This document shows, in pieces, positions 1-64,000 of a DNA stretch of 64,000 bases (its first letter is position 1; each line of letters starts with the position of its first letter). The position numbers and the translations under genes were made by a program. The DNA lies in NCBI RefSeq assembly GCF_004010055.1, contig NZ_RQVT01000018.1:1-64000 (forward strand), in the 5' to 3' direction. The notes under the pieces are model-generated. The model made no database searches. It was not told the origin of the DNA and saw only the letters and a program-made list of their open reading frames with translations. The stretch is from Psychroflexus aestuariivivens. GTDB lineage: Bacteria > Bacteroidota > Bacteroidia > Flavobacteriales > Flavobacteriaceae.

Positions 1-1
1 T

Positions 2-55
2 GTGAAAGTGAAGAGTGAATTAGCCACTGAAACTTTTAAGATAATTAAACAATAA
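2..55 (+). CDS. 3' end of a T9SS sorting-domain protein (partial)
   Basis: An open frame runs from the window edge to a TAA at 53-55 and encodes VKVKSELATETFKIIKQ. This matches the extreme C-terminus of the next gene (VKVKSEENIQTFKVLKK) and has the usual end of a type A T9SS sorting domain, a hydrophobic beta strand followed by a lysine-rich last residue. Its coding DNA is also close to that of the next gene over the first six codons. The protein is therefore probably an exported paralogue of its downstream neighbour, 11 bases away. Everything upstream is outside the window, so the passenger domain is unknown. Confidence 0.75.
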   Translation: MKVKSELATETFKIIKQ

Positions 56-66
56 AACCAAAATCA

Positions 67-1035
67 ATGAAAACAACTTTACTTACTTTATGTTTAAGCC
101 TAATGTCTTTCCATTTTGGCTATTCACAAACCACAAACATCCCCGACGAGAATTTTGAGCAAGCCCTCATCGACCTAGGGATTGACAGTGACGGCACCGT
201 CAACGGGCAAGTTCTCACAGCTGATATTGAGAATGTCACAGAATTAGATCTTTCAAACGAAGAATATGAAGACTTAGGATATAATGATTTAGATATCACA
301 GGAATTTCCGACTTTACTGCCCTTGAAATTATTGATTTGCAGGGACAACCCATTTATTGGTTCTCTGGAGAAAATGAAGACATTTTCAATTCAAATTTAA
401 ATCTGAAAGAGATTCACCTCAACAATTTCGGAACAGATTACGATTCAAGTATTTACATAGAAAAATTAGATTTAAGCAATCTGAATAATTTAGAATATTT
501 AAATTTTAATAATCTCGACATCAAATATATAAAGTTAGATAATTCAAATTATGACTATGAAAATATAATCATAGATTTGCTTCATGAAGGCTATCCGAGA
601 CCTGCTGGACCGATTACAAATAGTGATGATCCTGAGTGGCCAGATTATTGGACTAACGAAGTTTGTATTCAGGTTAACGACCCTGAGGCGGCAAGCAATA
701 ATAATCCGCCATATGATACTTGGACAATTCTTATTGATAATATTGGGATCGTTACTTACAATTTTTCTGCAAACTGTAATCTAAGTACCGAAAATTTTGA
801 AGATTTAAACACAATCTCCGTTTATCCCAATCCAGTGCAAAATAAGTTGAATTTTGAGAATCCGAAACAAATCAATTTAGATGAAGTTCAAATTTTCAAT
901 ATAAAAGGTCAGTTGGTAAAAAGGTTTACAAACATCAAAAACAGCATCAATTTAGATAATTTGAATAAAGGCGTGTATTTTGTAAAAGTGAAGAGTGAAG
1001 AAAATATACAGACATTTAAAGTCTTGAAAAAATAA
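67..1035 (+). CDS. T9SS-exported protein with LRR-like N-terminal region
   Basis: A 322-residue exported protein. Residues 1-21 form a Sec signal peptide ending SYSQ-like (FGYSQ). Residues about 25-110 have leucine-rich-repeat character (IPDENFEQALIDLGID, then repeated LDLSN- and ITGI-type segments), a pattern common in flavobacterial surface proteins. Residues about 245-322 are a type A T9SS sorting domain (SVYPNPVQNKLNF, IFNIKGQLVK, GVYFVKVKS), which directs passage through the outer membrane and release or surface attachment. The middle part is acidic and Asn-rich with no recognised enzyme motif. It sits directly behind a paralogue's tail and ends in a strong terminator. Ligand or function is unknown. 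Confidence 0.8.
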   Translation: MKTTLLTLCLSLMSFHFGYSQTTNIPDENFEQALIDLGIDSDGTVNGQVLTADIENVTELDLSNEEYEDLGYNDLDITGISDFTALEIIDLQGQPIYWFSGENEDIFNSNLNLKEIHLNNFGTDYDSSIYIEKLDLSNLNNLEYLNFNNLDIKYIKLDNSNYDYENIIIDLLHEGYPRPAGPITNSDDPEWPDYWTNEVCIQVNDPEAASNNNPPYDTWTILIDNIGIVTYNFSANCNLSTENFEDLNTISVYPNPVQNKLNFENPKQINLDEVQIFNIKGQLVKRFTNIKNSINLDNLNKGVYFVKVKSEENIQTFKVLKK

Positions 1036-1059
1036 ATAGAACTCAAATTTAAATTCAGA

Positions 1060-1100
1060 GTTCGATATAAAGTTGTCAAAACTTTATATCGAACTTTTTT
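1060..1100 (+). terminator. Strong intrinsic terminator after the T9SS gene
   Basis: A perfect 15-bp inverted repeat (1060-1074 with 1080-1094) encloses a 5-base loop and is followed by six T residues. It lies between convergent genes. Its T tract reaches the stop codon of the minus-strand nitronate monooxygenase. Confidence 0.85.
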
Positions 1101-2043
1101 ATAATTCAGAAACTTTAGCTTTGGCTGTCTTAAATTCAGAAATAATATTATCAACGATTTTTGCAGCAGGTAAAATGTCGTTTACCAATCCAGAAATTTG
1201 TCCGATTTCCAATTCACCTTCTTCCAAATCACCTTCAAACATGCCTTTTTTAGCTCTAGCGCGACCTAAAAGTTGCTGCAACTCTTCTTTGCTTGGTGTT
1301 TTTCGGTATAGGTTTTCAATATCCTGATAGAATTTGTTTTTCAACAAACGCACTGGCGCTAATTCTTTTAAAGTCAGTTTGGTGTCGCCTTCCTGAGCTT
1401 TCACAACTTCATTTTTAAAATTGATATGCGACGAGGCTTCTTCGCTGGCAACAAACCTAGTCCCAACTTGCACGGCATCTGCGCCCAAAATCATTGCTGC
1501 CAACATTGCTGAGCCAGTTGCAATTCCGCCAGCGGCAATCAATGGAACAGTCAGTTTTTGTCTTACCATTGGGATGAGCGTAAATGTGGTTGTTTCTTCA
1601 CGACCATTGTGACCGCCAGCTTCAAATCCTTCAGCAACAACAGCATCAACGCCAGCTTCTTCAGATTTCAAGGCAAATTTTACGCTGCTCACCACATGCA
1701 CAACTTTGATGCCTTTGGCTTGTAAAGTTTTGGTCCAGGTTTTTGGATTTCCAGCAGAAGTAAAAACAATTTCAACGTGTTCTTCCATAATAATATCCAT
1801 GATTTTTTCAATATCTGGATAAAGCATCGGCACATTCACTCCGAAAGGTTTGTCGGTGGCTTTTTTACATTTTTGAATATGTTCACGCAAAACCTCAGGA
1901 TACATAGAGCCTGCACCAATGATGCCAAGTCCACCGGCATTGCTTACTGCACTGGCCAATTTCCAACCGCTTGCCCAAATCATTCCGGCTTGGATGAGTG
2001 GATATTCTATCTTGAATAATTCTGTAATTCTATTAGTTGTCAT
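1099..2043 (-). CDS. Nitronate monooxygenase (NPD family, FMN-dependent)
   Basis: A 314-residue FMN-dependent TIM-barrel enzyme of the 2-nitropropane dioxygenase family, which oxidises alkyl nitronates or related toxic propionate-3-nitronate. Visible family signs are the N-terminal PLIQAGMIWASG, the glycine-rich SNAGGLGIIGAGS, the GFEAGGHNG loop carrying the active-site His, and the phosphate-binding AAGGIATGSAM followed by GADAVQVGTRF. The frame stays open upstream to 2100, but that stretch would overlap mnmA. The ATG at 2043 gives the normal family start (MTTNRITELF) and sits 11 bases after mnmA's stop, so the two are probably co-transcribed. In vivo substrate is not shown by sequence. Confidence 0.88.
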   Translation of the reverse strand: MTTNRITELFKIEYPLIQAGMIWASGWKLASAVSNAGGLGIIGAGSMYPEVLREHIQKCKKATDKPFGVNVPMLYPDIEKIMDIIMEEHVEIVFTSAGNPKTWTKTLQAKGIKVVHVVSSVKFALKSEEAGVDAVVAEGFEAGGHNGREETTTFTLIPMVRQKLTVPLIAAGGIATGSAMLAAMILGADAVQVGTRFVASEEASSHINFKNEVVKAQEGDTKLTLKELAPVRLLKNKFYQDIENLYRKTPSKEELQQLLGRARAKKGMFEGDLEEGELEIGQISGLVNDILPAAKIVDNIISEFKTAKAKVSEL

Positions 2044-2054
2044 ACTTTGTTTTT

Positions 2055-3245
2055 TTATGCTATGACGCCAGAACCAATCAGTTCGTCGTCCAAATACCAA
2101 GCGACAAACTGACCTTCCGAAATGGCGGTTTGTGCTTGGTCGAAAATAACATACAATTCGTTTTTCATTTGATATAAAGTCGCATTTTCCAAAGGTTGTC
2201 TATATCGAATTCTAGCTTTTACACGCATCTGTTCGCCCTCTTCTAAAGCTAAATCTGGTCGCACCCAATGAATTTCATCTTGGTTTACCCAAAGTCCTTT
2301 TTTATGTAAACCCGGATGATTTTTGCCTTGACCGGTATAAATCACATTTTGTTCCACATCGGTGTCGATGACAAAAAGTGGTTCTTTAGTCCCGCCAACG
2401 GCTAAACCTTTACGCTGTCCTTTTGTGAAAAAGTGCGCGCCTTCATGTCGGCCTAAGCGTTTGCCGAATTCTGGTTTGTATTTGTATTTCTTAGACTGGG
2501 TTTGCAGCTGTGCTAATAAATCACTTTCGATTTCAACATCGTTGTCGTTGAATATTTCGTGTTTTGCATCTATTTCAACAATATCTCCGGTTTTAGGTTG
2601 AAGCTTTTGCTGAAGGAATTCTGGCAGTTTCACTTTGCCAATAAAACATAAACCTTGAGAATCTTTTTTGTCAGCAGTAATTAAGCCTTGCTCTGCAGCG
2701 ATTTGTCTGACTTCAGATTTTTGAAGTTCGCCCACAGGAAAAAGTGTCTTGGCAAGTTGCGCTTGAGAAACCTGACACAAAAAATACGACTGGTCTTTAT
2801 TATTGTCTAAACCGCTCATCAATTTGTAGATGGTTTCCCTCTCTTTGGTGAATTCCGCTTTGCGGCAATAGTGTCCTGTTGCCACATAATCTGCGCCTAA
2901 AGATTCTGCGATTTTTAAAAATACATCGAATTTGATTTCCCGATTGCATAATACGTCTGGATTGGGTGTGCGTCCTTTTTCATATTCAGCAAACATGTAG
3001 TCGACGATTTTTTCTTTGTATTCTTTACTCAAATCTACAGTTTGGAAAGGAATACCAAGTTTTTCAGCAACCAACATAGCATCATTGCTGTCTTCCAACC
3101 ATGGACATTCGTCGCTGATGGTCACAGAATCGTCGTGCCAGTTTTTCATAAACAGGCCGATTACCTCATAACCTTGCTGTTGACATAAATAAGCGGCAAC
3201 ACTAGAATCTACGCCACCACTCAGTCCAACTACAACTCTTTTCAT
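2055..3245 (-). CDS. mnmA: tRNA-specific 2-thiouridylase MnmA
   Basis: MnmA uses ATP and a persulfide relay to thiolate U34 in the anticodon of tRNA Lys, Glu and Gln. The 396-residue protein has the N-terminal PP-loop SGGVDSS, which binds ATP, and the two catalytic cysteines in conserved surroundings: Cys100 in PNPDVLCN and Cys200 in SQGLCFIGK. The GHYCR and [11 protein letters not shown] segments are also typical. Length is slightly above the bacterial norm because of an insertion around residues 225-250. The ATG at 3245 is preceded by a TAnnTTTG element at a sensible distance. It heads a two-gene unit with the downstream nitronate monooxygenase. Confidence 0.95.
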
Positions 3246-3262
3246 TTTTTAATTTTATGTTG

Positions 3263-3270
3263 CAAAAATA
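3263..3270 (-). promoter_or_regulatory. Bacteroidetes -7 element for mnmA
   Basis: TATTTTTG on the minus strand is an exact match to the Bacteroidetes -7 consensus TAnnTTTG and ends 18 bases before the mnmA ATG. I see no good TTTG -33 box 19-21 bases further up, so the call rests on one element and its position. Confidence 0.5.
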
Positions 3271-3439
3271 CAAAAGATAAGTTTAAAGGCTTTATTTTAA
3301 GAATTTAGAACAAGATTCTTAGTAATCATTTATGAATTCGAAAAAAATTCAGACTTATGAAATGTTTAATTATTATTAACTTTAATTAAACAAAATAGAG
3401 AAACCTTTGTGTTTATCTTTATTAAAAAATTAAATAACT

Positions 3440-5608
3440 ATGAAAAAAACAACAACTTTCACAAAACTATTGATGTTTACCTTAGTATTTTTCGGTTTAA
3501 CATCATGTAGCGACGATGATGATGCAGCACAAGTCATCGACAATGAACCCACAACTTTTGAAATTATTGCCGACAGTCCAGACCATACTGTTTTGGAACA
3601 GGCTTTAATTGAAAATGGTTTAAACCAAGCCCTGAATGATGGGACTTACACCGTATTTGCACCAACAGATGAAGCTTTTGGAAATGTTGATATTTCTGCT
3701 TTGTCTGCAGAACAATTAAATAATATTTTATTGAATCATGTTGTAGAAGGCGCAGCAGAATCTGCTGATTTATCTAACGATTATTTAGAAACGCTAGCCA
3801 CAGAATCTATTTCTGGCAATGACAACAATTTGAGTTTATATGTGAATGTAGATTCTGGAGTAGTGCTGAATGGCGTCTCTAGCGTTACAACTGCAGATAT
3901 TTCAGCATCTAATGGCGTTGTACATATTGTAGATGCGGTAATACCAATTCCTGATATTACAACTTTTGCAGTTGCCGATCCAAATTTTGAAAACTTGGAA
4001 GTAGCGCTAACTCGTGACGATCAACCAGATTTTGTTGGTACATTAAGTGCGATGAGTTCTCCAGCGCCTTTTACAGTATTTGCACCTACAAATAATGCAT
4101 TTGCTCAACTTCTGGAAACTACAGAATTTGAATCTTTAGCAGATGTTCCTACAGATTTGCTGACAGAAATTTTAAATTACCACGTTATTGCTGAAGATTT
4201 TGTATCGTCTTCAGATTTAACTTCTGGTGAAGTGACTACACTGGCTGGAACCATAACAATTGACGCTGAAAATGCAATCATTACAGATGCTAACGGCAGA
4301 ACAATTAATATTGAAGTTACTGATGTGAATACCTCTAACGGTGTAATTCATGCTATCAATATGGTAATTTTACCTGAAATAGAAGCGACACCAACAACAT
4401 TCGAAGTTATAGCAGACAGTCCAGACCATACAATATTAGAACAATTATTGGTAGAAACTGGTTTAGATGTAGCCTTGAATGACGGAACCTACACTGTTTT
4501 TGCACCAACAGATGATGCTTTTGCAGGAATTGATGCTTCAACACTTTCAGAAGATGAATTGACCAATATTTTATTGAATCATGTTGTAAATGAAACCGTT
4601 TTATCTACAGAATTAATGACGGATTATTATTCGACATTGGCAACTGAGAATTTTTCAGGAAATAATAATACATTAAGCTTATATGTAAATACAAGTAATG
4701 GTGTAAATTTAAATGGGATGTCATCAGTATCTGTTCCAGATAATGAAGCTTCAAATGGAGTTGTTCATGTTGTTGATGGCGTATTAACCATTCCAGATAT
4801 CACAACTTTTGCTATAGCGGATCCTAATTTTTCAACTTTATTAGAAGCTTTAACTCGCGGTGATCAACCAGAATATACTACCACATTGAGTGATTTTAAT
4901 CCGCCTGCACCTTTTACCGTATTTGCACCAACAAATGCTGCTTTTACGGAGTTGATAGATGAATTAGACGGTGTGAATTCTTTAGATGATATTGGTGCAG
5001 AACTATTGACATCAACTCTAAATTCTCATGTTATCGCAGATATGAATGTTACTTCAGGTAATTTACCAACTGGAAATGTAGGTACTTTGGAGGGAGATAT
5101 TTTTATCGATGCTGCTTCAGCGACAATTACCGACGCAAATGGCAGAACTATTCAAATAATCTTAGAGATGACAGATATTCAAACTGGTAATGGCGTTATT
5201 CATGCTGTTGATACAGTTATTCTTCCAGATTTAGGTCTGGATGTAAATGTTGTAGAAATGACGATTGACAATTCTGGAGCTTCAGCTTATTTTGTAAGTT
5301 CAATTTCTGGGAATGAAAATGTAACTCCTTTGAATGAAAATAACAGCAGCTGGACTTTAACAGAAGGGTCTCGTTATGTGTTGACAGTTACTAATTCAAA
5401 TTCTCATCCGTTTTCTTTAAGAAATTCAAATGACGATGAGTTAATAAGTCAAAGTTCGGAAGGAACCTTTGAAAACGATCCCGATGTGAACTTTCAATCG
5501 GATGGTAATCAAATCAGTTTTACTTTAACGCCGCAACTTGCAGCAGAATTAAACAATTACAGTTGTACTATTCATAGTGGAATGACTGGTACGATTAGTG
5601 TTCAATAG
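3440..5608 (+). CDS. Lipoprotein with four fasciclin domains and a cupredoxin-like C-terminus
   Basis: A 722-residue surface lipoprotein. The signal peptide ends in lipobox LTSC followed by SDDDD, an acidic run resembling flavobacterial surface-export signals. Four FAS1 domains follow (about residues 40-173, 174-316, 320-455 and 456-600). Domains 1 and 3 resemble each other (ADSPDHTVLEQ versus ADSPDHTILEQ), as do 2 and 4 (NGRTINI versus NGRTIQI), so a two-domain module was duplicated. Residues about 605-722 differ: NSHPFSL and CTIHSGM place His, Cys, His and Met as in a type-1 copper site of cupredoxins. FAS1 domains mediate adhesion; copper binding here is my inference. The gene is monocistronic and ends in a bidirectional terminator. 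Confidence 0.85.
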   Translation: MKKTTTFTKLLMFTLVFFGLTSCSDDDDAAQVIDNEPTTFEIIADSPDHTVLEQALIENGLNQALNDGTYTVFAPTDEAFGNVDISALSAEQLNNILLNHVVEGAAESADLSNDYLETLATESISGNDNNLSLYVNVDSGVVLNGVSSVTTADISASNGVVHIVDAVIPIPDITTFAVADPNFENLEVALTRDDQPDFVGTLSAMSSPAPFTVFAPTNNAFAQLLETTEFESLADVPTDLLTEILNYHVIAEDFVSSSDLTSGEVTTLAGTITIDAENAIITDANGRTINIEVTDVNTSNGVIHAINMVILPEIEATPTTFEVIADSPDHTILEQLLVETGLDVALNDGTYTVFAPTDDAFAGIDASTLSEDELTNILLNHVVNETVLSTELMTDYYSTLATENFSGNNNTLSLYVNTSNGVNLNGMSSVSVPDNEASNGVVHVVDGVLTIPDITTFAIADPNFSTLLEALTRGDQPEYTTTLSDFNPPAPFTVFAPTNAAFTELIDELDGVNSLDDIGAELLTSTLNSHVIADMNVTSGNLPTGNVGTLEGDIFIDAASATITDANGRTIQIILEMTDIQTGNGVIHAVDTVILPDLGLDVNVVEMTIDNSGASAYFVSSISGNENVTPLNENNSSWTLTEGSRYVLTVTNSNSHPFSLRNSNDDELISQSSEGTFENDPDVNFQSDGNQISFTLTPQLAAELNNYSCTIHSGMTGTISVQ

Positions 5609-5630
5609 TGTTCAGTTATTTTATAATTGA

Positions 5631-5666
5631 AAAAAGCGAGATGAAAATAAATTCATCTCGCTTTTT
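5631..5666. terminator. Bidirectional terminator between convergent genes
   Basis: A perfect 15-bp stem (5631-5645 with 5652-5666) with a 6-base loop carries A5 on its left edge and T5 on its right, so it can stop transcription from both the fasciclin gene and the minus-strand reductase gene. Confidence 0.85.
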
Positions 5667-5688
5667 ATTTTTAGGTAAACTTTTTACT

Positions 5689-6327
5689 TTAGAAAGTTTT
5701 CAATGCTTTTTCTAAATCTTGATTGCCTGTAAGCAGTTCAAAAGATTTGTTTTTAGCAGTTTCTAAATTCAAACTCAAGACCAAAGCGTAAGCTACATCT
5801 TCTCTAGAAATTTTTCCGCTTTTATTGAGTTTTTGAGCAATTTCTACTTTGTCAGCACCTTTATCGTCTGTTAATGCGCCCGGCTGAACAATAGTATAAG
5901 GCATTTGACTTTCTCTTAGAAAATCGTCTGCAGCTTTTTTAGCTCTTAAATATAATTCTAAACCCTTCATTTGAGATGGATCGTCAGTTCCCATTGAGCT
6001 TAACATCACAAATTTCTGTAATTTGTGAGCTTTAGCTAATTCAATAGCACGAATAGCGCCTTTTTGATCTACGGCAATGGTTTTTTCATCTCCTGTAGAA
6101 CCACCAGAACCTGCGGCAAAAATTACTTTATCCATACCTTTGAAGGCATCGGAAAAATCTTTCTCTAAATCGCCAATTCGTGTTTTAATTCCTTGATTTT
6201 CGAAATAATTTTGTTGCACCTCATTTCTGATCATTGCATAAGTGGTGTATTTATTACTGTCTCTAAGAATCTTGGATACAATTCTTCCAGTTTTTCCATT
6301 TGCGCCAATGACTAGTATATTTTCCAT
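5689..6327 (-). CDS. NAD(P)-binding atypical SDR (YwnB/SDR_a5-like)
   Basis: A 212-residue Rossmann-fold protein of the atypical short-chain dehydrogenase type. The nucleotide-binding glycine motif GANGKTG sits at residues 8-14, followed by the usual GDLEKDFSDAFKGMDKVIFAAG and VMLSSMGTDDPS segments; the C-terminus EDVAYALVLSLN is also typical. Members of this group are NADPH-binding reductases or regulators of unknown substrate, often linked to oxidative or quinone stress. The canonical YxxxK catalytic pair is not obvious, so a regulatory or flavin-reductase role is possible. It appears monocistronic. Confidence 0.8.
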   Translation of the reverse strand: MENILVIGANGKTGRIVSKILRDSNKYTTYAMIRNEVQQNYFENQGIKTRIGDLEKDFSDAFKGMDKVIFAAGSGGSTGDEKTIAVDQKGAIRAIELAKAHKLQKFVMLSSMGTDDPSQMKGLELYLRAKKAADDFLRESQMPYTIVQPGALTDDKGADKVEIAQKLNKSGKISREDVAYALVLSLNLETAKNKSFELLTGNQDLEKALKTF

Positions 6328-6448
6328 TTTAATTTATTTATGAATTCGAAATGAATATAATTGATTTGGAACAGCTTTAATATAAATCGAATTTAAAACT
6401 TTTGTAATTTAAGTTAAAAATTGACAAGTAAGTAATGTTTTTGAGCTG

Positions 6449-7486
6449 CTACTTGAATTTTTTGCTTTTAGTATTCCAAAGCGTTTTGGCATATTCTTGC
6501 ATATTATCAACGGTATCTTTTTCATCAATAATTTCAAAACCAAGTAAATTTTCTAAAATATCTTCCATGGTGATAATTCCCGATAGACCGCCGTATTCAT
6601 CAACAATTAATGAAATATGTTCTTCGGCTTCCAACATTTTTTTCCAAATGCTAAATACGGGCGTGTTTTCTTGAAACACCAAAATATCACGTTTTAAATT
6701 TTTCAATTTTAAAGTATTTTGTCCTTCTTCAACAAGATTTTCTAAAATATGCTGTCTTAATACATAACCAGTAATATTTTCATCATGACCTTCAAAAATG
6801 GGAATTCTAGAATGTTTATAATCTTCTTTGTGTTCAAAAAAGTCATCGATAAGCAAGTTTTCATCAGCAACTGTCACTACAATTCTTGGTGTCATAACAT
6901 GTTTTGCTTTGAGTTGTCTTAATTTGATGGAGTTTTGAATAATCAATTTTTCTTCTTCAGAGAAAACTCCTTCTTTTTCAGCAATATTTGCCAATGCTGA
7001 AATTTCTTCTCGACTTGTTGTTTTTTCTTTGTTTTCTGAAGCGATTAAGTTTGTGATTAAAGAGGAAAGCCAAACCAAAGGATACATTATAATTACCGTG
7101 AAATTGATAATTTTTCCTGTAAATAAGGCAATGTTTCGCCAATATTTTGCACCAATTGTTTTTGGTATGATTTCGCTAACGATAAGTATTAGTAGAGTGA
7201 GTACAGCAGAAATTAATCCAAAATAGGCTTCGCCAAAAACGATTGCAGCTTGAGCACCTACGCCAGCTGCACCAACTGTATGAGCAATAGTGTTCAAAGA
7301 TAATATAGCAGATAATGGTCGGTCAATATCTGCTTTAAGCAAACTGAATTGTTTGGCAGAAGCATTGCCCTTTTCCATTTTTACTTGTAAAAAAGAGATA
7401 GGGGTAGAAAGCAATACCGCTTCCATAATTGAGCATAAAAAAGATACGCCTAAAGCTAAAGTTAAATATAAAATTAATAAAGTCAT
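6449..7486 (-). CDS. CNNM/CorC-type transporter (DUF21 plus CBS pair)
   Basis: A 345-residue inner-membrane protein. Residues about 1-170 form the DUF21/CNNM membrane domain with several hydrophobic helices and the conserved LSLNTIAHTVGAAGVGA segment. After HVMTPR (about residue 198) comes a CBS-domain pair that ends near residue 320 with IVDEYGGLSGIITMEDILE. Relatives transport or regulate Mg2+ and other divalent cations. The C-terminal CorC/HlyC-associated domain of longer members is missing, so this is the short form. It lies 3 bases downstream of the pirin gene, which suggests co-transcription, although the two families have no obvious common pathway. Confidence 0.85.
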   Translation of the reverse strand: MTLLILYLTLALGVSFLCSIMEAVLLSTPISFLQVKMEKGNASAKQFSLLKADIDRPLSAILSLNTIAHTVGAAGVGAQAAIVFGEAYFGLISAVLTLLILIVSEIIPKTIGAKYWRNIALFTGKIINFTVIIMYPLVWLSSLITNLIASENKEKTTSREEISALANIAEKEGVFSEEEKLIIQNSIKLRQLKAKHVMTPRIVVTVADENLLIDDFFEHKEDYKHSRIPIFEGHDENITGYVLRQHILENLVEEGQNTLKLKNLKRDILVFQENTPVFSIWKKMLEAEEHISLIVDEYGGLSGIITMEDILENLLGFEIIDEKDTVDNMQEYAKTLWNTKSKKFK

Positions 7487-7489
7487 ATA

Positions 7490-8200
7490 TTAAGACATTG
7501 GTACTTCTATGAGTAAAACTTTGGAGCCACGTTGAACTTTTATATCAATAAAATCCGTGTCCCAAACACCTATTGCATCTCGCTTTTGTAATTCATTTTT
7601 GTCAACTTCAATATTGCCTTCTAATACAAAAATATACAAACCATTATTTTTATGTTTAAATTGATAAGTCTCAGTTTTGTCTTGAGTAAATTCACCTAAA
7701 TGCATCCAGGCGTCTTGATGAACCCAAACGCCTTCATCATCTGAATTTGGTGACAAAATTTGATAAAAACAATTTTCAGTTTTCTCAGAATCTATACTAA
7801 TTTGGTCATATCTCGGTGTCACATTTTTCTGGTTTGGGATGATCCAGATTTGTAGGAAATGAACCTCTTGATCAGCATTATTGTTCATTTCACTATGAGC
7901 AATACCAGAGCCAGCGCTCATCACCTGAATGTCTCCAGATTTGATAACTGCTTCTGTGCCGGTATTATCGCGATGTTTCAAATCACCTTTCAAAGGGATG
8001 GAAACAATTTCCATATTTTCGTGTGGATGTGTTCCAAAACCCATTTTAGGAGCAACAACATCATCGTTTAGCACACGTAACATGCCAAAATTCATACGCT
8101 TTGGATTGAAATAGTTGGCAAAGCTAAAGCTATGATGCGAATTTAGCCAGCCGTGATTGGCATGACCACGAGTATCTGACTTATGAACTAAAGTTTTCAT
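7490..8200 (-). CDS. Pirin family protein (YhhW-like bicupin)
   Basis: A 236-residue pirin. The N-terminal cupin carries the metal-binding pattern HPHENMEIVSIPL and GIAHSEMN, which supply the three His and one Glu ligands of the mononuclear Fe or related metal site; upstream RGHANHGWLNSHHSFSFANY is the typical start. Bacterial relatives show quercetin 2,3-dioxygenase activity in vitro or act as redox-sensitive regulators; the physiological role is not settled. It is the first gene of a pair with the CNNM-type transporter and is divergent from the ECF sigma operon, sharing a 128-bp intergenic region. Confidence 0.88.
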   Translation of the reverse strand: MKTLVHKSDTRGHANHGWLNSHHSFSFANYFNPKRMNFGMLRVLNDDVVAPKMGFGTHPHENMEIVSIPLKGDLKHRDNTGTEAVIKSGDIQVMSAGSGIAHSEMNNNADQEVHFLQIWIIPNQKNVTPRYDQISIDSEKTENCFYQILSPNSDDEGVWVHQDAWMHLGEFTQDKTETYQFKHKNNGLYIFVLEGNIEVDKNELQKRDAIGVWDTDFIDIKVQRGSKVLLIEVPMS

Positions 8201-8264
8201 CGATTCATTTTTTACGAATTTAACCGAGATATTTCTATATTTTTAAAAATTTGACTTAAAATTT

Positions 8265-8289
8265 GTAACGCTATAAATTTACATCCGTA
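8265..8289 (+). promoter_or_regulatory. ECF-type promoter candidate (GTAAC-N16-CGTA)
   Basis: GTAAC at 8265-8269 and CGTA at 8286-8289 are separated by 16 bases, the classical spacing and sequence type of ECF sigma promoters (AAC-containing -35, CGT-containing -10). The start codon of the ECF sigma gene is about 40 bases downstream. This would fit autoregulation; the specificity of this sigma is not known, so it is inference. Confidence 0.45.
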
Positions 8290-8328
8290 TTTAAGGTGAA
8301 GCAATTTTAATTTAACAACACAGCCGGC

Positions 8329-8871
8329 GTGTTTAAAACAAAAATCATTCAGCAATGTTTAAAAGGGAACCGAAAGGCTCAATTGCAATTGTATAATAAA
8401 TATTGCGATGCAATGCTCAAACTTGCTTATCGGTATTTGCAACAACAAGATTTGGCTGAAGATGCAATGCAAGAAGCATTTATCAAGGCTTTTAAAAATC
8501 TTCATAAATACGATGGAAGTTCAACATTTGGGGCATGGCTAAAACGAATCGTCATTCACCAAGCAATTGATGATTTGCGCAAAAACATCAGGTTTTTGGA
8601 ACTGGATGAAAATTCAGAAATAAGCACCACAGATGAACACAATTGGGAAGTTGAAGATCATTGTGCTGTTGAGGATGTAAAACATGCCTTAGAACAACTG
8701 CCAGAAAAATATAAACTCGTGCTCAAATTATTTTTAATGGAAGGTTATGACCACGAAGAGATTTCCGAGATTTTAGGAATTTCTATCAATGCATCCAGAA
8801 CCCAACTACATCGCGGAAAAATACTTTTGAAAGCAGAACTTAAACACAGGAATTATGAAAGATTTGCGTAA
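8329..8871 (+). CDS. ECF RNA polymerase sigma factor
   Basis: A 180-residue extracytoplasmic-function sigma-70 factor. Region 2 spans about residues 10-80 (YLQQQDLAEDAMQEAFIKAF), where the core polymerase and -10 DNA are contacted. Region 4 spans about 115-170, with the helix-turn-helix EEISEILGISINASRTQLHRG that reads the -35. The start is a GTG at 8329; no earlier in-frame start gives a better N-terminus. The gene overlaps the next one by 17 bases and leads an operon ending in a DUF4097 protein. That layout suggests an envelope-stress sigma controlled by the membrane protein encoded next. Confidence 0.9.
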   Translation: MFKTKIIQQCLKGNRKAQLQLYNKYCDAMLKLAYRYLQQQDLAEDAMQEAFIKAFKNLHKYDGSSTFGAWLKRIVIHQAIDDLRKNIRFLELDENSEISTTDEHNWEVEDHCAVEDVKHALEQLPEKYKLVLKLFLMEGYDHEEISEILGISINASRTQLHRGKILLKAELKHRNYERFA

Positions 8872-9397
8872 AGATTTCAATTATGAAGATTCAAAAATCG
8901 AGCTGTCTGATAGGCATTTAAATAAATTTGAATCCAAATTGAATCGAAATTTCAAGAATAAAAAAGATTTTTCGACATATTATAAAGTCGCATCAGTAGT
9001 CGTTATTTTACTTTTAAGTAGTATTATTTTACATTATTATACGACTTCAAGTGAAGTCATTACTGAAGAGACACCGATGAAACTTGGAGATATTTCTCCC
9101 GAATTACAACAGCTGGAGAACTTTTATCTTACTTCCATTAATTATGAATTGGCAACTTTGGAAACTGACCATAATTTTGATGAAGTTGTGGACGATTATT
9201 TAGAAGAATTGAAAATTATAGATTCTGAATATCAGGATTTACAAGACGAATTGAATGAAAATGGTGTGAACGAAAACCTGATTGACGCCATGTTGAAAAA
9301 TTTACAACTTAGGTTAGAATTGCTTCAAAACTTAAAATCACAATTGAACGATTTAAAAACATTAAACAATGAAAACAACTCATATTACCAGATTTAG
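8855..9397 (+). CDS. Single-pass membrane protein, probable anti-sigma or sigma-operon partner
   Basis: A 180-residue protein I cannot place in a named family. Residues 1-42 are charged and cytoplasmic in style, residues about 43-61 are one membrane helix (VASVVVILLLSSIILHYY), and residues about 80-180 are acidic, Leu-rich and likely coiled coil outside the membrane. The N-terminus overlaps the sigma gene by 17 bases and the C-terminus overlaps the DUF4097 gene by 29 bases, so translation of all three is coupled. N-in, single-helix topology and position behind an ECF sigma fit an anti-sigma factor, but I see no zinc HxxxCxxC motif, so that role is inferred from context only. Confidence 0.75.
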   Translation: MKDLRKDFNYEDSKIELSDRHLNKFESKLNRNFKNKKDFSTYYKVASVVVILLLSSIILHYYTTSSEVITEETPMKLGDISPELQQLENFYLTSINYELATLETDHNFDEVVDDYLEELKIIDSEYQDLQDELNENGVNENLIDAMLKNLQLRLELLQNLKSQLNDLKTLNNENNSYYQI

Positions 9398-10676
9398 TCT
9401 GTTCGTTTTAGTCGCTTTTTTATCTCAAGTTATTTTGGCGCAAAGTACAAAGACTTACAAGGAAAGTTTTGATGTGAATGATGATGCTATTGTAAAACTA
9501 GCAGTTTCCAATTCTAAAATCAAAATTGAAACATGGAATAAAAATAGAGTAGAGGTTAAAACTATTTTGAAAACCAAAAACGATTCTGAACAAGATCTTG
9601 ACGCACTTTTCGGAGCCTGGAAAATTTCTGCTTTAGGCAACAGCGAACGTGTTGAAATCAAAGATCACCGCAGTGGTGATAACGTCATGGTATTTTCAAA
9701 TGTGCAACGTCCGCATTTACCACCACGACCACCAAGACCGCCGAGGCCGACCAAAGCAAATCAACCGCTAAATCCGCCGGAAATAGATTTCGATTTCGAT
9801 TATGAAGCTTTTAAAGAAGACGGAAAGGCTTACATAGAAAAATTCAAAAAGCAATTGGATTCTAGTGATTTTAGAAATAAAATTCAAATTTGGAGCGAAG
9901 CATATAGAGATTCGCTTGGTATGCACCGAGATTCTCTGCAGAAATATAGACTTGAATTGCGAGAACACCGAGAAACTATCCGTGGTTATGCTAAGCAAAT
10001 GAAAGAAGAAATGGCGCCTTTAATTGAAAAACTGGAGGAAAGGATAAAAACTGAAGTGCTGCAACATCCAAACTTCAATAATGTGGAACGCATTATTGAA
10101 ATAAAAATCCCCAAATCTGCTAAGCTAGAAGTTGACATCAAACACAGCGAAATGGATATTTCCTCGGTTTATGAAATAGATGCAAACCTGAATTATTCAG
10201 GTTTGCAAATCTCAAGTTTATCGGGAAATCATAATATGATTAATGCGCGATACTCAAAGATCGATATTGAAAATGCTGAATCTTTAAATTTAAGCTTAGC
10301 GTACTCTAAAAATGCAAAATTAGGAAAAGTGAAGCGTCTAGTTTTGAATTCAAAAACTTCAAATTTAAATATTCTTGAAATCGAAGACCAAGCTATTATT
10401 GATGGTTCTTTTGGTAATTTAACGATTGATAAAGTTAATCCTGATTTCAATCTAATTGATATTAACCTTAAAAATTCAAATGCCAAATTGAAACTACCAG
10501 AAGTAAATTATAATTTCTATATGAATTCAAAATCCTCAAAATTAAATTTGAAAAGTGAATTAGATTTCAAAATAAGGAAAGGATACGATACAACGATTTA
10601 TCAAAATTCGGAACTATCAAATTCTAAAAAAGCTTTAAATATTAATGCAGATTTTAGCGTTATTACGCTTAATTAG
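9369..10676 (+). CDS. Secreted DUF4097-type adhesin-like protein
   Basis: A 435-residue protein with a signal peptide (residues 1-25, ending VILAQ). Residues about 30-90 and 235-420 look like DUF4097/auto-transporter-adhesin-like beta-helix repeats, short strands rich in S, N, K, L and I (e.g. LNLSLAYSKNAKLGKVKRLV). Between them lies an unusual proline-arginine stretch at about residues 116-135 (PPRPPRPPRP) and a charged, helical segment with many Glu, Arg and Lys. Proteins of this type sit in the periplasm or outer envelope, with no known enzymatic role. It is the last gene of the sigma operon, so it is either an envelope sensor for the pathway or a main output of it. Confidence 0.75.
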   Translation: MKTTHITRFSLFVLVAFLSQVILAQSTKTYKESFDVNDDAIVKLAVSNSKIKIETWNKNRVEVKTILKTKNDSEQDLDALFGAWKISALGNSERVEIKDHRSGDNVMVFSNVQRPHLPPRPPRPPRPTKANQPLNPPEIDFDFDYEAFKEDGKAYIEKFKKQLDSSDFRNKIQIWSEAYRDSLGMHRDSLQKYRLELREHRETIRGYAKQMKEEMAPLIEKLEERIKTEVLQHPNFNNVERIIEIKIPKSAKLEVDIKHSEMDISSVYEIDANLNYSGLQISSLSGNHNMINARYSKIDIENAESLNLSLAYSKNAKLGKVKRLVLNSKTSNLNILEIEDQAIIDGSFGNLTIDKVNPDFNLIDINLKNSNAKLKLPEVNYNFYMNSKSSKLNLKSELDFKIRKGYDTTIYQNSELSNSKKALNINADFSVITLN

Positions 10677-10679
10677 TCC

Positions 10680-11156
10680 TTATTTCTTTTTGACAAATAA
10701 ACCAACGATTAAAGTGGTCATGACTCCAAAAATTGGAGCAGTCAATAAACTCGTCAAGAGGTAATTATTATAACTGAAATAATCATTTGCGTCGTTTCGA
10801 GACATTTCTTCATTCTCAACTGCAAAATTGATGGCATTTTTGAAATATTCTGGCGTTATATAATTGACTGAAATGTATAAAGATAAAGGTGTTAAAGCTG
10901 TCACAATCAAGCTGATGATTAATCCAGATTTAAAACACTGTGCATAGCTGATTTTGCCATTGAAAAAATTTTCTCGCTTATCTTTCAAAGCAAAAAAATA
11001 GATTATAAATGAAGGTATCGCAATCAAGTTTGTGTATACATAATGTTGATCGATATGCGCATCGTGTAAGCCAAAAACTAATTCCATGGCCATCCAAACT
11101 AGACTCATAACCACATAAATTAGCGCCCATTTCAATTCGATTTTATAAGATTTCAT
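10680..11156 (-). CDS. DUF4199 family membrane protein
   Basis: A 158-residue inner-membrane protein with four predicted helices (about residues 8-28, 40-58, 78-98 and 132-154) and the loop FFNGKISYAQCFKSGL that is typical of DUF4199 in Bacteroidetes. Function is unknown. Its ATG overlaps the stop of the upstream lipoprotein gene in an ATGA junction (11153-11156), which indicates translational coupling. Its 3' end stops 3 bases short of the convergent DUF4097 gene with no visible terminator between them. Confidence 0.8.
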   Translation of the reverse strand: MKSYKIELKWALIYVVMSLVWMAMELVFGLHDAHIDQHYVYTNLIAIPSFIIYFFALKDKRENFFNGKISYAQCFKSGLIISLIVTALTPLSLYISVNYITPEYFKNAINFAVENEEMSRNDANDYFSYNNYLLTSLLTAPIFGVMTTLIVGLFVKKK

Positions 11157-11647
11157 TCTGAAAAAGATTTGGTTTCTAATTGTTGACCTAATTTATTGAC
11201 CAGTGGCAAAGCTCCACTGCCATACCATTTTTTATATTCTACAGAAAATAAGCCTGCTTGAATTGCAGGGTCAGATTCAGTGTAGGTTTTTGCAGAATCG
11301 ATTGAGGCTGTGTTAAATATAAAAAGCCCGCGAAAGTTCGAATCGTTTAAGAAAGGACCTGCTAAAACCATCTTTCCATCGTCTGCAAGTTGTCTGATAT
11401 TTTTAAGATGGGCTTGTTGTAATTTAGATATTTCAGTAGAATCCAAAGAATCATTTTGGCCGCTTTTCAGAAAAGCAATTACATAAGTTTTCATGCCATA
11501 ATCATCAGCATTAAGTTCACTTTTGGTCAAGCTATCAATTACAAGTTGTCGTTTGTTTTCTAACTGATTTTTTTCAACTTGGTCATTTTTTTGACAGCTA
11601 ATATTGAAAATCAAAATAATAAAAGGAAATATAATTTTAGATTTCAT
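11153..11647 (-). CDS. Lipoprotein with YciI-like domain
   Basis: A 164-residue protein whose first 19 residues end in a lipobox (IFNISC), so it should be a lipid-anchored envelope protein. Residues about 50-150 resemble the YCII fold: TYVIAFLKSG, then AHLKNIRQLADDGKMVLAGPF, then FIFNTASIDSAKTYTESDPA. Cytosolic YciI-like proteins are small dimeric ferredoxin-like folds of uncertain function, some with dehalogenase or muconolactone-type chemistry. Export with a lipid anchor is atypical for the core family. It lies between the hydroxylase gene (18 bases upstream) and the DUF4199 gene (ATGA overlap). Confidence 0.75.
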   Translation of the reverse strand: MKSKIIFPFIILIFNISCQKNDQVEKNQLENKRQLVIDSLTKSELNADDYGMKTYVIAFLKSGQNDSLDSTEISKLQQAHLKNIRQLADDGKMVLAGPFLNDSNFRGLFIFNTASIDSAKTYTESDPAIQAGLFSVEYKKWYGSGALPLVNKLGQQLETKSFSE

Positions 11648-11665
11648 TTGAATATAAAATACGCT

Positions 11666-12571
11666 TTACTCTTCAGGAACTGGTTGTTCTTTCATTTTGG
11701 CTTTTTTCATTTCAGCTTTATGATAATCTACAGGACTACCAAAAGCCATTCTGAATGCATCTTTTAGAGATCTTGCCCTTAACATATCTTTGAAAAGTGC
11801 AGCCCATTCGTGAAATACCAAATAAAATGGATTGAAAGAGTTGACAGGTTTGGTAATACCGTATTGTGGTCGCTCTTCTTCGGCTTGAAACGTACCAAAA
11901 ATTCTATCCCAGATAATTAATGTGGAACCGTAATTCTTATCTAAATATTTTTCATTTCTAGAATGATGAACCCTGTGGTGTGAAGGCGTAGTAAAAATAT
12001 ATTCAATCGGTTTTGGTAATTTTTTAATATATTCTGTATGAATCCAAAATTGATATAAAACTTCAATCTGATGAACTACTAAAAACACAAATGGATGGAA
12101 ACCCATTAAAATTACTGGTAAAAAGAAAATAATTTTTAGATTTTGTGTCCAAGACAATCTAAAGGAAGTCGATAAATTATAGTATTCTGAATTGTGATGA
12201 ACCACGTGCGTTGACCACCAAAAGCGCTGCTCATGAGCAATTCTATGTGACCAATATCTTACAAAATCCAACGCAATAAAACATAGTAAATATGACCACC
12301 AAGTGTGTGGAATCTCAAACGGAGTTAAATTGTAAAAAAACAAAAACACGGCAAAAACTCCGATTTTCATTACGCCATTCAGTAAAATATTCACAACGCC
12401 AATGAAAGTTGAAGCTAGAAAATCTTTGCCTTCATATAATTTTTTATTCTGTCTGTAGCTGAAATAAGATTCTAAAGCAACGAGTGTGAACATAATCGGC
12501 GCTGCAATCCAGATTATTGTTGTGAAATCTAAATTGGCAACATCCTCCAAACTCATAGGTTTATTACTCAT
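11666..12571 (-). CDS. Sterol desaturase / fatty acid hydroxylase family membrane protein
   Basis: A 301-residue di-iron membrane hydroxylase. The three His clusters of the family are present: HRIAH, then HVVHH, then HHRVHH near residues 130-235, interspersed with membrane helices. Related enzymes hydroxylate or desaturate lipids, sterols or carotenoids; bacterial substrates are mostly unassigned. I chose the ATG at 12571 (MSNKPMSLEDVANL); a longer form begins only with a TTG at 12604. It is the first gene of a three-gene run with the YciI lipoprotein and the DUF4199 protein, which may hint at membrane-lipid modification, but this is inference. Confidence 0.87.
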   Translation of the reverse strand: MSNKPMSLEDVANLDFTTIIWIAAPIMFTLVALESYFSYRQNKKLYEGKDFLASTFIGVVNILLNGVMKIGVFAVFLFFYNLTPFEIPHTWWSYLLCFIALDFVRYWSHRIAHEQRFWWSTHVVHHNSEYYNLSTSFRLSWTQNLKIIFFLPVILMGFHPFVFLVVHQIEVLYQFWIHTEYIKKLPKPIEYIFTTPSHHRVHHSRNEKYLDKNYGSTLIIWDRIFGTFQAEEERPQYGITKPVNSFNPFYLVFHEWAALFKDMLRARSLKDAFRMAFGSPVDYHKAEMKKAKMKEQPVPEE

Positions 12572-12646
12572 AAAAACTATTTTTTTACAAACATAAGTTT
12601 TCAAAAAATGAAACTGCCTTTTTTTGACTAAATCTTTGCAATTATT

Positions 12647-12994
12647 TTATGAGGTTAGGCGTCTTTGCTTAGCTAAATACATCAAAATAAATAGCGCCGC
12701 TCCAAAAACCAAAGCATACCAAAAGTCCTTTTGCATGGCTTGAGTATAAACGCTTATTTTTTCTGAATAGGTAATTAGCATTGCATTTTTTCGCTGTGGC
12801 TGGCTGATGTCGTCATCTACATAAGTTATCTCTGTGCCAAAAGGAGAATTGTATGAAATTTTTACAGTTTTGGTGTTTTCAACTTTACCCTCGAACTTAT
12901 AAACGAACGTGCCGAAATTTTCAAAAATGAACAACAACAAAACTCCTAAAATAAAGGATAATAAGCCAAATTGAATAATTTTTGATGAGGTCAT
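12647..12994 (-). CDS. Small two-helix membrane protein behind the hybrid kinase
   Basis: A 115-residue protein that I do not recognise. One membrane helix lies at about residues 8-26 and another at about 92-108, with roughly 60 residues between them that are polar and contain no cysteine pair. A basic tail (KQRRLTS) follows helix 2, which suggests both ends are cytoplasmic. It begins 11 bases after the stop codon of the large hybrid histidine kinase and is very likely on the same transcript. An input or localisation partner for that otherwise soluble kinase is possible but unproven. Confidence 0.65.
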   Translation of the reverse strand: MTSSKIIQFGLLSFILGVLLLFIFENFGTFVYKFEGKVENTKTVKISYNSPFGTEITYVDDDISQPQRKNAMLITYSEKISVYTQAMQKDFWYALVFGAALFILMYLAKQRRLTS

Positions 12995-13005
12995 AAAATT
13001 GAGTT

Positions 13006-16000
13006 TTACAGCAAAGTTAAAAGTTTTTTGATATTTAATTGAAGTTCTTCGATGAGTTTGTTTTGTTCTTCCAAGTTTTCAGGATTAGATTTTTCAACTT
13101 TCAAAGCTATTTGTGACAACTTTTTTGCGCCAAGATTCAAGGCTGTTCCTTTCACTTTATGTGCAAATTTATTCAGCTTATCAGTATTTTCTTTATCCTT
13201 TAGTGCTTCAAAATTTAGCAAACTTTCATTAAGACTCTCATGAGCAATTTTGATCAAACTTTCGTAAAATTCTTCATTTTGATCAATCATATTCATCAAA
13301 TATGATTTGCTGAAATATTCATTATTTTCAGTAGATTCTGCTACATAGTTTTCTTCCGAATAATTTTCTATGGATTCGTTTTCTTCGGGAAGGCGGTGTT
13401 TCAAAATAATTTTCTTTACAGACTCCTGAAGAATCGGTTTGCTGATGTAATCATTCATTCCCATTTCAAGACATTTTTCTTTGGTGCCTTTTACTGTACC
13501 AGCAGTGATTGCCACTATTGGGACCATTTTTCCTGAATCCAATTTACGAATGGATTGTGTCAATTCATAACCATTCATAATCGGCATTTGAATGTCTGTA
13601 AATACGAAATCTGGGGAATGAGTTTTAAACTTTTCTAAAGCTTGTTGTCCGTCTTCGGCTTCATAAATTGTAGCATCAGTGTACAAATTTTTGATGTATG
13701 ATTTAATCAACTCCATATTGATTAAATTGTCTTCAGCCAACAAAAATTTTATTTGGTCAGGTTTACTTTCTTTTGGTTTTTCATAATCCAAAACCTGATG
13801 CTCATCTGATGTTAAACCATTGAGTAAATCGAATAAGTCTTTTCTTTTAATTGGCTTTAACAAAGATTGTATAGAACCATAATACTGATGATTTTCGTCT
13901 ATAAGTTTCTTTGAGTTAGAAGTTTCTAGAAGAACAAAACGTTTTTGTTTTGTAATTTCATTTTTTTTCAATCTTGAAATCGCTTCAAATCCAGAGAATT
14001 CTTTAAGATAGTGATTCACGAAAATCGCTTCATAATCATTAGCTTTTGTAGCCTTGACGCAGTCGTCGATATTGTCTGTGAAATCAACTTCGACATCTTC
14101 GTGTTGCAAGTAGTTCTGAATTACTTTTCGATTAACTTCGTTGACATCTAATACCAAAATACGTTCAATATCAGTCTCTAATTTAAGCTCACGATTCTTT
14201 CTGAATTCTACCTCCAAGTCTAAATCGAAAAAGAATTTACTGCCTTTATGAACTTCACTATCTAGATTTAACTTACTTCCCATCAGACCTAAAATTTGAT
14301 CTGAAATTGCAAGCCCAAGTCCAGTGCCACCATATTTTTTGGTAACAGAAGTGTCCTCTTGAATAAATGCATTAAAAATTTTCTTCTGATTTTCTTTGGC
14401 AATTCCAATTCCGGTATCGGTTACAGAAAATCTTATTTTGGCTTTGTCCTTTGATTTTGAAAGATTTTCAATTTTTAATTCAATACTGCCGTCTTCAGTA
14501 AATTTTATGGCATTATTGATCAAATTCATTAGGACTTGTTTGATTCTAATTCCATCAATCCAAATAAATTCTGGCACGTCCGACTTCAACATTAAGATAA
14601 TTTCTAATCCTTTTTTGTGCGCCTGATATTTGGTTAAATCTGTAACTTCTTCAGATAATTTTGTCAAACTTATTTTTTCGGATTCTAATTGAAGTTTTCC
14701 AGATTCGATTTTAGAGAAATCCAGAATGTTATTTATTAAATCTAGAAGTGTGTTTGCCGATTGAAAAACAGTATTCATATATTGGTGCTGCATTTCGTTC
14801 AGCGGTGTTTTCATCAGTAAGTCCGTAAACCCGATAACTCCGTTCAAAGGTGTTCGAATTTCATGACTCATATTGGCAACAAATTCAGATTTAGCCTGAC
14901 TAGCTTTTATAGCTTCTTCTTTAGATTTGCGTAATTTGTCTTCAAATATTTTCTGTTCTGTAATATCCTGAATTGTTGAGATTGCAATTTTTTCTCCTTC
15001 TTTATCTGTGTGCACCAGGCTATTGATCGAAACCACAAGAATTTCTCCATTTTTGGTTATGAGTTTTTTCTCGATTCCTTTAATTGTATTAGATTCTTTT
15101 AGTTCTTCTATAGCTTCAAAGTCATTTTTGTTTAGACTTTTTTCATAAGTGATTTTCCAAATTTCTTTTCCTAAAATTTCTTTTTCTTTATAACCACACA
15201 TTTTTTGCATGGCTTGATTGACGTCCAAAAATTTGGCACTTCTAAAATCTGTAATTACAATACCAACGGGAGACAATTCGAAGACATTTTTGAATTGGGT
15301 GACGTTCTGCTTGAGTTCAAATTCTAATTTCTTTTTCTCGGTAACTTCCTGGTGAGTACCGAACATCCATTCTGGTTTGCCGTCTTTAGTCCACGAAATA
15401 ACTTTGCCACGATCCAATACCCAAATCCAATGGCCTTTTTTGTGTTTTAACCTAACTTCAGCTTGATAAAAATCAGTTTCTAGTCTAAAGTGTTCATTCA
15501 GTGCATATTCACTTTTCTCAAGATCGTCAGGATGTGTAAAACTGTTCCATTTTTTGACAGAAATTGGAGAAATGTCTTCCAAATTGTAGCCAATCATTTC
15601 AGCCCAACGCTCATTAAACATGGTTTCACCAGTATCAACATTCCATTCCCAAGTTCCTAGATTGGTGCCATTGATAATGTTATTTAGTCGTTCTCTTTCG
15701 TGTTTGAGTTTATTTTTATTTTGTTTGGTTTCTGTAATATCTTGAAAAGATCCATAAACACCAATGCATTTGCCTTTATAAATCTCGGGTTTTATTACAA
15801 TTGAAGCCCAAATGTATTTTTTTGTTTTGGTAATTATTTCAAAATCACCTTTGTATTCTATTTTATTTTTGATGCAATCGAGTACTTTCTGCTCCAGCCT
15901 TTCAAGATTTCTGCCTGGTTTAAAAAAGGATTTTGAACTTTCTAAATCGGGTTCGAAACATTCATCCACTTCAGCAATTTCTTTCAAAATTGGCGTCCAG

Positions 16001-16959
16001 TGCAATTTGTTACTAATGATATTTAATTCCCAACCCCCAACTTTAGCAAGTCTGCCAGATTCTTCCAACATATTGTTGGTCAGCTTTAAACGTTTTTCGG
16101 TTTCTTTTTGTTTGGTGACATCTCTGATGACACAGAGGGTTTCGTGAGAGTCAGATTTTTTGATGACGGACACATTCATATTAAACCACTTTTCTTTGTT
16201 ATTGTGGTTTAATTGATATTCTAGAGACACACTTTTGTTGAGGTTTTTGCTTTTACTTATGGCTTGTTTTATTTTGCTTAGCAGATTTTTTTCAAAATTT
16301 AAATCATTGAGGTTTTTGCCTACAAATTCAGATCTATCTTTAACCAAAAAATCCTCTTTTCCGTAAAAGTCTACAAAATCATTTTCCTTATTCAGGAGAA
16401 AAACCATGTCTCCTGTATTATTCAGTAAGGTTTGGAAACGTTGTTTAGCGTCAGATATGTTTGTATTTAAGTCTTTTAGTTCAATGTGTTTTTTGTGAGC
16501 CTCTATCTTCTCCATAACTTCTTCTGAAAGATTGGAAAAAATACTTTTTTGTCTTTCGTTAAGTGACTTCGGTTTGTAATCTATGATACAGAGTGTTCCC
16601 AAAACAAAACCTGACTTGTTTACGATTTTCTGGGCTCCGTAATACCTTATTTTTGGAGAGTTGACGACGTATTCGTAATTTTCAAACCTCTCGTCTTTTG
16701 AGGCATCCTGAACTTCAAAAAAATTGTTGGAAGAATTTAAACAGTGTTTTGTAAATATCGACTTGCTTCTGGAAAATTCCTTTTTCGTATGATTTTTTTC
16801 TGATTTTAACCAAATCCTATCTCTACCGACAAAACTTATAGACGCAATTGGACAGTCGAAAATGTCTGATGCGAGCTCTACGATTCTATCAAAACTTGCA
16901 TCAATTTCTGTGTCTAGAATCATATAATCTTTCAGCGCTTTCAGACGGTTTTCTTCCAT
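13006..16959 (-). CDS. Soluble hybrid histidine kinase: GAF-PAS4-HisKA-HATPase-REC(degenerate)-REC-HPt
   Basis: A 1317-residue phosphorelay protein without membrane helices. Order: GAF (about 20-155), four PAS domains (about 170-290, 294-412, 423-545, 550-672), HisKA with phospho-acceptor His699 (NMSHEIRTPLNGVIGF), HATPase with DTGIGIA and GGTGLGLAIS, a first receiver-like domain (about 935-1055), a second receiver with Asp1122 (FTDIQMPIMNG), and a C-terminal HPt with His1267 (FAHKVKGTALNLG). In the first receiver the acceptor Asp is replaced by Asn982 (IFVNHYLKEFSG) and the acidic pair is DV not DD, so it is probably a non-phosphorylatable pseudo-receiver; the Lys (LLKPIK) is kept. The relay would be His699-Asp1122-His1267. 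No response regulator is adjacent. Confidence 0.92.
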   Translation of the reverse strand: MEENRLKALKDYMILDTEIDASFDRIVELASDIFDCPIASISFVGRDRIWLKSEKNHTKKEFSRSKSIFTKHCLNSSNNFFEVQDASKDERFENYEYVVNSPKIRYYGAQKIVNKSGFVLGTLCIIDYKPKSLNERQKSIFSNLSEEVMEKIEAHKKHIELKDLNTNISDAKQRFQTLLNNTGDMVFLLNKENDFVDFYGKEDFLVKDRSEFVGKNLNDLNFEKNLLSKIKQAISKSKNLNKSVSLEYQLNHNNKEKWFNMNVSVIKKSDSHETLCVIRDVTKQKETEKRLKLTNNMLEESGRLAKVGGWELNIISNKLHWTPILKEIAEVDECFEPDLESSKSFFKPGRNLERLEQKVLDCIKNKIEYKGDFEIITKTKKYIWASIVIKPEIYKGKCIGVYGSFQDITETKQNKNKLKHERERLNNIINGTNLGTWEWNVDTGETMFNERWAEMIGYNLEDISPISVKKWNSFTHPDDLEKSEYALNEHFRLETDFYQAEVRLKHKKGHWIWVLDRGKVISWTKDGKPEWMFGTHQEVTEKKKLEFELKQNVTQFKNVFELSPVGIVITDFRSAKFLDVNQAMQKMCGYKEKEILGKEIWKITYEKSLNKNDFEAIEELKESNTIKGIEKKLITKNGEILVVSINSLVHTDKEGEKIAISTIQDITEQKIFEDKLRKSKEEAIKASQAKSEFVANMSHEIRTPLNGVIGFTDLLMKTPLNEMQHQYMNTVFQSANTLLDLINNILDFSKIESGKLQLESEKISLTKLSEEVTDLTKYQAHKKGLEIILMLKSDVPEFIWIDGIRIKQVLMNLINNAIKFTEDGSIELKIENLSKSKDKAKIRFSVTDTGIGIAKENQKKIFNAFIQEDTSVTKKYGGTGLGLAISDQILGLMGSKLNLDSEVHKGSKFFFDLDLEVEFRKNRELKLETDIERILVLDVNEVNRKVIQNYLQHEDVEVDFTDNIDDCVKATKANDYEAIFVNHYLKEFSGFEAISRLKKNEITKQKRFVLLETSNSKKLIDENHQYYGSIQSLLKPIKRKDLFDLLNGLTSDEHQVLDYEKPKESKPDQIKFLLAEDNLINMELIKSYIKNLYTDATIYEAEDGQQALEKFKTHSPDFVFTDIQMPIMNGYELTQSIRKLDSGKMVPIVAITAGTVKGTKEKCLEMGMNDYISKPILQESVKKIILKHRLPEENESIENYSEENYVAESTENNEYFSKSYLMNMIDQNEEFYESLIKIAHESLNESLLNFEALKDKENTDKLNKFAHKVKGTALNLGAKKLSQIALKVEKSNPENLEEQNKLIEELQLNIKKLLTLL

Positions 16960-17080
16960 AGATTTTTTTTTAAAGAGCGCCTAAATATAAATCAATATTA
17001 TTCAACCTAAATAAGTTTTCAAATGAAATATTCAGCAATTTTAGTGAAGTTTAAGCTTTAAAGATTTTAAAGGGAATTAA

Positions 17081-17473
17081 CTAGATTTTACTCAAATTTT
17101 CACTTAATGTAGCGATGAATTTTTTGATAGGATTCTTAATCATCATAGCCATCATACTGTTGAAATCGCCTTCAAACACTAATTGTACTTCACTAGAATT
17201 TTCATCTATTGCCTCGATATTTCCAGTAAGTGTAAATGGAAGTTTGTCGCTTGCTGCAGCAAGGATGACTTGGTTCGGAGAAGTGATTTCTTTGAGTCTA
17301 AGTTTGATGACCGGCATGCCTTTCAATTGAAATAAAAAACTTTGTTGGTCTAACATCTCAAATTTTTCAATACTCTCAGGCATTATTTTTTCAAAATTCT
17401 CAATATTTTTCAGGAAGTTAAAAACTTCTTGCTGAGATTTTTCAACTTTAACTTTTGGGCTTTCTAAATTCAT
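17081..17473 (-). CDS. SRPBCC (START-like) family protein
   Basis: A 130-residue protein with the helix-grip pattern of the SRPBCC superfamily: VEKSQQEVFNFLKNIENFEKIMP at the start, alternating beta strands in the middle (QSFLFQLKGMPVIKLRLKE is typical) and a C-terminal amphipathic helix (MMIKNPIKKFIATLSENL). Such proteins bind hydrophobic ligands; the exact ligand is unknown. It lies 4 bases downstream of pyrE and is probably co-transcribed with it, an arrangement that tells little about its job. Confidence 0.8.
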   Translation of the reverse strand: MNLESPKVKVEKSQQEVFNFLKNIENFEKIMPESIEKFEMLDQQSFLFQLKGMPVIKLRLKEITSPNQVILAAASDKLPFTLTGNIEAIDENSSEVQLVFEGDFNSMMAMMIKNPIKKFIATLSENLSKI

Positions 17474-17477
17474 AATT

Positions 17478-18122
17478 TTATTTGTTCCATTCAGCAGGAT
17501 TGGCCTGCCATTTTGTTAGTAATTCAACTTCTTCTTTATTGAGATAACTGCTTTTGTAAGCCTGATTTATCAACGTGTTGTAGTTGCTTAAAGTATAAAG
17601 ATCGACATTTTCTGACTTGAAATTTTCTTCTGCAATATCGAAACCATAGGTGAAAATTGCCATCATTCCTTTGACTTTGGCTTGGGCTTCTTCTTTAAGT
17701 GCTTTTACAGCATTCAAGCTACTTTTGCCAGTGCTAATAAGATCTTCAATAACCACAACATTCTGATGCGTATCTAATTTACCTTCAATTTGGTTTTTGC
17801 GACCGTGTTTTTTTGGTTCTGGACGAACATATACAAAGGGTAAACCCAGATAATCTGCTACAATTGCTCCAATACCAATAGCGCCAGTTGCTACGCCAGC
17901 AATAGCATCAGGTTTGCCAAATAATCCCTCAATTGGTTTTGCCATTTGTTCAACTATATAATTCCGAATTGGAGGGTAGGAGAGTATAATTCTGTTGTCG
18001 CAATAAATTGGAGAATGCCAACCACTTGCCCAAGTAAAAGGACTTTGTGGTTCTAATTTTATTGCGTTAATTTGCAGGAGTAATTCTGCAGTTTTTTTTG
18101 CGGTATTTTCATTTAAAATCAT
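17478..18122 (-). CDS. pyrE: Orotate phosphoribosyltransferase PyrE
   Basis: PyrE joins orotate to PRPP to make OMP, the fifth step of de novo pyrimidine synthesis. The 214-residue protein has the substrate region FTWASGWHSPIYCDNR, the flexible catalytic loop PEPKKHGRKNQIEG and the PRPP-binding motif VVVIEDLISTGKSS. Length fits the bacterial family. The ATG at 18122 faces the Nudix gene so closely that only 2-8 bases separate the start codons, and the best -7 element for pyrE lies within the first codons of the Nudix gene. The pyrE message is therefore leaderless or nearly so if that element is used. Confidence 0.95.
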   Translation of the reverse strand: MILNENTAKKTAELLLQINAIKLEPQSPFTWASGWHSPIYCDNRIILSYPPIRNYIVEQMAKPIEGLFGKPDAIAGVATGAIGIGAIVADYLGLPFVYVRPEPKKHGRKNQIEGKLDTHQNVVVIEDLISTGKSSLNAVKALKEEAQAKVKGMMAIFTYGFDIAEENFKSENVDLYTLSNYNTLINQAYKSSYLNKEEVELLTKWQANPAEWNK

Positions 18123-18127
18123 AAATG

Positions 18128-18135
18128 CAAATGTA
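18128..18135 (-). promoter_or_regulatory. Bacteroidetes -7 element for pyrE, inside the Nudix 5' region
   Basis: TACATTTG on the minus strand is an exact TAnnTTTG match and ends 5 bases before the pyrE ATG. A start site there would give almost no 5' untranslated leader. I see no clear -33 TTTG at 19-21 bases, so confidence is moderate. Confidence 0.4.
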
Positions 18136-18751
18136 TAAAGTTTTCGTTAATGATGTGCCGATTATATTATCTACACAAGAAAATATTGGATCGCAATATA
18201 CATCTATCTCCATCAAAAAAGCAAAGATAAAACGGCTCATTAAGCAAATAGAACAAGGAGAATTGCACTATCTCAACCTTTACCATAAGAAAGAAGACAA
18301 ACTACTAAAACATCTTAAAAAAAAGTTGAAAGTGGTAATTGCCGCCGGGGGGTTGGTGTACAATAAGAATAATGAAATTTTATTCATTTATCGAAATAAG
18401 AAGTGGGACTTGCCCAAAGGTAAAGCTGAAAACGGCGAACCTATTGAAACTACTGCTATTCGTGAAGTCGAAGAGGAAACAGCCGTCCAAAATCTCGAAA
18501 TTACACGATTTTTACAAACGACCTATCATATTTTGAAACGCAACGGAAAATACAAATTGAAAGAAACCCATTGGTATGAAATGCGAACTGATTTTGATGG
18601 CGAACTCGCTCCACAAATCAACGAAGGTATCAAGAAAGCCAAATGGAAAAATTTTGAAAAATCCCAAAAAGCACTCAATAAATCCTATGCCAATATCAAA
18701 TTACTTTTTCCAAAAGAATATTTAGTTGTGCACCCTAAAGATCGGATATAA
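18131..18751 (+). CDS. Nudix hydrolase
   Basis: A 206-residue protein; residues about 65-190 form a Nudix fold. The Nudix box runs from GKAENGE to REVEEETAV and matches Gx5Ex7REUxEExGU except that the last Gly is Ala. Nudix enzymes cleave nucleoside diphosphates linked to another moiety; the substrate here is not evident. The N-terminal 60 residues (KVFVNDVPIILST) are a family-specific extension. Two ATGs compete: 18125 (MQMYK) and 18131 (MYKVFVND); I prefer 18131 by similarity of the resulting N-terminus to what I recall from flavobacterial relatives. The 3' end overlaps the convergent M14 peptidase gene by 30 bases. Confidence 0.87.
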   Translation: MYKVFVNDVPIILSTQENIGSQYTSISIKKAKIKRLIKQIEQGELHYLNLYHKKEDKLLKHLKKKLKVVIAAGGLVYNKNNEILFIYRNKKWDLPKGKAENGEPIETTAIREVEEETAVQNLEITRFLQTTYHILKRNGKYKLKETHWYEMRTDFDGELAPQINEGIKKAKWKNFEKSQKALNKSYANIKLLFPKEYLVVHPKDRI

Positions 18752-20473
18752 ACGGTGTGTAGATTCATAATATTTAGACCGCTTGTGGATCCAATCTAAT
18801 TGTGCATACCAGTTTTTTGCAAATTTTGGATCTGAATTTTGTTTTTCTTCAAATTCAGCTTTTAGTTCAGGATTTTTAGCTAGAATTTCTATGGCTAAAT
18901 CTTCAAAAACGTAGGGTGAAAAACCTTCTTTTTGCTGCAAAATACTATCGAAAAAATTCCAATTGAAAAATGAATCTACAGCTTCGGGTTCCAAAGTTTC
19001 TAATAAATAACGAATGCCTTTTTGATTTGTATTTACAATGATATCACCACTTCTAAACTGTCGTTGCATAATTTCCGAAGAAACTTTTGTTTCACTATGT
19101 AGATAATGACCTTCATAGGGAGAATTTCTGGTTTTGAAATCTTCTATCCTATATGCCTCGACTTCCATTAAAGTGTCATTAAACAATCTTGTATAAGAAA
19201 TGTCATTCCATTTCAATAACTCAATCACCGATGTCCATTGCTGTGGAATGACATAGGATTTGGGGATTTTTACCGAATCAGTAGGCTTAAAACTGTTGTA
19301 ATATTTAATTTCTTTGTTATAAGGTTTCTCCCGGTTGAATTTAATTCGATCTAACCCAGTGACTTCGCTTTTCAATTTTTCAACTTCATAACCTAGAAAA
19401 TTTAATGTGGTATTTTGAGTTGAATCTACTTTAAAATTAATTGGGTAATACTCAGCTTCAACAAGTTTTTCAAAGCGATCTTGTCGTAAATTTTGAATTT
19501 CTTTTTGGTGCTTGTCAGAAATTTCTATGATGCTTTTCAACATACTAAGCGTGCCTTCAACTCTTTTGTTATAAGGCTTCAACATGTGAGTCTCAATCAT
19601 CAAACCTATAGAATTCCATAAACTTGTGTAACCTGTAGAATATCTTGGGGAATCGTTGAATTGCGTGAATCCATATTCAGGAGATTTATTGAAAACATTT
19701 ACATAAGGTGTGATTTTCCAAGATTTTTCTTCTAAATCGCGTTCTATATCAGGTCTGTAAGTTTGATTTAGAAATTCACCTAAATCTCCACCCAATTTAT
19801 TGTGTTGTGTAAATAAGTGCGTCAGCGTGTATTGATAATCTGCGCCATTGCTAACATGAGTATCAACAAAAATATCTGGCGAAATTTCATGATAAACTTC
19901 AAAAAAAGCCTTGCTGTTTTTGGAATCGGACTTAATGAAATCACGATTCAAGTCTAAATTCTTAGCATTGCCGCGAAATCCGTATTCCGCTGGACCTTTT
20001 TGATTGGTTCTTGAATATGAATTTCGATTTAATGCACCACCAACATTATAAATCGGAATGGCGTAAATTTCTATATTTTCTGGAATCTTGTAATCTCCTT
20101 TTGCCAAAGCTCGAAACAAAAGCATCGACGCATCAACACCATCGGGTTCACCGGGATGAATCCCATTATTAATTAGAATTTTTAATGGCGAATCACTGCC
20201 GTTTTCTTTAGAAAACTTTACCAATTTTAGTGGTTTTCCTATGTCTGTTTCATAATGTTCTTGAATGGAAACCGAGCTAAATTCTTCGGCTAGCTTTTCA
20301 TAAAAGTGAATCACTTCTTCATAAGTTGAAGTCGAATACCCTTTAGAATCTTCAAAGGTAGTAGTGATGTTGAATTCTTCCTCGTTTGTTTCATTTCCAT
20401 CATTTTCTTTAGTCTCATTTTTACAGCTGAACAGACTTAAAATAATGATGAATAATAGACTATATTTCCACAT
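18722..20473 (-). CDS. M14 family zinc carboxypeptidase-like lipoprotein
   Basis: A 583-residue exported metallopeptidase. The signal peptide ends in lipobox SLFSC, followed by a Glu/Asn-rich linker. The zinc site of family M14 is visible: HPGE in NNGIHPGEPDG at about residue 105 supplies His and Glu, and the second His is in FVDTHVSNGAD. A candidate general-base Glu is in LMIETHMLK. The C-terminal half (about residues 330-583) is an extra domain typical of bacterial M14 lipoproteins and of unknown fold. It probably trims peptides in the envelope. Divergent from the TonB receptor gene with 62 bases between the starts. Confidence 0.87.
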   Translation of the reverse strand: MWKYSLLFIIILSLFSCKNETKENDGNETNEEEFNITTTFEDSKGYSTSTYEEVIHFYEKLAEEFSSVSIQEHYETDIGKPLKLVKFSKENGSDSPLKILINNGIHPGEPDGVDASMLLFRALAKGDYKIPENIEIYAIPIYNVGGALNRNSYSRTNQKGPAEYGFRGNAKNLDLNRDFIKSDSKNSKAFFEVYHEISPDIFVDTHVSNGADYQYTLTHLFTQHNKLGGDLGEFLNQTYRPDIERDLEEKSWKITPYVNVFNKSPEYGFTQFNDSPRYSTGYTSLWNSIGLMIETHMLKPYNKRVEGTLSMLKSIIEISDKHQKEIQNLRQDRFEKLVEAEYYPINFKVDSTQNTTLNFLGYEVEKLKSEVTGLDRIKFNREKPYNKEIKYYNSFKPTDSVKIPKSYVIPQQWTSVIELLKWNDISYTRLFNDTLMEVEAYRIEDFKTRNSPYEGHYLHSETKVSSEIMQRQFRSGDIIVNTNQKGIRYLLETLEPEAVDSFFNWNFFDSILQQKEGFSPYVFEDLAIEILAKNPELKAEFEEKQNSDPKFAKNWYAQLDWIHKRSKYYESTHRLYPIFRVHN

Positions 20474-20535
20474 TTATATTTTTATTAGATTTATATAAAA
20501 TCATATTTTTTAATTTGCGCTACTAAATTATAATT

Positions 20536-22599
20536 TTGAAACATCTCTACCTGTTTTTTTTCTTTTTTTCTGCAATTCTTTTTAGTCAAAGTCAAAACGA
20601 TACCACAGATTTAAAAGAAGTTGTCATCAAAGCTGACTCAGAAATTCAATCAGATTTTCAGTCCGATGCCAATGTGTCTCTACTAAATCGACAAGATATT
20701 TTGCGCGGTGACCAAAGTATAATTACGCCAATTCTGAATCAAATTCCTGGCGTTTATATGCAGCAAGGCGGTCTGAATACTAATAAAATCAACATTCGTG
20801 GCATTGGTGCACGCGCCCAATACGAAACCAATCGACTAAAATTGTATTACGATAATATTCCACTAACCACCGCCAATGGAACATCAACTTTAGATGATAT
20901 TGATCTGACTAATATTTCTAATATAAAGGTTATCAAAGGACCTCAAGCAACTGAATTTGGTGCTGGTTTGGGTGGCGTTATCCAGTTAAAATCCAACTTA
21001 CCAAAAAAGGAAACCATAAATTCTGGATTAATTTTTGGAAGTTTCGATTATCTGAAACAAAACTACAGTTTAAGTCAGGCCACAGAAGATAAACAGATTT
21101 ATCTGTCTTACAATAATCTGAGTTCAGGCGGTTTCAGAGAAAATAGTGAATACCAGCGCGAATCTTATTTTCTGAATTCAAAATGGAAACTTTCTGAAAA
21201 TTCAGACTTGCAATTTTTAGGGCAGTTCACTTCCATGAAAGGTTTTATTCCAAGTTCACTTAGCAGAACTGATTTTGAAAACAATCCTGAATCTGCGGCA
21301 TTTACATGGGCGCAAGCCAAAGGCTACGAATCTTATGATAGTGGAACTTTTGGTTTGAATTGGTCTCAACATTACGACGAATTTTACACCCAAAACACTT
21401 CAGTATTTATGAATTTTAGAGATGCCTACGAGCCGCGACCATTTGATATTTTAGAAGATCAAAACATTGGCTTTGGAATTCGCCATGTTGGTGGTGTCCA
21501 ATTTTCTCTATTTGAAAAAGCAGCAGAAATAAAACTTGGAGGCGAATTTATGAAAGACGATTATGACGTTTCTACTTTTGAAAATTTATATGAACAAAAC
21601 AATAATCAAGGCAGTTTGCAAGGCGAAAAAATTTCAGATTTGAAACAAAACAGACAATACTTGGAATTGTTTTCCACTCTAAAAATTGAGTTGAATTCAA
21701 GGTGGAATTTTAAATTTGGCTTAGCAACCAACAAAACTAAATATGAAATTTCTGACCGTTTCTCGACTGGTGAAAATGCCCAAAACGGAAATTATGACTA
21801 CGATCGTGTGTGGTTGCCAAATTTTGTGAGTCAGTATCAATTTAGCGACAATCATAAAATATCAGCCTCCATAAGTCGCGGTTTCTCTGTGCCAACACTA
21901 GAGCAAAGTTTGACCGAGGAAGGTGTTTTCAATACAAATTTAAAACCCGAAAAGGCTTGGAACTATGAAGTTGGTTATCAATCCAAATGGTTTGGTAGTC
22001 AGCTTTTGGCAGAGGTCAATGCGTATTATATGAATGTTGAAAATCTATTGGTTGCTCGTCGTGTAGACGAAGATCGTTTTGTTGGCATAAATGCGGGTTC
22101 AACAATTCATCCTGGAATTGAATTTTCTTTCAAATCGAATTTAGATTTAGATGAATCATTACAAATTCAGCCTTATTTCTCAGGGAATTTCAATTTTTAT
22201 GAATTTGATACTTTTGTCGATGGCGATGATAATTTCAGCGGTAATGATTTGACAGGTGTGCCAGACAGACAACTAAATTTTGGCTTAGATGCGGTAATTT
22301 TTAATCGTTTGTATTTATTTTTTCAAACCAATGCGGTTTCAGAAATTCCATTGAAAGATGCAAATACGGAATTTACTGAATCTTATGCGTTTTCAAATTT
22401 GAAATTAGATTATAGATTTATAATTTTCAAGGAAATTCAAGTGTCATTAAGCGCTGGTGTTAATAATATGTTCAATGAAAAATATGCAGCAAGCATCGTA
22501 ACTAACGCCGTTGGTTTTGGTGGAAGTGAGCCTAGATATTTTTATCCAGGACAGGGTAGAAATTACTTTGGCGGTTTCAGATTGAGCTATAATTTTTAA
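20536..22599 (+). CDS. TonB-dependent outer membrane receptor
   Basis: A 687-residue TonB-dependent receptor. Translation appears to start at a TTG (20536), because this gives a normal signal peptide (MKHLYLFFFFFSAILFSQS) and the first in-frame ATG lies well inside the plug. A TonB-box-like segment (DLKEVVIKAD) is followed by the plug (IPGVYMQQGGLNTNKINIRG, then IKGPQATEFGAGLGGVI) and a 22-strand barrel ending in the terminal aromatic SYNF. There is no N-terminal carboxypeptidase-like domain and no SusD partner, so iron-chelate or cofactor uptake is likelier than polysaccharide uptake. Overlaps coaD by 4 bases at the 3' ends. Confidence 0.92.
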   Translation: MKHLYLFFFFFSAILFSQSQNDTTDLKEVVIKADSEIQSDFQSDANVSLLNRQDILRGDQSIITPILNQIPGVYMQQGGLNTNKINIRGIGARAQYETNRLKLYYDNIPLTTANGTSTLDDIDLTNISNIKVIKGPQATEFGAGLGGVIQLKSNLPKKETINSGLIFGSFDYLKQNYSLSQATEDKQIYLSYNNLSSGGFRENSEYQRESYFLNSKWKLSENSDLQFLGQFTSMKGFIPSSLSRTDFENNPESAAFTWAQAKGYESYDSGTFGLNWSQHYDEFYTQNTSVFMNFRDAYEPRPFDILEDQNIGFGIRHVGGVQFSLFEKAAEIKLGGEFMKDDYDVSTFENLYEQNNNQGSLQGEKISDLKQNRQYLELFSTLKIELNSRWNFKFGLATNKTKYEISDRFSTGENAQNGNYDYDRVWLPNFVSQYQFSDNHKISASISRGFSVPTLEQSLTEEGVFNTNLKPEKAWNYEVGYQSKWFGSQLLAEVNAYYMNVENLLVARRVDEDRFVGINAGSTIHPGIEFSFKSNLDLDESLQIQPYFSGNFNFYEFDTFVDGDDNFSGNDLTGVPDRQLNFGLDAVIFNRLYLFFQTNAVSEIPLKDANTEFTESYAFSNLKLDYRFIIFKEIQVSLSAGVNNMFNEKYAASIVTNAVGFGGSEPRYFYPGQGRNYFGGFRLSYNF

Positions 22600-23066
22600 A
22601 CTTTTCTATCTTTTTTCGCTCGAACTGCATTCGGTACTAAACTAGTGTAATCACCATTATTCCTGATAACATCTCGTACAATAGAGGAGGAGATATAGCT
22701 TTTTCCGCTTGAGGTTAATAAAAACACGGTTTCTATTTTTTCTAATTTTCGATTGGTGTGGGCAATGGCTTTTTCGAATTCAAAATCAGCTGGATTGCGC
22801 AAACCACGCAAAATGAAATTCGCTTTTTGAGTTTTACAATAATCGACAGTGAGGCCTTGGTAAGTATCTACTTTTATTTTTGGTTGTTTTTCAAAAGTTT
22901 TCTCCAAAAACTGCCTGCGCTCCTCTAGGGAGAACATATATTTTTTGTCTGCATTGATACCGATGGCAAGAATAATTTCATCAAAAAGCGTCAGACCTCG
23001 CATAATTATATCATAATGTCCAATAGTTACAGGGTCGAAAGAACCAGGAAAAACAGCACGTTTCAT
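22596..23066 (-). CDS. coaD: Phosphopantetheine adenylyltransferase CoaD
   Basis: CoaD transfers AMP from ATP to 4'-phosphopantetheine in coenzyme A synthesis. The 156-residue protein has the nucleotidyltransferase motif FPGSFDPVTIGHYDII (T/HxGH) and the C-terminal ISSSIVRDV that binds ATP phosphates, plus the substrate-contact LRGLRNPADFEFE. Length is normal. It follows ddl by 74 bases; that gap holds a possible own promoter (TTTG, 19 bases, TAACTTAC on the minus strand). Confidence 0.95.
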   Translation of the reverse strand: MKRAVFPGSFDPVTIGHYDIIMRGLTLFDEIILAIGINADKKYMFSLEERRQFLEKTFEKQPKIKVDTYQGLTVDYCKTQKANFILRGLRNPADFEFEKAIAHTNRKLEKIETVFLLTSSGKSYISSSIVRDVIRNNGDYTSLVPNAVRAKKDRKV

Positions 23067-23140
23067 AAAAATAATTTTCTGTAAGTTAATTAAAGTGAAT
23101 CTGGTTTCAAAATTAATTGTTTTGCTTTAGGATTTGGCTT

Positions 23141-24136
23141 CTATAAGTTTAAATCAGTTTGCTTGTCTAAAGCAACTTCTACCGCATTTCCAAAAAGTTC
23201 TTCCAGAGATATGCCACCGACTTTTGCTTGTTGTGGTAAAATACTTGCTTCGGTTAAACCTGGACAAGCATTACATTCTACAAAATGCGGTTCACCATTA
23301 TGGAAAATAAATTCAGAACGCGTTAAACCTTTTAGTTTGAGTAGTTTGAAAATATTTTCAGCAATATTTTGAACTTTCTGCTGTTGCTTTTCAGAAATTC
23401 TTGCAGGTGTAATTTCTTGAGATTTACCTAAATATTTGGCTTCAAAATCAAAAAATTCATTTTCAGAGACTATTTCTGTTACCGGCAAGGCTTTGATTTC
23501 TCCATCAATATTAATGACACCAACACTAACTTCCGTCCCATCTAGAAAAGATTCTATAATGACTTCGTGGTCTTCTTTGAAGGAATGTTCCAAAGCCGAT
23601 AAAATATCTTCTTCGTGTTTTACTTTTGAAATTCCATAGCTACTGCCAGCGCGATTAGCTTTGACAAAGCACGGTAAACCAACGGTTTCAACAACTTTTT
23701 TGGGGTCGACTTTGTCACCTTTATTAACGAAATAATTTTTAGCAGTTTTTATACCGTAAGCTTTCAAAACTGAAATACAATCACGTTTATTGAAAGTCAA
23801 AGCCGCCTGGTAATAATTGCTTGCTGTTTGGGGAATTCCCATAGTTTCTAAATAGGCCTGGAACAAGCCATCTTCACCAGGTGTGCCGTGAATAGTGTTG
23901 AAAACACAGTCGAAATGAATCAATTCATTATTGATTTCAACAGAAAAATCAGACTTATTTATAGGATAAGTTTTGCCATCATCGGTGGTGACAAACCAAT
24001 GCGTTTTCATAATACTGGCACGAAATACACGATAATTTGTTTTTGATAAATGTTGGTAAACCACTTCACCGCTTTTCAAGGAGATTTCAGCTTCACTGGA
24101 ATAACCGCCCATGGCGACAGCAATATTTTTTTTCAT
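23141..24136 (-). CDS. ddl: D-alanine--D-alanine ligase
   Basis: Ddl makes the D-Ala-D-Ala dipeptide for peptidoglycan with ATP. The 331-residue ATP-grasp protein has an N-terminal MGGYSSEAEISLKSG, the FNTIHGTPGEDGLFQAYLE segment, the ATP-grasp lid PCFVKANRAGSSYGISKV, and the metal-binding C-terminus FVECNACPGLTEASILP. The ATG at 24136 is preceded by a TAnnTTTG element. Neighbours are coaD downstream and an RluA-type enzyme upstream, a common flavobacterial neighbourhood. Confidence 0.95.
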   Translation of the reverse strand: MKKNIAVAMGGYSSEAEISLKSGEVVYQHLSKTNYRVFRASIMKTHWFVTTDDGKTYPINKSDFSVEINNELIHFDCVFNTIHGTPGEDGLFQAYLETMGIPQTASNYYQAALTFNKRDCISVLKAYGIKTAKNYFVNKGDKVDPKKVVETVGLPCFVKANRAGSSYGISKVKHEEDILSALEHSFKEDHEVIIESFLDGTEVSVGVINIDGEIKALPVTEIVSENEFFDFEAKYLGKSQEITPARISEKQQQKVQNIAENIFKLLKLKGLTRSEFIFHNGEPHFVECNACPGLTEASILPQQAKVGGISLEELFGNAVEVALDKQTDLNL

Positions 24137-24150
24137 GTCAAAATTTTGTT

Positions 24151-24158
24151 CAAATATA
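24151..24158 (-). promoter_or_regulatory. Bacteroidetes -7 element for ddl
   Basis: TATATTTG on the minus strand matches TAnnTTTG exactly and ends 14 bases before the ddl ATG. No clear -33 TTTG is present at the expected spacing. Confidence 0.4.
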
Positions 24159-24211
24159 ATTGAAGATTTTAAGGTGCGTATTTTTCAGGCTAGAAAAACT
24201 TCCTGTTGTTG

Positions 24212-24904
24212 CTAATTTTTAAGACAACTTTGCCACAAATTTTCCTTGGGTAAATCAGCTTCAAAAGTAATTGACTCTTTGCGAACAGGATGAATCAATC
24301 GTAAAGTTTTAGCATGCAAATGAATGCTGGCATCTTTGTTACTGCGGTCGAAACCATATTTTAAATCGCCTTTAATCGGACAACCAATGGCAGAAAGTTG
24401 GCTCCGGATTTGGTGATGTCGTCCGGTTTCCAATTTAATTTCCAACAAGAAATAATTGTCTAAGTTTTTTATGATATTATAATTCAGAATGGCTTTTTTT
24501 GAATTTTCAACAGGCTTAATATGTGCGTAGGATTTATTTTGTTTTGGATTTCTCTTCAAGTAATGAATAAGTTTAGCTGAAGGATTTTCAGGTTTATTTT
24601 TGACTAAAGCCCAATATATTTTGTCAGTATCATGCGCTGCAAAAGCCTTATTGAGTCGAGATAAAGCTTTGGAAGTTTTGGCAAATAAAATCACGCCGCT
24701 GGTTGGTCGATCCAAGCGATGTACCACGCCAAGATAAACATTTCCGGGTTTATTGTGTTTTGTTTTCAGATAAGATTTTACGATTTCACTCAAAGGTTTG
24801 TCACCAGTTTTGTCTCCTTGTACAATATCGCCAGGTCGCTTGTTTACAGCGATTAAATGATTGTCTTCGTAAAGTACTTGTAAATTTTCAGAAGTAGAAC
24901 TCAT
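24212..24904 (-). CDS. RluA family pseudouridine synthase
   Basis: A 230-residue enzyme that isomerises uridine to pseudouridine in rRNA or tRNA. The active-site motif HRLDRPTSGVILFAKT carries the catalytic Asp, and ETGRHHQIRSQLSAIGCPI and HLHAKTLRLIHP are the other conserved blocks. There is no N-terminal S4 RNA-binding domain, so it is the short RluA form; target position is not deducible. The next gene, ddl, lies 75 bases downstream on the same strand. Confidence 0.92.
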   Translation of the reverse strand: MSSTSENLQVLYEDNHLIAVNKRPGDIVQGDKTGDKPLSEIVKSYLKTKHNKPGNVYLGVVHRLDRPTSGVILFAKTSKALSRLNKAFAAHDTDKIYWALVKNKPENPSAKLIHYLKRNPKQNKSYAHIKPVENSKKAILNYNIIKNLDNYFLLEIKLETGRHHQIRSQLSAIGCPIKGDLKYGFDRSNKDASIHLHAKTLRLIHPVRKESITFEADLPKENLWQSCLKN

Positions 24905-25011
24905 TATTTTGAAATATTTGCGTGTGCAATGTAATAGAATTCATTTTTATAAGCAACGCAAGGGATTCTTGTTTATAATTAAATATTTAACATTTTTAAA
25001 CTAAAGAATTC

Positions 25012-25043
25012 GTTGGTAATTAAGTTTTTTAATTCTAGATTTG
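25012..25043 (+). promoter_or_regulatory. Bacteroidetes-type promoter for the M16 peptidase
   Basis: A GTTG -33-like box at 25012-25015, a 20-base spacer and TAGATTTG at 25036-25043 (exact TAnnTTTG) lie 23 bases before the ATG at 25066. Confidence 0.6.
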
Positions 25044-25065
25044 AAATTCAATCAAATTCTACATT

Positions 25066-27879
25066 ATGAATATTTTAAAATCTTTGACGCTGTTATTCAT
25101 TACAGCTCCTTTGATGCTTTCTGCACAACAGGTAAATTATGATGATCCGATTCCGATGGATCCTGATGTGAAAAAAGGTAAACTTGAAAATGGTTTGACC
25201 TATTACATCAAAAAAAATGATAAACCCGAAGATAAAGTCGACTTGAGGTTAGTCATAAATGCCGGTTCGATTTTAGAAACCGATAAACAACGCGGATTAG
25301 CGCATTTTATGGAACATATGTGTTTCAATGGAACTGAGCGTTTTCCAAAAAATGAACTTGTAGATTATCTGCAAAGTATTGGCGTAAAATTCGGTCAACA
25401 CCTTAATGCTTATACAAGTTTCGATGAAACCGTATATTTCTTGCCAATTCCTTCTGATGATAAGGAAAAGCTGAAAAAAGGTTTCGAAATCCTTGAAGAT
25501 TGGGCGTTTAATGCGACCTTAACTCCAGAAGAAATCGATAAAGAACGCGGCGTTGTTTTGGAAGAATATAGGCTTGGTTTGGGTGCAAACAAGCGTATGT
25601 TGGCTAATTACATCGATAAATTGATGCATGGATCGAGATATGCAGATCGTTTACCGATTGGTAAAAAGGAAGTTTTAGAAAATTTTGACCACGAAGAGTT
25701 AATTCAATTTTATGAAGACTGGTATAGACCAGATTTAATGAGTGTCATTGCAGTTGGTGATATTGATGTGAATGAAATTGAAATTATGATTAAAAGACAT
25801 TTTTCAAAACACACGAATCCTAAGAATCCGAAGCCAAGAAAAACTTACGGCGTTCCAAATCACAACGAAACTTTTGTAGCTGTAGAATCTGACAAAGAAG
25901 CTGCTTTTTCTCAGGTTGAAGTTTACTACAAAGATTATGATGAATCTGAACCGAATACCACAATCGGTGATTACAAATCTCAGTTAGAAATTTCTTTGTT
26001 TTCAACTATGATCAACAATCGATTAGATGAAATAAGAAATAGCAATAATCCGCCATTCAACTATGGTTTTTCTTATTATGGCGGCACTTGGTCACGAGAT
26101 AAGAAAGCATACCAATCTTCTGCAATGGTTGGCGAAGGCAAGCAATTAGATGCTTTGAAAGTTTTAGTTGAAGAAAACTTACGTGTAAAAGCACATGGAT
26201 TTACAGAAGCTGAACTTGAACGTGCTAAAACAGAAATGCTAACTAGAGTTGAAAGACAATATAAGGAAAGAGACAAAACAGAATCTTCTCGATATGTACA
26301 GCAACTTCAAAATCAATTTTTACGAGGAAGTGTGATGACTAACATAGAGTGGGATTTTAAAATGATGGAAAAACTTTTGCCTAAAATTGTGGTTAAAGAC
26401 ATCAATGGACAAATTGACAATTACATTAAAAAGGACAATAGAGTTGTAATTTTGACTGGTCCAGAAAAAGATGGTTTAAAACAGCCTACTAGAGAAGAAG
26501 TCTTAAAAGTTATCGACATTGAATCAAAAAATTTAGAGCCTTATGAAGATGAAGCTATTGCTGAAAGTCTAATTAGAAGAAAATTACCTGAAGGAAAAAT
26601 TGTCGACACTGAAACTAACGAAAATGTAAATTCCAAAACCTTGACTTTGTCGAATGGTGCAATGGTCACCTATAAGAAGACAGACTTCAAGAACAATGAA
26701 ATTTTATTTGAAGCTATTAGTTTTGGTGGATCGAACTTGATCGATGACGAAACATATAAAGAAGTTCAATGGGCGATGGGCGGTCTTACAGAAGCTGGCT
26801 TTTCAGGAATGGATAAAAACGATATCAGCAAGTTTATGAGCGGCAAAGTAGCACGTGTAAATCCTTATGTAGGCGGAACAACAGAAGGGATGAGTGGAAG
26901 TGCTTCACCAAAAGATTTGGAATATTTAATGCAAATGATTCAAGCTTATTTTACAGATTTGAATTATGACGAAGAAGCATTTGAGAGTTATAAAACTAAA
27001 CAAAACGCATTCATGTCGAATTTAACATCTATGCCAAATGTTTATTTTCAAGAACAATTCTACACGTTTTTAAGTCAAAACAATCCTAGATTTAATGGTA
27101 TTTTCCCTGATGAAGAAGCCTGGGAACGCACCAGTTACAAAAAGGCGTATCAGATTTATAGAAAACGTTTTGAAAATGCTGGAGATTTCCATTTTTATTT
27201 TGTTGGTAATATTGACGAAGATGAATTCAAGTCTTATGTAGAAAAATATATCGCTGCCTTACCTGCAACAGAATCTTCAGAGAAACCTAAAGATTTGGGC
27301 TATAGAATGTTGGAAGGTGAACATAAAAAAGTAGTAAAGAAAGGACAAGATCCTAAAAGTCAGGTTACCATTATGTTTTATGGAGAAGCAGATTATAAAC
27401 CAAAAGAAGCGATGGCTTTAGATGCTGCAGGAGAAGTGTTGACCATAAAACTAATCGAAGAATTGAGAGAAGGAGAAAGTGGTGTGTATGGTGCAGGGGC
27501 AAATGGAAGAATGAGCAAAGTGCCTTATGGAAGCTATAATTTCAGCATTAGCTTTCCTTGTGGTCCTGAAAATGCAGAAAAATTAACAGAATCTGCATTA
27601 ATGGAATTGAATAAAATTATTCAAAATGGTCCTACGGAAGAAGATTTAAAGAAATTTAAGGAATCTGCAAAACTGGAATACAAGGAAAAATTAAAAGAAA
27701 ATAAATTCTGGTTAGATCAATTCACAAAAGCTTACACTTACAATACTTCTTTGGATGATGTTATGAATTACGAAGACAGAATTGAAAGTTTGAAAGCAGA
27801 TGATATTCAAATGGTTGCTAAAAAGTATTTGTCTGAAGACAAAATCATCGGAATGTTGATGCCTGAAGATAAAGAATAA
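25066..27879 (+). CDS. M16 family zinc metallopeptidase (two-domain)
   Basis: A 937-residue exported peptidase with a signal peptide ending MLSAQQ. The inverted zinc motif HFMEH (HxxEH) is at about residue 83, with the third ligand Glu in RGVVLEEYR about 75 residues later, so the N-terminal M16 unit is catalytic. A second M16-like half begins near residue 520 and lacks HxxEH, as in pitrilysin-type clamshell enzymes. The gene is long because both halves are in one chain. Likely a periplasmic peptide or protein-degrading enzyme. It ends in a bidirectional terminator. Confidence 0.9.
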   Translation: MNILKSLTLLFITAPLMLSAQQVNYDDPIPMDPDVKKGKLENGLTYYIKKNDKPEDKVDLRLVINAGSILETDKQRGLAHFMEHMCFNGTERFPKNELVDYLQSIGVKFGQHLNAYTSFDETVYFLPIPSDDKEKLKKGFEILEDWAFNATLTPEEIDKERGVVLEEYRLGLGANKRMLANYIDKLMHGSRYADRLPIGKKEVLENFDHEELIQFYEDWYRPDLMSVIAVGDIDVNEIEIMIKRHFSKHTNPKNPKPRKTYGVPNHNETFVAVESDKEAAFSQVEVYYKDYDESEPNTTIGDYKSQLEISLFSTMINNRLDEIRNSNNPPFNYGFSYYGGTWSRDKKAYQSSAMVGEGKQLDALKVLVEENLRVKAHGFTEAELERAKTEMLTRVERQYKERDKTESSRYVQQLQNQFLRGSVMTNIEWDFKMMEKLLPKIVVKDINGQIDNYIKKDNRVVILTGPEKDGLKQPTREEVLKVIDIESKNLEPYEDEAIAESLIRRKLPEGKIVDTETNENVNSKTLTLSNGAMVTYKKTDFKNNEILFEAISFGGSNLIDDETYKEVQWAMGGLTEAGFSGMDKNDISKFMSGKVARVNPYVGGTTEGMSGSASPKDLEYLMQMIQAYFTDLNYDEEAFESYKTKQNAFMSNLTSMPNVYFQEQFYTFLSQNNPRFNGIFPDEEAWERTSYKKAYQIYRKRFENAGDFHFYFVGNIDEDEFKSYVEKYIAALPATESSEKPKDLGYRMLEGEHKKVVKKGQDPKSQVTIMFYGEADYKPKEAMALDAAGEVLTIKLIEELREGESGVYGAGANGRMSKVPYGSYNFSISFPCGPENAEKLTESALMELNKIIQNGPTEEDLKKFKESAKLEYKEKLKENKFWLDQFTKAYTYNTSLDDVMNYEDRIESLKADDIQMVAKKYLSEDKIIGMLMPEDKE

Positions 27880-27900
27880 ATCTCAGTATCAGTTTTAAAT

Positions 27901-27936
27901 AAAAAGCCTGCAAAATTTGAATTTGCAGGCTTTTTT
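27901..27936. terminator. Bidirectional terminator
   Basis: A 14-bp stem (27901-27914 with 27922-27935, core GCCTGCAAA) has A5 on the left and T6 on the right, lying between the convergent M16 and carboxyltransferase genes. Confidence 0.85.
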
Positions 27937-27957
27937 GATTTTAGAAAAGTGGTAAAT

Positions 27958-29586
27958 TTAAGTTTGAATCACACCAAGATTGAAATCTTTTTCAATTGGG
28001 GCGTGATTAGCAACTTCAATGCCGGTAGAAATCCACTTTCGCGTTTCTAGAGGTTCGATAACCGCATCTGTCCACAATCGCGCAGCCGCATAATACGGAC
28101 TGGTTTGTTCGTCGTAATTGTTTTTGATTTTATCGTAAAGTTCTTTTTCTTTCTCTTCGGTGATTTTTTCGCCTTTAGCTTTAAGTCGAGATGTTTCAAT
28201 AGAAAGTAAAACTTTAGCGGCAGAGTTTCCACTCATCACGGCTAATTCTGCACTTGGCCAAGCAAAAATCAATCTTGGATCATAAGCTTTTCCACACATT
28301 GCATAATTTCCAGCACCATAAGAATTCCCTATAATAACTGTAAATTTCGGCACCACAGAATTACTTACTGCATTAACCATTTTAGCTCCATCTTTAATGA
28401 TACCGCCATGTTCACTTTTGCTGCCCACCATAAAACCAGTCACATCTTGAACAAATACAAGTGGTATTTTCTTCTGATTACAATTTGCTATAAAACGTGT
28501 GGCTTTGTCTGCGGAATCACTGTAAATGACGCCACCAAACTGCATTTCACCTTTTTTGGTTTTTACAATTTTACGCTGGTTGGCAACAATTCCAACGGCC
28601 CAACCATCAATTCTGGCATAGCCCGTAATTATGGTTTGACCAAAGCCTTTTTTATATTCTTCAAATTCAGAATTATCCACCAAACGTTCTATGATTGGCA
28701 TCATGTCATACTGGTCGCTTCGTTTGGCAGGAAGCAAACCATAGATTTCCTTAGGATCTAATTTAGGTTGTTTGGATTTTTTTCTATTGAAGCCAGCTTT
28801 ATCAAAATCTCCGATTTTATCCACAATATTTTGGATTTTCGATAAAGCATCTTTATCATCTTTTGCTTTATAATCGGTAACACCGCTAATTTCGCAATGT
28901 GTTGTGGCGCCGCCTAAGGTTTCGTTATCAATGCTTTCGCCAATAGCAGCTTTCACTAAATAACTGCCGGCGAGAAAAATACTACCGGTTTTGTCTACAA
29001 TCATGGCTTCATCACTCATAATTGGTAAATACGCACCGCCAGCTACACAACTGCCCATTACAGCAGCGATTTGAGTGATCCCCATGCTACTCATCACAGC
29101 ATTATTTCTAAAAATTCGACCGAAATGTTCTTTGTCTGGAAAAATTTCGTCTTGCATAGGCAAATACACACCAGCACTGTCGACAAGGTAAATAATTGGC
29201 AAACGATTTTCGATTGAAATCTCTTGCGCTCTCAGGTTTTTCTTGCCCGTGATTGGAAACCAAGCGCCAGCCTTTACCGTTGCATCGTTAGCAACAACAA
29301 TTACTTTTTTGCCAGATACGCTTCCAATTTTCACAACCACGCCGCCGCCAGGACAACCGCCGTGTTCTTCGTACATGCCTTCTCCTGCAAATGCACCAAT
29401 TTCTATCGCTTCATCGGCATTATCAAGCAAAAAATCAACACGTTCTCTGGCAGTCATTTTTCCTTTGCCGTGGTGTTTTTCTATTTTCTTCTCGCCACCA
29501 CCGAGACTCACTTTTGCAAATTTTTCTCTTAAATCTGAAACCAAAAGCTTATTGTGGTCTTCGTTTTTATTAAATTTTATATCCAT
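27958..29586 (-). CDS. Acyl-CoA carboxylase carboxyltransferase (beta) subunit
   Basis: A 542-residue biotin-dependent carboxyltransferase that moves carboxyl from biotin to an acyl-CoA. The crotonase-like domains are complete: N-terminal GGGEKKIEKHHGKGKMTARERV, then DSAGVYLPMQDEIFPD, GSCVAGGAYLPIMSDE and C-terminal GNSYGAGNYAMCGKAYDPR. The residues around GAYLP and the overall spacing are closer to methylcrotonyl-CoA carboxylase beta subunits than to propionyl-CoA ones, but I cannot settle the substrate by eye. No biotin-carboxylase alpha subunit is adjacent. Confidence 0.87.
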   Translation of the reverse strand: MDIKFNKNEDHNKLLVSDLREKFAKVSLGGGEKKIEKHHGKGKMTARERVDFLLDNADEAIEIGAFAGEGMYEEHGGCPGGGVVVKIGSVSGKKVIVVANDATVKAGAWFPITGKKNLRAQEISIENRLPIIYLVDSAGVYLPMQDEIFPDKEHFGRIFRNNAVMSSMGITQIAAVMGSCVAGGAYLPIMSDEAMIVDKTGSIFLAGSYLVKAAIGESIDNETLGGATTHCEISGVTDYKAKDDKDALSKIQNIVDKIGDFDKAGFNRKKSKQPKLDPKEIYGLLPAKRSDQYDMMPIIERLVDNSEFEEYKKGFGQTIITGYARIDGWAVGIVANQRKIVKTKKGEMQFGGVIYSDSADKATRFIANCNQKKIPLVFVQDVTGFMVGSKSEHGGIIKDGAKMVNAVSNSVVPKFTVIIGNSYGAGNYAMCGKAYDPRLIFAWPSAELAVMSGNSAAKVLLSIETSRLKAKGEKITEEKEKELYDKIKNNYDEQTSPYYAAARLWTDAVIEPLETRKWISTGIEVANHAPIEKDFNLGVIQT

Positions 29587-29612
29587 AATTTTTCATATCT
29601 GTGGTTGAAGTG

Positions 29613-29620
29613 CTAAAATA
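29613..29620 (-). promoter_or_regulatory. TATTTTAG -7-like element before the carboxyltransferase gene
   Basis: TATTTTAG on the minus strand differs from TAnnTTTG at one base and ends 26 bases before the start codon. The same octamer sits 20-30 bases before four other start codons in this window, which supports it as a local promoter variant. Confidence 0.35.
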
Positions 29621-29784
29621 CAAAACCAAATTTAATTATTCCGAAAAGGTTTTCGTGAGAATCTTAAAATTTAAAAATATTAAGGTTTCTAAAATTAACA
29701 TATTCATAAAGGGAATTAAATTGAAAAGTACTCCTAAGAGCTTTTTGAATTCATTAACTTGCCTTTTTTAAAATTTTAAGCTTT

Positions 29785-32700
29785 ATGAAAAAACTTTATT
29801 TCACAATTATTTTCGCTTTTATCGGATTAACCATGCAAGCCCAAGACGATGCTTTTATTACGACTTGGGAAGTGACAACGGATGATCTCGAAATAATTAT
29901 ACCAACTATTGGAACTACGGTTGGATTTAATTACAATTTTACAGTTGATTACGGTGATGGGACTGTTGAGACAAATTTGACAAATGATCGTGCCCACACA
30001 TATAATTCTCCTGGAATTTATACAGTTACTATTACAGGTGATTTTCCAAGGTTTTTTTTTACTGAATTATCTGAGGACAAAGCTGCAATGCTAAAAACCA
30101 TTGAACAGTGGGGTGATTTTGAACTGGTTACAATGAAATATGCATTTAGAGGTTGTATAAATTTAGAAGTTAATGCAACAGATGCACCTGATTTAAGCCA
30201 AGTAGATGATATGAGTTTTATGTTTGAAGATTGCACTTCTTTAAATCAAGACATTAACCATTGGGATGTGTCCAATGTTACCAATATGAGTTATCTTTTT
30301 CGAGAAGCATCGAATTTTAACCAGCCCTTAAATAATTGGGATGTATCCAATGTCACTAATATGAGTGGTATGTTTTCAAATGCAGATAACTTCAACCAAT
30401 CTTTGAATGACTGGGATGTGTCTAATGTCACAAATATGATTAGTATGTTTTCAAACGCTAGTAACTTCAACCAGTCTTTGAATGATTGGGACGTATCTAG
30501 TGTATCTAACATGAGAAGAATGTTTCGTTCAGCAGAATCATTCAATCAGTCATTAGATAATTGGGATGTGTCAAATACTTTAGATATGGGCGGAATGTTT
30601 GCGTATGCATCATCATTCAATAAAACTTTAAATGATTGGGATGTGTCCAATGTCACCAATATGAGTGGTATGTTTTCAAATGCAGATAGCTTTAACCAAT
30701 CTTTAAATGACTGGGATGTCTCCAATGTCACCGATATGAATAGCATGTTTTTAGGTGCAGAAGATTACAACAAACCTGTTAACAACTGGGAGGTTGCTAT
30801 TGTTCAAGATATGGAACAAATGTTTATGAATACTGAGAGTTTCAACCAGCCATTAAATAATTGGAATGTTTCTAATGTCGAAACTATGAGAGGTATGTTT
30901 CAAAATACCATAAATTTCAATCAACCACTAAGTGACTGGGATGTTTCTAATGTTCAAGATATGGATGAAATGTTTGAAAATTCAGAGAGTTTTAATCAGC
31001 CTATTAATAATTGGAATGTTTCCAACGTTGAAACTATGACATATATGTTTAAAGATACCAAAAGTTTCGATCAACCTTTAAATAATTGGGATATTTCAAA
31101 TGTTGATTCTATTGCATGGATGTTTAAAAATACAAATATGTTTAATCAACCATTAGATAATTGGGACGTTTCTAGTGTTATATATATGAATGGAACATTT
31201 AGTGATGCTGAAGCATTTGATCAGGATTTGTCAAATTGGACTTTTAGCAACAATGTTGTTTTAAATGGTTTTTTAAGTTATTCTGTATTGTCAACTCAAA
31301 ATTATGACTTGCTTTTAAATGCATTGGATGATTCAGGTCTTGAAAATATAAGTATAGGGGTTAGGGAATTGTTTTATTGCAATAAGCTTGCGCATCAAAG
31401 CTTAGAGTCTAAAGGCTGGTATTTTTCTGGAGACTTTCATTTGGTAAATTGCAATTTTACAATTTCCGAAGATGCCTTTGCAACTATCTGGTATGTTGAA
31501 ACCGATGATTTAAACATAACAATACCAACTCAAGGTTCTGGTTATAGTTACGATATTGATTTTGGTGACGGCAATACTTTGACAAATGTTTCTGGAAATA
31601 TTTCTCATACTTATAATCAATCTGGGGCTTATGTTGTATCTATCTCTGGAGATTTTCCAAGCATAAATTTTGGACAATTCTCTGAGAATTCTAATGAACC
31701 AGAAAAATTACGGCGAATAATTCAATGGGGAAATAATGAGTGGTCTTCTATGCAAAATGCATTTAACGGGTGTGAAAATCTTATTATGACTGCGAATGAT
31801 GTTCCGAATCTTTCACAAGTCAGTGACTTTAGTCATATGTTTGAAGGTTGTGCATTGTTAGATGAAAACTTCAACGACTGGGACGTGTCCAATGCAACTG
31901 ATATGCAGTCGATGTTTAAAAATGCCGAAAAATTTAACCAAGCTTTAAACGATTGGGATGTTTCAAATGTAATTAACATGTCTTCAATGTTTGAAAATGC
32001 TGAGGACTTTAACCAACCATTGGATAATTGGGATGTTTCTAGTGCTATGGATGTGAGTTTGATGTTTAGAGAAGCTGAAAATTTTAATCAACCACTAAAT
32101 AATTGGGATGTTTCTAGTGTTACAGATATGAGTTTTATGTTTATGGAGACTGAAAATTTCAATCAACCCTTAACTAATTGGGATGTTTCTGGTGTTATTG
32201 ACATGAGTGAAATGTTTAATCAAGCTATTAGTTTTAATCAAGATATATCGACTTGGGAGTTTAATGACACTGTGCTTTTAGGTTTTTCTTCCCTTGATAA
32301 TGGATTTCTGTCCTTTTCAGGATTGGACGTTGACAATTATAATGCGTTATTAAATCAATTTGTACTTTTAAATTTAGAGAATAAAAACCTTGGTGCTTAT
32401 GAATTAAAATATTGTAACGTTATAGCTAGAGATTATCTTATTGATCAAAAAGGTTGGACTATTGAAGGTGATGAACTTTCAGAAGTTTGTGATTTTAATC
32501 AAATCGTTGGTAATGTTTATCATGATGAAAACAATGATGATTGCAGTTCGTCTATTATATCTCAAGGCGATTTTTTCATTAATGCAACTTCTAGTTCTGT
32601 TGATATTATAACGACTTCCATAGGCAGCGAAGCCTATGTTTTAAATCTCCCAGAAGGAGATTATGAGGTTGGACTTATCAATTTGCCGGATTATTTAGAG

Positions 32701-33834
32701 GCGACGCCAGAAATAACTAGCATATCATTGTCAGATGCTGGTAATGAAGTTCAACTCGATTTCTGTATATCTGGCAACCAAACTATTGAAGATTTAAATG
32801 TAGTTTTAGTTCCTATTGGAGAAGCACGACCTGGTTTTGAAGCGGATTATCAACTCGTGATTGAAAATGTGGGTACACAATCGGTAGATGATGTCACATT
32901 AACTTTAGATTTTGACGACAGCATGCAAACCTTTGTATCGGCGAACCCTAATCCAGATGTCGTTGGAAACAATCAATTGACATTTCAGATTCCAAGTTTA
33001 CAGATTTTTGAAACCATGACTTTCGACCTTACGATGCAGATATTTCAACCACCGATAGTTAATGGCGGTGATTTTATAAATTTAACAGCGAATATTACGC
33101 CGGACACTAATGATTTTACGCTTACTGACAATCAGTATGATTTAAGACAAACCGTTGTAAATTCTTTCGACCCTAACGATAAACAAGTTTTGGAAGGCGA
33201 GCAAGTCTTGATTGAAAATAGCGACAAATTTTTGCATTATTTGATTCGTTTTCAAAATACTGGAACTGCCAGCGCAATAAATGTCCGTATTGAAGATATT
33301 TTGCATGACAAACTGGATTGGAATACAATTAGACCAGTAAGTTCTAGCCATAATTACCGGATAGAAATCACTGATGGCAATCAAGTTGAATTTATTTTCG
33401 AGGAAATTTTCCTTCCTCATGAAGACGCAGATGAAGCTGGAAGTAACGGATTTGTAGCTTATAAAATCAAACCCAAATCTGATGTTGAAATTGGAGATAT
33501 GGTTTCGGGTAATGCCGCAATTTACTTCGATTATAATCCGCCGATTATCACCAACACAGTATCCACAACTTTTGTAGAAGAGTTGAGCATTGTAGATTAT
33601 GCGATGAATCAAATTCAAGTGTATCCAAATCCAACAAGTCGCCAATTGAATATCAATTCAACATACAATCTTCAAGTTGAAAACATGACATTGTTTGATA
33701 TCAAAGGCAAAACCATCAAACAAATAGAAGGTGGTCAAAGACAAATCAATATGCAGAATTTAGAAGCCGGCATATATTTCCTAAAAATTCAAACTGAACA
33801 CGGCGAATCAACTCAAAAAATTATCAAGCGATGA
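29785..33834 (+). CDS. Giant T9SS surface protein with two PKD-like/BspA (DUF285) modules
   Basis: A 1349-residue exported protein with a signal peptide ending MQAQ. It holds two copies of one module: a PKD-like strand domain (VDYGDGTVETN and DIDFGDGNTLTN) followed by BspA/DUF285 leucine-rich repeats of 25 residues built around NWDVSNVTNMSxMF. Array 1 has 14 Trp-led units, array 2 has six. A Cys-containing cap follows each array. After that come a DUF11-like beta domain (about 1010-1100), a DUF7619-like domain (SFDPNDKQVLEG to AIYFDYNPPI) and a type A T9SS sorting domain (VYPNPTSRQLNI, GIYFLKIQTE). Such proteins act in adhesion or prey/surface contact; the ligand is unknown. Monocistronic with its own terminator. 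Confidence 0.88.
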   Translation: MKKLYFTIIFAFIGLTMQAQDDAFITTWEVTTDDLEIIIPTIGTTVGFNYNFTVDYGDGTVETNLTNDRAHTYNSPGIYTVTITGDFPRFFFTELSEDKAAMLKTIEQWGDFELVTMKYAFRGCINLEVNATDAPDLSQVDDMSFMFEDCTSLNQDINHWDVSNVTNMSYLFREASNFNQPLNNWDVSNVTNMSGMFSNADNFNQSLNDWDVSNVTNMISMFSNASNFNQSLNDWDVSSVSNMRRMFRSAESFNQSLDNWDVSNTLDMGGMFAYASSFNKTLNDWDVSNVTNMSGMFSNADSFNQSLNDWDVSNVTDMNSMFLGAEDYNKPVNNWEVAIVQDMEQMFMNTESFNQPLNNWNVSNVETMRGMFQNTINFNQPLSDWDVSNVQDMDEMFENSESFNQPINNWNVSNVETMTYMFKDTKSFDQPLNNWDISNVDSIAWMFKNTNMFNQPLDNWDVSSVIYMNGTFSDAEAFDQDLSNWTFSNNVVLNGFLSYSVLSTQNYDLLLNALDDSGLENISIGVRELFYCNKLAHQSLESKGWYFSGDFHLVNCNFTISEDAFATIWYVETDDLNITIPTQGSGYSYDIDFGDGNTLTNVSGNISHTYNQSGAYVVSISGDFPSINFGQFSENSNEPEKLRRIIQWGNNEWSSMQNAFNGCENLIMTANDVPNLSQVSDFSHMFEGCALLDENFNDWDVSNATDMQSMFKNAEKFNQALNDWDVSNVINMSSMFENAEDFNQPLDNWDVSSAMDVSLMFREAENFNQPLNNWDVSSVTDMSFMFMETENFNQPLTNWDVSGVIDMSEMFNQAISFNQDISTWEFNDTVLLGFSSLDNGFLSFSGLDVDNYNALLNQFVLLNLENKNLGAYELKYCNVIARDYLIDQKGWTIEGDELSEVCDFNQIVGNVYHDENNDDCSSSIISQGDFFINATSSSVDIITTSIGSEAYVLNLPEGDYEVGLINLPDYLEATPEITSISLSDAGNEVQLDFCISGNQTIEDLNVVLVPIGEARPGFEADYQLVIENVGTQSVDDVTLTLDFDDSMQTFVSANPNPDVVGNNQLTFQIPSLQIFETMTFDLTMQIFQPPIVNGGDFINLTANITPDTNDFTLTDNQYDLRQTVVNSFDPNDKQVLEGEQVLIENSDKFLHYLIRFQNTGTASAINVRIEDILHDKLDWNTIRPVSSSHNYRIEITDGNQVEFIFEEIFLPHEDADEAGSNGFVAYKIKPKSDVEIGDMVSGNAAIYFDYNPPIITNTVSTTFVEELSIVDYAMNQIQVYPNPTSRQLNINSTYNLQVENMTLFDIKGKTIKQIEGGQRQINMQNLEAGIYFLKIQTEHGESTQKIIKR
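30262..31236 (+). repeat. BspA repeat array 1, 75-bp units
   Basis: TGG codons opening successive repeats fall at 30262 and every 75 bases thereafter to 31237, with no insertion or deletion: 13 complete units plus the start of a fourteenth. Units at 30337 and 30637 differ at only about nine of their first 100 bases and are offset by exactly four units. Confidence 0.85.
31879..32253 (+). repeat. BspA repeat array 2, 75-bp units
   Basis: TGG codons at 31879, 31954, 32029, 32104, 32179 and 32254 give five full units plus the start of a sixth in exact 75-base register. This array belongs to the second PKD-BspA module. Confidence 0.85.
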
Positions 33835-33858
33835 TTTTGTGATTCGATACCAATTAAA

Positions 33859-33895
33859 AAAAAGCCCAATCATTTCTAAACGATTGGGCTTTTTT
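33859..33895. terminator. Bidirectional terminator between the BspA gene and pepD
   Basis: A stem with core GCCCAATC / GATTGGGC, flanked by A and T runs, encloses a 10-base loop. It lies between the convergent BspA-repeat gene and pepD. Confidence 0.8.
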
Positions 33896-33911
33896 ATATT
33901 TTCAAAAGAAA

Positions 33912-35372
33912 TTACTTTAATGGAATTTGCTTCAGCACTTCTAAAGTCAATTTCCAAAACTTTTGTGTACTCGAAATGCTAGCACGTTCGTCAGGAGAAT
34001 GCGCCCCACGAATGGTTGGTCCAAAAGAAATCATATCCATATTTGGATAATGACTGCCCAAAATCCCACATTCTAATCCAGCGTGACAAGCTGCAACATG
34101 TGCTTGTTCATTGTTTTGTGTTTTGTAAATCTGATCGACAACCTTCAGAATATCAGAATCAGGATTTGGTGCCCAACCTGGATAATCGCCAGAAAGTTCA
34201 ACTTGAAATCCAGCCAAATCAAATGCGCTTCGCAAACTGTTGGCTAAATCGTCTTTGGTAGATTCTACCGAAGAACGCGTAAGACAAAGCACTTCTATTT
34301 TTCCATTATCAACTGAAATTTTAGCAATATTGTTAGAGGTTTCTACCAAACCATCTATGTCTGGACTCATTCGGTAAACGCCATTATGCGCCGCATAAAT
34401 AGATTTAAGAAACGCATCTTGAACATCACTACTCATCACTTTTTTTGGTGTTTCGCACTCAGAAATACTAATATTCAAATTTGGTTCAAGAGAAGCATAT
34501 TCAGTTTTTATGGCTTCAGAAATCTTTTCAATCGTTGAGAAAAGCTCATTTTTGTGTTTGTTTTCAACGATAAGGACAGCAACGCTTTCTCTTGGAATGG
34601 CGTTTCTTAAACCACCACCTTGAATACTAGCTACACGAGAATGCACTTGTTCGTAAGCTGAAAATAATAATCTATTCATCAGTTTGTTGGCATTGCCCAA
34701 ACCTTTGATGATGTCCATGCCGGAATGTCCGCCATTCAAACCATTTACAATGATTTTGTAGGCTGAAGAATTTTCAGGAACGGACTCTTCAATATAGAAT
34801 CTTGTAGCAGAAATATCGACGCCACCTGCGCAACCAATGCCAATTTCATCGTCTTCTTCAGTATCTAGATTCAGAAGAATTTCCCCATCAAGAATGCTGT
34901 CATCTAGTTCTTTTGCGCCAGTCATCCCAGTTTCTTCGTCAATGGTAAACAAGGCTTCTAATGGCGGATGCGGAATATCATTGCTTTCTAAAATCGCCAT
35001 AATCGTTGCTACGCCTAAACCGTTGTCTGCGCCGAGTGTTGTGCCATCAGCTTTGACCCAATCACCATCGACGTACATATTGATGCCTTGCGTTTCAAAA
35101 TCGAATTCTGTATCGTTGTTTTTTTGATGAACCATGTCCAAATGCGACTGGAGTACCGTTGTTTTTCGGTTTTCCATGCCTTGGGTTGCTGGTTTTTTGA
35201 TGATGACGTTTCCAGCTTTATCTTTAAGCGTTTCTAAACCTAAATTTTGTCCAAAATCCATCATGAATTGTATGACTTCATCTTCTTTTTTGGACGCTCT
35301 TGGAACGGCATTCAATTTGGCAAAATTCGACCAGATTACTTGTGGTTCCAAGTTTTTTATATCAGTATTCAT
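33912..35372 (-). CDS. pepD: Aminoacyl-histidine dipeptidase PepD
   Basis: A 486-residue M20-family di-zinc dipeptidase that cleaves Xaa-His and other dipeptides in the cytoplasm. Metal-site blocks are LQSHLDMVHQKN (His and Asp), TLGADNGLGVA (bridging Asp), FTIDEETGMTGA (catalytic Glu) and the C-terminal AACHAGLECGIL. The long linker and the lid domain match bacterial PepD. A perfect -7 element lies 22 bases upstream. No signal peptide is present. Confidence 0.92.
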   Translation of the reverse strand: MNTDIKNLEPQVIWSNFAKLNAVPRASKKEDEVIQFMMDFGQNLGLETLKDKAGNVIIKKPATQGMENRKTTVLQSHLDMVHQKNNDTEFDFETQGINMYVDGDWVKADGTTLGADNGLGVATIMAILESNDIPHPPLEALFTIDEETGMTGAKELDDSILDGEILLNLDTEEDDEIGIGCAGGVDISATRFYIEESVPENSSAYKIIVNGLNGGHSGMDIIKGLGNANKLMNRLLFSAYEQVHSRVASIQGGGLRNAIPRESVAVLIVENKHKNELFSTIEKISEAIKTEYASLEPNLNISISECETPKKVMSSDVQDAFLKSIYAAHNGVYRMSPDIDGLVETSNNIAKISVDNGKIEVLCLTRSSVESTKDDLANSLRSAFDLAGFQVELSGDYPGWAPNPDSDILKVVDQIYKTQNNEQAHVAACHAGLECGILGSHYPNMDMISFGPTIRGAHSPDERASISSTQKFWKLTLEVLKQIPLK

Positions 35373-35394
35373 CTGTATTGTTTTTTGATTTTCG

Positions 35395-35402
35395 CAAAGA
35401 TA
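35395..35402 (-). promoter_or_regulatory. Bacteroidetes -7 element for pepD
   Basis: TATCTTTG on the minus strand is an exact TAnnTTTG match, ending 22 bases before the pepD ATG. A -33 box at the usual spacing is not clear. Confidence 0.45.
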
Positions 35403-35450
35403 TGCATTGTTAATTTATCGGTCGTACCAACATTTGTAAATTTGAATTAA

Positions 35451-35486
35451 AAAAAAACAGCCAACTTAAAATGAAGTTAGCTGTTT
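35451..35486 (-). terminator. Terminator after the MBL-fold lipoprotein gene
   Basis: An 11-bp stem with one G-U pair (35457-35467 with 35474-35484) is followed on the minus strand by a run of nine or more T residues. Confidence 0.75.
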
Positions 35487-35509
35487 CAAATAAAAAATTC
35501 TTTCCAAAT

Positions 35510-36277
35510 TTATTTCTTATACCATTCCAGCAATTCTACTTCTATCTCAGGATTAGCTTTGTTAATTGTTTTTTTGAAATGATCTATATCGCTAAAATAT
35601 GATTCACCCTCTTTTTTTCCTCTGTAATGGTAAGGAATTACTTTTTTTGGTTCAAATTGCATTACACTTTCTATAGCTTGATCTACAGACATTGTATATG
35701 GTAAATTCATACAAATTAAAGCCAAATCAATGTTTTCTAAATTTGCCATTTCTGAAATATTTTCTGTATCGCCACTGATGTACATCCTGTAGCCATCTAA
35801 ATCGAGTAAATAACCGTTACCTCGACCTTTAGGATGATATTCCATACGTTCTTTGGTGATATTATACATCGGTATGGCGGTAATTTCTATATCATTTGAA
35901 CTAAAAGTTTCACTGTTAGAAATCACTTTAGTCAACTTTCGAAGTGATTCTGACATTTCTTTATACACGGCTTCTGGAGCTAAAATTGTAAAATCATTCC
36001 CTAATTCTTCCAAGGTTTCTAAGCTTAAGTGATCGCCGTGAATGTCTGTAATCAAAATATAATCGGGTGTTCCCATTTTTTTATATGTTTTAGCATCGCC
36101 AACAGGATCTACAAAGAAGAGCTTGTCTTTCCAGGTCATACCAAAACTGGCGTGAGATACAGGCATAAGTTCTACCTGATCAGTTTTATGCGATTCAGTT
36201 TCTTTACTTTCTTTAGAATCTTTTTTACACCCAACTAAAATAAAGGCGAAAACAATCAGTACATAAATTTTTTTCAT
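35510..36277 (-). CDS. MBL-fold metallo-hydrolase lipoprotein (UlaG-like)
   Basis: A 255-residue protein with a signal peptide and lipobox ILVGC, followed by a charged linker. The metallo-beta-lactamase fold shows the metal motif in ITDIHGDHLS (xHxDH; the first His of HxHxDH is Asp here), the GDTEN strand and the IPYHYRGKKEG C-terminal His. The pattern resembles UlaG-like hydrolases. Lipid anchoring implies a periplasmic or outer-membrane site. Substrate unknown. It is a single gene with its own terminator. Confidence 0.82.
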   Translation of the reverse strand: MKKIYVLIVFAFILVGCKKDSKESKETESHKTDQVELMPVSHASFGMTWKDKLFFVDPVGDAKTYKKMGTPDYILITDIHGDHLSLETLEELGNDFTILAPEAVYKEMSESLRKLTKVISNSETFSSNDIEITAIPMYNITKERMEYHPKGRGNGYLLDLDGYRMYISGDTENISEMANLENIDLALICMNLPYTMSVDQAIESVMQFEPKKVIPYHYRGKKEGESYFSDIDHFKKTINKANPEIEVELLEWYKK

Positions 36278-36299
36278 GATTTTCTTTTTGAATTTTAGT

Positions 36300-36307
36300 C
36301 TAAAATA
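36300..36307 (-). promoter_or_regulatory. TATTTTAG -7-like element before the MBL gene
   Basis: TATTTTAG on the minus strand ends 22 bases before the ATG at 36277 and is one of five such octamers at this distance in the window. Confidence 0.35.
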
Positions 36308-36453
36308 GTTTTATTTTTTGATGTTTCAATTTGAAATGAATCTTTTTTTTAATAACATCTATTTCAATATTAAGTAGTAAATAAATCGCTTTTCAACAAA
36401 ATACTTAAACTTTTGTCTCCTGCTAAAATTAATTTTAGTATTCAAAAATACAT

Positions 36454-36461
36454 TACTTTTG
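36454..36461 (+). promoter_or_regulatory. Bacteroidetes -7 element that fixes the exchanger start
   Basis: TACTTTTG matches TAnnTTTG exactly. It overlaps the upstream TTG at 36459, so a transcript from here cannot use that codon and the ATG at 36480 must be the start. -33 box is weak. Confidence 0.45.
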
Positions 36462-36479
36462 GCACGTAAATTTTTGATT

Positions 36480-37436
36480 ATGCTTGTTTCAATTTTGCTG
36501 ATTTGTTTAGGCTTTGTTCTTCTTATCAAAGGTGCCGATTGGATGGTGCGTGGCGCATCTACTTTAGCCAAACAGTACAATATATCTGACCTAAGTATAG
36601 GTTTAACGATTGTAGCTTTTGGAACTTCCGCACCAGAATTGGTTGTCAATTTGGTCGCAGCTTCCCAAGACCAGCCAGATATTGTGTTTGGTAATATTAT
36701 CGGTAGTAATAATTTCAACTTATTTGTAATTCTAGGAATTGTAGCTATCATAGCTCCAATTGGAGTTAAATCGAGTACAGTTTGGAAAGAAATTCCTATT
36801 TCAGCTATTGCAGTTCTTGTCTTATTTTTATTGGCAAATTCATTTTTGTTTTCTAGTTCATCTGAAGTTTCGCGTTTGGATGCTTTGGTGCTTTTGGTCG
36901 TTTTTGCAGGATTTTTGTTTTATGTTTTTCAACAGATGAAGAATGACAAAAGCAATCTTGAAGTGCCGACAGAGCAAATGAGTCGATGGAAAATTACTGC
37001 TTATATTGTCGCTGGTTTAGCAGGCTTGATTTTTGGCGGACAACTGGTTGTCAATAATGCTACAGAAATTGCTACACATCTCGGCGTGAGTCAAAAAATC
37101 ATAGGATTAACTATTGTCGCTGTAGGAACATCTCTACCCGAATTGGTGACTTCTGTAGTTGCTGCTTTAAAGAAAAATAGCGACATCGCTATTGGTAACG
37201 TGGTCGGTTCTAATATTTTCAACTTCTTATTGGTTATTCCGTTAAGCGCATTGTTAAATCCATTGGCGTTCAACACCGAATTCAATACAGATCTATATTT
37301 GCTTTTTGGTGGAACTTTATTTTTATTCGTAGCCATGTTTACCGGTGGAAAGAAAAAATTAGATCGGTGGGAAGCTTTGGTATTATTAGGAAGTTTCATT
37401 GCATATACTTCATACTTAGTTTATCAAGCAATTTAG
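36480..37436 (+). CDS. Calcium/sodium antiporter (CaCA family)
   Basis: A 318-residue inner-membrane exchanger with about ten helices. The two inverted alpha repeats are clear: GTSAPELVVNLVAA with GNIIGSNNFN near residues 45-85, and GTSLPELVTSVVAA with GNVVGSNIFN near residues 215-255; the acidic residues in GTSxPEL bind the cations. It exports Ca2+ in exchange for Na+ or H+. A TTG at 36459 would give seven more residues but coincides with the probable -7 element. Monocistronic. Confidence 0.9.
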   Translation: MLVSILLICLGFVLLIKGADWMVRGASTLAKQYNISDLSIGLTIVAFGTSAPELVVNLVAASQDQPDIVFGNIIGSNNFNLFVILGIVAIIAPIGVKSSTVWKEIPISAIAVLVLFLLANSFLFSSSSEVSRLDALVLLVVFAGFLFYVFQQMKNDKSNLEVPTEQMSRWKITAYIVAGLAGLIFGGQLVVNNATEIATHLGVSQKIIGLTIVAVGTSLPELVTSVVAALKKNSDIAIGNVVGSNIFNFLLVIPLSALLNPLAFNTEFNTDLYLLFGGTLFLFVAMFTGGKKKLDRWEALVLLGSFIAYTSYLVYQAI

Positions 37437-37495
37437 AATAAGTTATTTTACTTTCATTGAATCTGTGAATTCAACAAGTTAATAATATTTTTCCC

Positions 37496-37503
37496 TAAAT
37501 TTG
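37496..37503 (+). promoter_or_regulatory. Bacteroidetes -7 element for the serine hydrolase gene
   Basis: TAAATTTG is an exact TAnnTTTG match ending 18 bases before the ATG at 37522, and it excludes the TTG at 37501 as a start. A -33 box is not obvious. Confidence 0.45.
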
Positions 37504-37521
37504 TTTAAACACTTTATACGA

Positions 37522-38841
37522 ATGAAAAAGTTATTTATAATTACAATACTGATCGGAATTGTAAGTCAATTTACTTATGCTCAAAACTTTGACAAAACTA
37601 AATTGGACAATTATTTCGATGTACTTGAAACTAATAATAAATTTATGGGAAGCGTTGCCGTTTCCGAAAACGGTGAAATAATCTATACAAAGTCTGTTGG
37701 TTTTGCTGATTTTGAAAACAAAACTGAAGCCGATGAAAATACAAAGTATAGAATAGGCTCAATTTCCAAAACTTTTACAGCTGTCTTGGTTTTGAAAGCT
37801 GTAGAACAAGACAAGTTAGATTTGAGTCAGACTTTAGATGAATTTTATCCTAGTATTGAAAATTCAGATGAAATAACAATTAAATACTTGCTCAACCACC
37901 GTAGTGGAATTCATAATTTTACGGCAGATCAAGACTATTTGTCTTGGCACACTCGACCAAAAACAGAATCGGAAATGCTGAGCTTAATTGCTGAAGGCGG
38001 CAGTGATTTTGAACCAAACAGTCGTGCACAATACAGCAATTCCAATTACATTTTATTGTCATTTATTCTGCAGAAGTTATTTAAAACTTCATATGGTGAA
38101 TTGCTAAATAATCAAATTACTGAACCTATCGGATTGGACAATACTTATCTGGGAGAAAAGATTAATACTGCAGATAAGGAAAGCAAATCCTACACCTATA
38201 TGAACACTTGGACGGTAGAAAACGAAACTGACATGTCTATTCCTTTAGGTGCTGGCGGAATTGTATCTACACCGATTGATTTGGTGAAATTTAGCGATGC
38301 ATTATTTACTGGAAAACTTATTAGCGACAATAGTTTGGAGTTAATGAAAACAGTAGAAAATCAATTTGGACTTGGACTGGTTCAAATACCATTTTATGAT
38401 AAAACTGGTTATGGACACACTGGCGGTATCGATGGATTTAGCAGTGTATTTTCTTATTTTTCAGATGGAAATATATCTTATGCTTTGACTTCAAATGGAA
38501 CAAATTACAATAACAATAATATTTCTATAGCTGTATTGAGTGCTGTGTTTGATAAGCCTTACGAAATTCCTGAATTTACTACTTATGAAGTTGGCTTAGA
38601 AGATTTAGAGCGTTATTTAGGCGTGTATTCTTCCGTCGAATTTCCTTTGAATATTACAATATCAATGAATAATGAAACCTTAGTTGCACAAGCCACTGGC
38701 CAGTCTGCATTTCCCCTTGAAGCTACCGCAGAGCATAAATTTGAATTCAAACAAGCCGATGTAGTTTTAGAGTTCAAACCCGAAACTCAAAGTATGATTC
38801 TCAAACAAGGCGGTGGAGAGTTTACTTTTACAAAAGATTAA
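37522..38841 (+). CDS. Secreted serine hydrolase (class C beta-lactamase / penicillin-binding-protein-like)
   Basis: A 439-residue exported protein with a signal peptide (MKKLFIITILIGIVSQFTYAQ). The active-site signature of the beta-lactamase/PBP superfamily is present: SISK in YRIGSISKTF (nucleophile Ser and Lys), YSN in AQYSNSNYIL, and HTGG in GHTGGIDGFS. The C-terminal 100 residues form a lipocalin-like or peptidase-tail extension seen in esterases of this group. It is more likely an esterase or D-aminopeptidase than a true antibiotic-hydrolysing enzyme, which cannot be decided from sequence. Confidence 0.88.
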   Translation: MKKLFIITILIGIVSQFTYAQNFDKTKLDNYFDVLETNNKFMGSVAVSENGEIIYTKSVGFADFENKTEADENTKYRIGSISKTFTAVLVLKAVEQDKLDLSQTLDEFYPSIENSDEITIKYLLNHRSGIHNFTADQDYLSWHTRPKTESEMLSLIAEGGSDFEPNSRAQYSNSNYILLSFILQKLFKTSYGELLNNQITEPIGLDNTYLGEKINTADKESKSYTYMNTWTVENETDMSIPLGAGGIVSTPIDLVKFSDALFTGKLISDNSLELMKTVENQFGLGLVQIPFYDKTGYGHTGGIDGFSSVFSYFSDGNISYALTSNGTNYNNNNISIAVLSAVFDKPYEIPEFTTYEVGLEDLERYLGVYSSVEFPLNITISMNNETLVAQATGQSAFPLEATAEHKFEFKQADVVLEFKPETQSMILKQGGGEFTFTKD

Positions 38842-38861
38842 TTTTTTTATTTTAAAATTGA

Positions 38862-39161
38862 ATGTCACATTTATCGAAACATCAACAAGATTTGAAATTT
38901 TCGACCTATTGGGAAAAATATCATAAGCGTCCGAAACTGTACTATTTTAAAGAAAGCATTTTATATTGGGCATTGCCATTTACATTGTTTAAACTATTTT
39001 TTGAATTTAAAGATCATCAGTTTCATTTGTTCTCGGGTTGGGAAAACCAAGTTGTTTAGGTGTTTGGTATCAATGTTTTTCTTGGAATTCTGAAAGCTTT
39101 TTTTCAATTTCGTGTTAATGATAAACGCTACAGAAATATAGAATCAAATCTGCAGAATTAA
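38862..39161 (+). pseudogene. Small membrane protein gene interrupted by an in-frame TAG
   Basis: A 65-residue frame starting at ATG 38862 ends at TAG 39057-39059, but the same frame continues without a gap for 33 more codons to TAA 39159-39161. The continuation (VFGINVFLGILKAFFQFRV then NDKRYRNIE) contains a good membrane helix, matching the one before the stop (SILYWALPFTLFKLFFEF). The natural product is thus a two-helix protein of about 99 residues. Family not recognised. A nonsense mutation, read-through or sequencing error would all explain it. The next gene starts only 6 bases later, so the pair was probably an operon. Confidence 0.7.
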
Positions 39162-39167
39162 AAATGA

Positions 39168-39842
39168 ATGAACTCTCCACCTAAAAATCACCCGTTTTAC
39201 CAAAAATCAAAATCCCAAAAACTTAAGTTTTATGGCAAACTGATTGGCATTATTTTGCTGTTCAATTTGCCTTTTGCTGTTTTGGCTTATATATTGAATT
39301 TATTTGCTATTGTTGCATTTAGTTTCTTTGTAAGCCTTACAATTTTAGCACCGTTTATCGATGTGCCAGGCATGGTCAAGAAAGGTAAACTGCATTATTT
39401 TTCTGAAATGTTGCTGGCAGAACAACCAAAAAACAATATCGTTAATATTCATGGCAGTAGCTTGTTTGTTTATTATTTTATGCTGAATCGTAAACAGAGT
39501 GGTAAGCAGCGAACGCAATTTATTTTGAAATCATTTTTAGAAGGTTTGATAAATATCATAGATGAGTATGAAAATGATGAGCAATTGAAAATCTGTGGTA
39601 CCAGTCACATTCTGAATGCAAGAACAGCTGAAAAATTGGGTTTTGAATTGAAACCAAGACAAATCACCCAAAGTGTGATTTTGGTATTCAACTTTTTCAA
39701 TATTTTGGCGTGCAATTACTTGTCGAAAGGCAAATTGGTTGCTCCAAAATTCAGCAATATCAAAAGTTTTGAAGCTAAAATTTCAGATTTGAAAGCCAAT
39801 CGTAAACGCCTTATTCAGTATAAAAACCACCTTAAAACTTAA
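39168..39842 (+). CDS. Conserved-looking membrane protein of unknown function
   Basis: A 224-residue protein that I do not recognise. Two adjacent membrane helices lie at about residues 24-65 (KLIGIILLFNLPFAVLAYIL, then AFSFFVSLTILAP), and the remaining 150 residues are soluble and basic at the end. The segment LKICGTSHILNARTAEKLGF looks a little like the C-terminal part of a GNAT acetyltransferase, but the acetyl-CoA binding loop is not visible, so I give no function. It begins 6 bases after the interrupted small gene. It converges with a minus-strand gene 14 bases away. Confidence 0.7.
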   Translation: MNSPPKNHPFYQKSKSQKLKFYGKLIGIILLFNLPFAVLAYILNLFAIVAFSFFVSLTILAPFIDVPGMVKKGKLHYFSEMLLAEQPKNNIVNIHGSSLFVYYFMLNRKQSGKQRTQFILKSFLEGLINIIDEYENDEQLKICGTSHILNARTAEKLGFELKPRQITQSVILVFNFFNILACNYLSKGKLVAPKFSNIKSFEAKISDLKANRKRLIQYKNHLKT

Positions 39843-39856
39843 CCAAATTATATTTT

Positions 39857-40504
39857 TCATTCCATCATTGGTGGAATGATGGCGACTTTGTTTTCAGATT
39901 GTTTGTTTTGAATTTTATCTATTTTATTTTTCTGATCATCGGTCAAATTGTCTTGGGTCTCGTAGTTTGATAGCTCTAAGGCGAATTTTGAATTATTGTT
40001 TACTAATTTCACAATTCCACCATTAAATAAGTCTTGAGTAATTACACAGGGTTGCACCTGCCAAGGCAAATCTTTTGTACTATATACTGTAATACTGCCA
40101 TCCTTTGATACATATTTACTTGTCTTATAGCCACGAATTATAGTTTTTGACGTGTCTATTTTTTTAAAATGAAGATCCTTTAATACATAAGATGTATCAA
40201 CATCTAAAAATTTATAAAATGCACTTTTTTCATAATCTAAACAAACATCTTCTTTTTTCCCAGTTGGGTTGAAGTTTAATTTAAGTTTTTCGGGAGGTGT
40301 TATTATAAATTCGACTAAGTAAGCAACACTCTGATTCGAAAAAAAATGGTAATTTATATTATCATATAAAACACTTTCCATTAGATTTAACCCATCCAAG
40401 CTCTTACTTTCATAGGTGAAAATGTTGTTATTGTTTGTCTGAGCATGAACAAAATTAATGCTCAATACGATTATCAATATTGATAAATAATTGGATTTTA
40501 GCAT
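39857..40504 (-). CDS. Secreted protein, possibly GLPGLI-like
   Basis: A 215-residue exported protein with a signal peptide ending VHAQ. The layout, a strand-rich middle with IRGYKTSKYV, then a Trp-containing STKDLPW, then LFNGGIVKL, recalls the GLPGLI family of small flavobacterial secreted proteins, although the GLPGLI motif itself is not intact. The end is charged and Gln/Lys/Asn-rich. Function unknown. Its start is 85 bases from the stop of the upstream secreted 134-residue protein on the same strand, with a terminator in between. Confidence 0.6.
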   Translation of the reverse strand: MLKSNYLSILIIVLSINFVHAQTNNNNIFTYESKSLDGLNLMESVLYDNINYHFFSNQSVAYLVEFIITPPEKLKLNFNPTGKKEDVCLDYEKSAFYKFLDVDTSYVLKDLHFKKIDTSKTIIRGYKTSKYVSKDGSITVYSTKDLPWQVQPCVITQDLFNGGIVKLVNNNSKFALELSNYETQDNLTDDQKNKIDKIQNKQSENKVAIIPPMME

Positions 40505-40534
40505 AACTTTTTTAAATTAATTGAGTTAAAATTA

Positions 40535-40562
40535 AGGAAGAATGCAAAAAAGCATTCTTCCT
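40535..40562 (-). terminator. Terminator after the 134-residue secreted protein gene
   Basis: A perfect 11-bp stem, AGGAAGAATGC with GCATTCTTCCT, has a six-A loop. On the minus strand it is followed by TTAATTTT. It separates two minus-strand genes. Confidence 0.75.
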
Positions 40563-40589
40563 ATTAGTATATAGGTTAAAAATTTTTGT

Positions 40590-40994
40590 TTAAAAAATTC
40601 TTTGTCTGTTAAGGTCATTCCTTAAGCCTTCAGCAAATTGATTTGAGGCCACAAATTCATTTCTAGAAAAAGTGTTTAGATAAGTTATTTGACCATTTGA
40701 ATTTACTTCCGCATTAGCTTCAAATTCTACAGAAATTTCTGTTCCTTCTCCTATGCAGCCTTCTCCTAAAGTTGCTGTACCTGAGATAGCAGTAATTTCA
40801 GGAGGCATAGTTGCCGTTAAAGTAACATCAGCTTCATATGATATATTACAATCACCAATGTTAAAATTGCCATCTATACGAATTGTTATACCCGTATTAA
40901 CAGGTTCTGCAATGTCTACGTTCTTTAATGAATCAGCTCCAAAAGCAACTGTTGAACTCATTACTAAGGCTAAAATAAAAATACATCTTTTCAT
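40590..40994 (-). CDS. Small secreted protein of unknown function
   Basis: A 134-residue protein with a clean signal peptide (MKRCIFILALVMSSTVAFGA). The mature part is acidic and beta-rich, with two cysteines about 33 residues apart (GDCNISY and EGCIGEG) that could form a disulfide. The end (FAEGLRNDLNRQRIF) is basic. No family recognised. The gene is preceded by an AT-rich region carrying two small inverted repeats, described separately, and followed by a terminator. Confidence 0.6.
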   Translation of the reverse strand: MKRCIFILALVMSSTVAFGADSLKNVDIAEPVNTGITIRIDGNFNIGDCNISYEADVTLTATMPPEITAISGTATLGEGCIGEGTEISVEFEANAEVNSNGQITYLNTFSRNEFVASNQFAEGLRNDLNRQRIF

Positions 40995-41344
40995 ATTTAA
41001 AAAATTTAATTAAAAAAAGTTAAACTGAACACTTTGTTCAGAAGATCTAATAGTGAAAGAGATCTTTTTCAAGTCATAATAGTTTCTGCAGATATTATGT
41101 GTTATCAAAACTATTTATTAAATCCTTGGTTTTTCTTAAAATAAAGTTAAATATATATTAAAGTATATATTTTTAATAGGTTACTCTTATTCAACCTATA
41201 AATGCAACTTAACCTTTAAAGAGTGGTTTATCAGGTATAAATATAGGATTTTTATATTTTTAAAGTATTCGATTTAATCTCCCTCAATTCTCTATTTAGA
41301 TTTTGAAATTGCTATTTTAGTCGAGTGCTATTAAAATTTTCAAA
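40995..41344. other. 350-bp AT-rich intergenic region with two stem-loops
   Basis: No open frame of note. Two inverted repeats sit at 41025-41041 (CTGAAC, 5-base spacer, GTTCAG) and 41042-41066 (AAGATCT, 11-base spacer, AGATCTT), back to back, in what would be the 5' leader or operator region of the minus-strand secreted gene. TATTTTAG at 41313-41320 may be the -7 element of the plus-strand DUF2891 gene, ending 24 bases before its ATG. Confidence 0.45.
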
Positions 41345-42463
41345 ATGAAATATGTAATTTTCTCCCTTGTCATTGTCTTATTTGCCTGTCAAGATCCTAA
41401 AAATTCAACTTCAGAAAATACCGAAGAAACGTCCGAACCTCCAAAAAATATAGACTTTCCTGAATTTACCCAATCCGATGCGCAAGCTTTATTGAGTTTG
41501 CCGTTAGATTGCGTAACACAGGAATTCCCTAACAAACTTGGTCAAGTTTTGGGCAGTGAAGCCGATTTGGCAAGACCCAAAGATTTGCGACCTGCATTTT
41601 ACGGCTGTTTCGATTGGCATTCTTCAGTTCATGGGCATTGGGCTTTGGTGAAATTGCTTCAGAAATATCCGAATTTGCCAGAAGCTAAAGATGCCAAAAC
41701 TATACTGAAACAACATTTGTCTGAAGGAAATATTCAGCGTGAAATCGCTTTTTTCAAAACCGAACACAATACTACTTTTGAGCGCACCTATGGCTGGGCG
41801 TGGTTGTTTCAGTTAAGCACTGCACTCAAAAATTGGGAAGACGAAGCCGCGCCACAACTTTTAGAAAACCTAATGCCGTTGACTGAACTTTTGGAGGAAA
41901 AAATGAAAACATTCCTGCCAAAACTCGTTTATCCAATTCGAGTGGGCGAACATCCTAATACGGCATTCGCATTGAATCTAACTTACGATTATGCTTTGGC
42001 TTTCAATAAAACAGAACTTCTAAATAGTATAAAACAGCGCGCTAAAGATTTCTATTTGAAAGATGAAAATTGTCCGTTGAAATGGGAGCCAAGCGGCTAT
42101 GATTTTCTGTCGCCTTGTTTGGAAGAAGCAAGGTTGATGTCAAAAATTTTACCAAAACAAGAATTTGAAACATGGTTGAACCAATTTTTACCTGGAATCT
42201 ACAATTCTGATTTCAATATGGAATTGGCAGAAGTGGGTGACCGCGAAGATGGAAAACTGGTACATCTGGATGGTTTAAATTTTAGTCGTGCTTGGAATTT
42301 GTACCAACTTTCTGAAACATCTCCTAAACTGAAGCATTTGAAAAATCTCGGCGATGCGCATTTTGTTAAAGCTTACCCTAACTTGATTGGCGATTCTTAC
42401 GAAGGCGCGCATTGGTTAGGAACTTTCGCTTTGTATGCTTTGGATCAAAGAACAGAAATGTGA
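41345..42463 (+). CDS. DUF2891 family lipoprotein
   Basis: A 372-residue protein with signal peptide and lipobox LFAC. The body matches DUF2891, an alpha-helical family: FYGCFDWHSSVHGHWALVKLL, then the ERTYGWAWLFQL region, then the C-terminal PNLIGDSYEGAHWLGTFALY. The fold resembles (alpha/alpha)6 toroids of glycan-processing enzymes, but no activity is established. The stop codon overlaps the GTG of the downstream transporter gene (GTGA at 42460-42463), so the two are translationally coupled. This links an exported, probably glycan- or metabolite-handling protein to a transporter. Confidence 0.85.
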   Translation: MKYVIFSLVIVLFACQDPKNSTSENTEETSEPPKNIDFPEFTQSDAQALLSLPLDCVTQEFPNKLGQVLGSEADLARPKDLRPAFYGCFDWHSSVHGHWALVKLLQKYPNLPEAKDAKTILKQHLSEGNIQREIAFFKTEHNTTFERTYGWAWLFQLSTALKNWEDEAAPQLLENLMPLTELLEEKMKTFLPKLVYPIRVGEHPNTAFALNLTYDYALAFNKTELLNSIKQRAKDFYLKDENCPLKWEPSGYDFLSPCLEEARLMSKILPKQEFETWLNQFLPGIYNSDFNMELAEVGDREDGKLVHLDGLNFSRAWNLYQLSETSPKLKHLKNLGDAHFVKAYPNLIGDSYEGAHWLGTFALYALDQRTEM

Positions 42464-43677
42464 AATCGATTTTCAAAAACATAGGCCCAGGAACTTTGGT
42501 AGCCGCTGCTTTTATTGGACCGGGAACCATAACAATTTGCACTTTAGCAGGATTGAAATTTGGCTATAATTTACTCTGGGCGTTGCTATTTTCCATTTTG
42601 GCAACCATACTTTTGCAGGAAATGTCTGCTAGATTAGGCTTGGTTTTACGTCAGAATTTAGCCACGGCAATGCGCAATTATTTTCAAAATCCAGTCTTAA
42701 AATTTTCACTCATCACACTTGTCATTTTGGCTATTGTTTTGGGAAATTCTGCTTACGAAGCTGGAAATATAAGCGGCGCAGTTATGGGAATTTCTGTAAT
42801 TACTGGCGAAACCCGACTCAGTTTTAACGATTTCAGTTTCAACTATATGCCAGTCATTCTGGGTACAATTTGTTTTTTTATTTTGAATTTGAACACCTAC
42901 AAATACATTGAAAAAATTCTGATCAGTTTGGTGATTTTAATGAGCCTTTCCTTTGTAGGAACAGCTTTGATAACCAAACCAGATTTAGTCAATATAGTAA
43001 AAGGTTTGACTATTCCAGATTTCCCTAGAGAGTCACTGTGGACTATTTTAGCCATTATTGGAACGACCATTGTGCCGTACAATTTATTTCTACATTCCTC
43101 CATTGTTCAAGAAAAATGGAAAGATGCTGAAAGTTTGAAATTCGCACGTTGGGATACGATTATTGGCGTTGGTTTGGGCGGACTGGTGTCTGTGTGTGTG
43201 GTTATTACAGCTGCCACCATAGAACAAAATGAATTGAATTCTATTTTGGATTTGGCAAAAACCTTAGCGCCCATTTACGGCACTTATGCTAAATATTTAT
43301 TGGGATTTGGTTTTTTTGCTGCTGGAATCACCTCTACAATTACCGCTGCTTTGGCTGCTGCTTATGTTTTGAAAGCCTGTTTAGGCTGGACTTCAGACAA
43401 AAGCAAACTTTATTTTCCTTGGGTCTGGCGTTTAATTTTGCTTTTAGGGGTAATTTTTGCCTCCTTCAATCTGAATCCGATTCGCTTGATTGAATTGGCG
43501 CAAATCAGCAATGCAATTTTATTGCCATTCGTTGCCTTGTTTCTGTTTTTGATTTTGAGTAATACCAAAATTATGGGGCGATTCAGGAATTCTAAACTTC
43601 AGAATATTTTCGCTGTGATTATCATCGCTTTCTGTTTCTTTCTGGGATTGAAAAGTTTGTTTTTGGTCTTTCAGTAA
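42460..43677 (+). CDS. Nramp-like transporter lacking the canonical metal-binding residues
   Basis: A 405-residue inner-membrane protein with about eleven helices and the Nramp (SLC11) pattern. The frame is open earlier, but the GTG at 42460 gives the proper start (MKSIFKNIGPG) and overlaps the DUF2891 stop. Helix 1 reads GPGTLVAAAFIGPGT where Mn/Fe transporters have D-P-G-N: Asp is Gly20 and Asn is Thr23. Helix 6 reads IVPYNLFLHSS where they have M-P-H: Met is Val205 and His is Tyr207. All side-chain metal ligands are thus missing, so Mn2+/Fe2+ transport is unlikely. Substrate unknown. Confidence 0.85.
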   Translation: MKSIFKNIGPGTLVAAAFIGPGTITICTLAGLKFGYNLLWALLFSILATILLQEMSARLGLVLRQNLATAMRNYFQNPVLKFSLITLVILAIVLGNSAYEAGNISGAVMGISVITGETRLSFNDFSFNYMPVILGTICFFILNLNTYKYIEKILISLVILMSLSFVGTALITKPDLVNIVKGLTIPDFPRESLWTILAIIGTTIVPYNLFLHSSIVQEKWKDAESLKFARWDTIIGVGLGGLVSVCVVITAATIEQNELNSILDLAKTLAPIYGTYAKYLLGFGFFAAGITSTITAALAAAYVLKACLGWTSDKSKLYFPWVWRLILLLGVIFASFNLNPIRLIELAQISNAILLPFVALFLFLILSNTKIMGRFRNSKLQNIFAVIIIAFCFFLGLKSLFLVFQ

Positions 43678-43809
43678 TTAATACTTAATTCTAAATAAAT
43701 ACATAATTTCTATTCAAATTAAGATATCATTGATGAATACGTTTTGTTTTTGATTAAGTGTAGACAAAAAACAGTGCTTTAAGTTTAATTTCTTATAAAA
43801 ATATAAAAT

Positions 43810-44709
43810 TTAGGAATCTTGAATATTTCTAACATCCAAAGTTTCGGAGCGGAATTTATTTTTCCCAAAATCCAAAGTTCTAATTGGAAATGGTATGTTA
43901 ATATCATGCTCATTATAAGCAGATTTTATTGCTAAAACAGCTTTATGTTGCGCCATATAAACATCGGCTTGATTAGCAACATCTGACCAAAATCTAACAA
44001 GGTAATTTATAGAACTATTCCCGAATTCTGTGTAAAAAAACTGAATGCCTTCTCCGTTTCTCTGTGGAAAGGCGTCTTTGATTGCTTTTTCTGTGATTTT
44101 TTGGACAGATTCCAAATCACTTTCATAACCAACACCGCATTCCAGAAAAACGCGACCTCTTGGAGTTCTACTGAAATTTTTAAATGGAGCATCAACTATT
44201 TTTGAGTTTGGGATAACTACCAAATTTTGATCAGCAGTTTGTATAATCACGCTTCTTAAATTGATGTCAATTACAAAACCACTGAAGTCGTTTGTCTCTA
44301 TCCAATCCCCAATTTGTAATTTTGGTATGAAACTAATAATAACACCTGCAAAAGTATTATGCAGTGTGCCCTGAAGTGCAAAACCTACGGCTAATCCAAC
44401 AACCCCAGCTGCACCTAAAATAGAAGTAAGAACAGTATTGAGATTCAAAATTCCTAAGGATAAAAACATCCCTAATAATATGATAACTGCTTTATAGACT
44501 TTTACAGAGATCGTTCTTATAGAGTCTTGAGCGCTGCTTTTTTGAAATAGTTTATTAACTATTCTGCTTGAATATTTAGCAATAATCAAAAACAATATAA
44601 AAACCAACACCGCAATTATAAAATTGGGTAAATTCATAATTAATGAATCTACCCAATCGTACAATTTGTCAGTTAAATTTGTCCAAGCATTTTTAGCTTG
44701 ATCAACCAT
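43810..44709 (-). CDS. Mechanosensitive ion channel (MscS family)
   Basis: A 299-residue small-conductance mechanosensitive channel. Three membrane helices span about residues 20-115, the pore helix being rich in Gly and Ala (LGAAGVVGLAVGFALQGT), followed by the beta domain with GDWIETNDFSGFV and the C-terminal alpha-beta domain. It opens under membrane tension to release solutes in hypo-osmotic shock. I chose the ATG at 44709 (MVDQAKNAW); an ATG at 44742 would add 11 residues and overlap the dps stop by 8 bases. Last gene of the Dps cluster. Confidence 0.88.
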   Translation of the reverse strand: MVDQAKNAWTNLTDKLYDWVDSLIMNLPNFIIAVLVFILFLIIAKYSSRIVNKLFQKSSAQDSIRTISVKVYKAVIILLGMFLSLGILNLNTVLTSILGAAGVVGLAVGFALQGTLHNTFAGVIISFIPKLQIGDWIETNDFSGFVIDINLRSVIIQTADQNLVVIPNSKIVDAPFKNFSRTPRGRVFLECGVGYESDLESVQKITEKAIKDAFPQRNGEGIQFFYTEFGNSSINYLVRFWSDVANQADVYMAQHKAVLAIKSAYNEHDINIPFPIRTLDFGKNKFRSETLDVRNIQDS

Positions 44710-44734
44710 GTGTTCATCTTTTATGGTTAAAAAA

Positions 44735-45223
44735 CTAAGCATGTTGCTTGTCTTCTAGTTTCATAATCCAAGCATCTAACATCCAACTTGTTTTTTCTAA
44801 TTCTCTAATATAAGCACCAATCATATCGATAGTACCTTCATCTTCATTTTTATCTGCGGAGTCAACTACTTTACGCATTTGTTTTATAATTTCACCATGG
44901 TCACTCAAAAGGTTACTGACCATCTCACGATCTGAGACATCAGAACTTGACTCTTTTAAATTGGATTTATTTAAATAATCAGTAAAATTACTTTCTGGTT
45001 GGAATCTTAAAGTTAGTATGCGTTCAGCAATTTCATCAATCTTTACCTTAGCATCGTCATACATTTCTTCAAACTGAATATGTAAATCAAAGAAATTTTG
45101 TCCAATAATATTCCAATGGTAGTTTCTAAGTTTTTGATAATATAAATGGTAGTCAGCAAGCAAAACATTTAGCTCTTTGACTGTTGATTTTGTTTTGTCA
45201 TTATCTAGATTTAAATAACTCAT
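44735..45223 (-). CDS. dps: Dps family ferritin-like DNA-protection protein (copy 1)
   Basis: A 162-residue dodecameric ferritin-like protein that oxidises and stores iron and shields DNA under starvation or oxidative stress. The inter-subunit ferroxidase ligands are in place: His in LRNYHWNIIG and the acidic pair in FEEMYDDAKVKIDE. It is about five-sixths identical to the next gene (roughly 27 differences by eye), so a tandem duplication is plain. The two are separated by 42 bases. Its stop is next to the MscS gene start. Confidence 0.93.
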   Translation of the reverse strand: MSYLNLDNDKTKSTVKELNVLLADYHLYYQKLRNYHWNIIGQNFFDLHIQFEEMYDDAKVKIDEIAERILTLRFQPESNFTDYLNKSNLKESSSDVSDREMVSNLLSDHGEIIKQMRKVVDSADKNEDEGTIDMIGAYIRELEKTSWMLDAWIMKLEDKQHA

Positions 45224-45265
45224 TTTACTATTAATTTTAATAATTAAACAATATTTAATTCAAAT

Positions 45266-45754
45266 TTATGCGTTTCTTTTATCACCAATTTTCATAATCC
45301 AAGCATCTAGCATCCAGCTTGTTTTTTCAAGTTCTCTGATGTATGCGCCAATCAAATCTATGGTTCCTTCATCATTATTTTCATCTGCAACTTCAACAAC
45401 CTTACGCATTTGTTTTATAATTGTTCCGTGGTCGTCCAACAGATTTGAAACCATGTCACGGTCAGATACATCAGAACTAGATTCTTTCAGATTTGTGATT
45501 TTTAAATATTCGGAAAGATTGCTTTCTGGCTGGAATCTTAAAGTTAAAATACGTTCAGCAATTTCGTCAATTTTCAACTTTGCATCGTCATACATTTCTT
45601 CAAACTGTTCATGCAAATCAAAGAAATTCTGACCAACTATATTCCAGTGATAGTTTCTTAATTTTTGATAGTATAATTGATAATCTGCCAATAAAACATT
45701 CATTTCTTTGACAGTGTTTTTAGTTTTATTTTGATCTAAATTTAAATAATTCAT
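45266..45754 (-). CDS. dps: Dps family ferritin-like DNA-protection protein (copy 2)
   Basis: A 162-residue paralogue of the preceding Dps with the same ferroxidase pattern (LRNYHWNIVG, FEEMYDDAKLKIDE). Differences from copy 1 cluster in the first 25 residues, in the loop after residue 78 and at the C-terminus (GDKRNA versus EDKQHA), which are surface positions of the dodecamer and could alter mixed assembly or DNA contact. It follows the 99-residue unknown gene by 17 bases. Confidence 0.93.
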   Translation of the reverse strand: MNYLNLDQNKTKNTVKEMNVLLADYQLYYQKLRNYHWNIVGQNFFDLHEQFEEMYDDAKLKIDEIAERILTLRFQPESNLSEYLKITNLKESSSDVSDRDMVSNLLDDHGTIIKQMRKVVEVADENNDEGTIDLIGAYIRELEKTSWMLDAWIMKIGDKRNA

Positions 45755-45771
45755 ATGTGTATTTTTAATTT

Positions 45772-46071
45772 TTATTTTAAGTTAAGTTTGTTCATCATTT
45801 CTTTCGAAACTTGACCACTAGTGATGCCGTAACCATCTACAAGCATACCTTTACTACCATCTTTAGTAGAAATAGCAAACAAAATAGAATTGTCTGCAGG
45901 ATTGGACATCCCTTCAAATCTATAAACTTCATCTACTTCAAAATCTTCAATTTTGTATTTGGTACTTTTAGATTTATGTTCTATTTGATCATCCACAAGA
46001 TTGAAGTCTTCGGTATAACCTTTGTCTCTTAGACTATTCATTCTTTGAGAGAGTGTTTGATTTTGCGCCAT
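45772..46071 (-). CDS. Conserved small cytosolic protein, unknown function
   Basis: A 99-residue soluble protein. The pattern TLSQRMNSLRDKGYTEDFNL, then VDEVYRFEGMSNPADNS, then SKGMLVDGYGI is one I recall from many Bacteroidetes genomes, where it is sometimes labelled a phosphoribosylpyrophosphate synthetase; it is far too short for that enzyme and has no PRPP-binding loop, so I treat the label as wrong. It leads the Dps-Dps-MscS cluster and has the best promoter in that stretch, so a stress role is likely but inferred. Confidence 0.8.
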   Translation of the reverse strand: MAQNQTLSQRMNSLRDKGYTEDFNLVDDQIEHKSKSTKYKIEDFEVDEVYRFEGMSNPADNSILFAISTKDGSKGMLVDGYGITSGQVSKEMMNKLNLK

Positions 46072-46088
46072 TGTTAATGTTTTTGTTT

Positions 46089-46120
46089 AAATTTAAACTT
46101 TTTAGAAGAACAGAGCAAAG
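46089..46120 (-). promoter_or_regulatory. Bacteroidetes-type promoter for the Dps cluster
   Basis: On the minus strand TTTG (46117-46120), exactly 20 bases, then TAAATTTA (46089-46096), one base off TAnnTTTG, ends 17 bases before the ATG at 46071. Both boxes and the spacing fit, the best two-box match I found. Confidence 0.6.
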
Positions 46121-46147
46121 TAATTAAAACGTTTAATTATTATTTAA

Positions 46148-46297
46148 CTATTCGTTTTTTTTATTGTTATCTTTCGTGTAATAAAATATTCCTAAGGGAA
46201 ATGTGAAAAGCAAAAATAAAAATTGCCTTGTCACAATACCATATACTGTAATTAGTCCAGCAATAACGTATATCCAAGTAGTTTTTGTTATTTTCAT
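46148..46297 (-). CDS. 49-residue membrane protein, coupled to the DUF2490 gene
   Basis: A short frame begins with an ATG at 46297 that overlaps the TGA of the DUF2490 gene in an ATGA junction (46294-46297) and ends at TAG 46148-46150. The 49 residues hold two short hydrophobic stretches (WIYVIAGLITVYGIV and FLFLLFTFPLGIFYY) and a charged tail KDNNKKNE, so it is a small hairpin or single-span membrane protein. Coupling and membrane character make it more than a chance frame. No family recognised. Confidence 0.55.
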   Translation of the reverse strand: MKITKTTWIYVIAGLITVYGIVTRQFLFLLFTFPLGIFYYTKDNNKKNE

Positions 46298-46980
46298 ATA
46301 TTATGGTGTAAACTTATTTGAAGTTGACCTTTATTCAAACTATTAGAAATCTGCCTCATATAGCCAAATTGAACTTTCAATTTTTCTGAAATTATATAAC
46401 CCAAAGCTGCATAAGCACGATTTCTGTCAAAGAAATCATTTTGATTGTTAGCTGAATTCTTACTGCCATTGATGAAAATTTCATTATAAAGCGCCAAATA
46501 GGTAGATTTTGGTGAAAAATCCGAACTGAAAACAGGAATATTTACAAATAGATTATACCGAAATCTTGTGTTGAAATCATTGCCTTCTACAAATCGCTGT
46601 TCGTAACGAAAGCGATGTGTAAGTTGTACTTTTTCGAAAATACTTTGCGGAATTAAAGCTTCTTGGTAAATTCGATTTTCTTTAGAATAACTTGTAGGCT
46701 CTGAATAACTTTCGGTAGGAATATAAGCGTAACCTAAAGTAAAAATAATATTTGATTTTTCTGGTGAATAAGTCAAACCACTTCGAAGCATAAGTTGTTC
46801 AAAATCACCCAGAAGATTATAATTTCTAGACTGAACATCACCTTGAATTCCAAAATTTGAATCATTAGGCTGGTATAAATAATTGTACATATACCAATTT
46901 CCAGTTTTGCTACTTACCGTTTGACAATAAAAATTATGAGTCAAAAAAATACAAATTGTAACTATAATAAGTTTTCTCAT
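46294..46980 (-). CDS. DUF2490 family outer-membrane-style protein
   Basis: A 228-residue protein with a signal peptide ending FYCQ. The rest is strands with aromatic and Arg residues (GDVQSRNYNLLGDFEQLMLRSG, RFRYEQRF, YNLFVNIPVF) and ends in QLQISLHHNI, consistent with a small beta barrel of the DUF2490 group. Function unknown. It is downstream of clpC but separated by a terminator. Its stop overlaps the start of the 49-residue ORF. Confidence 0.8.
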   Translation of the reverse strand: MRKLIIVTICIFLTHNFYCQTVSSKTGNWYMYNYLYQPNDSNFGIQGDVQSRNYNLLGDFEQLMLRSGLTYSPEKSNIIFTLGYAYIPTESYSEPTSYSKENRIYQEALIPQSIFEKVQLTHRFRYEQRFVEGNDFNTRFRYNLFVNIPVFSSDFSPKSTYLALYNEIFINGSKNSANNQNDFFDRNRAYAALGYIISEKLKVQFGYMRQISNSLNKGQLQISLHHNI

Positions 46981-46994
46981 AGAGCTAAAAAATG

Positions 46995-47022
46995 AAAGCC
47001 TCCAGTATAGAAAGGAGGCTTT
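46995..47022 (-). terminator. Terminator after clpC
   Basis: A perfect 9-bp stem AAAGCCTCC with GGAGGCTTT, loop of 10 bases, lies just past the clpC stop on the minus strand. Confidence 0.65.
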
Positions 47023-47043
47023 ATGAAATATAAAATATTTGAA

Positions 47044-49590
47044 TTAATCTTTATTCACCGCATCGCGAATTTGAATATGTAATTCATCTTTATCTTTGTC
47101 GTAATCCATAAATAGACGATCACCTTCAGAAACAGAAGAATTGATAATTTTTTCTGCTAAAGCATCTTCAATATACTTTTGAATAGCTCTATTCAAAGGT
47201 CTTGCGCCGTATTGTTTGTCAAAACCTTTTTCTGCAATGAAATCTTTAGCAGCGTCGCTTAAACTAAAGTCATATCCAACTTCTTCAATTCTTTGATAAA
47301 GTTTTTCAAGTTCAATGTTAATTATTTTTTTAATATCCTCTTTTTCTAAAGCATTAAAAATCACAACATCATCTATACGATTTAAGAACTCTGGAGCAAA
47401 AGCTTTTTTCAAAGCACCTTCTATAACTTTACGCGTATTTTCATCTTCTTGTTGTTTTTGCGATTGCGTTCCAAAACCTACACCTGTACCAAAATCTTTT
47501 AGCTTTCTAGCACCGACATTAGAGGTCATAATAATTATAGTGTTTCTGAAATCTACTTTTCTTCCCAAACTATCTGTCAAATGTCCGTCGTCCAAAACTT
47601 GAAGCAGCATGTTGAAGACATCAGGATGCGCTTTTTCAACTTCATCCAAAAGAATTACAGCGTAAGGTTTACGTCTTACTTTTTCCGTCAATTGTCCTCC
47701 TTCTTCGTAACCAATATATCCTGGAGGCGCACCAATTAATCTAGATACAGCAAATTTCTCCATGTACTCACTCATATCTAATCGAATAAGCGCATCATCA
47801 TTATCGAACAATTCTCTAGCTAAAACTTTTGCTAATTGAGTTTTTCCAACACCAGTTTGTCCTAAGAAAATAAATGAACCAATTGGTCTATTCGGATCTT
47901 TCAAACCAGCTCTGTTTCTTTGGATTGCTTTCACAACCTTTGCAACAGCCTCATTTTGACCTATGACTTTACTTTTTATAACGTTTGGCAATTCTGCTAA
48001 CTTATTACTTTCGGTTTTAGCGATTCTTTGAACTGGTATTCCAGTCATCATAGAAACGACATCTGCAATGTGCTCTTCGGTAACTGTTTCTTTATTTTCT
48101 TTAGAATCTTTTTCCCATTCTTCTTGAGCTATTTGAAGATTTTGCTCAACACGTTTTTCATCGTCTCTTAACTTGGCAGCTTCTTCATATTTCTGTTTTT
48201 TGACGACAGAATTTTTTTCTTCTCGAATTTTTTCAAGTTCATTTTCAAGATCCAGAATTTTTTTAGGAACTTTTATATTTGTAATATGAACACGACTTCC
48301 AGCTTCATCTAAAGCATCAATTGCTTTATCTGGTAAAAATCGGTCTGTCATATACCGATTGGTTAAAGAGACACAAGATTTTATGGCTGCTTCTGTATAC
48401 AAAACATTATGATGATCTTCGTACTTTGGTTTGATGTTGTTTAGAATTTCAACAGTTTCTTCAATTGAAGTCGGCTCAACGATAATTTTTTGAAATCTAC
48501 GTTCTAAAGCACCATCTTTTTCAATATGTTGTCTGTATTCATCCAAAGTTGTGGCACCAATACATTGAATTTCTCCACGAGCCAAAGCAGGTTTGAACAT
48601 ATTGCTGGCATCTAAACTTCCTGTAGCACCACCAGCACCAACAATCGTGTGAATTTCGTCGATGAATAAAATAATGTCATCGTTTTTTTCAAGTTCATTC
48701 ATAACAGCTTTCATACGTTCTTCAAACTGTCCACGATATTTTGTGCCAGCAACTAAACTAGCCAAATCTAAAGTCACTAATCTTTTATCGTATAAAATTC
48801 TTGAAACTTTTCGTTTCACAATTCTCAAAGCTAGACCTTCAGCAATGGCACTTTTACCAACACCTGGTTCACCTATCAATAAGGGATTATTTTTCTTTCT
48901 TCGGCTCAAAATTTGAGAAACCCTTTCTATTTCTTTTTCTCTTCCTACGACAGGATCTAATTTACCATCTTCAGCCATTTCTGTTAGGTCACGACCAAAA
49001 TTGTCTAAAACTGGAGTTTTGGATTTTTTTGAAGATTTATTTTGTGAACCGCTATTACTACCTAAGGATTCTCTTTCAGAACCACCGCTAGGAGGTGTGT
49101 CGTCTTGATAAGAATCTGTAGGAATATCTAAATAATCACCATCTTGGGCTATCATTGCTTTGAATTCTTCTTTCACGTTATCGTAGTCGACTTTAAGTTT
49201 GTTCAGTAACTTAGTTGTAGGATCGTTTTCATTTCTAAGAATACACAGCAATAAATGCGCAGTATTTATTGATGAACTTTGAAATAATTTTGCTTCAAGA
49301 AAAGTCGTTTTCAAAGCTCTTTCAGCTTGTCTTGTTAGGTGTAAATTTTTCTTATCTTGAGAAATATTTGTATTTGTATGGTCAGAAGGGTTTAGAATTT
49401 CAACTTTTCGACGTAGTAATTCCAAATCGACGTCCATGGCATCAAGAATATTAATTGCTTTTCCGCTTCCATCGCGCAACAATCCAAGCATCAAATGCTC
49501 GGTTCCAATAAAATCGTGTCCCAATCTTAGGGCTTCTTCTTTACTAAACGCAATTACTTCTTTTACCTTCGGTGAAAAATTATCATCCAT
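47044..49590 (-). CDS. clpC: ATP-dependent Clp protease ATP-binding subunit ClpC
   Basis: An 848-residue AAA+ unfoldase that feeds substrates to ClpP. Order: two Clp-N repeats (residues about 4-150), a Ser/Gly/Gln linker, NBD1 with Walker A GEPGVGKSA and Walker B ILFIDEIHT, a middle domain with a UVR motif (about 435-475), NBD2 with Walker A GQTGVGKTQ and Walker B VILLDEVEKAHPD, and the C-terminal small domain. Length and the UVR region identify ClpC rather than ClpA or ClpB. It is a single gene divergent from gyrA. Confidence 0.95.
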   Translation of the reverse strand: MDDNFSPKVKEVIAFSKEEALRLGHDFIGTEHLMLGLLRDGSGKAINILDAMDVDLELLRRKVEILNPSDHTNTNISQDKKNLHLTRQAERALKTTFLEAKLFQSSSINTAHLLLCILRNENDPTTKLLNKLKVDYDNVKEEFKAMIAQDGDYLDIPTDSYQDDTPPSGGSERESLGSNSGSQNKSSKKSKTPVLDNFGRDLTEMAEDGKLDPVVGREKEIERVSQILSRRKKNNPLLIGEPGVGKSAIAEGLALRIVKRKVSRILYDKRLVTLDLASLVAGTKYRGQFEERMKAVMNELEKNDDIILFIDEIHTIVGAGGATGSLDASNMFKPALARGEIQCIGATTLDEYRQHIEKDGALERRFQKIIVEPTSIEETVEILNNIKPKYEDHHNVLYTEAAIKSCVSLTNRYMTDRFLPDKAIDALDEAGSRVHITNIKVPKKILDLENELEKIREEKNSVVKKQKYEEAAKLRDDEKRVEQNLQIAQEEWEKDSKENKETVTEEHIADVVSMMTGIPVQRIAKTESNKLAELPNVIKSKVIGQNEAVAKVVKAIQRNRAGLKDPNRPIGSFIFLGQTGVGKTQLAKVLARELFDNDDALIRLDMSEYMEKFAVSRLIGAPPGYIGYEEGGQLTEKVRRKPYAVILLDEVEKAHPDVFNMLLQVLDDGHLTDSLGRKVDFRNTIIIMTSNVGARKLKDFGTGVGFGTQSQKQQEDENTRKVIEGALKKAFAPEFLNRIDDVVIFNALEKEDIKKIINIELEKLYQRIEEVGYDFSLSDAAKDFIAEKGFDKQYGARPLNRAIQKYIEDALAEKIINSSVSEGDRLFMDYDKDKDELHIQIRDAVNKD

Positions 49591-49736
49591 AGTCTTTATT
49601 ATTTATTTAGACATCATTTCAAAAATAATACCTAATTATCGATATATGCCATTTCAATAGTGAAAATCTTATTAAATCTCTGAAAAAAATAAAAGTAAAT
49701 CGAGTTTTTAAAGCTTTAAGGATTTAATAGGTTTTG

Positions 49737-49775
49737 TATATTTGCTCCAATTCGATTCCAAATATCGTATTTTAG
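49737..49775 (+). promoter_or_regulatory. Candidate promoter region of gyrA
   Basis: TATATTTG (49737-49744) matches TAnnTTTG exactly with a TTTA -33-like box 18 bases up, but lies 58 bases from the ATG. TATTTTAG (49768-49775) is 27 bases from the ATG, the distance seen for other genes here. Either or both may be used. Confidence 0.4.
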
Positions 49776-49802
49776 CGAAGATATTAATTTAAAAATAATT
49801 CA

Positions 49803-52343
49803 ATGGCGAACGGTGAACAGCTTATACCTATAAATATTGAAGATGAAATGAAAACAGCCTACATCGATTATTCGATGTCTGTGATTGTTTCCAGAGCGCT
49901 TCCAGATGTTCGAGACGGTCTGAAACCTGTCCATAGACGGGTTTTGTTCGGGATGCAGGAACTCGGTGTTTTTTCAAATAAAGCTCATAAAAAATCAGCA
50001 AGAATTGTTGGTGAAGTATTGGGTAAATATCATCCTCATGGTGATACCTCAGTATACGATGCAATGGTGAGAATGGCTCAAGAGTGGAGCATGCGTTACC
50101 AACTCGTTGATGGTCAAGGTAACTTTGGTTCTGTAGATGGCGATAGTCCAGCTGCAATGCGTTATACTGAAGCAAGAATGAAGAAAATCAGTGAGGAATT
50201 ACTCTCTGATATTGATAAGGAAACCGTAGATTTTAGCTTAAACTTCGACGATACTTTAGAGGAGCCTACTGTCTTACCAACTCGTGTTCCTAACTTATTA
50301 GTCAATGGTGGTAGCGGTATAGCCGTAGGTATGGCAACGAACATGCCACCACATAATTTAACCGAAGTCGTTGATGGCGTTTCCGCATACATAGATAATC
50401 GAGATATTGAAATCGATGAGTTGATGGAACACATCAAAGCACCAGATTTCCCTACAGGAGGCATTATTTATGGTCACGAAGGCGTAAAAGAAGCTTTCAA
50501 AACTGGTCGTGGTAGAGTAGTTATGCGTGCAAAATCGCATATTGAAGAAGTCAATGGAAAAGAGTGCATTGTAGTTACAGAAATACCATATCAAGTCAAC
50601 AAAGCTGATATGATTAAGAAAACTGCAGATTTAGTCAATGATAAAAAAATCGAAGGGATTTCACTTATACGCGACGAATCTGACAGAAGCGGAATGCGCA
50701 TTGTTTACTTTCTGAAAAAAGATGCTTTACCAAATGTAGTTTTGAATACTTTATTCAAACATTCTGCGCTTCAATCTACTTTTAGTGTCAATAATATTGC
50801 ATTAGTTAAGGGGCGTCCGCAGATGCTTAATCTAAAAGATTTGATTTCAAATTTTGTTGAGCATAGGCATGATGTTGTTATAAGGCGAACCAAATATTTG
50901 TTGAGAAAAGCTGAAGAACGTGCTCATATTTTAGAAGGATTAATTATCGCTTCTGATAATATTGATGAAGTTATAGCACTAATTAGAGCTTCTGAGAATG
51001 CCGATGAAGCTAGAAGTAAATTGATAGAAAGATTCGATTTATCTGAAATTCAGGCAAAAGCCATTGTTGAAATGCGACTGCGTCAATTAACAGGACTTGA
51101 ACAGGATAAATTACGCTCTGAGTACGACGAATTGATGAAAACCATAGAAGATTTAAAAGACATTTTGTCAGATGAAGATCGTAGAATGCAAATCATCAAA
51201 GACGAATTGTTAGAAATCAAAGAAAAATATGGTGATGAACGCCGTTCTGAAATAAATTATGCCGGAGGCGATTTCAGTATGGAAGATATGATTCCAAATG
51301 AAAGCGTTGTGCTAACAATTTCTCATGCAGGTTACATCAAAAGAACGCCGTTAAAAGAATACAAAACTCAAAATAGAGGAGGAGTTGGTCAGAAAGCATC
51401 TAACACAAGAGATGAAGATTTCTTAGAATATATTTTCTCAGGAACAAATCATCAATATATCTTATTCTTTACTCAAAAAGGTAAATGCTTCTGGAAACGG
51501 GTATTTGAAATTCCAGAAGGAAGTAAAACTTCTAAAGGACGCGCCATTCAAAACTTGATGAATCTTGAACCGGATGACAGAATCAACGCTTTTATTTTAG
51601 TGGAGAACTTATCTGATGAAGATTATATCAATAACCATTATGTACTGATGGCGACCAAAAAAGGACAAGTAAAGAAAACGGTTTTAGAACAATATTCTCG
51701 TCCAAGAGTCAATGGAATAAATGCCATTTCTATTAAAGAAGATGACGAACTACTTTCTGCAGTTCTTACCGATGGCGAAAGTCAGGTTATGCTTGGACTA
51801 AGAAGTGGAAAAGCCTTAAGATTCGAAGAAAAACACATTCGCCCTATGGGTCGTGGCGCAGCTGGAGTGCGAGGCATCCGATTGGCTAATGACCAAGATG
51901 AAGTAATTGGTATGATTTGTGTGAAAAATCCACAAGACGAAACTGTTTTGGTGGTTTCTGAAAAAGGTTATGGCAAACGCACTTTTATTGATGATGAAGA
52001 TGGCGAAGCTGTTTATAGAATTACAAATCGTGGTGGTAAAGGTGTCAAAACCATCATGATTTCAGAGAAAACTGGTCAGCTTGTTGCTATGAAAACCGTC
52101 CGAGATGAAGACGATTTGATGATTATCAAAAAATCTGGCGTCGCTATTAGAATGTCAGTTTCAGATATTCGCACCATGGGAAGATCTACGCAAGGTGTGA
52201 GATTGATTTCATTAAAAGGCGGAGAAGAAATTGCTGCTGTGGCCAAAATTCTTAATGAGGACGAAGATGAACAAGATTCAGAATTGAATGATGAGAATCC
52301 AGAGATTTCTGGAGAAGAAACAGAAATCGAAAACGAAGATTAA
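49803..52343 (+). CDS. gyrA: DNA gyrase subunit A
   Basis: An 846-residue type II topoisomerase subunit that, with GyrB, introduces negative supercoils. The breakage-reunion domain has catalytic Tyr121 in [10 protein letters not shown]; the quinolone region reads [12 protein letters not shown], with Thr82 and Asp86 at the positions of E. coli Ser83 and Asp87. The C-terminal pinwheel (about residues 500-815) begins with a GyrA-box-like QNRGGVGQ. The extreme C-terminus is very acidic ([16 protein letters not shown]), as in other Bacteroidetes. Followed after 50 bases by the TPR gene. Confidence 0.96.
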
Positions 52344-52393
52344 TTTTTAATTATTATATTTAACAAACAACAAAAAAAGAAATAAGAGATATC

Positions 52394-53665
52394 ATGAGAA
52401 AGTCAATTTTAGTAATAGCATTATTAGGTCTGTCTAGCATAGCCTTTTCTCAAAAAGGCGAAGTAAGAAAAGCTGACCGCGCTTTAGAGGATAATGATTT
52501 TTCTGAAGCAATTAGTTTATTGAATGAAGCCAAAGCCGCTGGAATTTTAGAAGAAAATGAGAAATGGCAAGAAAAATATTATTTGGCAAAAGGGAAAGCT
52601 TTTGGTCTTAAAGCCAAAGCATCACCTACGGATTTTATGGAAGATGTGAATACTTCTATAAATGCATTTAATAAAGTTTTAGATACCGATCCTGATAATG
52701 AAGAAGCTAATCAAGGTCTTACAGAAATTAGACGTGGGATGATAGAAGTTGCTATCAGTAAGCAAGAAGAAGAAGAGTTTACTACTGCTGAAGAATTGTT
52801 GTATAAAGCATATGAAATGAATAAAAAAGATACAATGATGCTTTACTACGCAGCTTCCGCAGCTGTAAATGGTCAAATTTACGATAAAGCTTTAAAACAC
52901 TATAAAAAATTATTGGAGTTAAATTTCGATGGTTCATCAGTGCAATATACTGCAGTTGATAAAGCAACTGGCAAAGAAGAAATCTTTCAAAGTAAGGAAA
53001 TGAGAGATATTGCGTTAAAATCTGATGATTACATAAAACCTGACAATAAAAAAACACCTGCATTAACTGGTGAAATCGCAAAGAATATCACTTTAATTTA
53101 CATTCAACAAGATGAACCTGAAAAAGCGCTTCAGGCTATTGAGAAAGCTAAAGAAGAAAATCCAGAGGATATTGATTTGATGCAGGCAGAAGCAGATTTA
53201 TACTACCGTTTAGGTAAAATTGACAAATACGATGAACTGATGAAAAAAATAGTAGAGTTGGCTCCAGATAATCCTTCTTTGTACTATAATTTAGGAGTAT
53301 CATCAGAACAATTAGGAGATATTGAAAGCGCAAAAAAATATTATAAAAAAGCAATAGAACTTGATCCTAAAATGACGGACGCTTATGTCAATATGGCTAG
53401 TATTATACTTGCTAAGGAAAGAGAAATTGTTGAAGAAATGAATAAACTTGGTACATCACCAGCTGACAATAAAAAATATCAAAAACTGAGTGAGGAAAAG
53501 AAAAAATATTATGTTGAAGCCTTACCTTTTCTAGAAAAAGCTTCAGAACTAGATCCAGATAATATGGGAGCTTTACAAACTATGCTAAGTATTTATTATC
53601 AATTAGGTAAAGACGATAAAGCAAAAGCGACTAAAGCAAAAATTGATAAGTTGAAAAACGAATAA
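52394..53665 (+). CDS. Exported tetratricopeptide repeat protein
   Basis: A 423-residue protein with a signal peptide (MRKSILVIALLGLSSIAFSQ). TPR motifs are spread over about residues 25-420, clearest as NPSLYYNLGVSSEQLGDIES followed by AKKYYKKAIELDPKMTDAYVN. Such periplasmic TPR proteins act as scaffolds; no enzymatic motif is seen. It follows gyrA by 50 bases with no terminator, so read-through co-transcription is likely, though a functional link is not implied. It ends in an unusually long palindromic terminator. Confidence 0.87.
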   Translation: MRKSILVIALLGLSSIAFSQKGEVRKADRALEDNDFSEAISLLNEAKAAGILEENEKWQEKYYLAKGKAFGLKAKASPTDFMEDVNTSINAFNKVLDTDPDNEEANQGLTEIRRGMIEVAISKQEEEEFTTAEELLYKAYEMNKKDTMMLYYAASAAVNGQIYDKALKHYKKLLELNFDGSSVQYTAVDKATGKEEIFQSKEMRDIALKSDDYIKPDNKKTPALTGEIAKNITLIYIQQDEPEKALQAIEKAKEENPEDIDLMQAEADLYYRLGKIDKYDELMKKIVELAPDNPSLYYNLGVSSEQLGDIESAKKYYKKAIELDPKMTDAYVNMASIILAKEREIVEEMNKLGTSPADNKKYQKLSEEKKKYYVEALPFLEKASELDPDNMGALQTMLSIYYQLGKDDKAKATKAKIDKLKNE

Positions 53666-53682
53666 TGTTTGTTTTTATTGAA

Positions 53683-53722
53683 TCAAAAAAGCCTGTTGAA
53701 AATTTTCAACAGGCTTTTTTGA
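53683..53722. terminator. 40-bp perfect palindromic bidirectional terminator
   Basis: Arms of 20 bp (53683-53702 and 53703-53722) are perfect reverse complements with no spacer; A6 flanks one side of the GCCTGTTGAAAA core and T6 the other. It separates the convergent TPR and hibernation-factor genes. Confidence 0.85.
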
Positions 53723-53739
53723 TTGAAAAATAAATGATT

Positions 53740-54042
53740 CTAACGCGGTGTCATCTTCTCTTTTTTCTTTTGAAGTTGTCTTGTCACATCGTCTACAGTA
53801 TTGCTAATAGCCACTTCAAAACCTTTTTCATTCGAAGAAGCAAAAATGTTTTGTCCTGGTGCGCTTAATTTTACTTCGCAAATCATACCAGTTTCAGGAC
53901 TCGAAGTGTTCTCTTTCTTGAAGAAAACTTCGGCTCTTACAATCCAGTCATATCGATTTTGTAGTTTTTCTAATTTTTTGGTAGCTAATTCTTCTAATCT
54001 TTCACTCGCACTTACGTGTACGTAATTAAAATTGATGTCCAT
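53740..54042 (-). CDS. hpf: Ribosome hibernation promoting factor (HPF/RaiA, short form)
   Basis: A 100-residue HPF/RaiA-type protein that binds the 30S decoding region in stationary phase and promotes inactive ribosome dimers or stable 70S. The beta-alpha-beta-beta-beta-alpha fold is visible: DINFNYVHVSASERLEELA, KKLEKLQNRYDWIVRAEVFF, and a C-terminal helix TVDDVTRQLQKKKEKM. It lacks the long C-terminal dimerisation domain, so it is the short form. Single gene. Confidence 0.9.
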   Translation of the reverse strand: MDINFNYVHVSASERLEELATKKLEKLQNRYDWIVRAEVFFKKENTSSPETGMICEVKLSAPGQNIFASSNEKGFEVAISNTVDDVTRQLQKKKEKMTPR

Positions 54043-54289
54043 AGGTATTAATTTTAAAGTTAAATTCTAGTATAAAATTAAATATTCAAAGCCTTATATA
54101 GTATGATAATAATCAACTTTTGAATACTTCAATTCATAAATTTAGTAAATTAAATTAACTTGCAGAATTTTTAAATCAACTTTAAACTTTTAAATTAAAA
54201 TTTAACTTTATGATAATTTCTTAGCCAAAAAAATATTTCATAAGCCTAATAAATTTATGTAAATTTAGCTGAATCTAAAAATCAGTGTT

Positions 54290-54865
54290 ATGAAAAAAAT
54301 ATTGTTGATTACAGGAGATTTTGCTGAGGATTACGAAACCATGGTCCCGTTCCAAATGCTTCAAATGATTGGACATGAAGTCCATGCAGTTTGTCCAGAT
54401 AAAAAATCAGGAGAAAAAGTGAAAACTGCTATTCACGATTTTGAAGGCGATCAAACTTATACAGAAAAACCTGGACATTTATTCGAACTCAATTTCGATT
54501 TTAATGATGTCAACCTTAATGATTACGATGGATTATTTTTAGTTGGAGGAAGAGCACCAGAATATTTAAGATTGAATTCAAAAGTTATTGAATATACCAA
54601 ACATTTTTTTGAAAATGATAAGCCTGTCGCAGCTGTTTGCCATGGTATCCAAATATTAACGGCAGCCAATGTTGTGAAGGGAAGAAAATTGACGGCTTAT
54701 CCAGCGGTAAAACCAGAAGTTGAACTTGCTGGAGGTGAATTTCAAGACGTTGAGCCAACAGAAACCGTGGTTGACGGCAATTTAGCGACTTCACCAGCGT
54801 GGCCAGGACATGCGTCTTTAGTCAAAGCTTTTTTGAAATTACTGGGAACTGAAATTAAACTGTAG
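54290..54865 (+). CDS. DJ-1/PfpI family protein
   Basis: A 191-residue class I glutamine-amidotransferase-like protein. The nucleophile elbow AVCHGIQIL holds Cys and His, with the preceding [13 protein letters not shown] strand and an acidic residue in the N-terminal half. Family members act as glyoxalase-III or chaperone-like deglycases, amidases or peptidases; the specific reaction here is unknown. Length is normal. A terminator follows. Confidence 0.87.
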
Positions 54866-54885
54866 TTTATTAAATTCATTTTTGT

Positions 54886-54930
54886 AAACCAAAGGATTTG
54901 AATATAAATTCCTTTGGTTTGTTATTTTAA
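54886..54930 (+). terminator. Terminator after the DJ-1/PfpI gene
   Basis: AAACCAAAGG (54886-54895) pairs with CCTTTGGTTT (54911-54920) and is followed by GTTATTTT. Confidence 0.7.
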
Positions 54931-54976
54931 ATAAATTTTAATCCTTACTTTCAAACTTGAATTTTAGTTAATATAA

Positions 54977-57898
54977 ATGTCAGATTATAACTTTTCAATT
55001 CTAAAAAAAAAACTAGACGGTCGAGTTCTCGAAGGTGAGTTATACCAGTCTATTTACGCTACCGATGCTTCTGTTTACAGAGAAATTCCCGCCGCAGTTT
55101 GCATTCCAAAACACGATGATGATTTAAAATATATCATAGAATTTGCTGTTCAAAATTCACTATCAATTACACCGAGAGCGGCTGGAACTTCATTAGCTGG
55201 ACAATGTGTTACCGATGGCTTGATAGTCGATTTGAGCGAGAATTTCAAAGCTGAACTTGATTTTGATTTTAATTCAAAAACGATTAGAATTCAGCCTAGT
55301 ATTGTAAGAGATGAACTCAACCAAAGATTGGCTTCAGAAAACTTATTTTTTGGACCCAATACCTCAACATCCAATCGATGCAATATCGGTGGTATGTTTG
55401 GGAATAATTCTTCAGGAACAACTTCAATAAAATACGGTGTAACCAGAGATAAAATATTAGAAGCCAAAGGATTTTTGTCAGATGGAAGTTACGTTGAATT
55501 TAAAGCTTTAAATAAAAATGAATTCAACGAAAAGCTGGAACTTCAAACTCTAGAAGGTGAAATTTATAGATATTTCAATAAAGTTTTACAACAAGAAAAT
55601 ATTTCTACTTTAATTGAAAATGCTTTTCCAAAAGTTGATATTCATCGAAGAAATACTGGATACGCTCTAGATGAATTATACAGAAATTCATTTTTTGGAA
55701 ATTCTGAAATCGAAACTTTAAATTTGTGTACTTTACTTTGTGGCAGCGAAGGCACCTTATTCATTGCTACTGAGCTTAAAATTCAACTGGACGATTTACC
55801 TCCAAAAAAATCGGTGATGATTGCAGCGCATTTCAACACAATTTCAGATTGTCTTGAAGCTGTAGTTGTTGCTATGAAGCATGATTTGTATACCTGCGAA
55901 ATGATGGACAAAACCATTTTGGATTGTACAAAAGACAGTCTAAAATATAAAAACAATCGGTTTTTTATAGATGGTGATCCAGAAGCTATTCTGATGTTAG
56001 AATTAAAATCTTCTGACACTCAAGATTTGATTCAACAAACAGAAAAACTTCAAACAGATTTAAATCAGAAGACTGCAGCTTATGCAGCGCCTAAGCTGGA
56101 AAATGAAGAAATCGATTTGGCGGTGGAATTAAGGAAAGCTGGTTTGGGACTTCTAGGCAATTTGAAAGGCGATGCTAAAGCTGTAGCATGTATCGAAGAT
56201 ACGTCTGTTTCTATTTTGGATTTGCCACATTATATTTCAGATTTTACTAAAATCATGAAAAAGTATGACCAGCGCGCAGTTTACTATGCGCATGCCGGTG
56301 CTGGTGAGTTGCATTTGCGCCCAATTCTGAATTTAAAAACTTCTGAAGGTGTTGATCAATTTAAAAATATTTCTTCAGATGTAGCCAACTTGGTTAAAAA
56401 TTATAATGGTGCCTTAAGCGGTGAACATGGCGATGGTCGAGTGCGTTCGCCATTTATTAAAGACCTTGTGGGCGAGGAGTGTTACAATATTTTCTTAGAA
56501 ATTAAATCTGTTTTCGACCCTCATAATTTACTAAATCCTGGGAAAATAGTAAATCCAAAACCAATAGAAACTAATTTAAGATACGAAACTGATCGCATTG
56601 AACCGAAAATCTCAACAAAAATAGATTTTTCTGCAAACTCAGGTATTTTGAGAGCTGCTGAACAATGCAACGGCAGCGGCGATTGTAGAAAAAGTCATCA
56701 CTTTGAAGGTGCAATGTGTCCGAGTTTTCAGGCAACTAGAGATGAAAAAGACTCTACTAGAGCTAGGGCTAATATGCTTAGAGAAGTGTTGACTAAAAAT
56801 CCAGACGCAGAAAATCCGTTTGATGATCAAAACCTCAAAGAGGTATTTGACTTATGTTTGAGTTGCAAAGCTTGTAAGAATGAATGTCCTAGCAATGTAG
56901 ATGTGGGTGCTTTCAAAACAGAATTTCAGTACCAATATCAAAAAACAAATGGGGTCAGCTTTAGAACAAAATTATTTGCTGAAAACAATTCAATTAATCG
57001 TAAGGCAAGTTTTCTTCCTAGTGTTTACAATGCGTTGAATTCCAATAAAATTACATCCAGTATTATTAAAAAAATTGCTGGAATAGCAGAGCAAAGAGAA
57101 TTACCAAAATTGAAAAAAACATCATTACGGAAATTGATCAAAAATGAAAAAATATCACTTTTGCCTAAAGTAAAACCAATTCAATCTGTGTATTTATTTG
57201 TTGATGAATTCACTAATTATTTAGATGTAGAAATCGGAAAGGATGCAATTGAACTTTTGACCAAATTAGGTTTTGAAGTGAAAATTGTTCAGCATTTTGA
57301 AAGCGGAAGGAGCTACTTTTCTAAAGGACTCCTAGATGAAGCACAAAAATTTGTTGATGGAAATGTTGAAGTTTTTCAAGACTTAGTTAATTCCGAAACA
57401 CCCTTAATTGGTATAGAACCTTCTTCAATTTTAAGTTTTAAGGATGAATATTTACGATTGGCAAAAGACAAAGTTGCCGCAAGCGAAATTGCAAAACATA
57501 CTTTTTTAATTGAAGAATTTTTACACCAACAAGTTAAAAACGGCAGAATTACTTCAGAACAATTTTCAAAAAAACACGAAACCGTAAAAATTCACAACCA
57601 TTGCTATCAAAAAGCCTTGTCTTCTCAAATTTATACTTTTGATCTTTTGAATTTGCCTAAAAATTTCAAGGTGAGTATTATTCCTTCAGGTTGCTGTGGA
57701 ATGGCTGGCAGTTTCGGGTATGAAAAAGAACACTACAAAGTGAGCCAACAAATTGGTGATTTGGTTTTGTTTCCGGCAGTTAGAAACTCCGATGCCATTA
57801 TTGCCGCAAACGGTACAAGTTGTCGTCACCAAATTAAAGATGGAACACAAAAAAATGCATTCCATCCAGTCAGTATCTTAAATAAGTTTGTTTTATAA
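54977..57898 (+). CDS. Fused FAD-linked oxidase and Fe-S oxidoreductase (D-2-hydroxyacid dehydrogenase type)
   Basis: A 973-residue fusion of GlcD- and GlcF-like parts. Residues about 30-240 are a PCMH-type FAD-binding domain (TPRAAGTSLAGQCVTDG and NRCNIGGMFGNNSSGT); residues about 250-540 are the FAD-oxidase C-terminal domain (SGEHGDGRVRSPFI). Fe-S motifs follow: CNGSGDCRKS to AMCPSF, and CLSCKACKNECP. Two CCG-type cysteine motifs end it (HNHCYQKALSS, SGCCGMAGSFGYEKEHY). The enzyme oxidises a D-2-hydroxyacid such as D-lactate or D-2-hydroxyglutarate, passing electrons to quinone or another carrier; which one cannot be told. Its 3' end overlaps the convergent lipoprotein gene by 6 bases. Confidence 0.9.
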   Translation: MSDYNFSILKKKLDGRVLEGELYQSIYATDASVYREIPAAVCIPKHDDDLKYIIEFAVQNSLSITPRAAGTSLAGQCVTDGLIVDLSENFKAELDFDFNSKTIRIQPSIVRDELNQRLASENLFFGPNTSTSNRCNIGGMFGNNSSGTTSIKYGVTRDKILEAKGFLSDGSYVEFKALNKNEFNEKLELQTLEGEIYRYFNKVLQQENISTLIENAFPKVDIHRRNTGYALDELYRNSFFGNSEIETLNLCTLLCGSEGTLFIATELKIQLDDLPPKKSVMIAAHFNTISDCLEAVVVAMKHDLYTCEMMDKTILDCTKDSLKYKNNRFFIDGDPEAILMLELKSSDTQDLIQQTEKLQTDLNQKTAAYAAPKLENEEIDLAVELRKAGLGLLGNLKGDAKAVACIEDTSVSILDLPHYISDFTKIMKKYDQRAVYYAHAGAGELHLRPILNLKTSEGVDQFKNISSDVANLVKNYNGALSGEHGDGRVRSPFIKDLVGEECYNIFLEIKSVFDPHNLLNPGKIVNPKPIETNLRYETDRIEPKISTKIDFSANSGILRAAEQCNGSGDCRKSHHFEGAMCPSFQATRDEKDSTRARANMLREVLTKNPDAENPFDDQNLKEVFDLCLSCKACKNECPSNVDVGAFKTEFQYQYQKTNGVSFRTKLFAENNSINRKASFLPSVYNALNSNKITSSIIKKIAGIAEQRELPKLKKTSLRKLIKNEKISLLPKVKPIQSVYLFVDEFTNYLDVEIGKDAIELLTKLGFEVKIVQHFESGRSYFSKGLLDEAQKFVDGNVEVFQDLVNSETPLIGIEPSSILSFKDEYLRLAKDKVAASEIAKHTFLIEEFLHQQVKNGRITSEQFSKKHETVKIHNHCYQKALSSQIYTFDLLNLPKNFKVSIIPSGCCGMAGSFGYEKEHYKVSQQIGDLVLFPAVRNSDAIIAANGTSCRHQIKDGTQKNAFHPVSILNKFVL

Positions 57899-58690
57899 AT
57901 CCAATTCCACTTGATAATCTATTATATTTTGTGTTGAGGTAGAAGAGATGTCTTCTAATTCGAAACCGACTTGATCAGGGATATCTTCAAAAATTAACTC
58001 TGTACTGACCATACTTTTTATCAAGCCAATATCTTTAGCAAAATAGTTGGTAACTGTAGTTACATTTTGATCTGCTAAAATTGTAAATTCACTAAAAACC
58101 AAAAACACAGAAATAGACATATTTACTTCCAATTCAGATATGTATATGTTATTGTAGGTTTCTCCTTCTATATTCATACTTGGCACAAATCCGCCATTTA
58201 TAGATGCTATTTCATAATTGATTGTAACTGGAAAACCATTTACATTTTGCTCTATTTCTCCAGTTTCAGTAAAAAACTGATCACCTTCATTCGTATTTGC
58301 ATTATAAACTGTTACATTTTCAATAGGCAAACTTAGATCAATCATGTCAGTATTGAATTCAAGATTACTATCTAAAACTATATTTTGACCGTTTTCTTTA
58401 TAAATTTCTCCTGCGGAAATTACAGAAGTAGTTGTTCCAGGAAGTTCAATATTACTTTGCTGAAAACTAAATCGCTCTGGTTCAGTTCCTGTACTTCCGC
58501 TAATCATTAATGTTTCGCCACCATTTTGTGTGTTTCCATTGACAGTTATGCTATTTTGGTAATCCCAAGAATTACCAATAACCAAAGGGAAGTAATTGGT
58601 GTTATCGATTTCATTACTGTCATCATCAGCGCATGAGATCAAACTGTTTACAATCAGTAAAAGCAAAAGAGATTTTAAAGTGAGTTTCAT
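57893..58690 (-). CDS. Secreted lipoprotein of unknown function
   Basis: A 265-residue lipoprotein; lipobox SLISC is followed by ADDDSNE, an acidic run. The segment NYFPLVIGNSWDYQNSI resembles the first strands of a Bacteroidetes group of uncharacterised surface lipoproteins. The rest is beta-rich with many Asn and Thr, no catalytic motif. Function unknown. The 3' end overlaps the dehydrogenase gene by 6 bases; the next gene on the same strand starts after 41 bases. Confidence 0.65.
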   Translation of the reverse strand: MKLTLKSLLLLLIVNSLISCADDDSNEIDNTNYFPLVIGNSWDYQNSITVNGNTQNGGETLMISGSTGTEPERFSFQQSNIELPGTTTSVISAGEIYKENGQNIVLDSNLEFNTDMIDLSLPIENVTVYNANTNEGDQFFTETGEIEQNVNGFPVTINYEIASINGGFVPSMNIEGETYNNIYISELEVNMSISVFLVFSEFTILADQNVTTVTNYFAKDIGLIKSMVSTELIFEDIPDQVGFELEDISSTSTQNIIDYQVELDL

Positions 58691-58731
58691 AAATTTGAAT
58701 TTCTTGCAATTTATGAAATTTTTAGAAATAT

Positions 58732-59559
58732 TTAAGTTTTTGATCGATTACTCATCACCGTAATAGCGGTTAGGAAATTCACAGATTTGTAACTTATATT
58801 CTCAAACTTAAACTGCAAATCTGAATATTTTTTCAAACTCCAGCGTTTCTTGTGATATTCCAAAGCGGTTAAATTTTCTACCCAATCGCCAGAATTCAAA
58901 TATAAACAAGTACCGTTTTTACTAACTTTTCTGCTAATTTGTGGTTGATGAATGTGACCGCAAATTACGTAATGGTAGCCTTGTTCTATCGCTAAATCTG
59001 ACGCTGTTTTTTCAAAATCTGAAATATGTTTGATGGCTTTTTTTACTGAATTTTTGATTTTCTTTGATAAAGAGAATTTTTCTTTTTTGAATCTAACCAA
59101 CCAAAAGTTTAAAAAACGATTAATTAAAATCAGTAAATCATAACCCCATCCGCCAAGTTTTGCTAACCATTTAGCATTTTGAATCGATGCATCAAAAATA
59201 TCGCCATGGAAAAACCAGGCTTTTTTGCCGTCTAAATCCAAAACTAGTTTATCAACAATTTTTAAATTTCCAACTTCAGCATAACTCAGTTTTCTGAGCA
59301 TTTCGTCATGATTTCCGGTGATGTAAATTACCTCAGTGCCATTCATAGACATTTCAATAATAGTTTTGACAACTTCCAAATGCGCTTTTGGAAAATATTT
59401 TTTTCTGAATTGCCAAATATCAATGATATCACCATTCAGAATTATTTTTTTTGGTTTCACGGTAGACAAATAATTGAGTAATTCTTTGGCATGACAACCA
59501 AAAGTTCCCAAATGCAGGTCGGATAAGACAATCAAATCAACATTTCGTTTCAAAATCAA
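58732..59559 (-). CDS. LpxH-like calcineurin-type phosphoesterase
   Basis: A 275-residue metallophosphoesterase resembling UDP-2,3-diacylglucosamine diphosphatase (LpxH), which makes lipid X for lipid A. The five metal motifs are present in order: SDLHLG, NGDIIDIW, GNHDEM, HGDIFD and GHIHQP. A basic hydrophobic patch in the middle (LINRFLNFWLVRFKKEK) fits membrane association. Related paralogues with other nucleotide substrates exist, so lpxH is likely but not certain. Confidence 0.85.
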   Translation of the reverse strand: MILKRNVDLIVLSDLHLGTFGCHAKELLNYLSTVKPKKIILNGDIIDIWQFRKKYFPKAHLEVVKTIIEMSMNGTEVIYITGNHDEMLRKLSYAEVGNLKIVDKLVLDLDGKKAWFFHGDIFDASIQNAKWLAKLGGWGYDLLILINRFLNFWLVRFKKEKFSLSKKIKNSVKKAIKHISDFEKTASDLAIEQGYHYVICGHIHQPQISRKVSKNGTCLYLNSGDWVENLTALEYHKKRWSLKKYSDLQFKFENISYKSVNFLTAITVMSNRSKT

Positions 59560-59761
59560 TGGTTTTACACAAATTTCGCTAAAACTAACAGCTTCATATT
59601 TAAGCCATTGTTATCCTATTTTGAGTTGAAAGTTAAGTTTTGATCGGTTGATTTACATTTAGCTTACTTGTTGTAATTCAGTGTTTGAGTTTCATAGATA
59701 AATTTTGGTCTAGTATTTGTCAATTCATATTAAAATTGAAAATAAACTTAAATTTTTTGTT

Positions 59762-60805
59762 ATGAGAAATCTTCTTATTTACTACGTTTTAATTGTCTTA
59801 ATTATGATGTCGGGTTGCCAAAAGGATCAACCTGAAACACTACCAGAAAACTTATTTGAAAATATTGATACAGTCAATACTCAAATTTTCAATCTGGATA
59901 CTGTTAGACAAAAAGTAATAACAGGAAACAAGGGAACTAAAATTTATTTTTCTAGAGATGATTTCGAAGTTAATGCAACTGATAATATTACACTTGAGAT
60001 AAGAGAGTATTACAAACTTTCAGAATTGATATCTGAAAATATCCAAACCTTAACGAATTCAAACCAGCTTTTAGAATCTAGCGGTGTAGTTCATCTAGAT
60101 TTTAAAGTTGATGATAAAAAAATTGAATTAAAAAAGGATAAGCGATTGAGATTAGGATTTCCAATTGATTCAAATGTTGATAACCGAGTTTTTAATGGTG
60201 AGTTTAACCAAAACAATGAAATGTTTTGGAGGCTGGATGAGGAAGCTATGACTACTTTTTATGATTTGGACACTTCTTATTTAAAGAAATATGGTGTAGA
60301 TAAATATGTTCAAAAAATGATTCCTCTAGATTCTTTAGAATACTATGAGAATAGAAATAGGTCAAAAAAAGATAATGTAAGTTTTAGAGATGAACTGCAA
60401 GTTCAAGTGGATTCTACCCAAGTTCAGCTGAACTCTCCCCAGGTTATTTATACTGAGTTTTTTGTAAATGATACTCAATGGATTAATATTGATAGAGTAT
60501 TAAATCCTGAAGCAAGAATTTCATTTGAATTAAAATTAGAAAATGAAGAAAAATTTGATTTCATCAATGCAATTATTTTATACGAAGGTTTGAACTCATT
60601 TACTTCGTTTCATAGGAATGTTGATGATATGTCTTTCCAGAAAATTCCGATTTTAAATAACTCTTCTATTTTGATAGTCAGCAAGAAAAATAACACATTT
60701 TTTGCTAACAAAACGCTATTATCAAATGGATCAGGTAAGATGATTGGAGTCAATCTTCAAAAGGTAGATTCTACAGAATTGAAACGATTCACTCAGAAAA
60801 AATAA
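59762..60805 (+). CDS. Lipoprotein with ZU5-like N-terminal segment
   Basis: A 347-residue lipoprotein; the ATG at 59762 gives a signal peptide and lipobox MMSGC (a longer frame from 59717 would bury it). Residues about 60-150 (GTKIYFSRDDFEV, then VTLEIREYY-like NITLEIREYYKLSEL, then SSGVVHLDFKV) look like the ZU5-like domain of Bacteroidetes lipoproteins of unknown function. The middle is Asn- and Gln-rich and the end lacks motifs. Function unknown. It lies just before pheT, but the latter has its own promoter. Confidence 0.65.
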   Translation: MRNLLIYYVLIVLIMMSGCQKDQPETLPENLFENIDTVNTQIFNLDTVRQKVITGNKGTKIYFSRDDFEVNATDNITLEIREYYKLSELISENIQTLTNSNQLLESSGVVHLDFKVDDKKIELKKDKRLRLGFPIDSNVDNRVFNGEFNQNNEMFWRLDEEAMTTFYDLDTSYLKKYGVDKYVQKMIPLDSLEYYENRNRSKKDNVSFRDELQVQVDSTQVQLNSPQVIYTEFFVNDTQWINIDRVLNPEARISFELKLENEEKFDFINAIILYEGLNSFTSFHRNVDDMSFQKIPILNNSSILIVSKKNNTFFANKTLLSNGSGKMIGVNLQKVDSTELKRFTQKK

Positions 60806-60863
60806 ATAATTTTTCAGAAATACATGTTTGTTCAAAACACACAAAATTTTAAATGCCTAAACA

Positions 60864-60894
60864 TTTTAGGAGCGAAGTGGGTTTCTTATCTTTG
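60864..60894 (+). promoter_or_regulatory. Bacteroidetes-type promoter for pheT
   Basis: TATCTTTG at 60887-60894 is an exact TAnnTTTG match 22 bases before the ATG, with a TTTTA -33-like box at 60864-60868 and a spacer of 18-19 bases. Confidence 0.55.
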
Positions 60895-60916
60895 CGGATT
60901 ACTATTTAGATAAATT

Positions 60917-63343
60917 ATGAAAATTTCTTACAATTGGTTAAAACAATTTGTCAATACCAAATGGACAGCAGAAGAAACAGAGGTTTTACTTACAGATTTA
61001 GGTCTGGAAGTGGAAGGTATCAAAACTTTTGAATCTATAAAAGGCGGACTGAAAGGCATTGTCGTTGGTAAAGTAGAAGCTTGTGAACCGCATCCAAACG
61101 CTGACCGTTTGAAAATTACCGAAGTAAATATTGGTGAGGAAAAAACGCTTTCCATCGTCTGTGGAGCGCCAAATGTCGACAAGGGACAATTGGTGCCTGT
61201 CGCAACAATAGGTACTATTTTGTATAATGAAGACGGAGAGCCTTGGCCAATAAAAAAAGGTAAAATTCGTGGAGAAGTAAGTGAAGGAATGATTTGCGCA
61301 GAAGATGAAATCGGTTTGGGCAAGAGTCACGATGGCATCATGGTTTTGGATGAAAAATTGAAACCCGGAACACCTTTGAATCAAGTTTTTCCAGTAGAAA
61401 TTGATCAAGTTTTTGAGATTGGTTTAACGCCAAATCGCGCAGATGCAATGAGTCATTGGGGTGTAGCTAGAGATTTACGTGCAGGATTGATTCAGCAAGA
61501 AATCAGTACGCCAATTGATACGCCTTCAGTAAGTAATTTCCATGTAGAAGATCGAAGTAAACGTGTTAGTATTCGTGTTAAAAACAGTGAGTTAGCACCA
61601 AGGTATTGTGGTGTTTCTATTTCGGATATTGAAGTAAAAGCTTCGCCAGAATGGTTGCAAAATCGATTGAAAGCCATTGGAATCAATCCAAAAAATAACA
61701 TTGTTGATGCAACAAATTATGTCATGCATGAACTCGGTCAGCCTTTGCATGTCTTTGATATTGAAAAGATCAAAAGCAATAAAATAGTGGTTACCACTTT
61801 ACCAAAAGGAACCAAATTTACAACATTGGATGAAGTAGAAAGAGAACTTCATGAAGAAGATTTAATGATTTGCGATGCTGAAAAACCACTTTGTATGGCA
61901 GGTGTTTTTGGTGGGATTTCTTCTGGCGTGAAAGAAAATACAACGAGTATATTTCTAGAGAGTGCCTATTTCAACCCTGTTAGTGTTCGTAAAACTGCAA
62001 AAAGACACGGTTTGAATACAGATGCCTCATTTAGATTCGAAAGAGGTGTTGATCCAAATATTACAGAATATGCATTGAAACGCGCTGTTGTTTTAATTCA
62101 AGAAATAGCTGGTGGAAAAGTCAGTAGCGATATCGATGATTTTTATCCAAAAAAGATTGAAGATTTTCAGGTGTTTTTGACTTTCGATAAAATCAACAAT
62201 CTTATCGGTCAGGAAATTGATACAGGAGTTATTAAAACAATTTTGACTTCTCTAGACATCAAAGTAAATAATGTTTCTGAAAGTGGTCTAGGTTTGACGA
62301 TTCCTGCTTATCGGGTCGATGTTCAGCGCGAAGTCGATGTGATCGAAGAGATTTTGAGAGTTTATGGTTACAATAACATCGAAACCGATAGTAAATTCAA
62401 TATTTCTATTGCAAACTCTTCTAAGTATGCCGATTATAAAATTCAAAATAAAATTGCAGATCAATTGGTAGGTCAAGGATTTTATGAAACCATGGCAAAT
62501 TCACTTACTACTTCTAAATACACAGAATTATCCCAAGAAATAAATCCTGAACATAATGTTGAAATATTAAATGCGTTGAGCCAAGATTTGGGCGTGATGC
62601 GTCAATCGATGTTATTTTCTGGTTTGGAATCCATAGCTTACAATATCAATCGAAACCAACAAAACTTGAGGTTTTTTGAATTCGGAAAAACTTATCATAA
62701 ATATGATGAAAAGTACGTGGAGCAAAAACATTTGTCTTTATTTTTAAGTGGATTTAGACACAAAGAATCATGGACAATGCCTCATCAAACTACAGACTTT
62801 TTTCAGATGAAAGGTGTTTTGGAGCGTATTTTTGAACGTTTAGGTTTATCTGAAATTAAATATAAATCCTCAGAAGCTTCTTATTTTTCAGAAGGTTTAA
62901 TTGGTAGTTTCAAAAAACAACAAATTTTTGAATTCGGTCGAGTTAAAAATAATATTCTGAAACATTTTGGCATCAGTCAAGAAGTGCTTTATGCAGAAAT
63001 CAACTGGGATTCTGTTTTAGAATTAATTCAGAAGTCAAGTTTCATAATTAAACCAATTTCTAAGTTTCCTTCGACTCGACGAGATTTTGCTTTATTATTG
63101 GATAAAGGTGTTAAGTTTGATGATTTGAAACAAATCGCATTCAAAACAGATAAAAAAATACTTAAAGAGGTCGATTTATTTGATGTCTACGAAGGCGATA
63201 AACTTCCAGAGGACAAGAAAAGTTATGCCATGCGTTTTGTGTTTGTAGACGAGAAGAAAACGTTGACAGACAAGCAAGTGGATAAAGTAATGCAAAAACT
63301 CCAAAAAGAATTTGAAAAAGAATTTGGTGCGAGTTTAAGATAA
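60917..63343 (+). CDS. pheT: Phenylalanine--tRNA ligase beta subunit
   Basis: An 808-residue beta subunit of the alpha2-beta2 enzyme that charges tRNA-Phe and edits mischarged Tyr. An EMAP-like tRNA-binding domain (about residues 40-150) is followed by B3/B4 editing (HELGQPLHVFDI; SAYFNPVSVRKTAKRHGL), B5 (VDVQREVDVIEEILRVYGYN), the catalytic-like core and the C-terminal FDX-ACB anticodon-binding domain (PISKFPSTRRDFALLLD). The alpha subunit pheS is not adjacent, as in many Bacteroidetes. A terminator follows. Confidence 0.96.
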   Translation: MKISYNWLKQFVNTKWTAEETEVLLTDLGLEVEGIKTFESIKGGLKGIVVGKVEACEPHPNADRLKITEVNIGEEKTLSIVCGAPNVDKGQLVPVATIGTILYNEDGEPWPIKKGKIRGEVSEGMICAEDEIGLGKSHDGIMVLDEKLKPGTPLNQVFPVEIDQVFEIGLTPNRADAMSHWGVARDLRAGLIQQEISTPIDTPSVSNFHVEDRSKRVSIRVKNSELAPRYCGVSISDIEVKASPEWLQNRLKAIGINPKNNIVDATNYVMHELGQPLHVFDIEKIKSNKIVVTTLPKGTKFTTLDEVERELHEEDLMICDAEKPLCMAGVFGGISSGVKENTTSIFLESAYFNPVSVRKTAKRHGLNTDASFRFERGVDPNITEYALKRAVVLIQEIAGGKVSSDIDDFYPKKIEDFQVFLTFDKINNLIGQEIDTGVIKTILTSLDIKVNNVSESGLGLTIPAYRVDVQREVDVIEEILRVYGYNNIETDSKFNISIANSSKYADYKIQNKIADQLVGQGFYETMANSLTTSKYTELSQEINPEHNVEILNALSQDLGVMRQSMLFSGLESIAYNINRNQQNLRFFEFGKTYHKYDEKYVEQKHLSLFLSGFRHKESWTMPHQTTDFFQMKGVLERIFERLGLSEIKYKSSEASYFSEGLIGSFKKQQIFEFGRVKNNILKHFGISQEVLYAEINWDSVLELIQKSSFIIKPISKFPSTRRDFALLLDKGVKFDDLKQIAFKTDKKILKEVDLFDVYEGDKLPEDKKSYAMRFVFVDEKKTLTDKQVDKVMQKLQKEFEKEFGASLR

Positions 63344-63370
63344 ATTCATATCAAGATAACGATTCAAAAT

Positions 63371-63409
63371 AAATCCTTTGTTATAATATGACAAAGGATT
63401 TACTATTTT
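63371..63409 (+). terminator. Terminator after pheT
   Basis: A perfect 11-bp stem, AAATCCTTTGT (63371-63381) with ACAAAGGATTT (63391-63401), loop of 9 bases, followed by TACTATTTT. Confidence 0.7.
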
Positions 63410-63411
63410 AG
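63404..63411 (+). promoter_or_regulatory. TATTTTAG -7-like element for the thioesterase gene
   Basis: The octamer ends 20 bases before the ATG at 63432 and is directly after the pheT terminator stem, so the two signals overlap. Confidence 0.35.
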
Positions 63412-63431
63412 CTAAATTCAAATTCAGCAAT

Positions 63432-63869
63432 ATGGAATTACATGACCCATTTGTCAAAAAAATGATTGAAGAAATGGTGCCAATCCATAAATTTTTGGGA
63501 TTGCAGCTTCTTGAAATCAAAAAAGATTACGCCAAAGTTAGGGTGCCTTTTCGCCCTGAAGTCGTTGGTGATATTCGAACCAATCGTTGGCATGGAGGAA
63601 TTATTACTACAATAATGGATTCTGTTGGAGGCATAGTTGGAGGAACACATCTTAGTTCTATCAAAGATAAAATGGCAACTATTGATATTCGTGTAGATTT
63701 TCTTTCACCGGCGCATGGTGAAGCTATAATTGTAGAAGGCACAACAATCCGTTTAGGAAGTCGAATTATGGTAGCTAGTATGAAATGTTGGTTAGAAAAT
63801 GATAAAACTGAGACTGTACTTGCTGAAGGCAGAGGTGTTTATAGCTTTATCAGGTTGAATAAAGATTGA
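63432..63869 (+). CDS. PaaI/hotdog-fold acyl-CoA thioesterase
   Basis: A 145-residue hotdog-fold protein of the PaaI-type thioesterase group. NRWHGGIITTIMDSVGG carries the HGG and the conserved Asp of the active site, followed by the SIKDKMATIDIRVDFLSPA strand. Such enzymes hydrolyse small or aromatic acyl-CoA; the in vivo acyl group is unknown. No signal peptide. It has its own candidate promoter after the pheT terminator. Confidence 0.87.
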   Translation: MELHDPFVKKMIEEMVPIHKFLGLQLLEIKKDYAKVRVPFRPEVVGDIRTNRWHGGIITTIMDSVGGIVGGTHLSSIKDKMATIDIRVDFLSPAHGEAIIVEGTTIRLGSRIMVASMKCWLENDKTETVLAEGRGVYSFIRLNKD

Positions 63870-64000
63870 ATTAATACTTAATACGTGTTAAATTTTCAAT
63901 CTCGAATTGTACAAATATTACTTTGTTCATACATTTATATCGAATGTTGTAAATGATATATGATGCTTCCAAGAACAAACCTAAAAGAGAAATTGCTCAA

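Follow-up and report, generated by a model that had tools for sequence, protein, structure and literature searches.

A probable 5-oxoproline uptake pair in Psychroflexus aestuariivivens: a DUF2891 lipoprotein and an Nramp-fold protein with a replaced metal site

The DUF2891–Nramp gene pair

The window is a 64,000-nucleotide stretch of the Psychroflexus aestuariivivens genome that carries a gene for a DUF2891 lipoprotein followed by a gene for an Nramp-fold protein (Table 1). The Nramp frame begins with GTG, and the junction of the two genes reads AAATGTGAAATC; inspection of the open reading frames and of the junction bore out the coordinates, frames and GTGA overlap proposed in an earlier model-made reading of the letters alone (the sequence-only reading). 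In 38 of 54 related loci that carry the two genes, a possible Nramp start overlaps the DUF2891 stop; in 10 the stop lies 0–30 bases ahead of that start, and in the remaining six the genes are further apart or the Nramp start was not found. A simple search of the stretch upstream of position 41,345 with a Bacteroidota-type consensus gave no promoter. A complete pxpABC set is present on another contig of this genome, away from the pair.

Table 1. Features of the gene pair, in positions of the window.
Feature	Position	Strand	Basis
DUF2891 lipoprotein gene, first of the pair	41345..42463	+	PF11199 E 1.2e-128; predicted (alpha/alpha) barrel
Leader peptide to lipobox cysteine Cys15	41345..41389	+	sequence MKYVIFSLVIVLFAC; Cys15 invariant
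GTGA shared by the DUF2891 stop and the Nramp start	42460..42463	+	sequence
Nramp-fold gene, GPGT/VPY clade; product predicted to import 5-oxoproline	42460..43677	+	PF01566 E 1e-85
TM1 GPGT, residues 20-23, replacing DPGN	42517..42528	+	alignment
TM3 Gly102-Asn103	42763..42768	+	alignment; Asn103 at the DraNramp E134 position
TM6 VPYN, residues 205-208, replacing MPH	43072..43083	+	alignment
TM10 Gln348 to Asn351	43501..43512	+	residue counts; Gln348 as in canonical Nramps, Asn351 = Leu there

The Nramp-fold protein and its clade

The Nramp scaffold is clear from the PF01566 match and from the predicted structure, which aligns with DraNramp (6c3i) at Z 47.5 with an rmsd of 2.4 over 374 residues and has the LeuT-type fold. 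The fold search also returned EleNRMT (Z 45.3) and BfraNramp (Z 43.6), and reached the amino-acid and carboxylate carriers AdiC, ApcT and LAX3. Alignment to BfraNramp (10ky) and DraNramp confirms that DPGN is replaced by GPGT and MPH by VPY; TM6 reads TTVVPY against the canonical A/CxxMPH, neither canonical motif is present, and no shifted copy of the ligands was found. The sequence-only reading held that every side-chain metal ligand is gone; this is slightly too strong because the TM10 glutamine is retained as Gln348, and the loss extends beyond its list to the TM3 glutamate (DraNramp E134), which is Asn103 here.

These replacements are shared by the relatives: Gly20 and Thr or Ser23 each occur in all 180 ungapped clade sequences, Asn103 and Tyr207 in 182 of 182, and Val205 in 181 of 182. 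At the positions of the TM1 Asp, TM3 Glu, TM6 His and TM10 Leu of canonical Nramps (n=7), the clade (n=182) keeps Gly, Asn, Tyr and Asn; the GPGT/VPY marks are fixed in the clade and are not decay, and the metal and proton residues are lost across the whole of it. Glu100, an acidic residue of TM3, gives way to Gln in 10 of the 182 sequences, so no acidic pocket residue is strictly kept. Some genomes enter these counts twice through two fetching routes; L274_6670 and L275_4350, for which the wrong reading frame was chosen in GC-rich loci, were excluded from the counts and the tree; L068_8358, truncated at its start, was left out of the tree, and the annotated gene was used in place of the overlong frame L126_5071.

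In an unrooted tree without an outgroup, the GPGT/VPY clade has support of 100/99 and stands apart from canonical Nramps, EleNRMT and PxpT/YcsG-type proteins; an Nramp-related clade outside canonical SLC11 is in line with the unassigned clade offered as one option in the sequence-only reading. The canonical Nramps, represented by seven rows only, form a 100/100 branch without the window protein; the PxpT-type proteins likewise group with 100/100 support, on a long branch (4.09) of their own, and these separate branches rule out the window protein as a member of the PxpT clade.

Comparison with known transporters places the replaced residues in context. Canonical SLC11/Nramp proteins (MntH, DraNramp, BfraNramp) share with the clade the fold, the proline and glycine of the TM1 turn and the TM10 glutamine; however, the TM1 Asp and Asn, the TM3 Glu and the Met and His of TM6 that they carry are all replaced in the clade. 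The TM1 turn of amino-acid carriers of the APC superfamily is much like Gly-Pro-Gly. EleNRMT shares the fold, an Nramp-related place outside the canonical branch and the TM10 Gln and Asn, but retains the TM1 Asp and TM3 Glu, neither of which is found in the clade. The motif of the NRMT magnesium transporters, as given in the available part of PMC8806188, is DxxG in TM1 with TxxA/T in TM6; the window protein has GxxT and TxxV. PxpT of C. glutamicum and YcsG of B. subtilis are likewise PF01566-fold proteins encoded with pxp genes, and were compared through plasmid-borne PxpT-type proteins as stand-ins; the five PxpT-type sequences compared all share Gly20, Asn103, Tyr207, Asn351 and the Gly-Pro-Gly of TM1 with the clade, whereas their motifs are GPGF and GGY rather than GPGT and VPY. 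Structural alignment of the window model with the deposited YcsG model 9a52 gave 19% identity, and a PxpT-type query had no match among PDB sequences.

Linkage to 5-oxoprolinase genes

Flavobacteriaceae were sampled as 120 genomes, one per genus, the Fisher values taking genera as independent; the clade Nramp and the 5-oxoprolinase PxpA occur together in 76, the Nramp only in one, PxpA only in nine and neither in 34. In 72 of the 76, pxpA is directly downstream of the Nramp gene on the same strand, with a median gap of 25 bases, and the usual order is DUF2891-Nramp-pxpA-pxpB-pxpC. The 77 clade-bearing genomes include two fragments (G062 and G065); G065 (88% complete) is the one in which PxpA was not found, and is counted against a link to 5-oxoproline. 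Across 296 Bacteroidota genomes, 35 of 36 with the clade have PxpA, adjacent in 30 of the 36; PxpA exceeds the cut-off in 57 of the 296 overall, a count that leaves out a weak match in G225 (the search itself gave 58/296). Within the best 80 named loci, pxpA is at most 4 kb downstream in 72. As a negative control, ten loci of other PF01566 lineages of the same family were read, and pxpA, pxpB and pxpC were near none of them.

PxpA is also found without the clade Nramp in the nine Flavobacteriaceae genera and in 22/296 Bacteroidota genomes, which is again counted against the 5-oxoproline reading. DUF969/DUF979 was considered as the transporter of these PxpA-positive Flavobacteriaceae and rejected; DUF979 was found in 0/120 Flavobacteriaceae and 0/296 Bacteroidota genomes searched. 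As for phages as a possible source of pxpA, six records were found.

Outside the pxpA setting, hyuA-hyuB (hydantoinase/oxoprolinase) directly follows two clade members on haloarchaeal plasmids, and the Haladaptatus locus also contains an aspartate/glutamate racemase-family gene. A clade member in a PxpA-less genome adjoins hyuB-hyuA (G398, L261), and a relative (L272) has the order DUF2891-hyuA-hyuB-Nramp. HyuAB proteins can act on hydantoins too, and the exact ring is therefore not fixed by this linkage. In a deeper lineage hyuAB is nearby in only 6/16 loci, a further count against 5-oxoproline; pxpA is near 0/16 of these loci, and some of them adjoin 2-oxoacid:ferredoxin oxidoreductase genes.

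DUF2891 and its partners

The AlphaFold2 model of the window DUF2891 protein (mean pLDDT 84.1) matches Cj0554 of C. jejuni (8ieu) at Z 40, with an rmsd of 2.3 over 328 residues, and phmmer shows homology to Cj0554 (8ieu, 8iev) over the length of the domain (E 3.5e-62). The glycan-processing resemblance proposed from sequence holds at the level of fold only: the next matches, cellobiose 2-epimerase (Z 16.5) and unsaturated glucuronyl hydrolase (Z 16.4), score little above other helical proteins such as complement C3b (Z 14.8). The lipoprotein assignment rests on a lipobox read by eye and on Cys15, which does not vary among 45 aligned DUF2891 proteins. In Cj0554, by contrast, the match starts at position 17 of the solved chain, and a leader would have little room.

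DUF2891 has a second set of partners. On plasmids of other phyla it follows DUF969-DUF979, once with pcp and next to pxpABC; no leader peptide was seen in the DUF2891 proteins paired in this way. DUF969/DUF979 is the proposed 5-oxoproline transporter of the C. jejuni cj0552-4 locus (DUF969-DUF979-DUF2891), whose deletion abolished 5-oxoproline use according to the available text of PMC12795558; like the clade it is encoded with DUF2891 and 5-oxoproline metabolism, but its Pfam families differ from that of the clade Nramp. DUF2891 as a simple replacement for pcp beside DUF969/DUF979 is unlikely because a Streptomyces plasmid holds both in one cluster.

DUF2891 above the family cut-off is missing in 32/77 clade-bearing Flavobacteriaceae genomes and the clade Nramp in 13/58 DUF2891-bearing ones (the 58 omit G008, at E 6e-4, and other matches below the cut-off; the search itself gave 59/120). 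Weighing against the 5-oxoproline reading, DUF2891 occurs without PxpA in 10/58 of these genomes and alone in 11/50 loci read. The idea of a fixed binding partner is not supported, given the unpaired genomes and the alternative pairing with DUF969/DUF979, and the leaderless plasmid homologues also disfavour a dedicated binding protein; an enzyme role probably fits DUF2891 better. A substrate released by DUF2891, as first suggested, is possible.

Proposed function and alternatives

5-Oxoproline, or pyroglutamate, is a cyclised form of glutamate, and PxpABC uses ATP to open its ring, yielding glutamate. The DUF2891–Nramp pair is likely the transport half of a 5-oxoproline salvage operon, with the enzyme half relocated in this genome. 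Import of pyroglutamate rather than metal is the most likely prediction for the Nramp-fold protein because the clade belongs to a conserved pyroglutamate-degrading gene group, and 5-oxoproline is named because the clade adjoins 5-oxoprolinase genes; this gene context agrees with the non-metal substrate predicted in the sequence-only reading. The protein would import 5-oxoproline through the inner membrane; the TM1 Gly-Pro-Gly turn, Asn103, Tyr207 and Asn351 would line the site that binds metal in canonical Nramps, and PxpABC would then open the ring. DUF2891 may act enzymatically, producing or isomerising the compound to be transported, a more tentative step than the others.

The literature on PxpT-type relatives points both ways. 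Growth of C. glutamicum on 5-oxoproline requires the Nramp-family PxpT, and the pxpT deletion was complemented (PMC13274462, available part); YcsG/MntG (PMC10448178) and MumT (PMC5050338) are described as Mn importers in the portions available, which is counted against 5-oxoproline.

Import of another small organic solute that 5-oxoprolinase handles further, such as glutamate, 2-oxoglutarate, hydantoin or pyroglutamyl compounds, is improbable. The hyuAB or oxidoreductase neighbours of the deeper lineage, the Haladaptatus racemase-family gene and the fold matches to AdiC, ApcT and LAX3 would suit it; the Flavobacteriaceae linkage, however, is to pxpABC, whose known substrate is 5-oxoproline, and growth phenotypes in the available part of PMC13274462 tie PxpT-type relatives to the same compound.

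Next, and about as improbable, is a Mn (divalent metal) importer whose site has been remodelled and which is co-expressed to provide metal for PxpABC or nitrogen metabolism. The Nramp fold and Gln348 are retained, Mn accumulation or phenotypes are described for YcsG/MntG and MumT beside pxpA-type genes (PMC10448178, PMC5050338, available parts), and the compared PxpT-type proteins, one of which comes from a plasmid record of A. baumannii, likewise do without the ligands (GPGF, GGY). Against this, at least 180 of 182 sequences have other residues in place of the DPGN Asp and Asn, the MPH Met and His and the TM3 Glu, Glu100 is itself variable, and the clade is tightly linked to two unrelated kinds of 5-oxoprolinase genes; the YcsG 5-oxoproline phenotype may be polar (PMC10448178, available text), yet the pxpT deletion could be complemented. 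A decayed Nramp pseudogene standing by chance beside a lipoprotein gene, to which the distance from pxpABC in this genome would be congenial, is very improbable, contradicted as it is by conservation: a full-length frame with 48–61% identity to 43 relatives, a motif fixed in 182 sequences and a conserved translational overlap.

Wider implications

A more extensive form of 5-oxoproline salvage is rather unlikely as a whole: PF01566 would contain a second pyroglutamate transporter lineage, separate from PxpT and extending from Bacteroidota into haloarchaea, in which the DPGN Asp is absent and the TM1 turn is Gly-Pro-Gly; outside the inner membrane, Bacteroidota DUF2891, a new enzyme, would free or racemise pyroglutamate; and the operon would recover the pyroglutamate caps (Q-rule) of most exported proteins. 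Most exported Bacteroidota proteins carry an N-terminal pyroglutamate according to the available part of PMC10653852, and dedicated recovery would make physiological sense in this phylum.

The function of PxpT-type proteins is disputed between 5-oxoproline transport and Mn import in the sources cited above; a second lineage that resembles them in gene neighbours and in replaced residues offers an independent test of that dispute, and the DUF2891 family would gain a pathway. The window protein scores above the threshold of the NCBIfam Nramp model, and the haloarchaeal clade members are annotated as divalent metal transporters; if the clade carries pyroglutamate, hundreds of genomes are mislabelled in this way, at least 594 relatives having been found in one scan.

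Gene pair and genomic context

The sequence-only reading had coupled a DUF2891 lipoprotein gene to an Nramp-fold gene, and this arrangement is borne out; the two genes overlap in GTGA. In two other Psychroflexus loci (L136 and L137, at 6877-7833) a Na/Ca exchanger gene lies immediately 5' of DUF2891.

Positions of the gene pair and other features in the window
Feature	Position	Strand	Remark
Repeat protein	29785-33834		1349 residues; many NVTNMSxMF-type repeats; secretion-type tail at C-terminus
Na/Ca exchanger gene	36459-37436		~3.9 kb upstream of DUF2891, other genes intervening
DUF2891 lipoprotein gene	41345-42463	+	first of two-gene block
Nramp-fold protein gene	42460-43677	+	GTG start; second of two-gene block
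Dps-like ferritin genes (two, tandem)	44735-45754		135/162 residues identical; adjoining mechanosensitive channel gene

Among 50 DUF2891 loci from Flavobacteriaceae, each of 16 kb or less, 36 carry Nramp and the 5-oxoprolinase genes pxpA, pxpB and pxpC in that order on one strand (DUF2891 lies more than 3 kb from Nramp in two of these), three have pxpABC and lack the Nramp gene, and 11 hold DUF2891 alone. In a survey of 120 Flavobacteriaceae genomes, one per genus, the GPGT/VPY clade of the window protein is found in 77 (two as fragments) and PxpA in 85; both occur in 76, Nramp alone in one, PxpA alone in nine, and neither in 34. The pxpA gene follows the clade gene on the same strand within 4 kb in 72 of the 76 genera (median gap 25 bases); in one of the other four (genome G079) a contig end cuts the Nramp gene, and the next contig carries its remainder, then pxpA. 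No pxp gene was found at 10 control loci of other PF01566 lineages from the family. DUF2891 exceeds the cut-off in 58 of the 120 genera; 45 of these 58 also have the clade, 40 of them with DUF2891 immediately or almost immediately 5' of the clade gene.

A clade-alignment scan with one genome per species gave at least 598 pattern matches, at least 594 of them relatives; among the best 80 of these, 50 are flanked within 4 kb by DUF2891 upstream and pxpA downstream, 22 by pxpA only and five by DUF2891 only (L185, L197 and the Psychroflexus loci L135, L136 and L137); three have neither, one of these with pxpA 4.07 kb off. Of 296 Bacteroidota, 36 contain the clade, 35 of them with PxpA, which is adjacent in 30. 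Within Psychroflexus the operon is intact in P. salis (L138; DUF2891-Nramp-pxpA-pxpB-pxpC); the window genome has pxpC, pxpB and pxpA (PF02626, PF02682, PF03746) clustered on a separate contig (C4), P. curvus (G172; locus L135) has PxpA ~260 kb distant on the same contig, and the 9 kb of downstream sequence covered at L136 and L137, from P. aurantiacus and P. sediminis, contains no pxpA.

Exchange of enzyme and transporter genes

Of three haloarchaeal plasmid matches two were examined; both are members with 42-43% identity to the window protein, and hyuA then hyuB (hydantoinase/oxoprolinase) lie directly 3' of both (families confirmed for one). A clade member adjoins hyuB-hyuA on the opposite strand in a Bacteroidota genome without PxpA (L261), and another genome (L272) has the order DUF2891-hyuA-hyuB-Nramp, its Nramp belonging to a deeper lineage; hyuAB is nearby in 6 of 16 loci of that lineage and pxpA in none. 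Genes for 2-oxoacid:ferredoxin oxidoreductase adjoin the deeper-lineage Nramp at L268 (by Pfam), L273 and L276 (by eye); with such neighbours, the substrate may be connected with the metabolism of 2-oxoglutarate or glutamate.

Of the five plasmid matches to DUF2891 examined, those from Klebsiella, Burkholderia and Gemmatirosa show the order DUF969-DUF979-DUF2891; in Roseomonas a P1-family peptidase gene lies upstream, and Agarilytica has neither. A P1-family (S58) peptidase gene adjoins DUF2891 both in Roseomonas and in a single Flavobacteriaceae genome; on a Streptomyces plasmid such a gene lies a few kb from DUF2891 (set of loci L130, L076, L287). Around six DUF979 matches examined, DUF2891 is downstream in one, pcp and DUF2891 with pxpABC alongside are found in another, three others have pcp (one of those with pxpBCA), and one is without DUF2891, pcp or pxp genes. 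DUF979 was not found in the 120 Flavobacteriaceae or the 296 Bacteroidota.

The DUF2891 protein

The DUF2891 model best matches Cj0554, a solved DUF2891 protein (Z 40), and next, at Z ~16, the (alpha/alpha) barrels found in epimerases and glucuronyl hydrolases; the suggested likeness to glycan-processing enzymes is one of fold, with scores little above those of other helical proteins. Across 59 sequences of differing contexts 32 residues are invariant, including His92, His203, His307, His339, His356, Arg147, Arg199, Arg315, Glu146 and Glu248, a set as would be expected for an enzyme. A lipobox is present in DUF2891 of Flavobacteriaceae, Agarilytica and L272, whereas no leader was seen by eye in five proteins of other phyla (Klebsiella, Niveispirillum, Streptomyces, Roseomonas, Burkholderia); action on either membrane side would fit a putative enzyme better than the earlier suggestion of a protein binding the transported substrate.

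Replaced ligand residues and phylogeny

Alignment against BfraNramp and DraNramp places GPGT at the TM1 DPGN and VPY at the TM6 MPH of the window protein; however, TM10 Gln348 is retained, so that the claim that every side-chain metal ligand is gone was slightly too broad. Gly20 (gapped in two), Asn103, Tyr207 and Asn351 are constant across 182 clade sequences, a set joined from two fetching routes with some genomes counted twice, and seven canonical Nramps have Asp, Glu, His and Leu at these positions. TM3 Glu100 is conserved, yet is Gln in 10 of the 182. The TM3 glutamate described in a 2026 preprint as the single pathway residue common to many Nramp-related proteins is replaced by Asn103 in the clade (PMC12873925). 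Further PF01566 lineages without metal ligands occur in Flavobacteriaceae (L111, L112, L113, L117, L118), with GTGS, GPGS and GAGD in TM1; a second PF01566 protein of the window genome (G000:C1:63580-64614, L002), from another deep, distant lineage, has GVSH where DPGN is expected.

An unrooted tree of 80 proteins, built with IQ-TREE under LG+C20+F+G4 (PMSF), places the window protein within a 57-row set with support 100/99, separate from the seven canonical Nramps (100/100). Five PxpT-type proteins, plasmid-borne stand-ins for PxpT and YcsG, also group outside (100/100, branch length 4.09), and EleNRMT forms a long branch of its own; with no root and so long a PxpT branch, the tree bears on the separateness of the clade and PxpT and not on a sister relation between them. 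By structural alignment, the identity between the window model and the deposited YcsG model 9a52 is 19%. A PF01566 outgroup with unknown roles is described in PMC9606685 and PMC4072509.

Proposed substrate

The main substrate of the Nramp-fold protein is probably 5-oxoproline (pyroglutamate), which cyclisation of glutamine or glutamate yields. Pyroglutamate caps are described on exported proteins in Bacteroidota (PMC10653852), from which we suggest that they could be a source. Such 5-oxoproline may be freed or converted by DUF2891, would be imported by the Nramp-fold protein, and would then be ring-opened to glutamate by PxpABC. A Campylobacter jejuni mutant without all three of cj0552-4, encoding DUF969, DUF979 and DUF2891, is reported to have lost 5-oxoproline use (PMC12795558), a loss to which absence of DUF2891 may have contributed; PxpT, an Nramp-family protein of C. 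glutamicum, is described as required for growth on 5-oxoproline (PMC13274462). Import of some other organic solute is unlikely, and import of a metal equally seems improbable beside the ligand replacements, even with YcsG (PMC10448178) and MumT (PMC5050338) described as Mn importers, the former report also pointing to polar effects as a possibility in earlier 5-oxoproline work.

In the literature searched, DUF2891 is named in three papers, Nramp and DUF2891 are named together in a single paper, as unrelated table rows, and the clade is absent from the matches listed for 5-oxoproline with Nramp or pxpABC with Bacteroid*. PxpT is a known precedent for the idea that an Nramp-family protein transports 5-oxoproline, and Niehaus 2017, the founding 5-oxoprolinase paper, may already show part of the clustering; no description was found in the literature searched of a separate clade for this role, its pairing with DUF2891, or its swap between two unrelated kinds of oxoprolinase.
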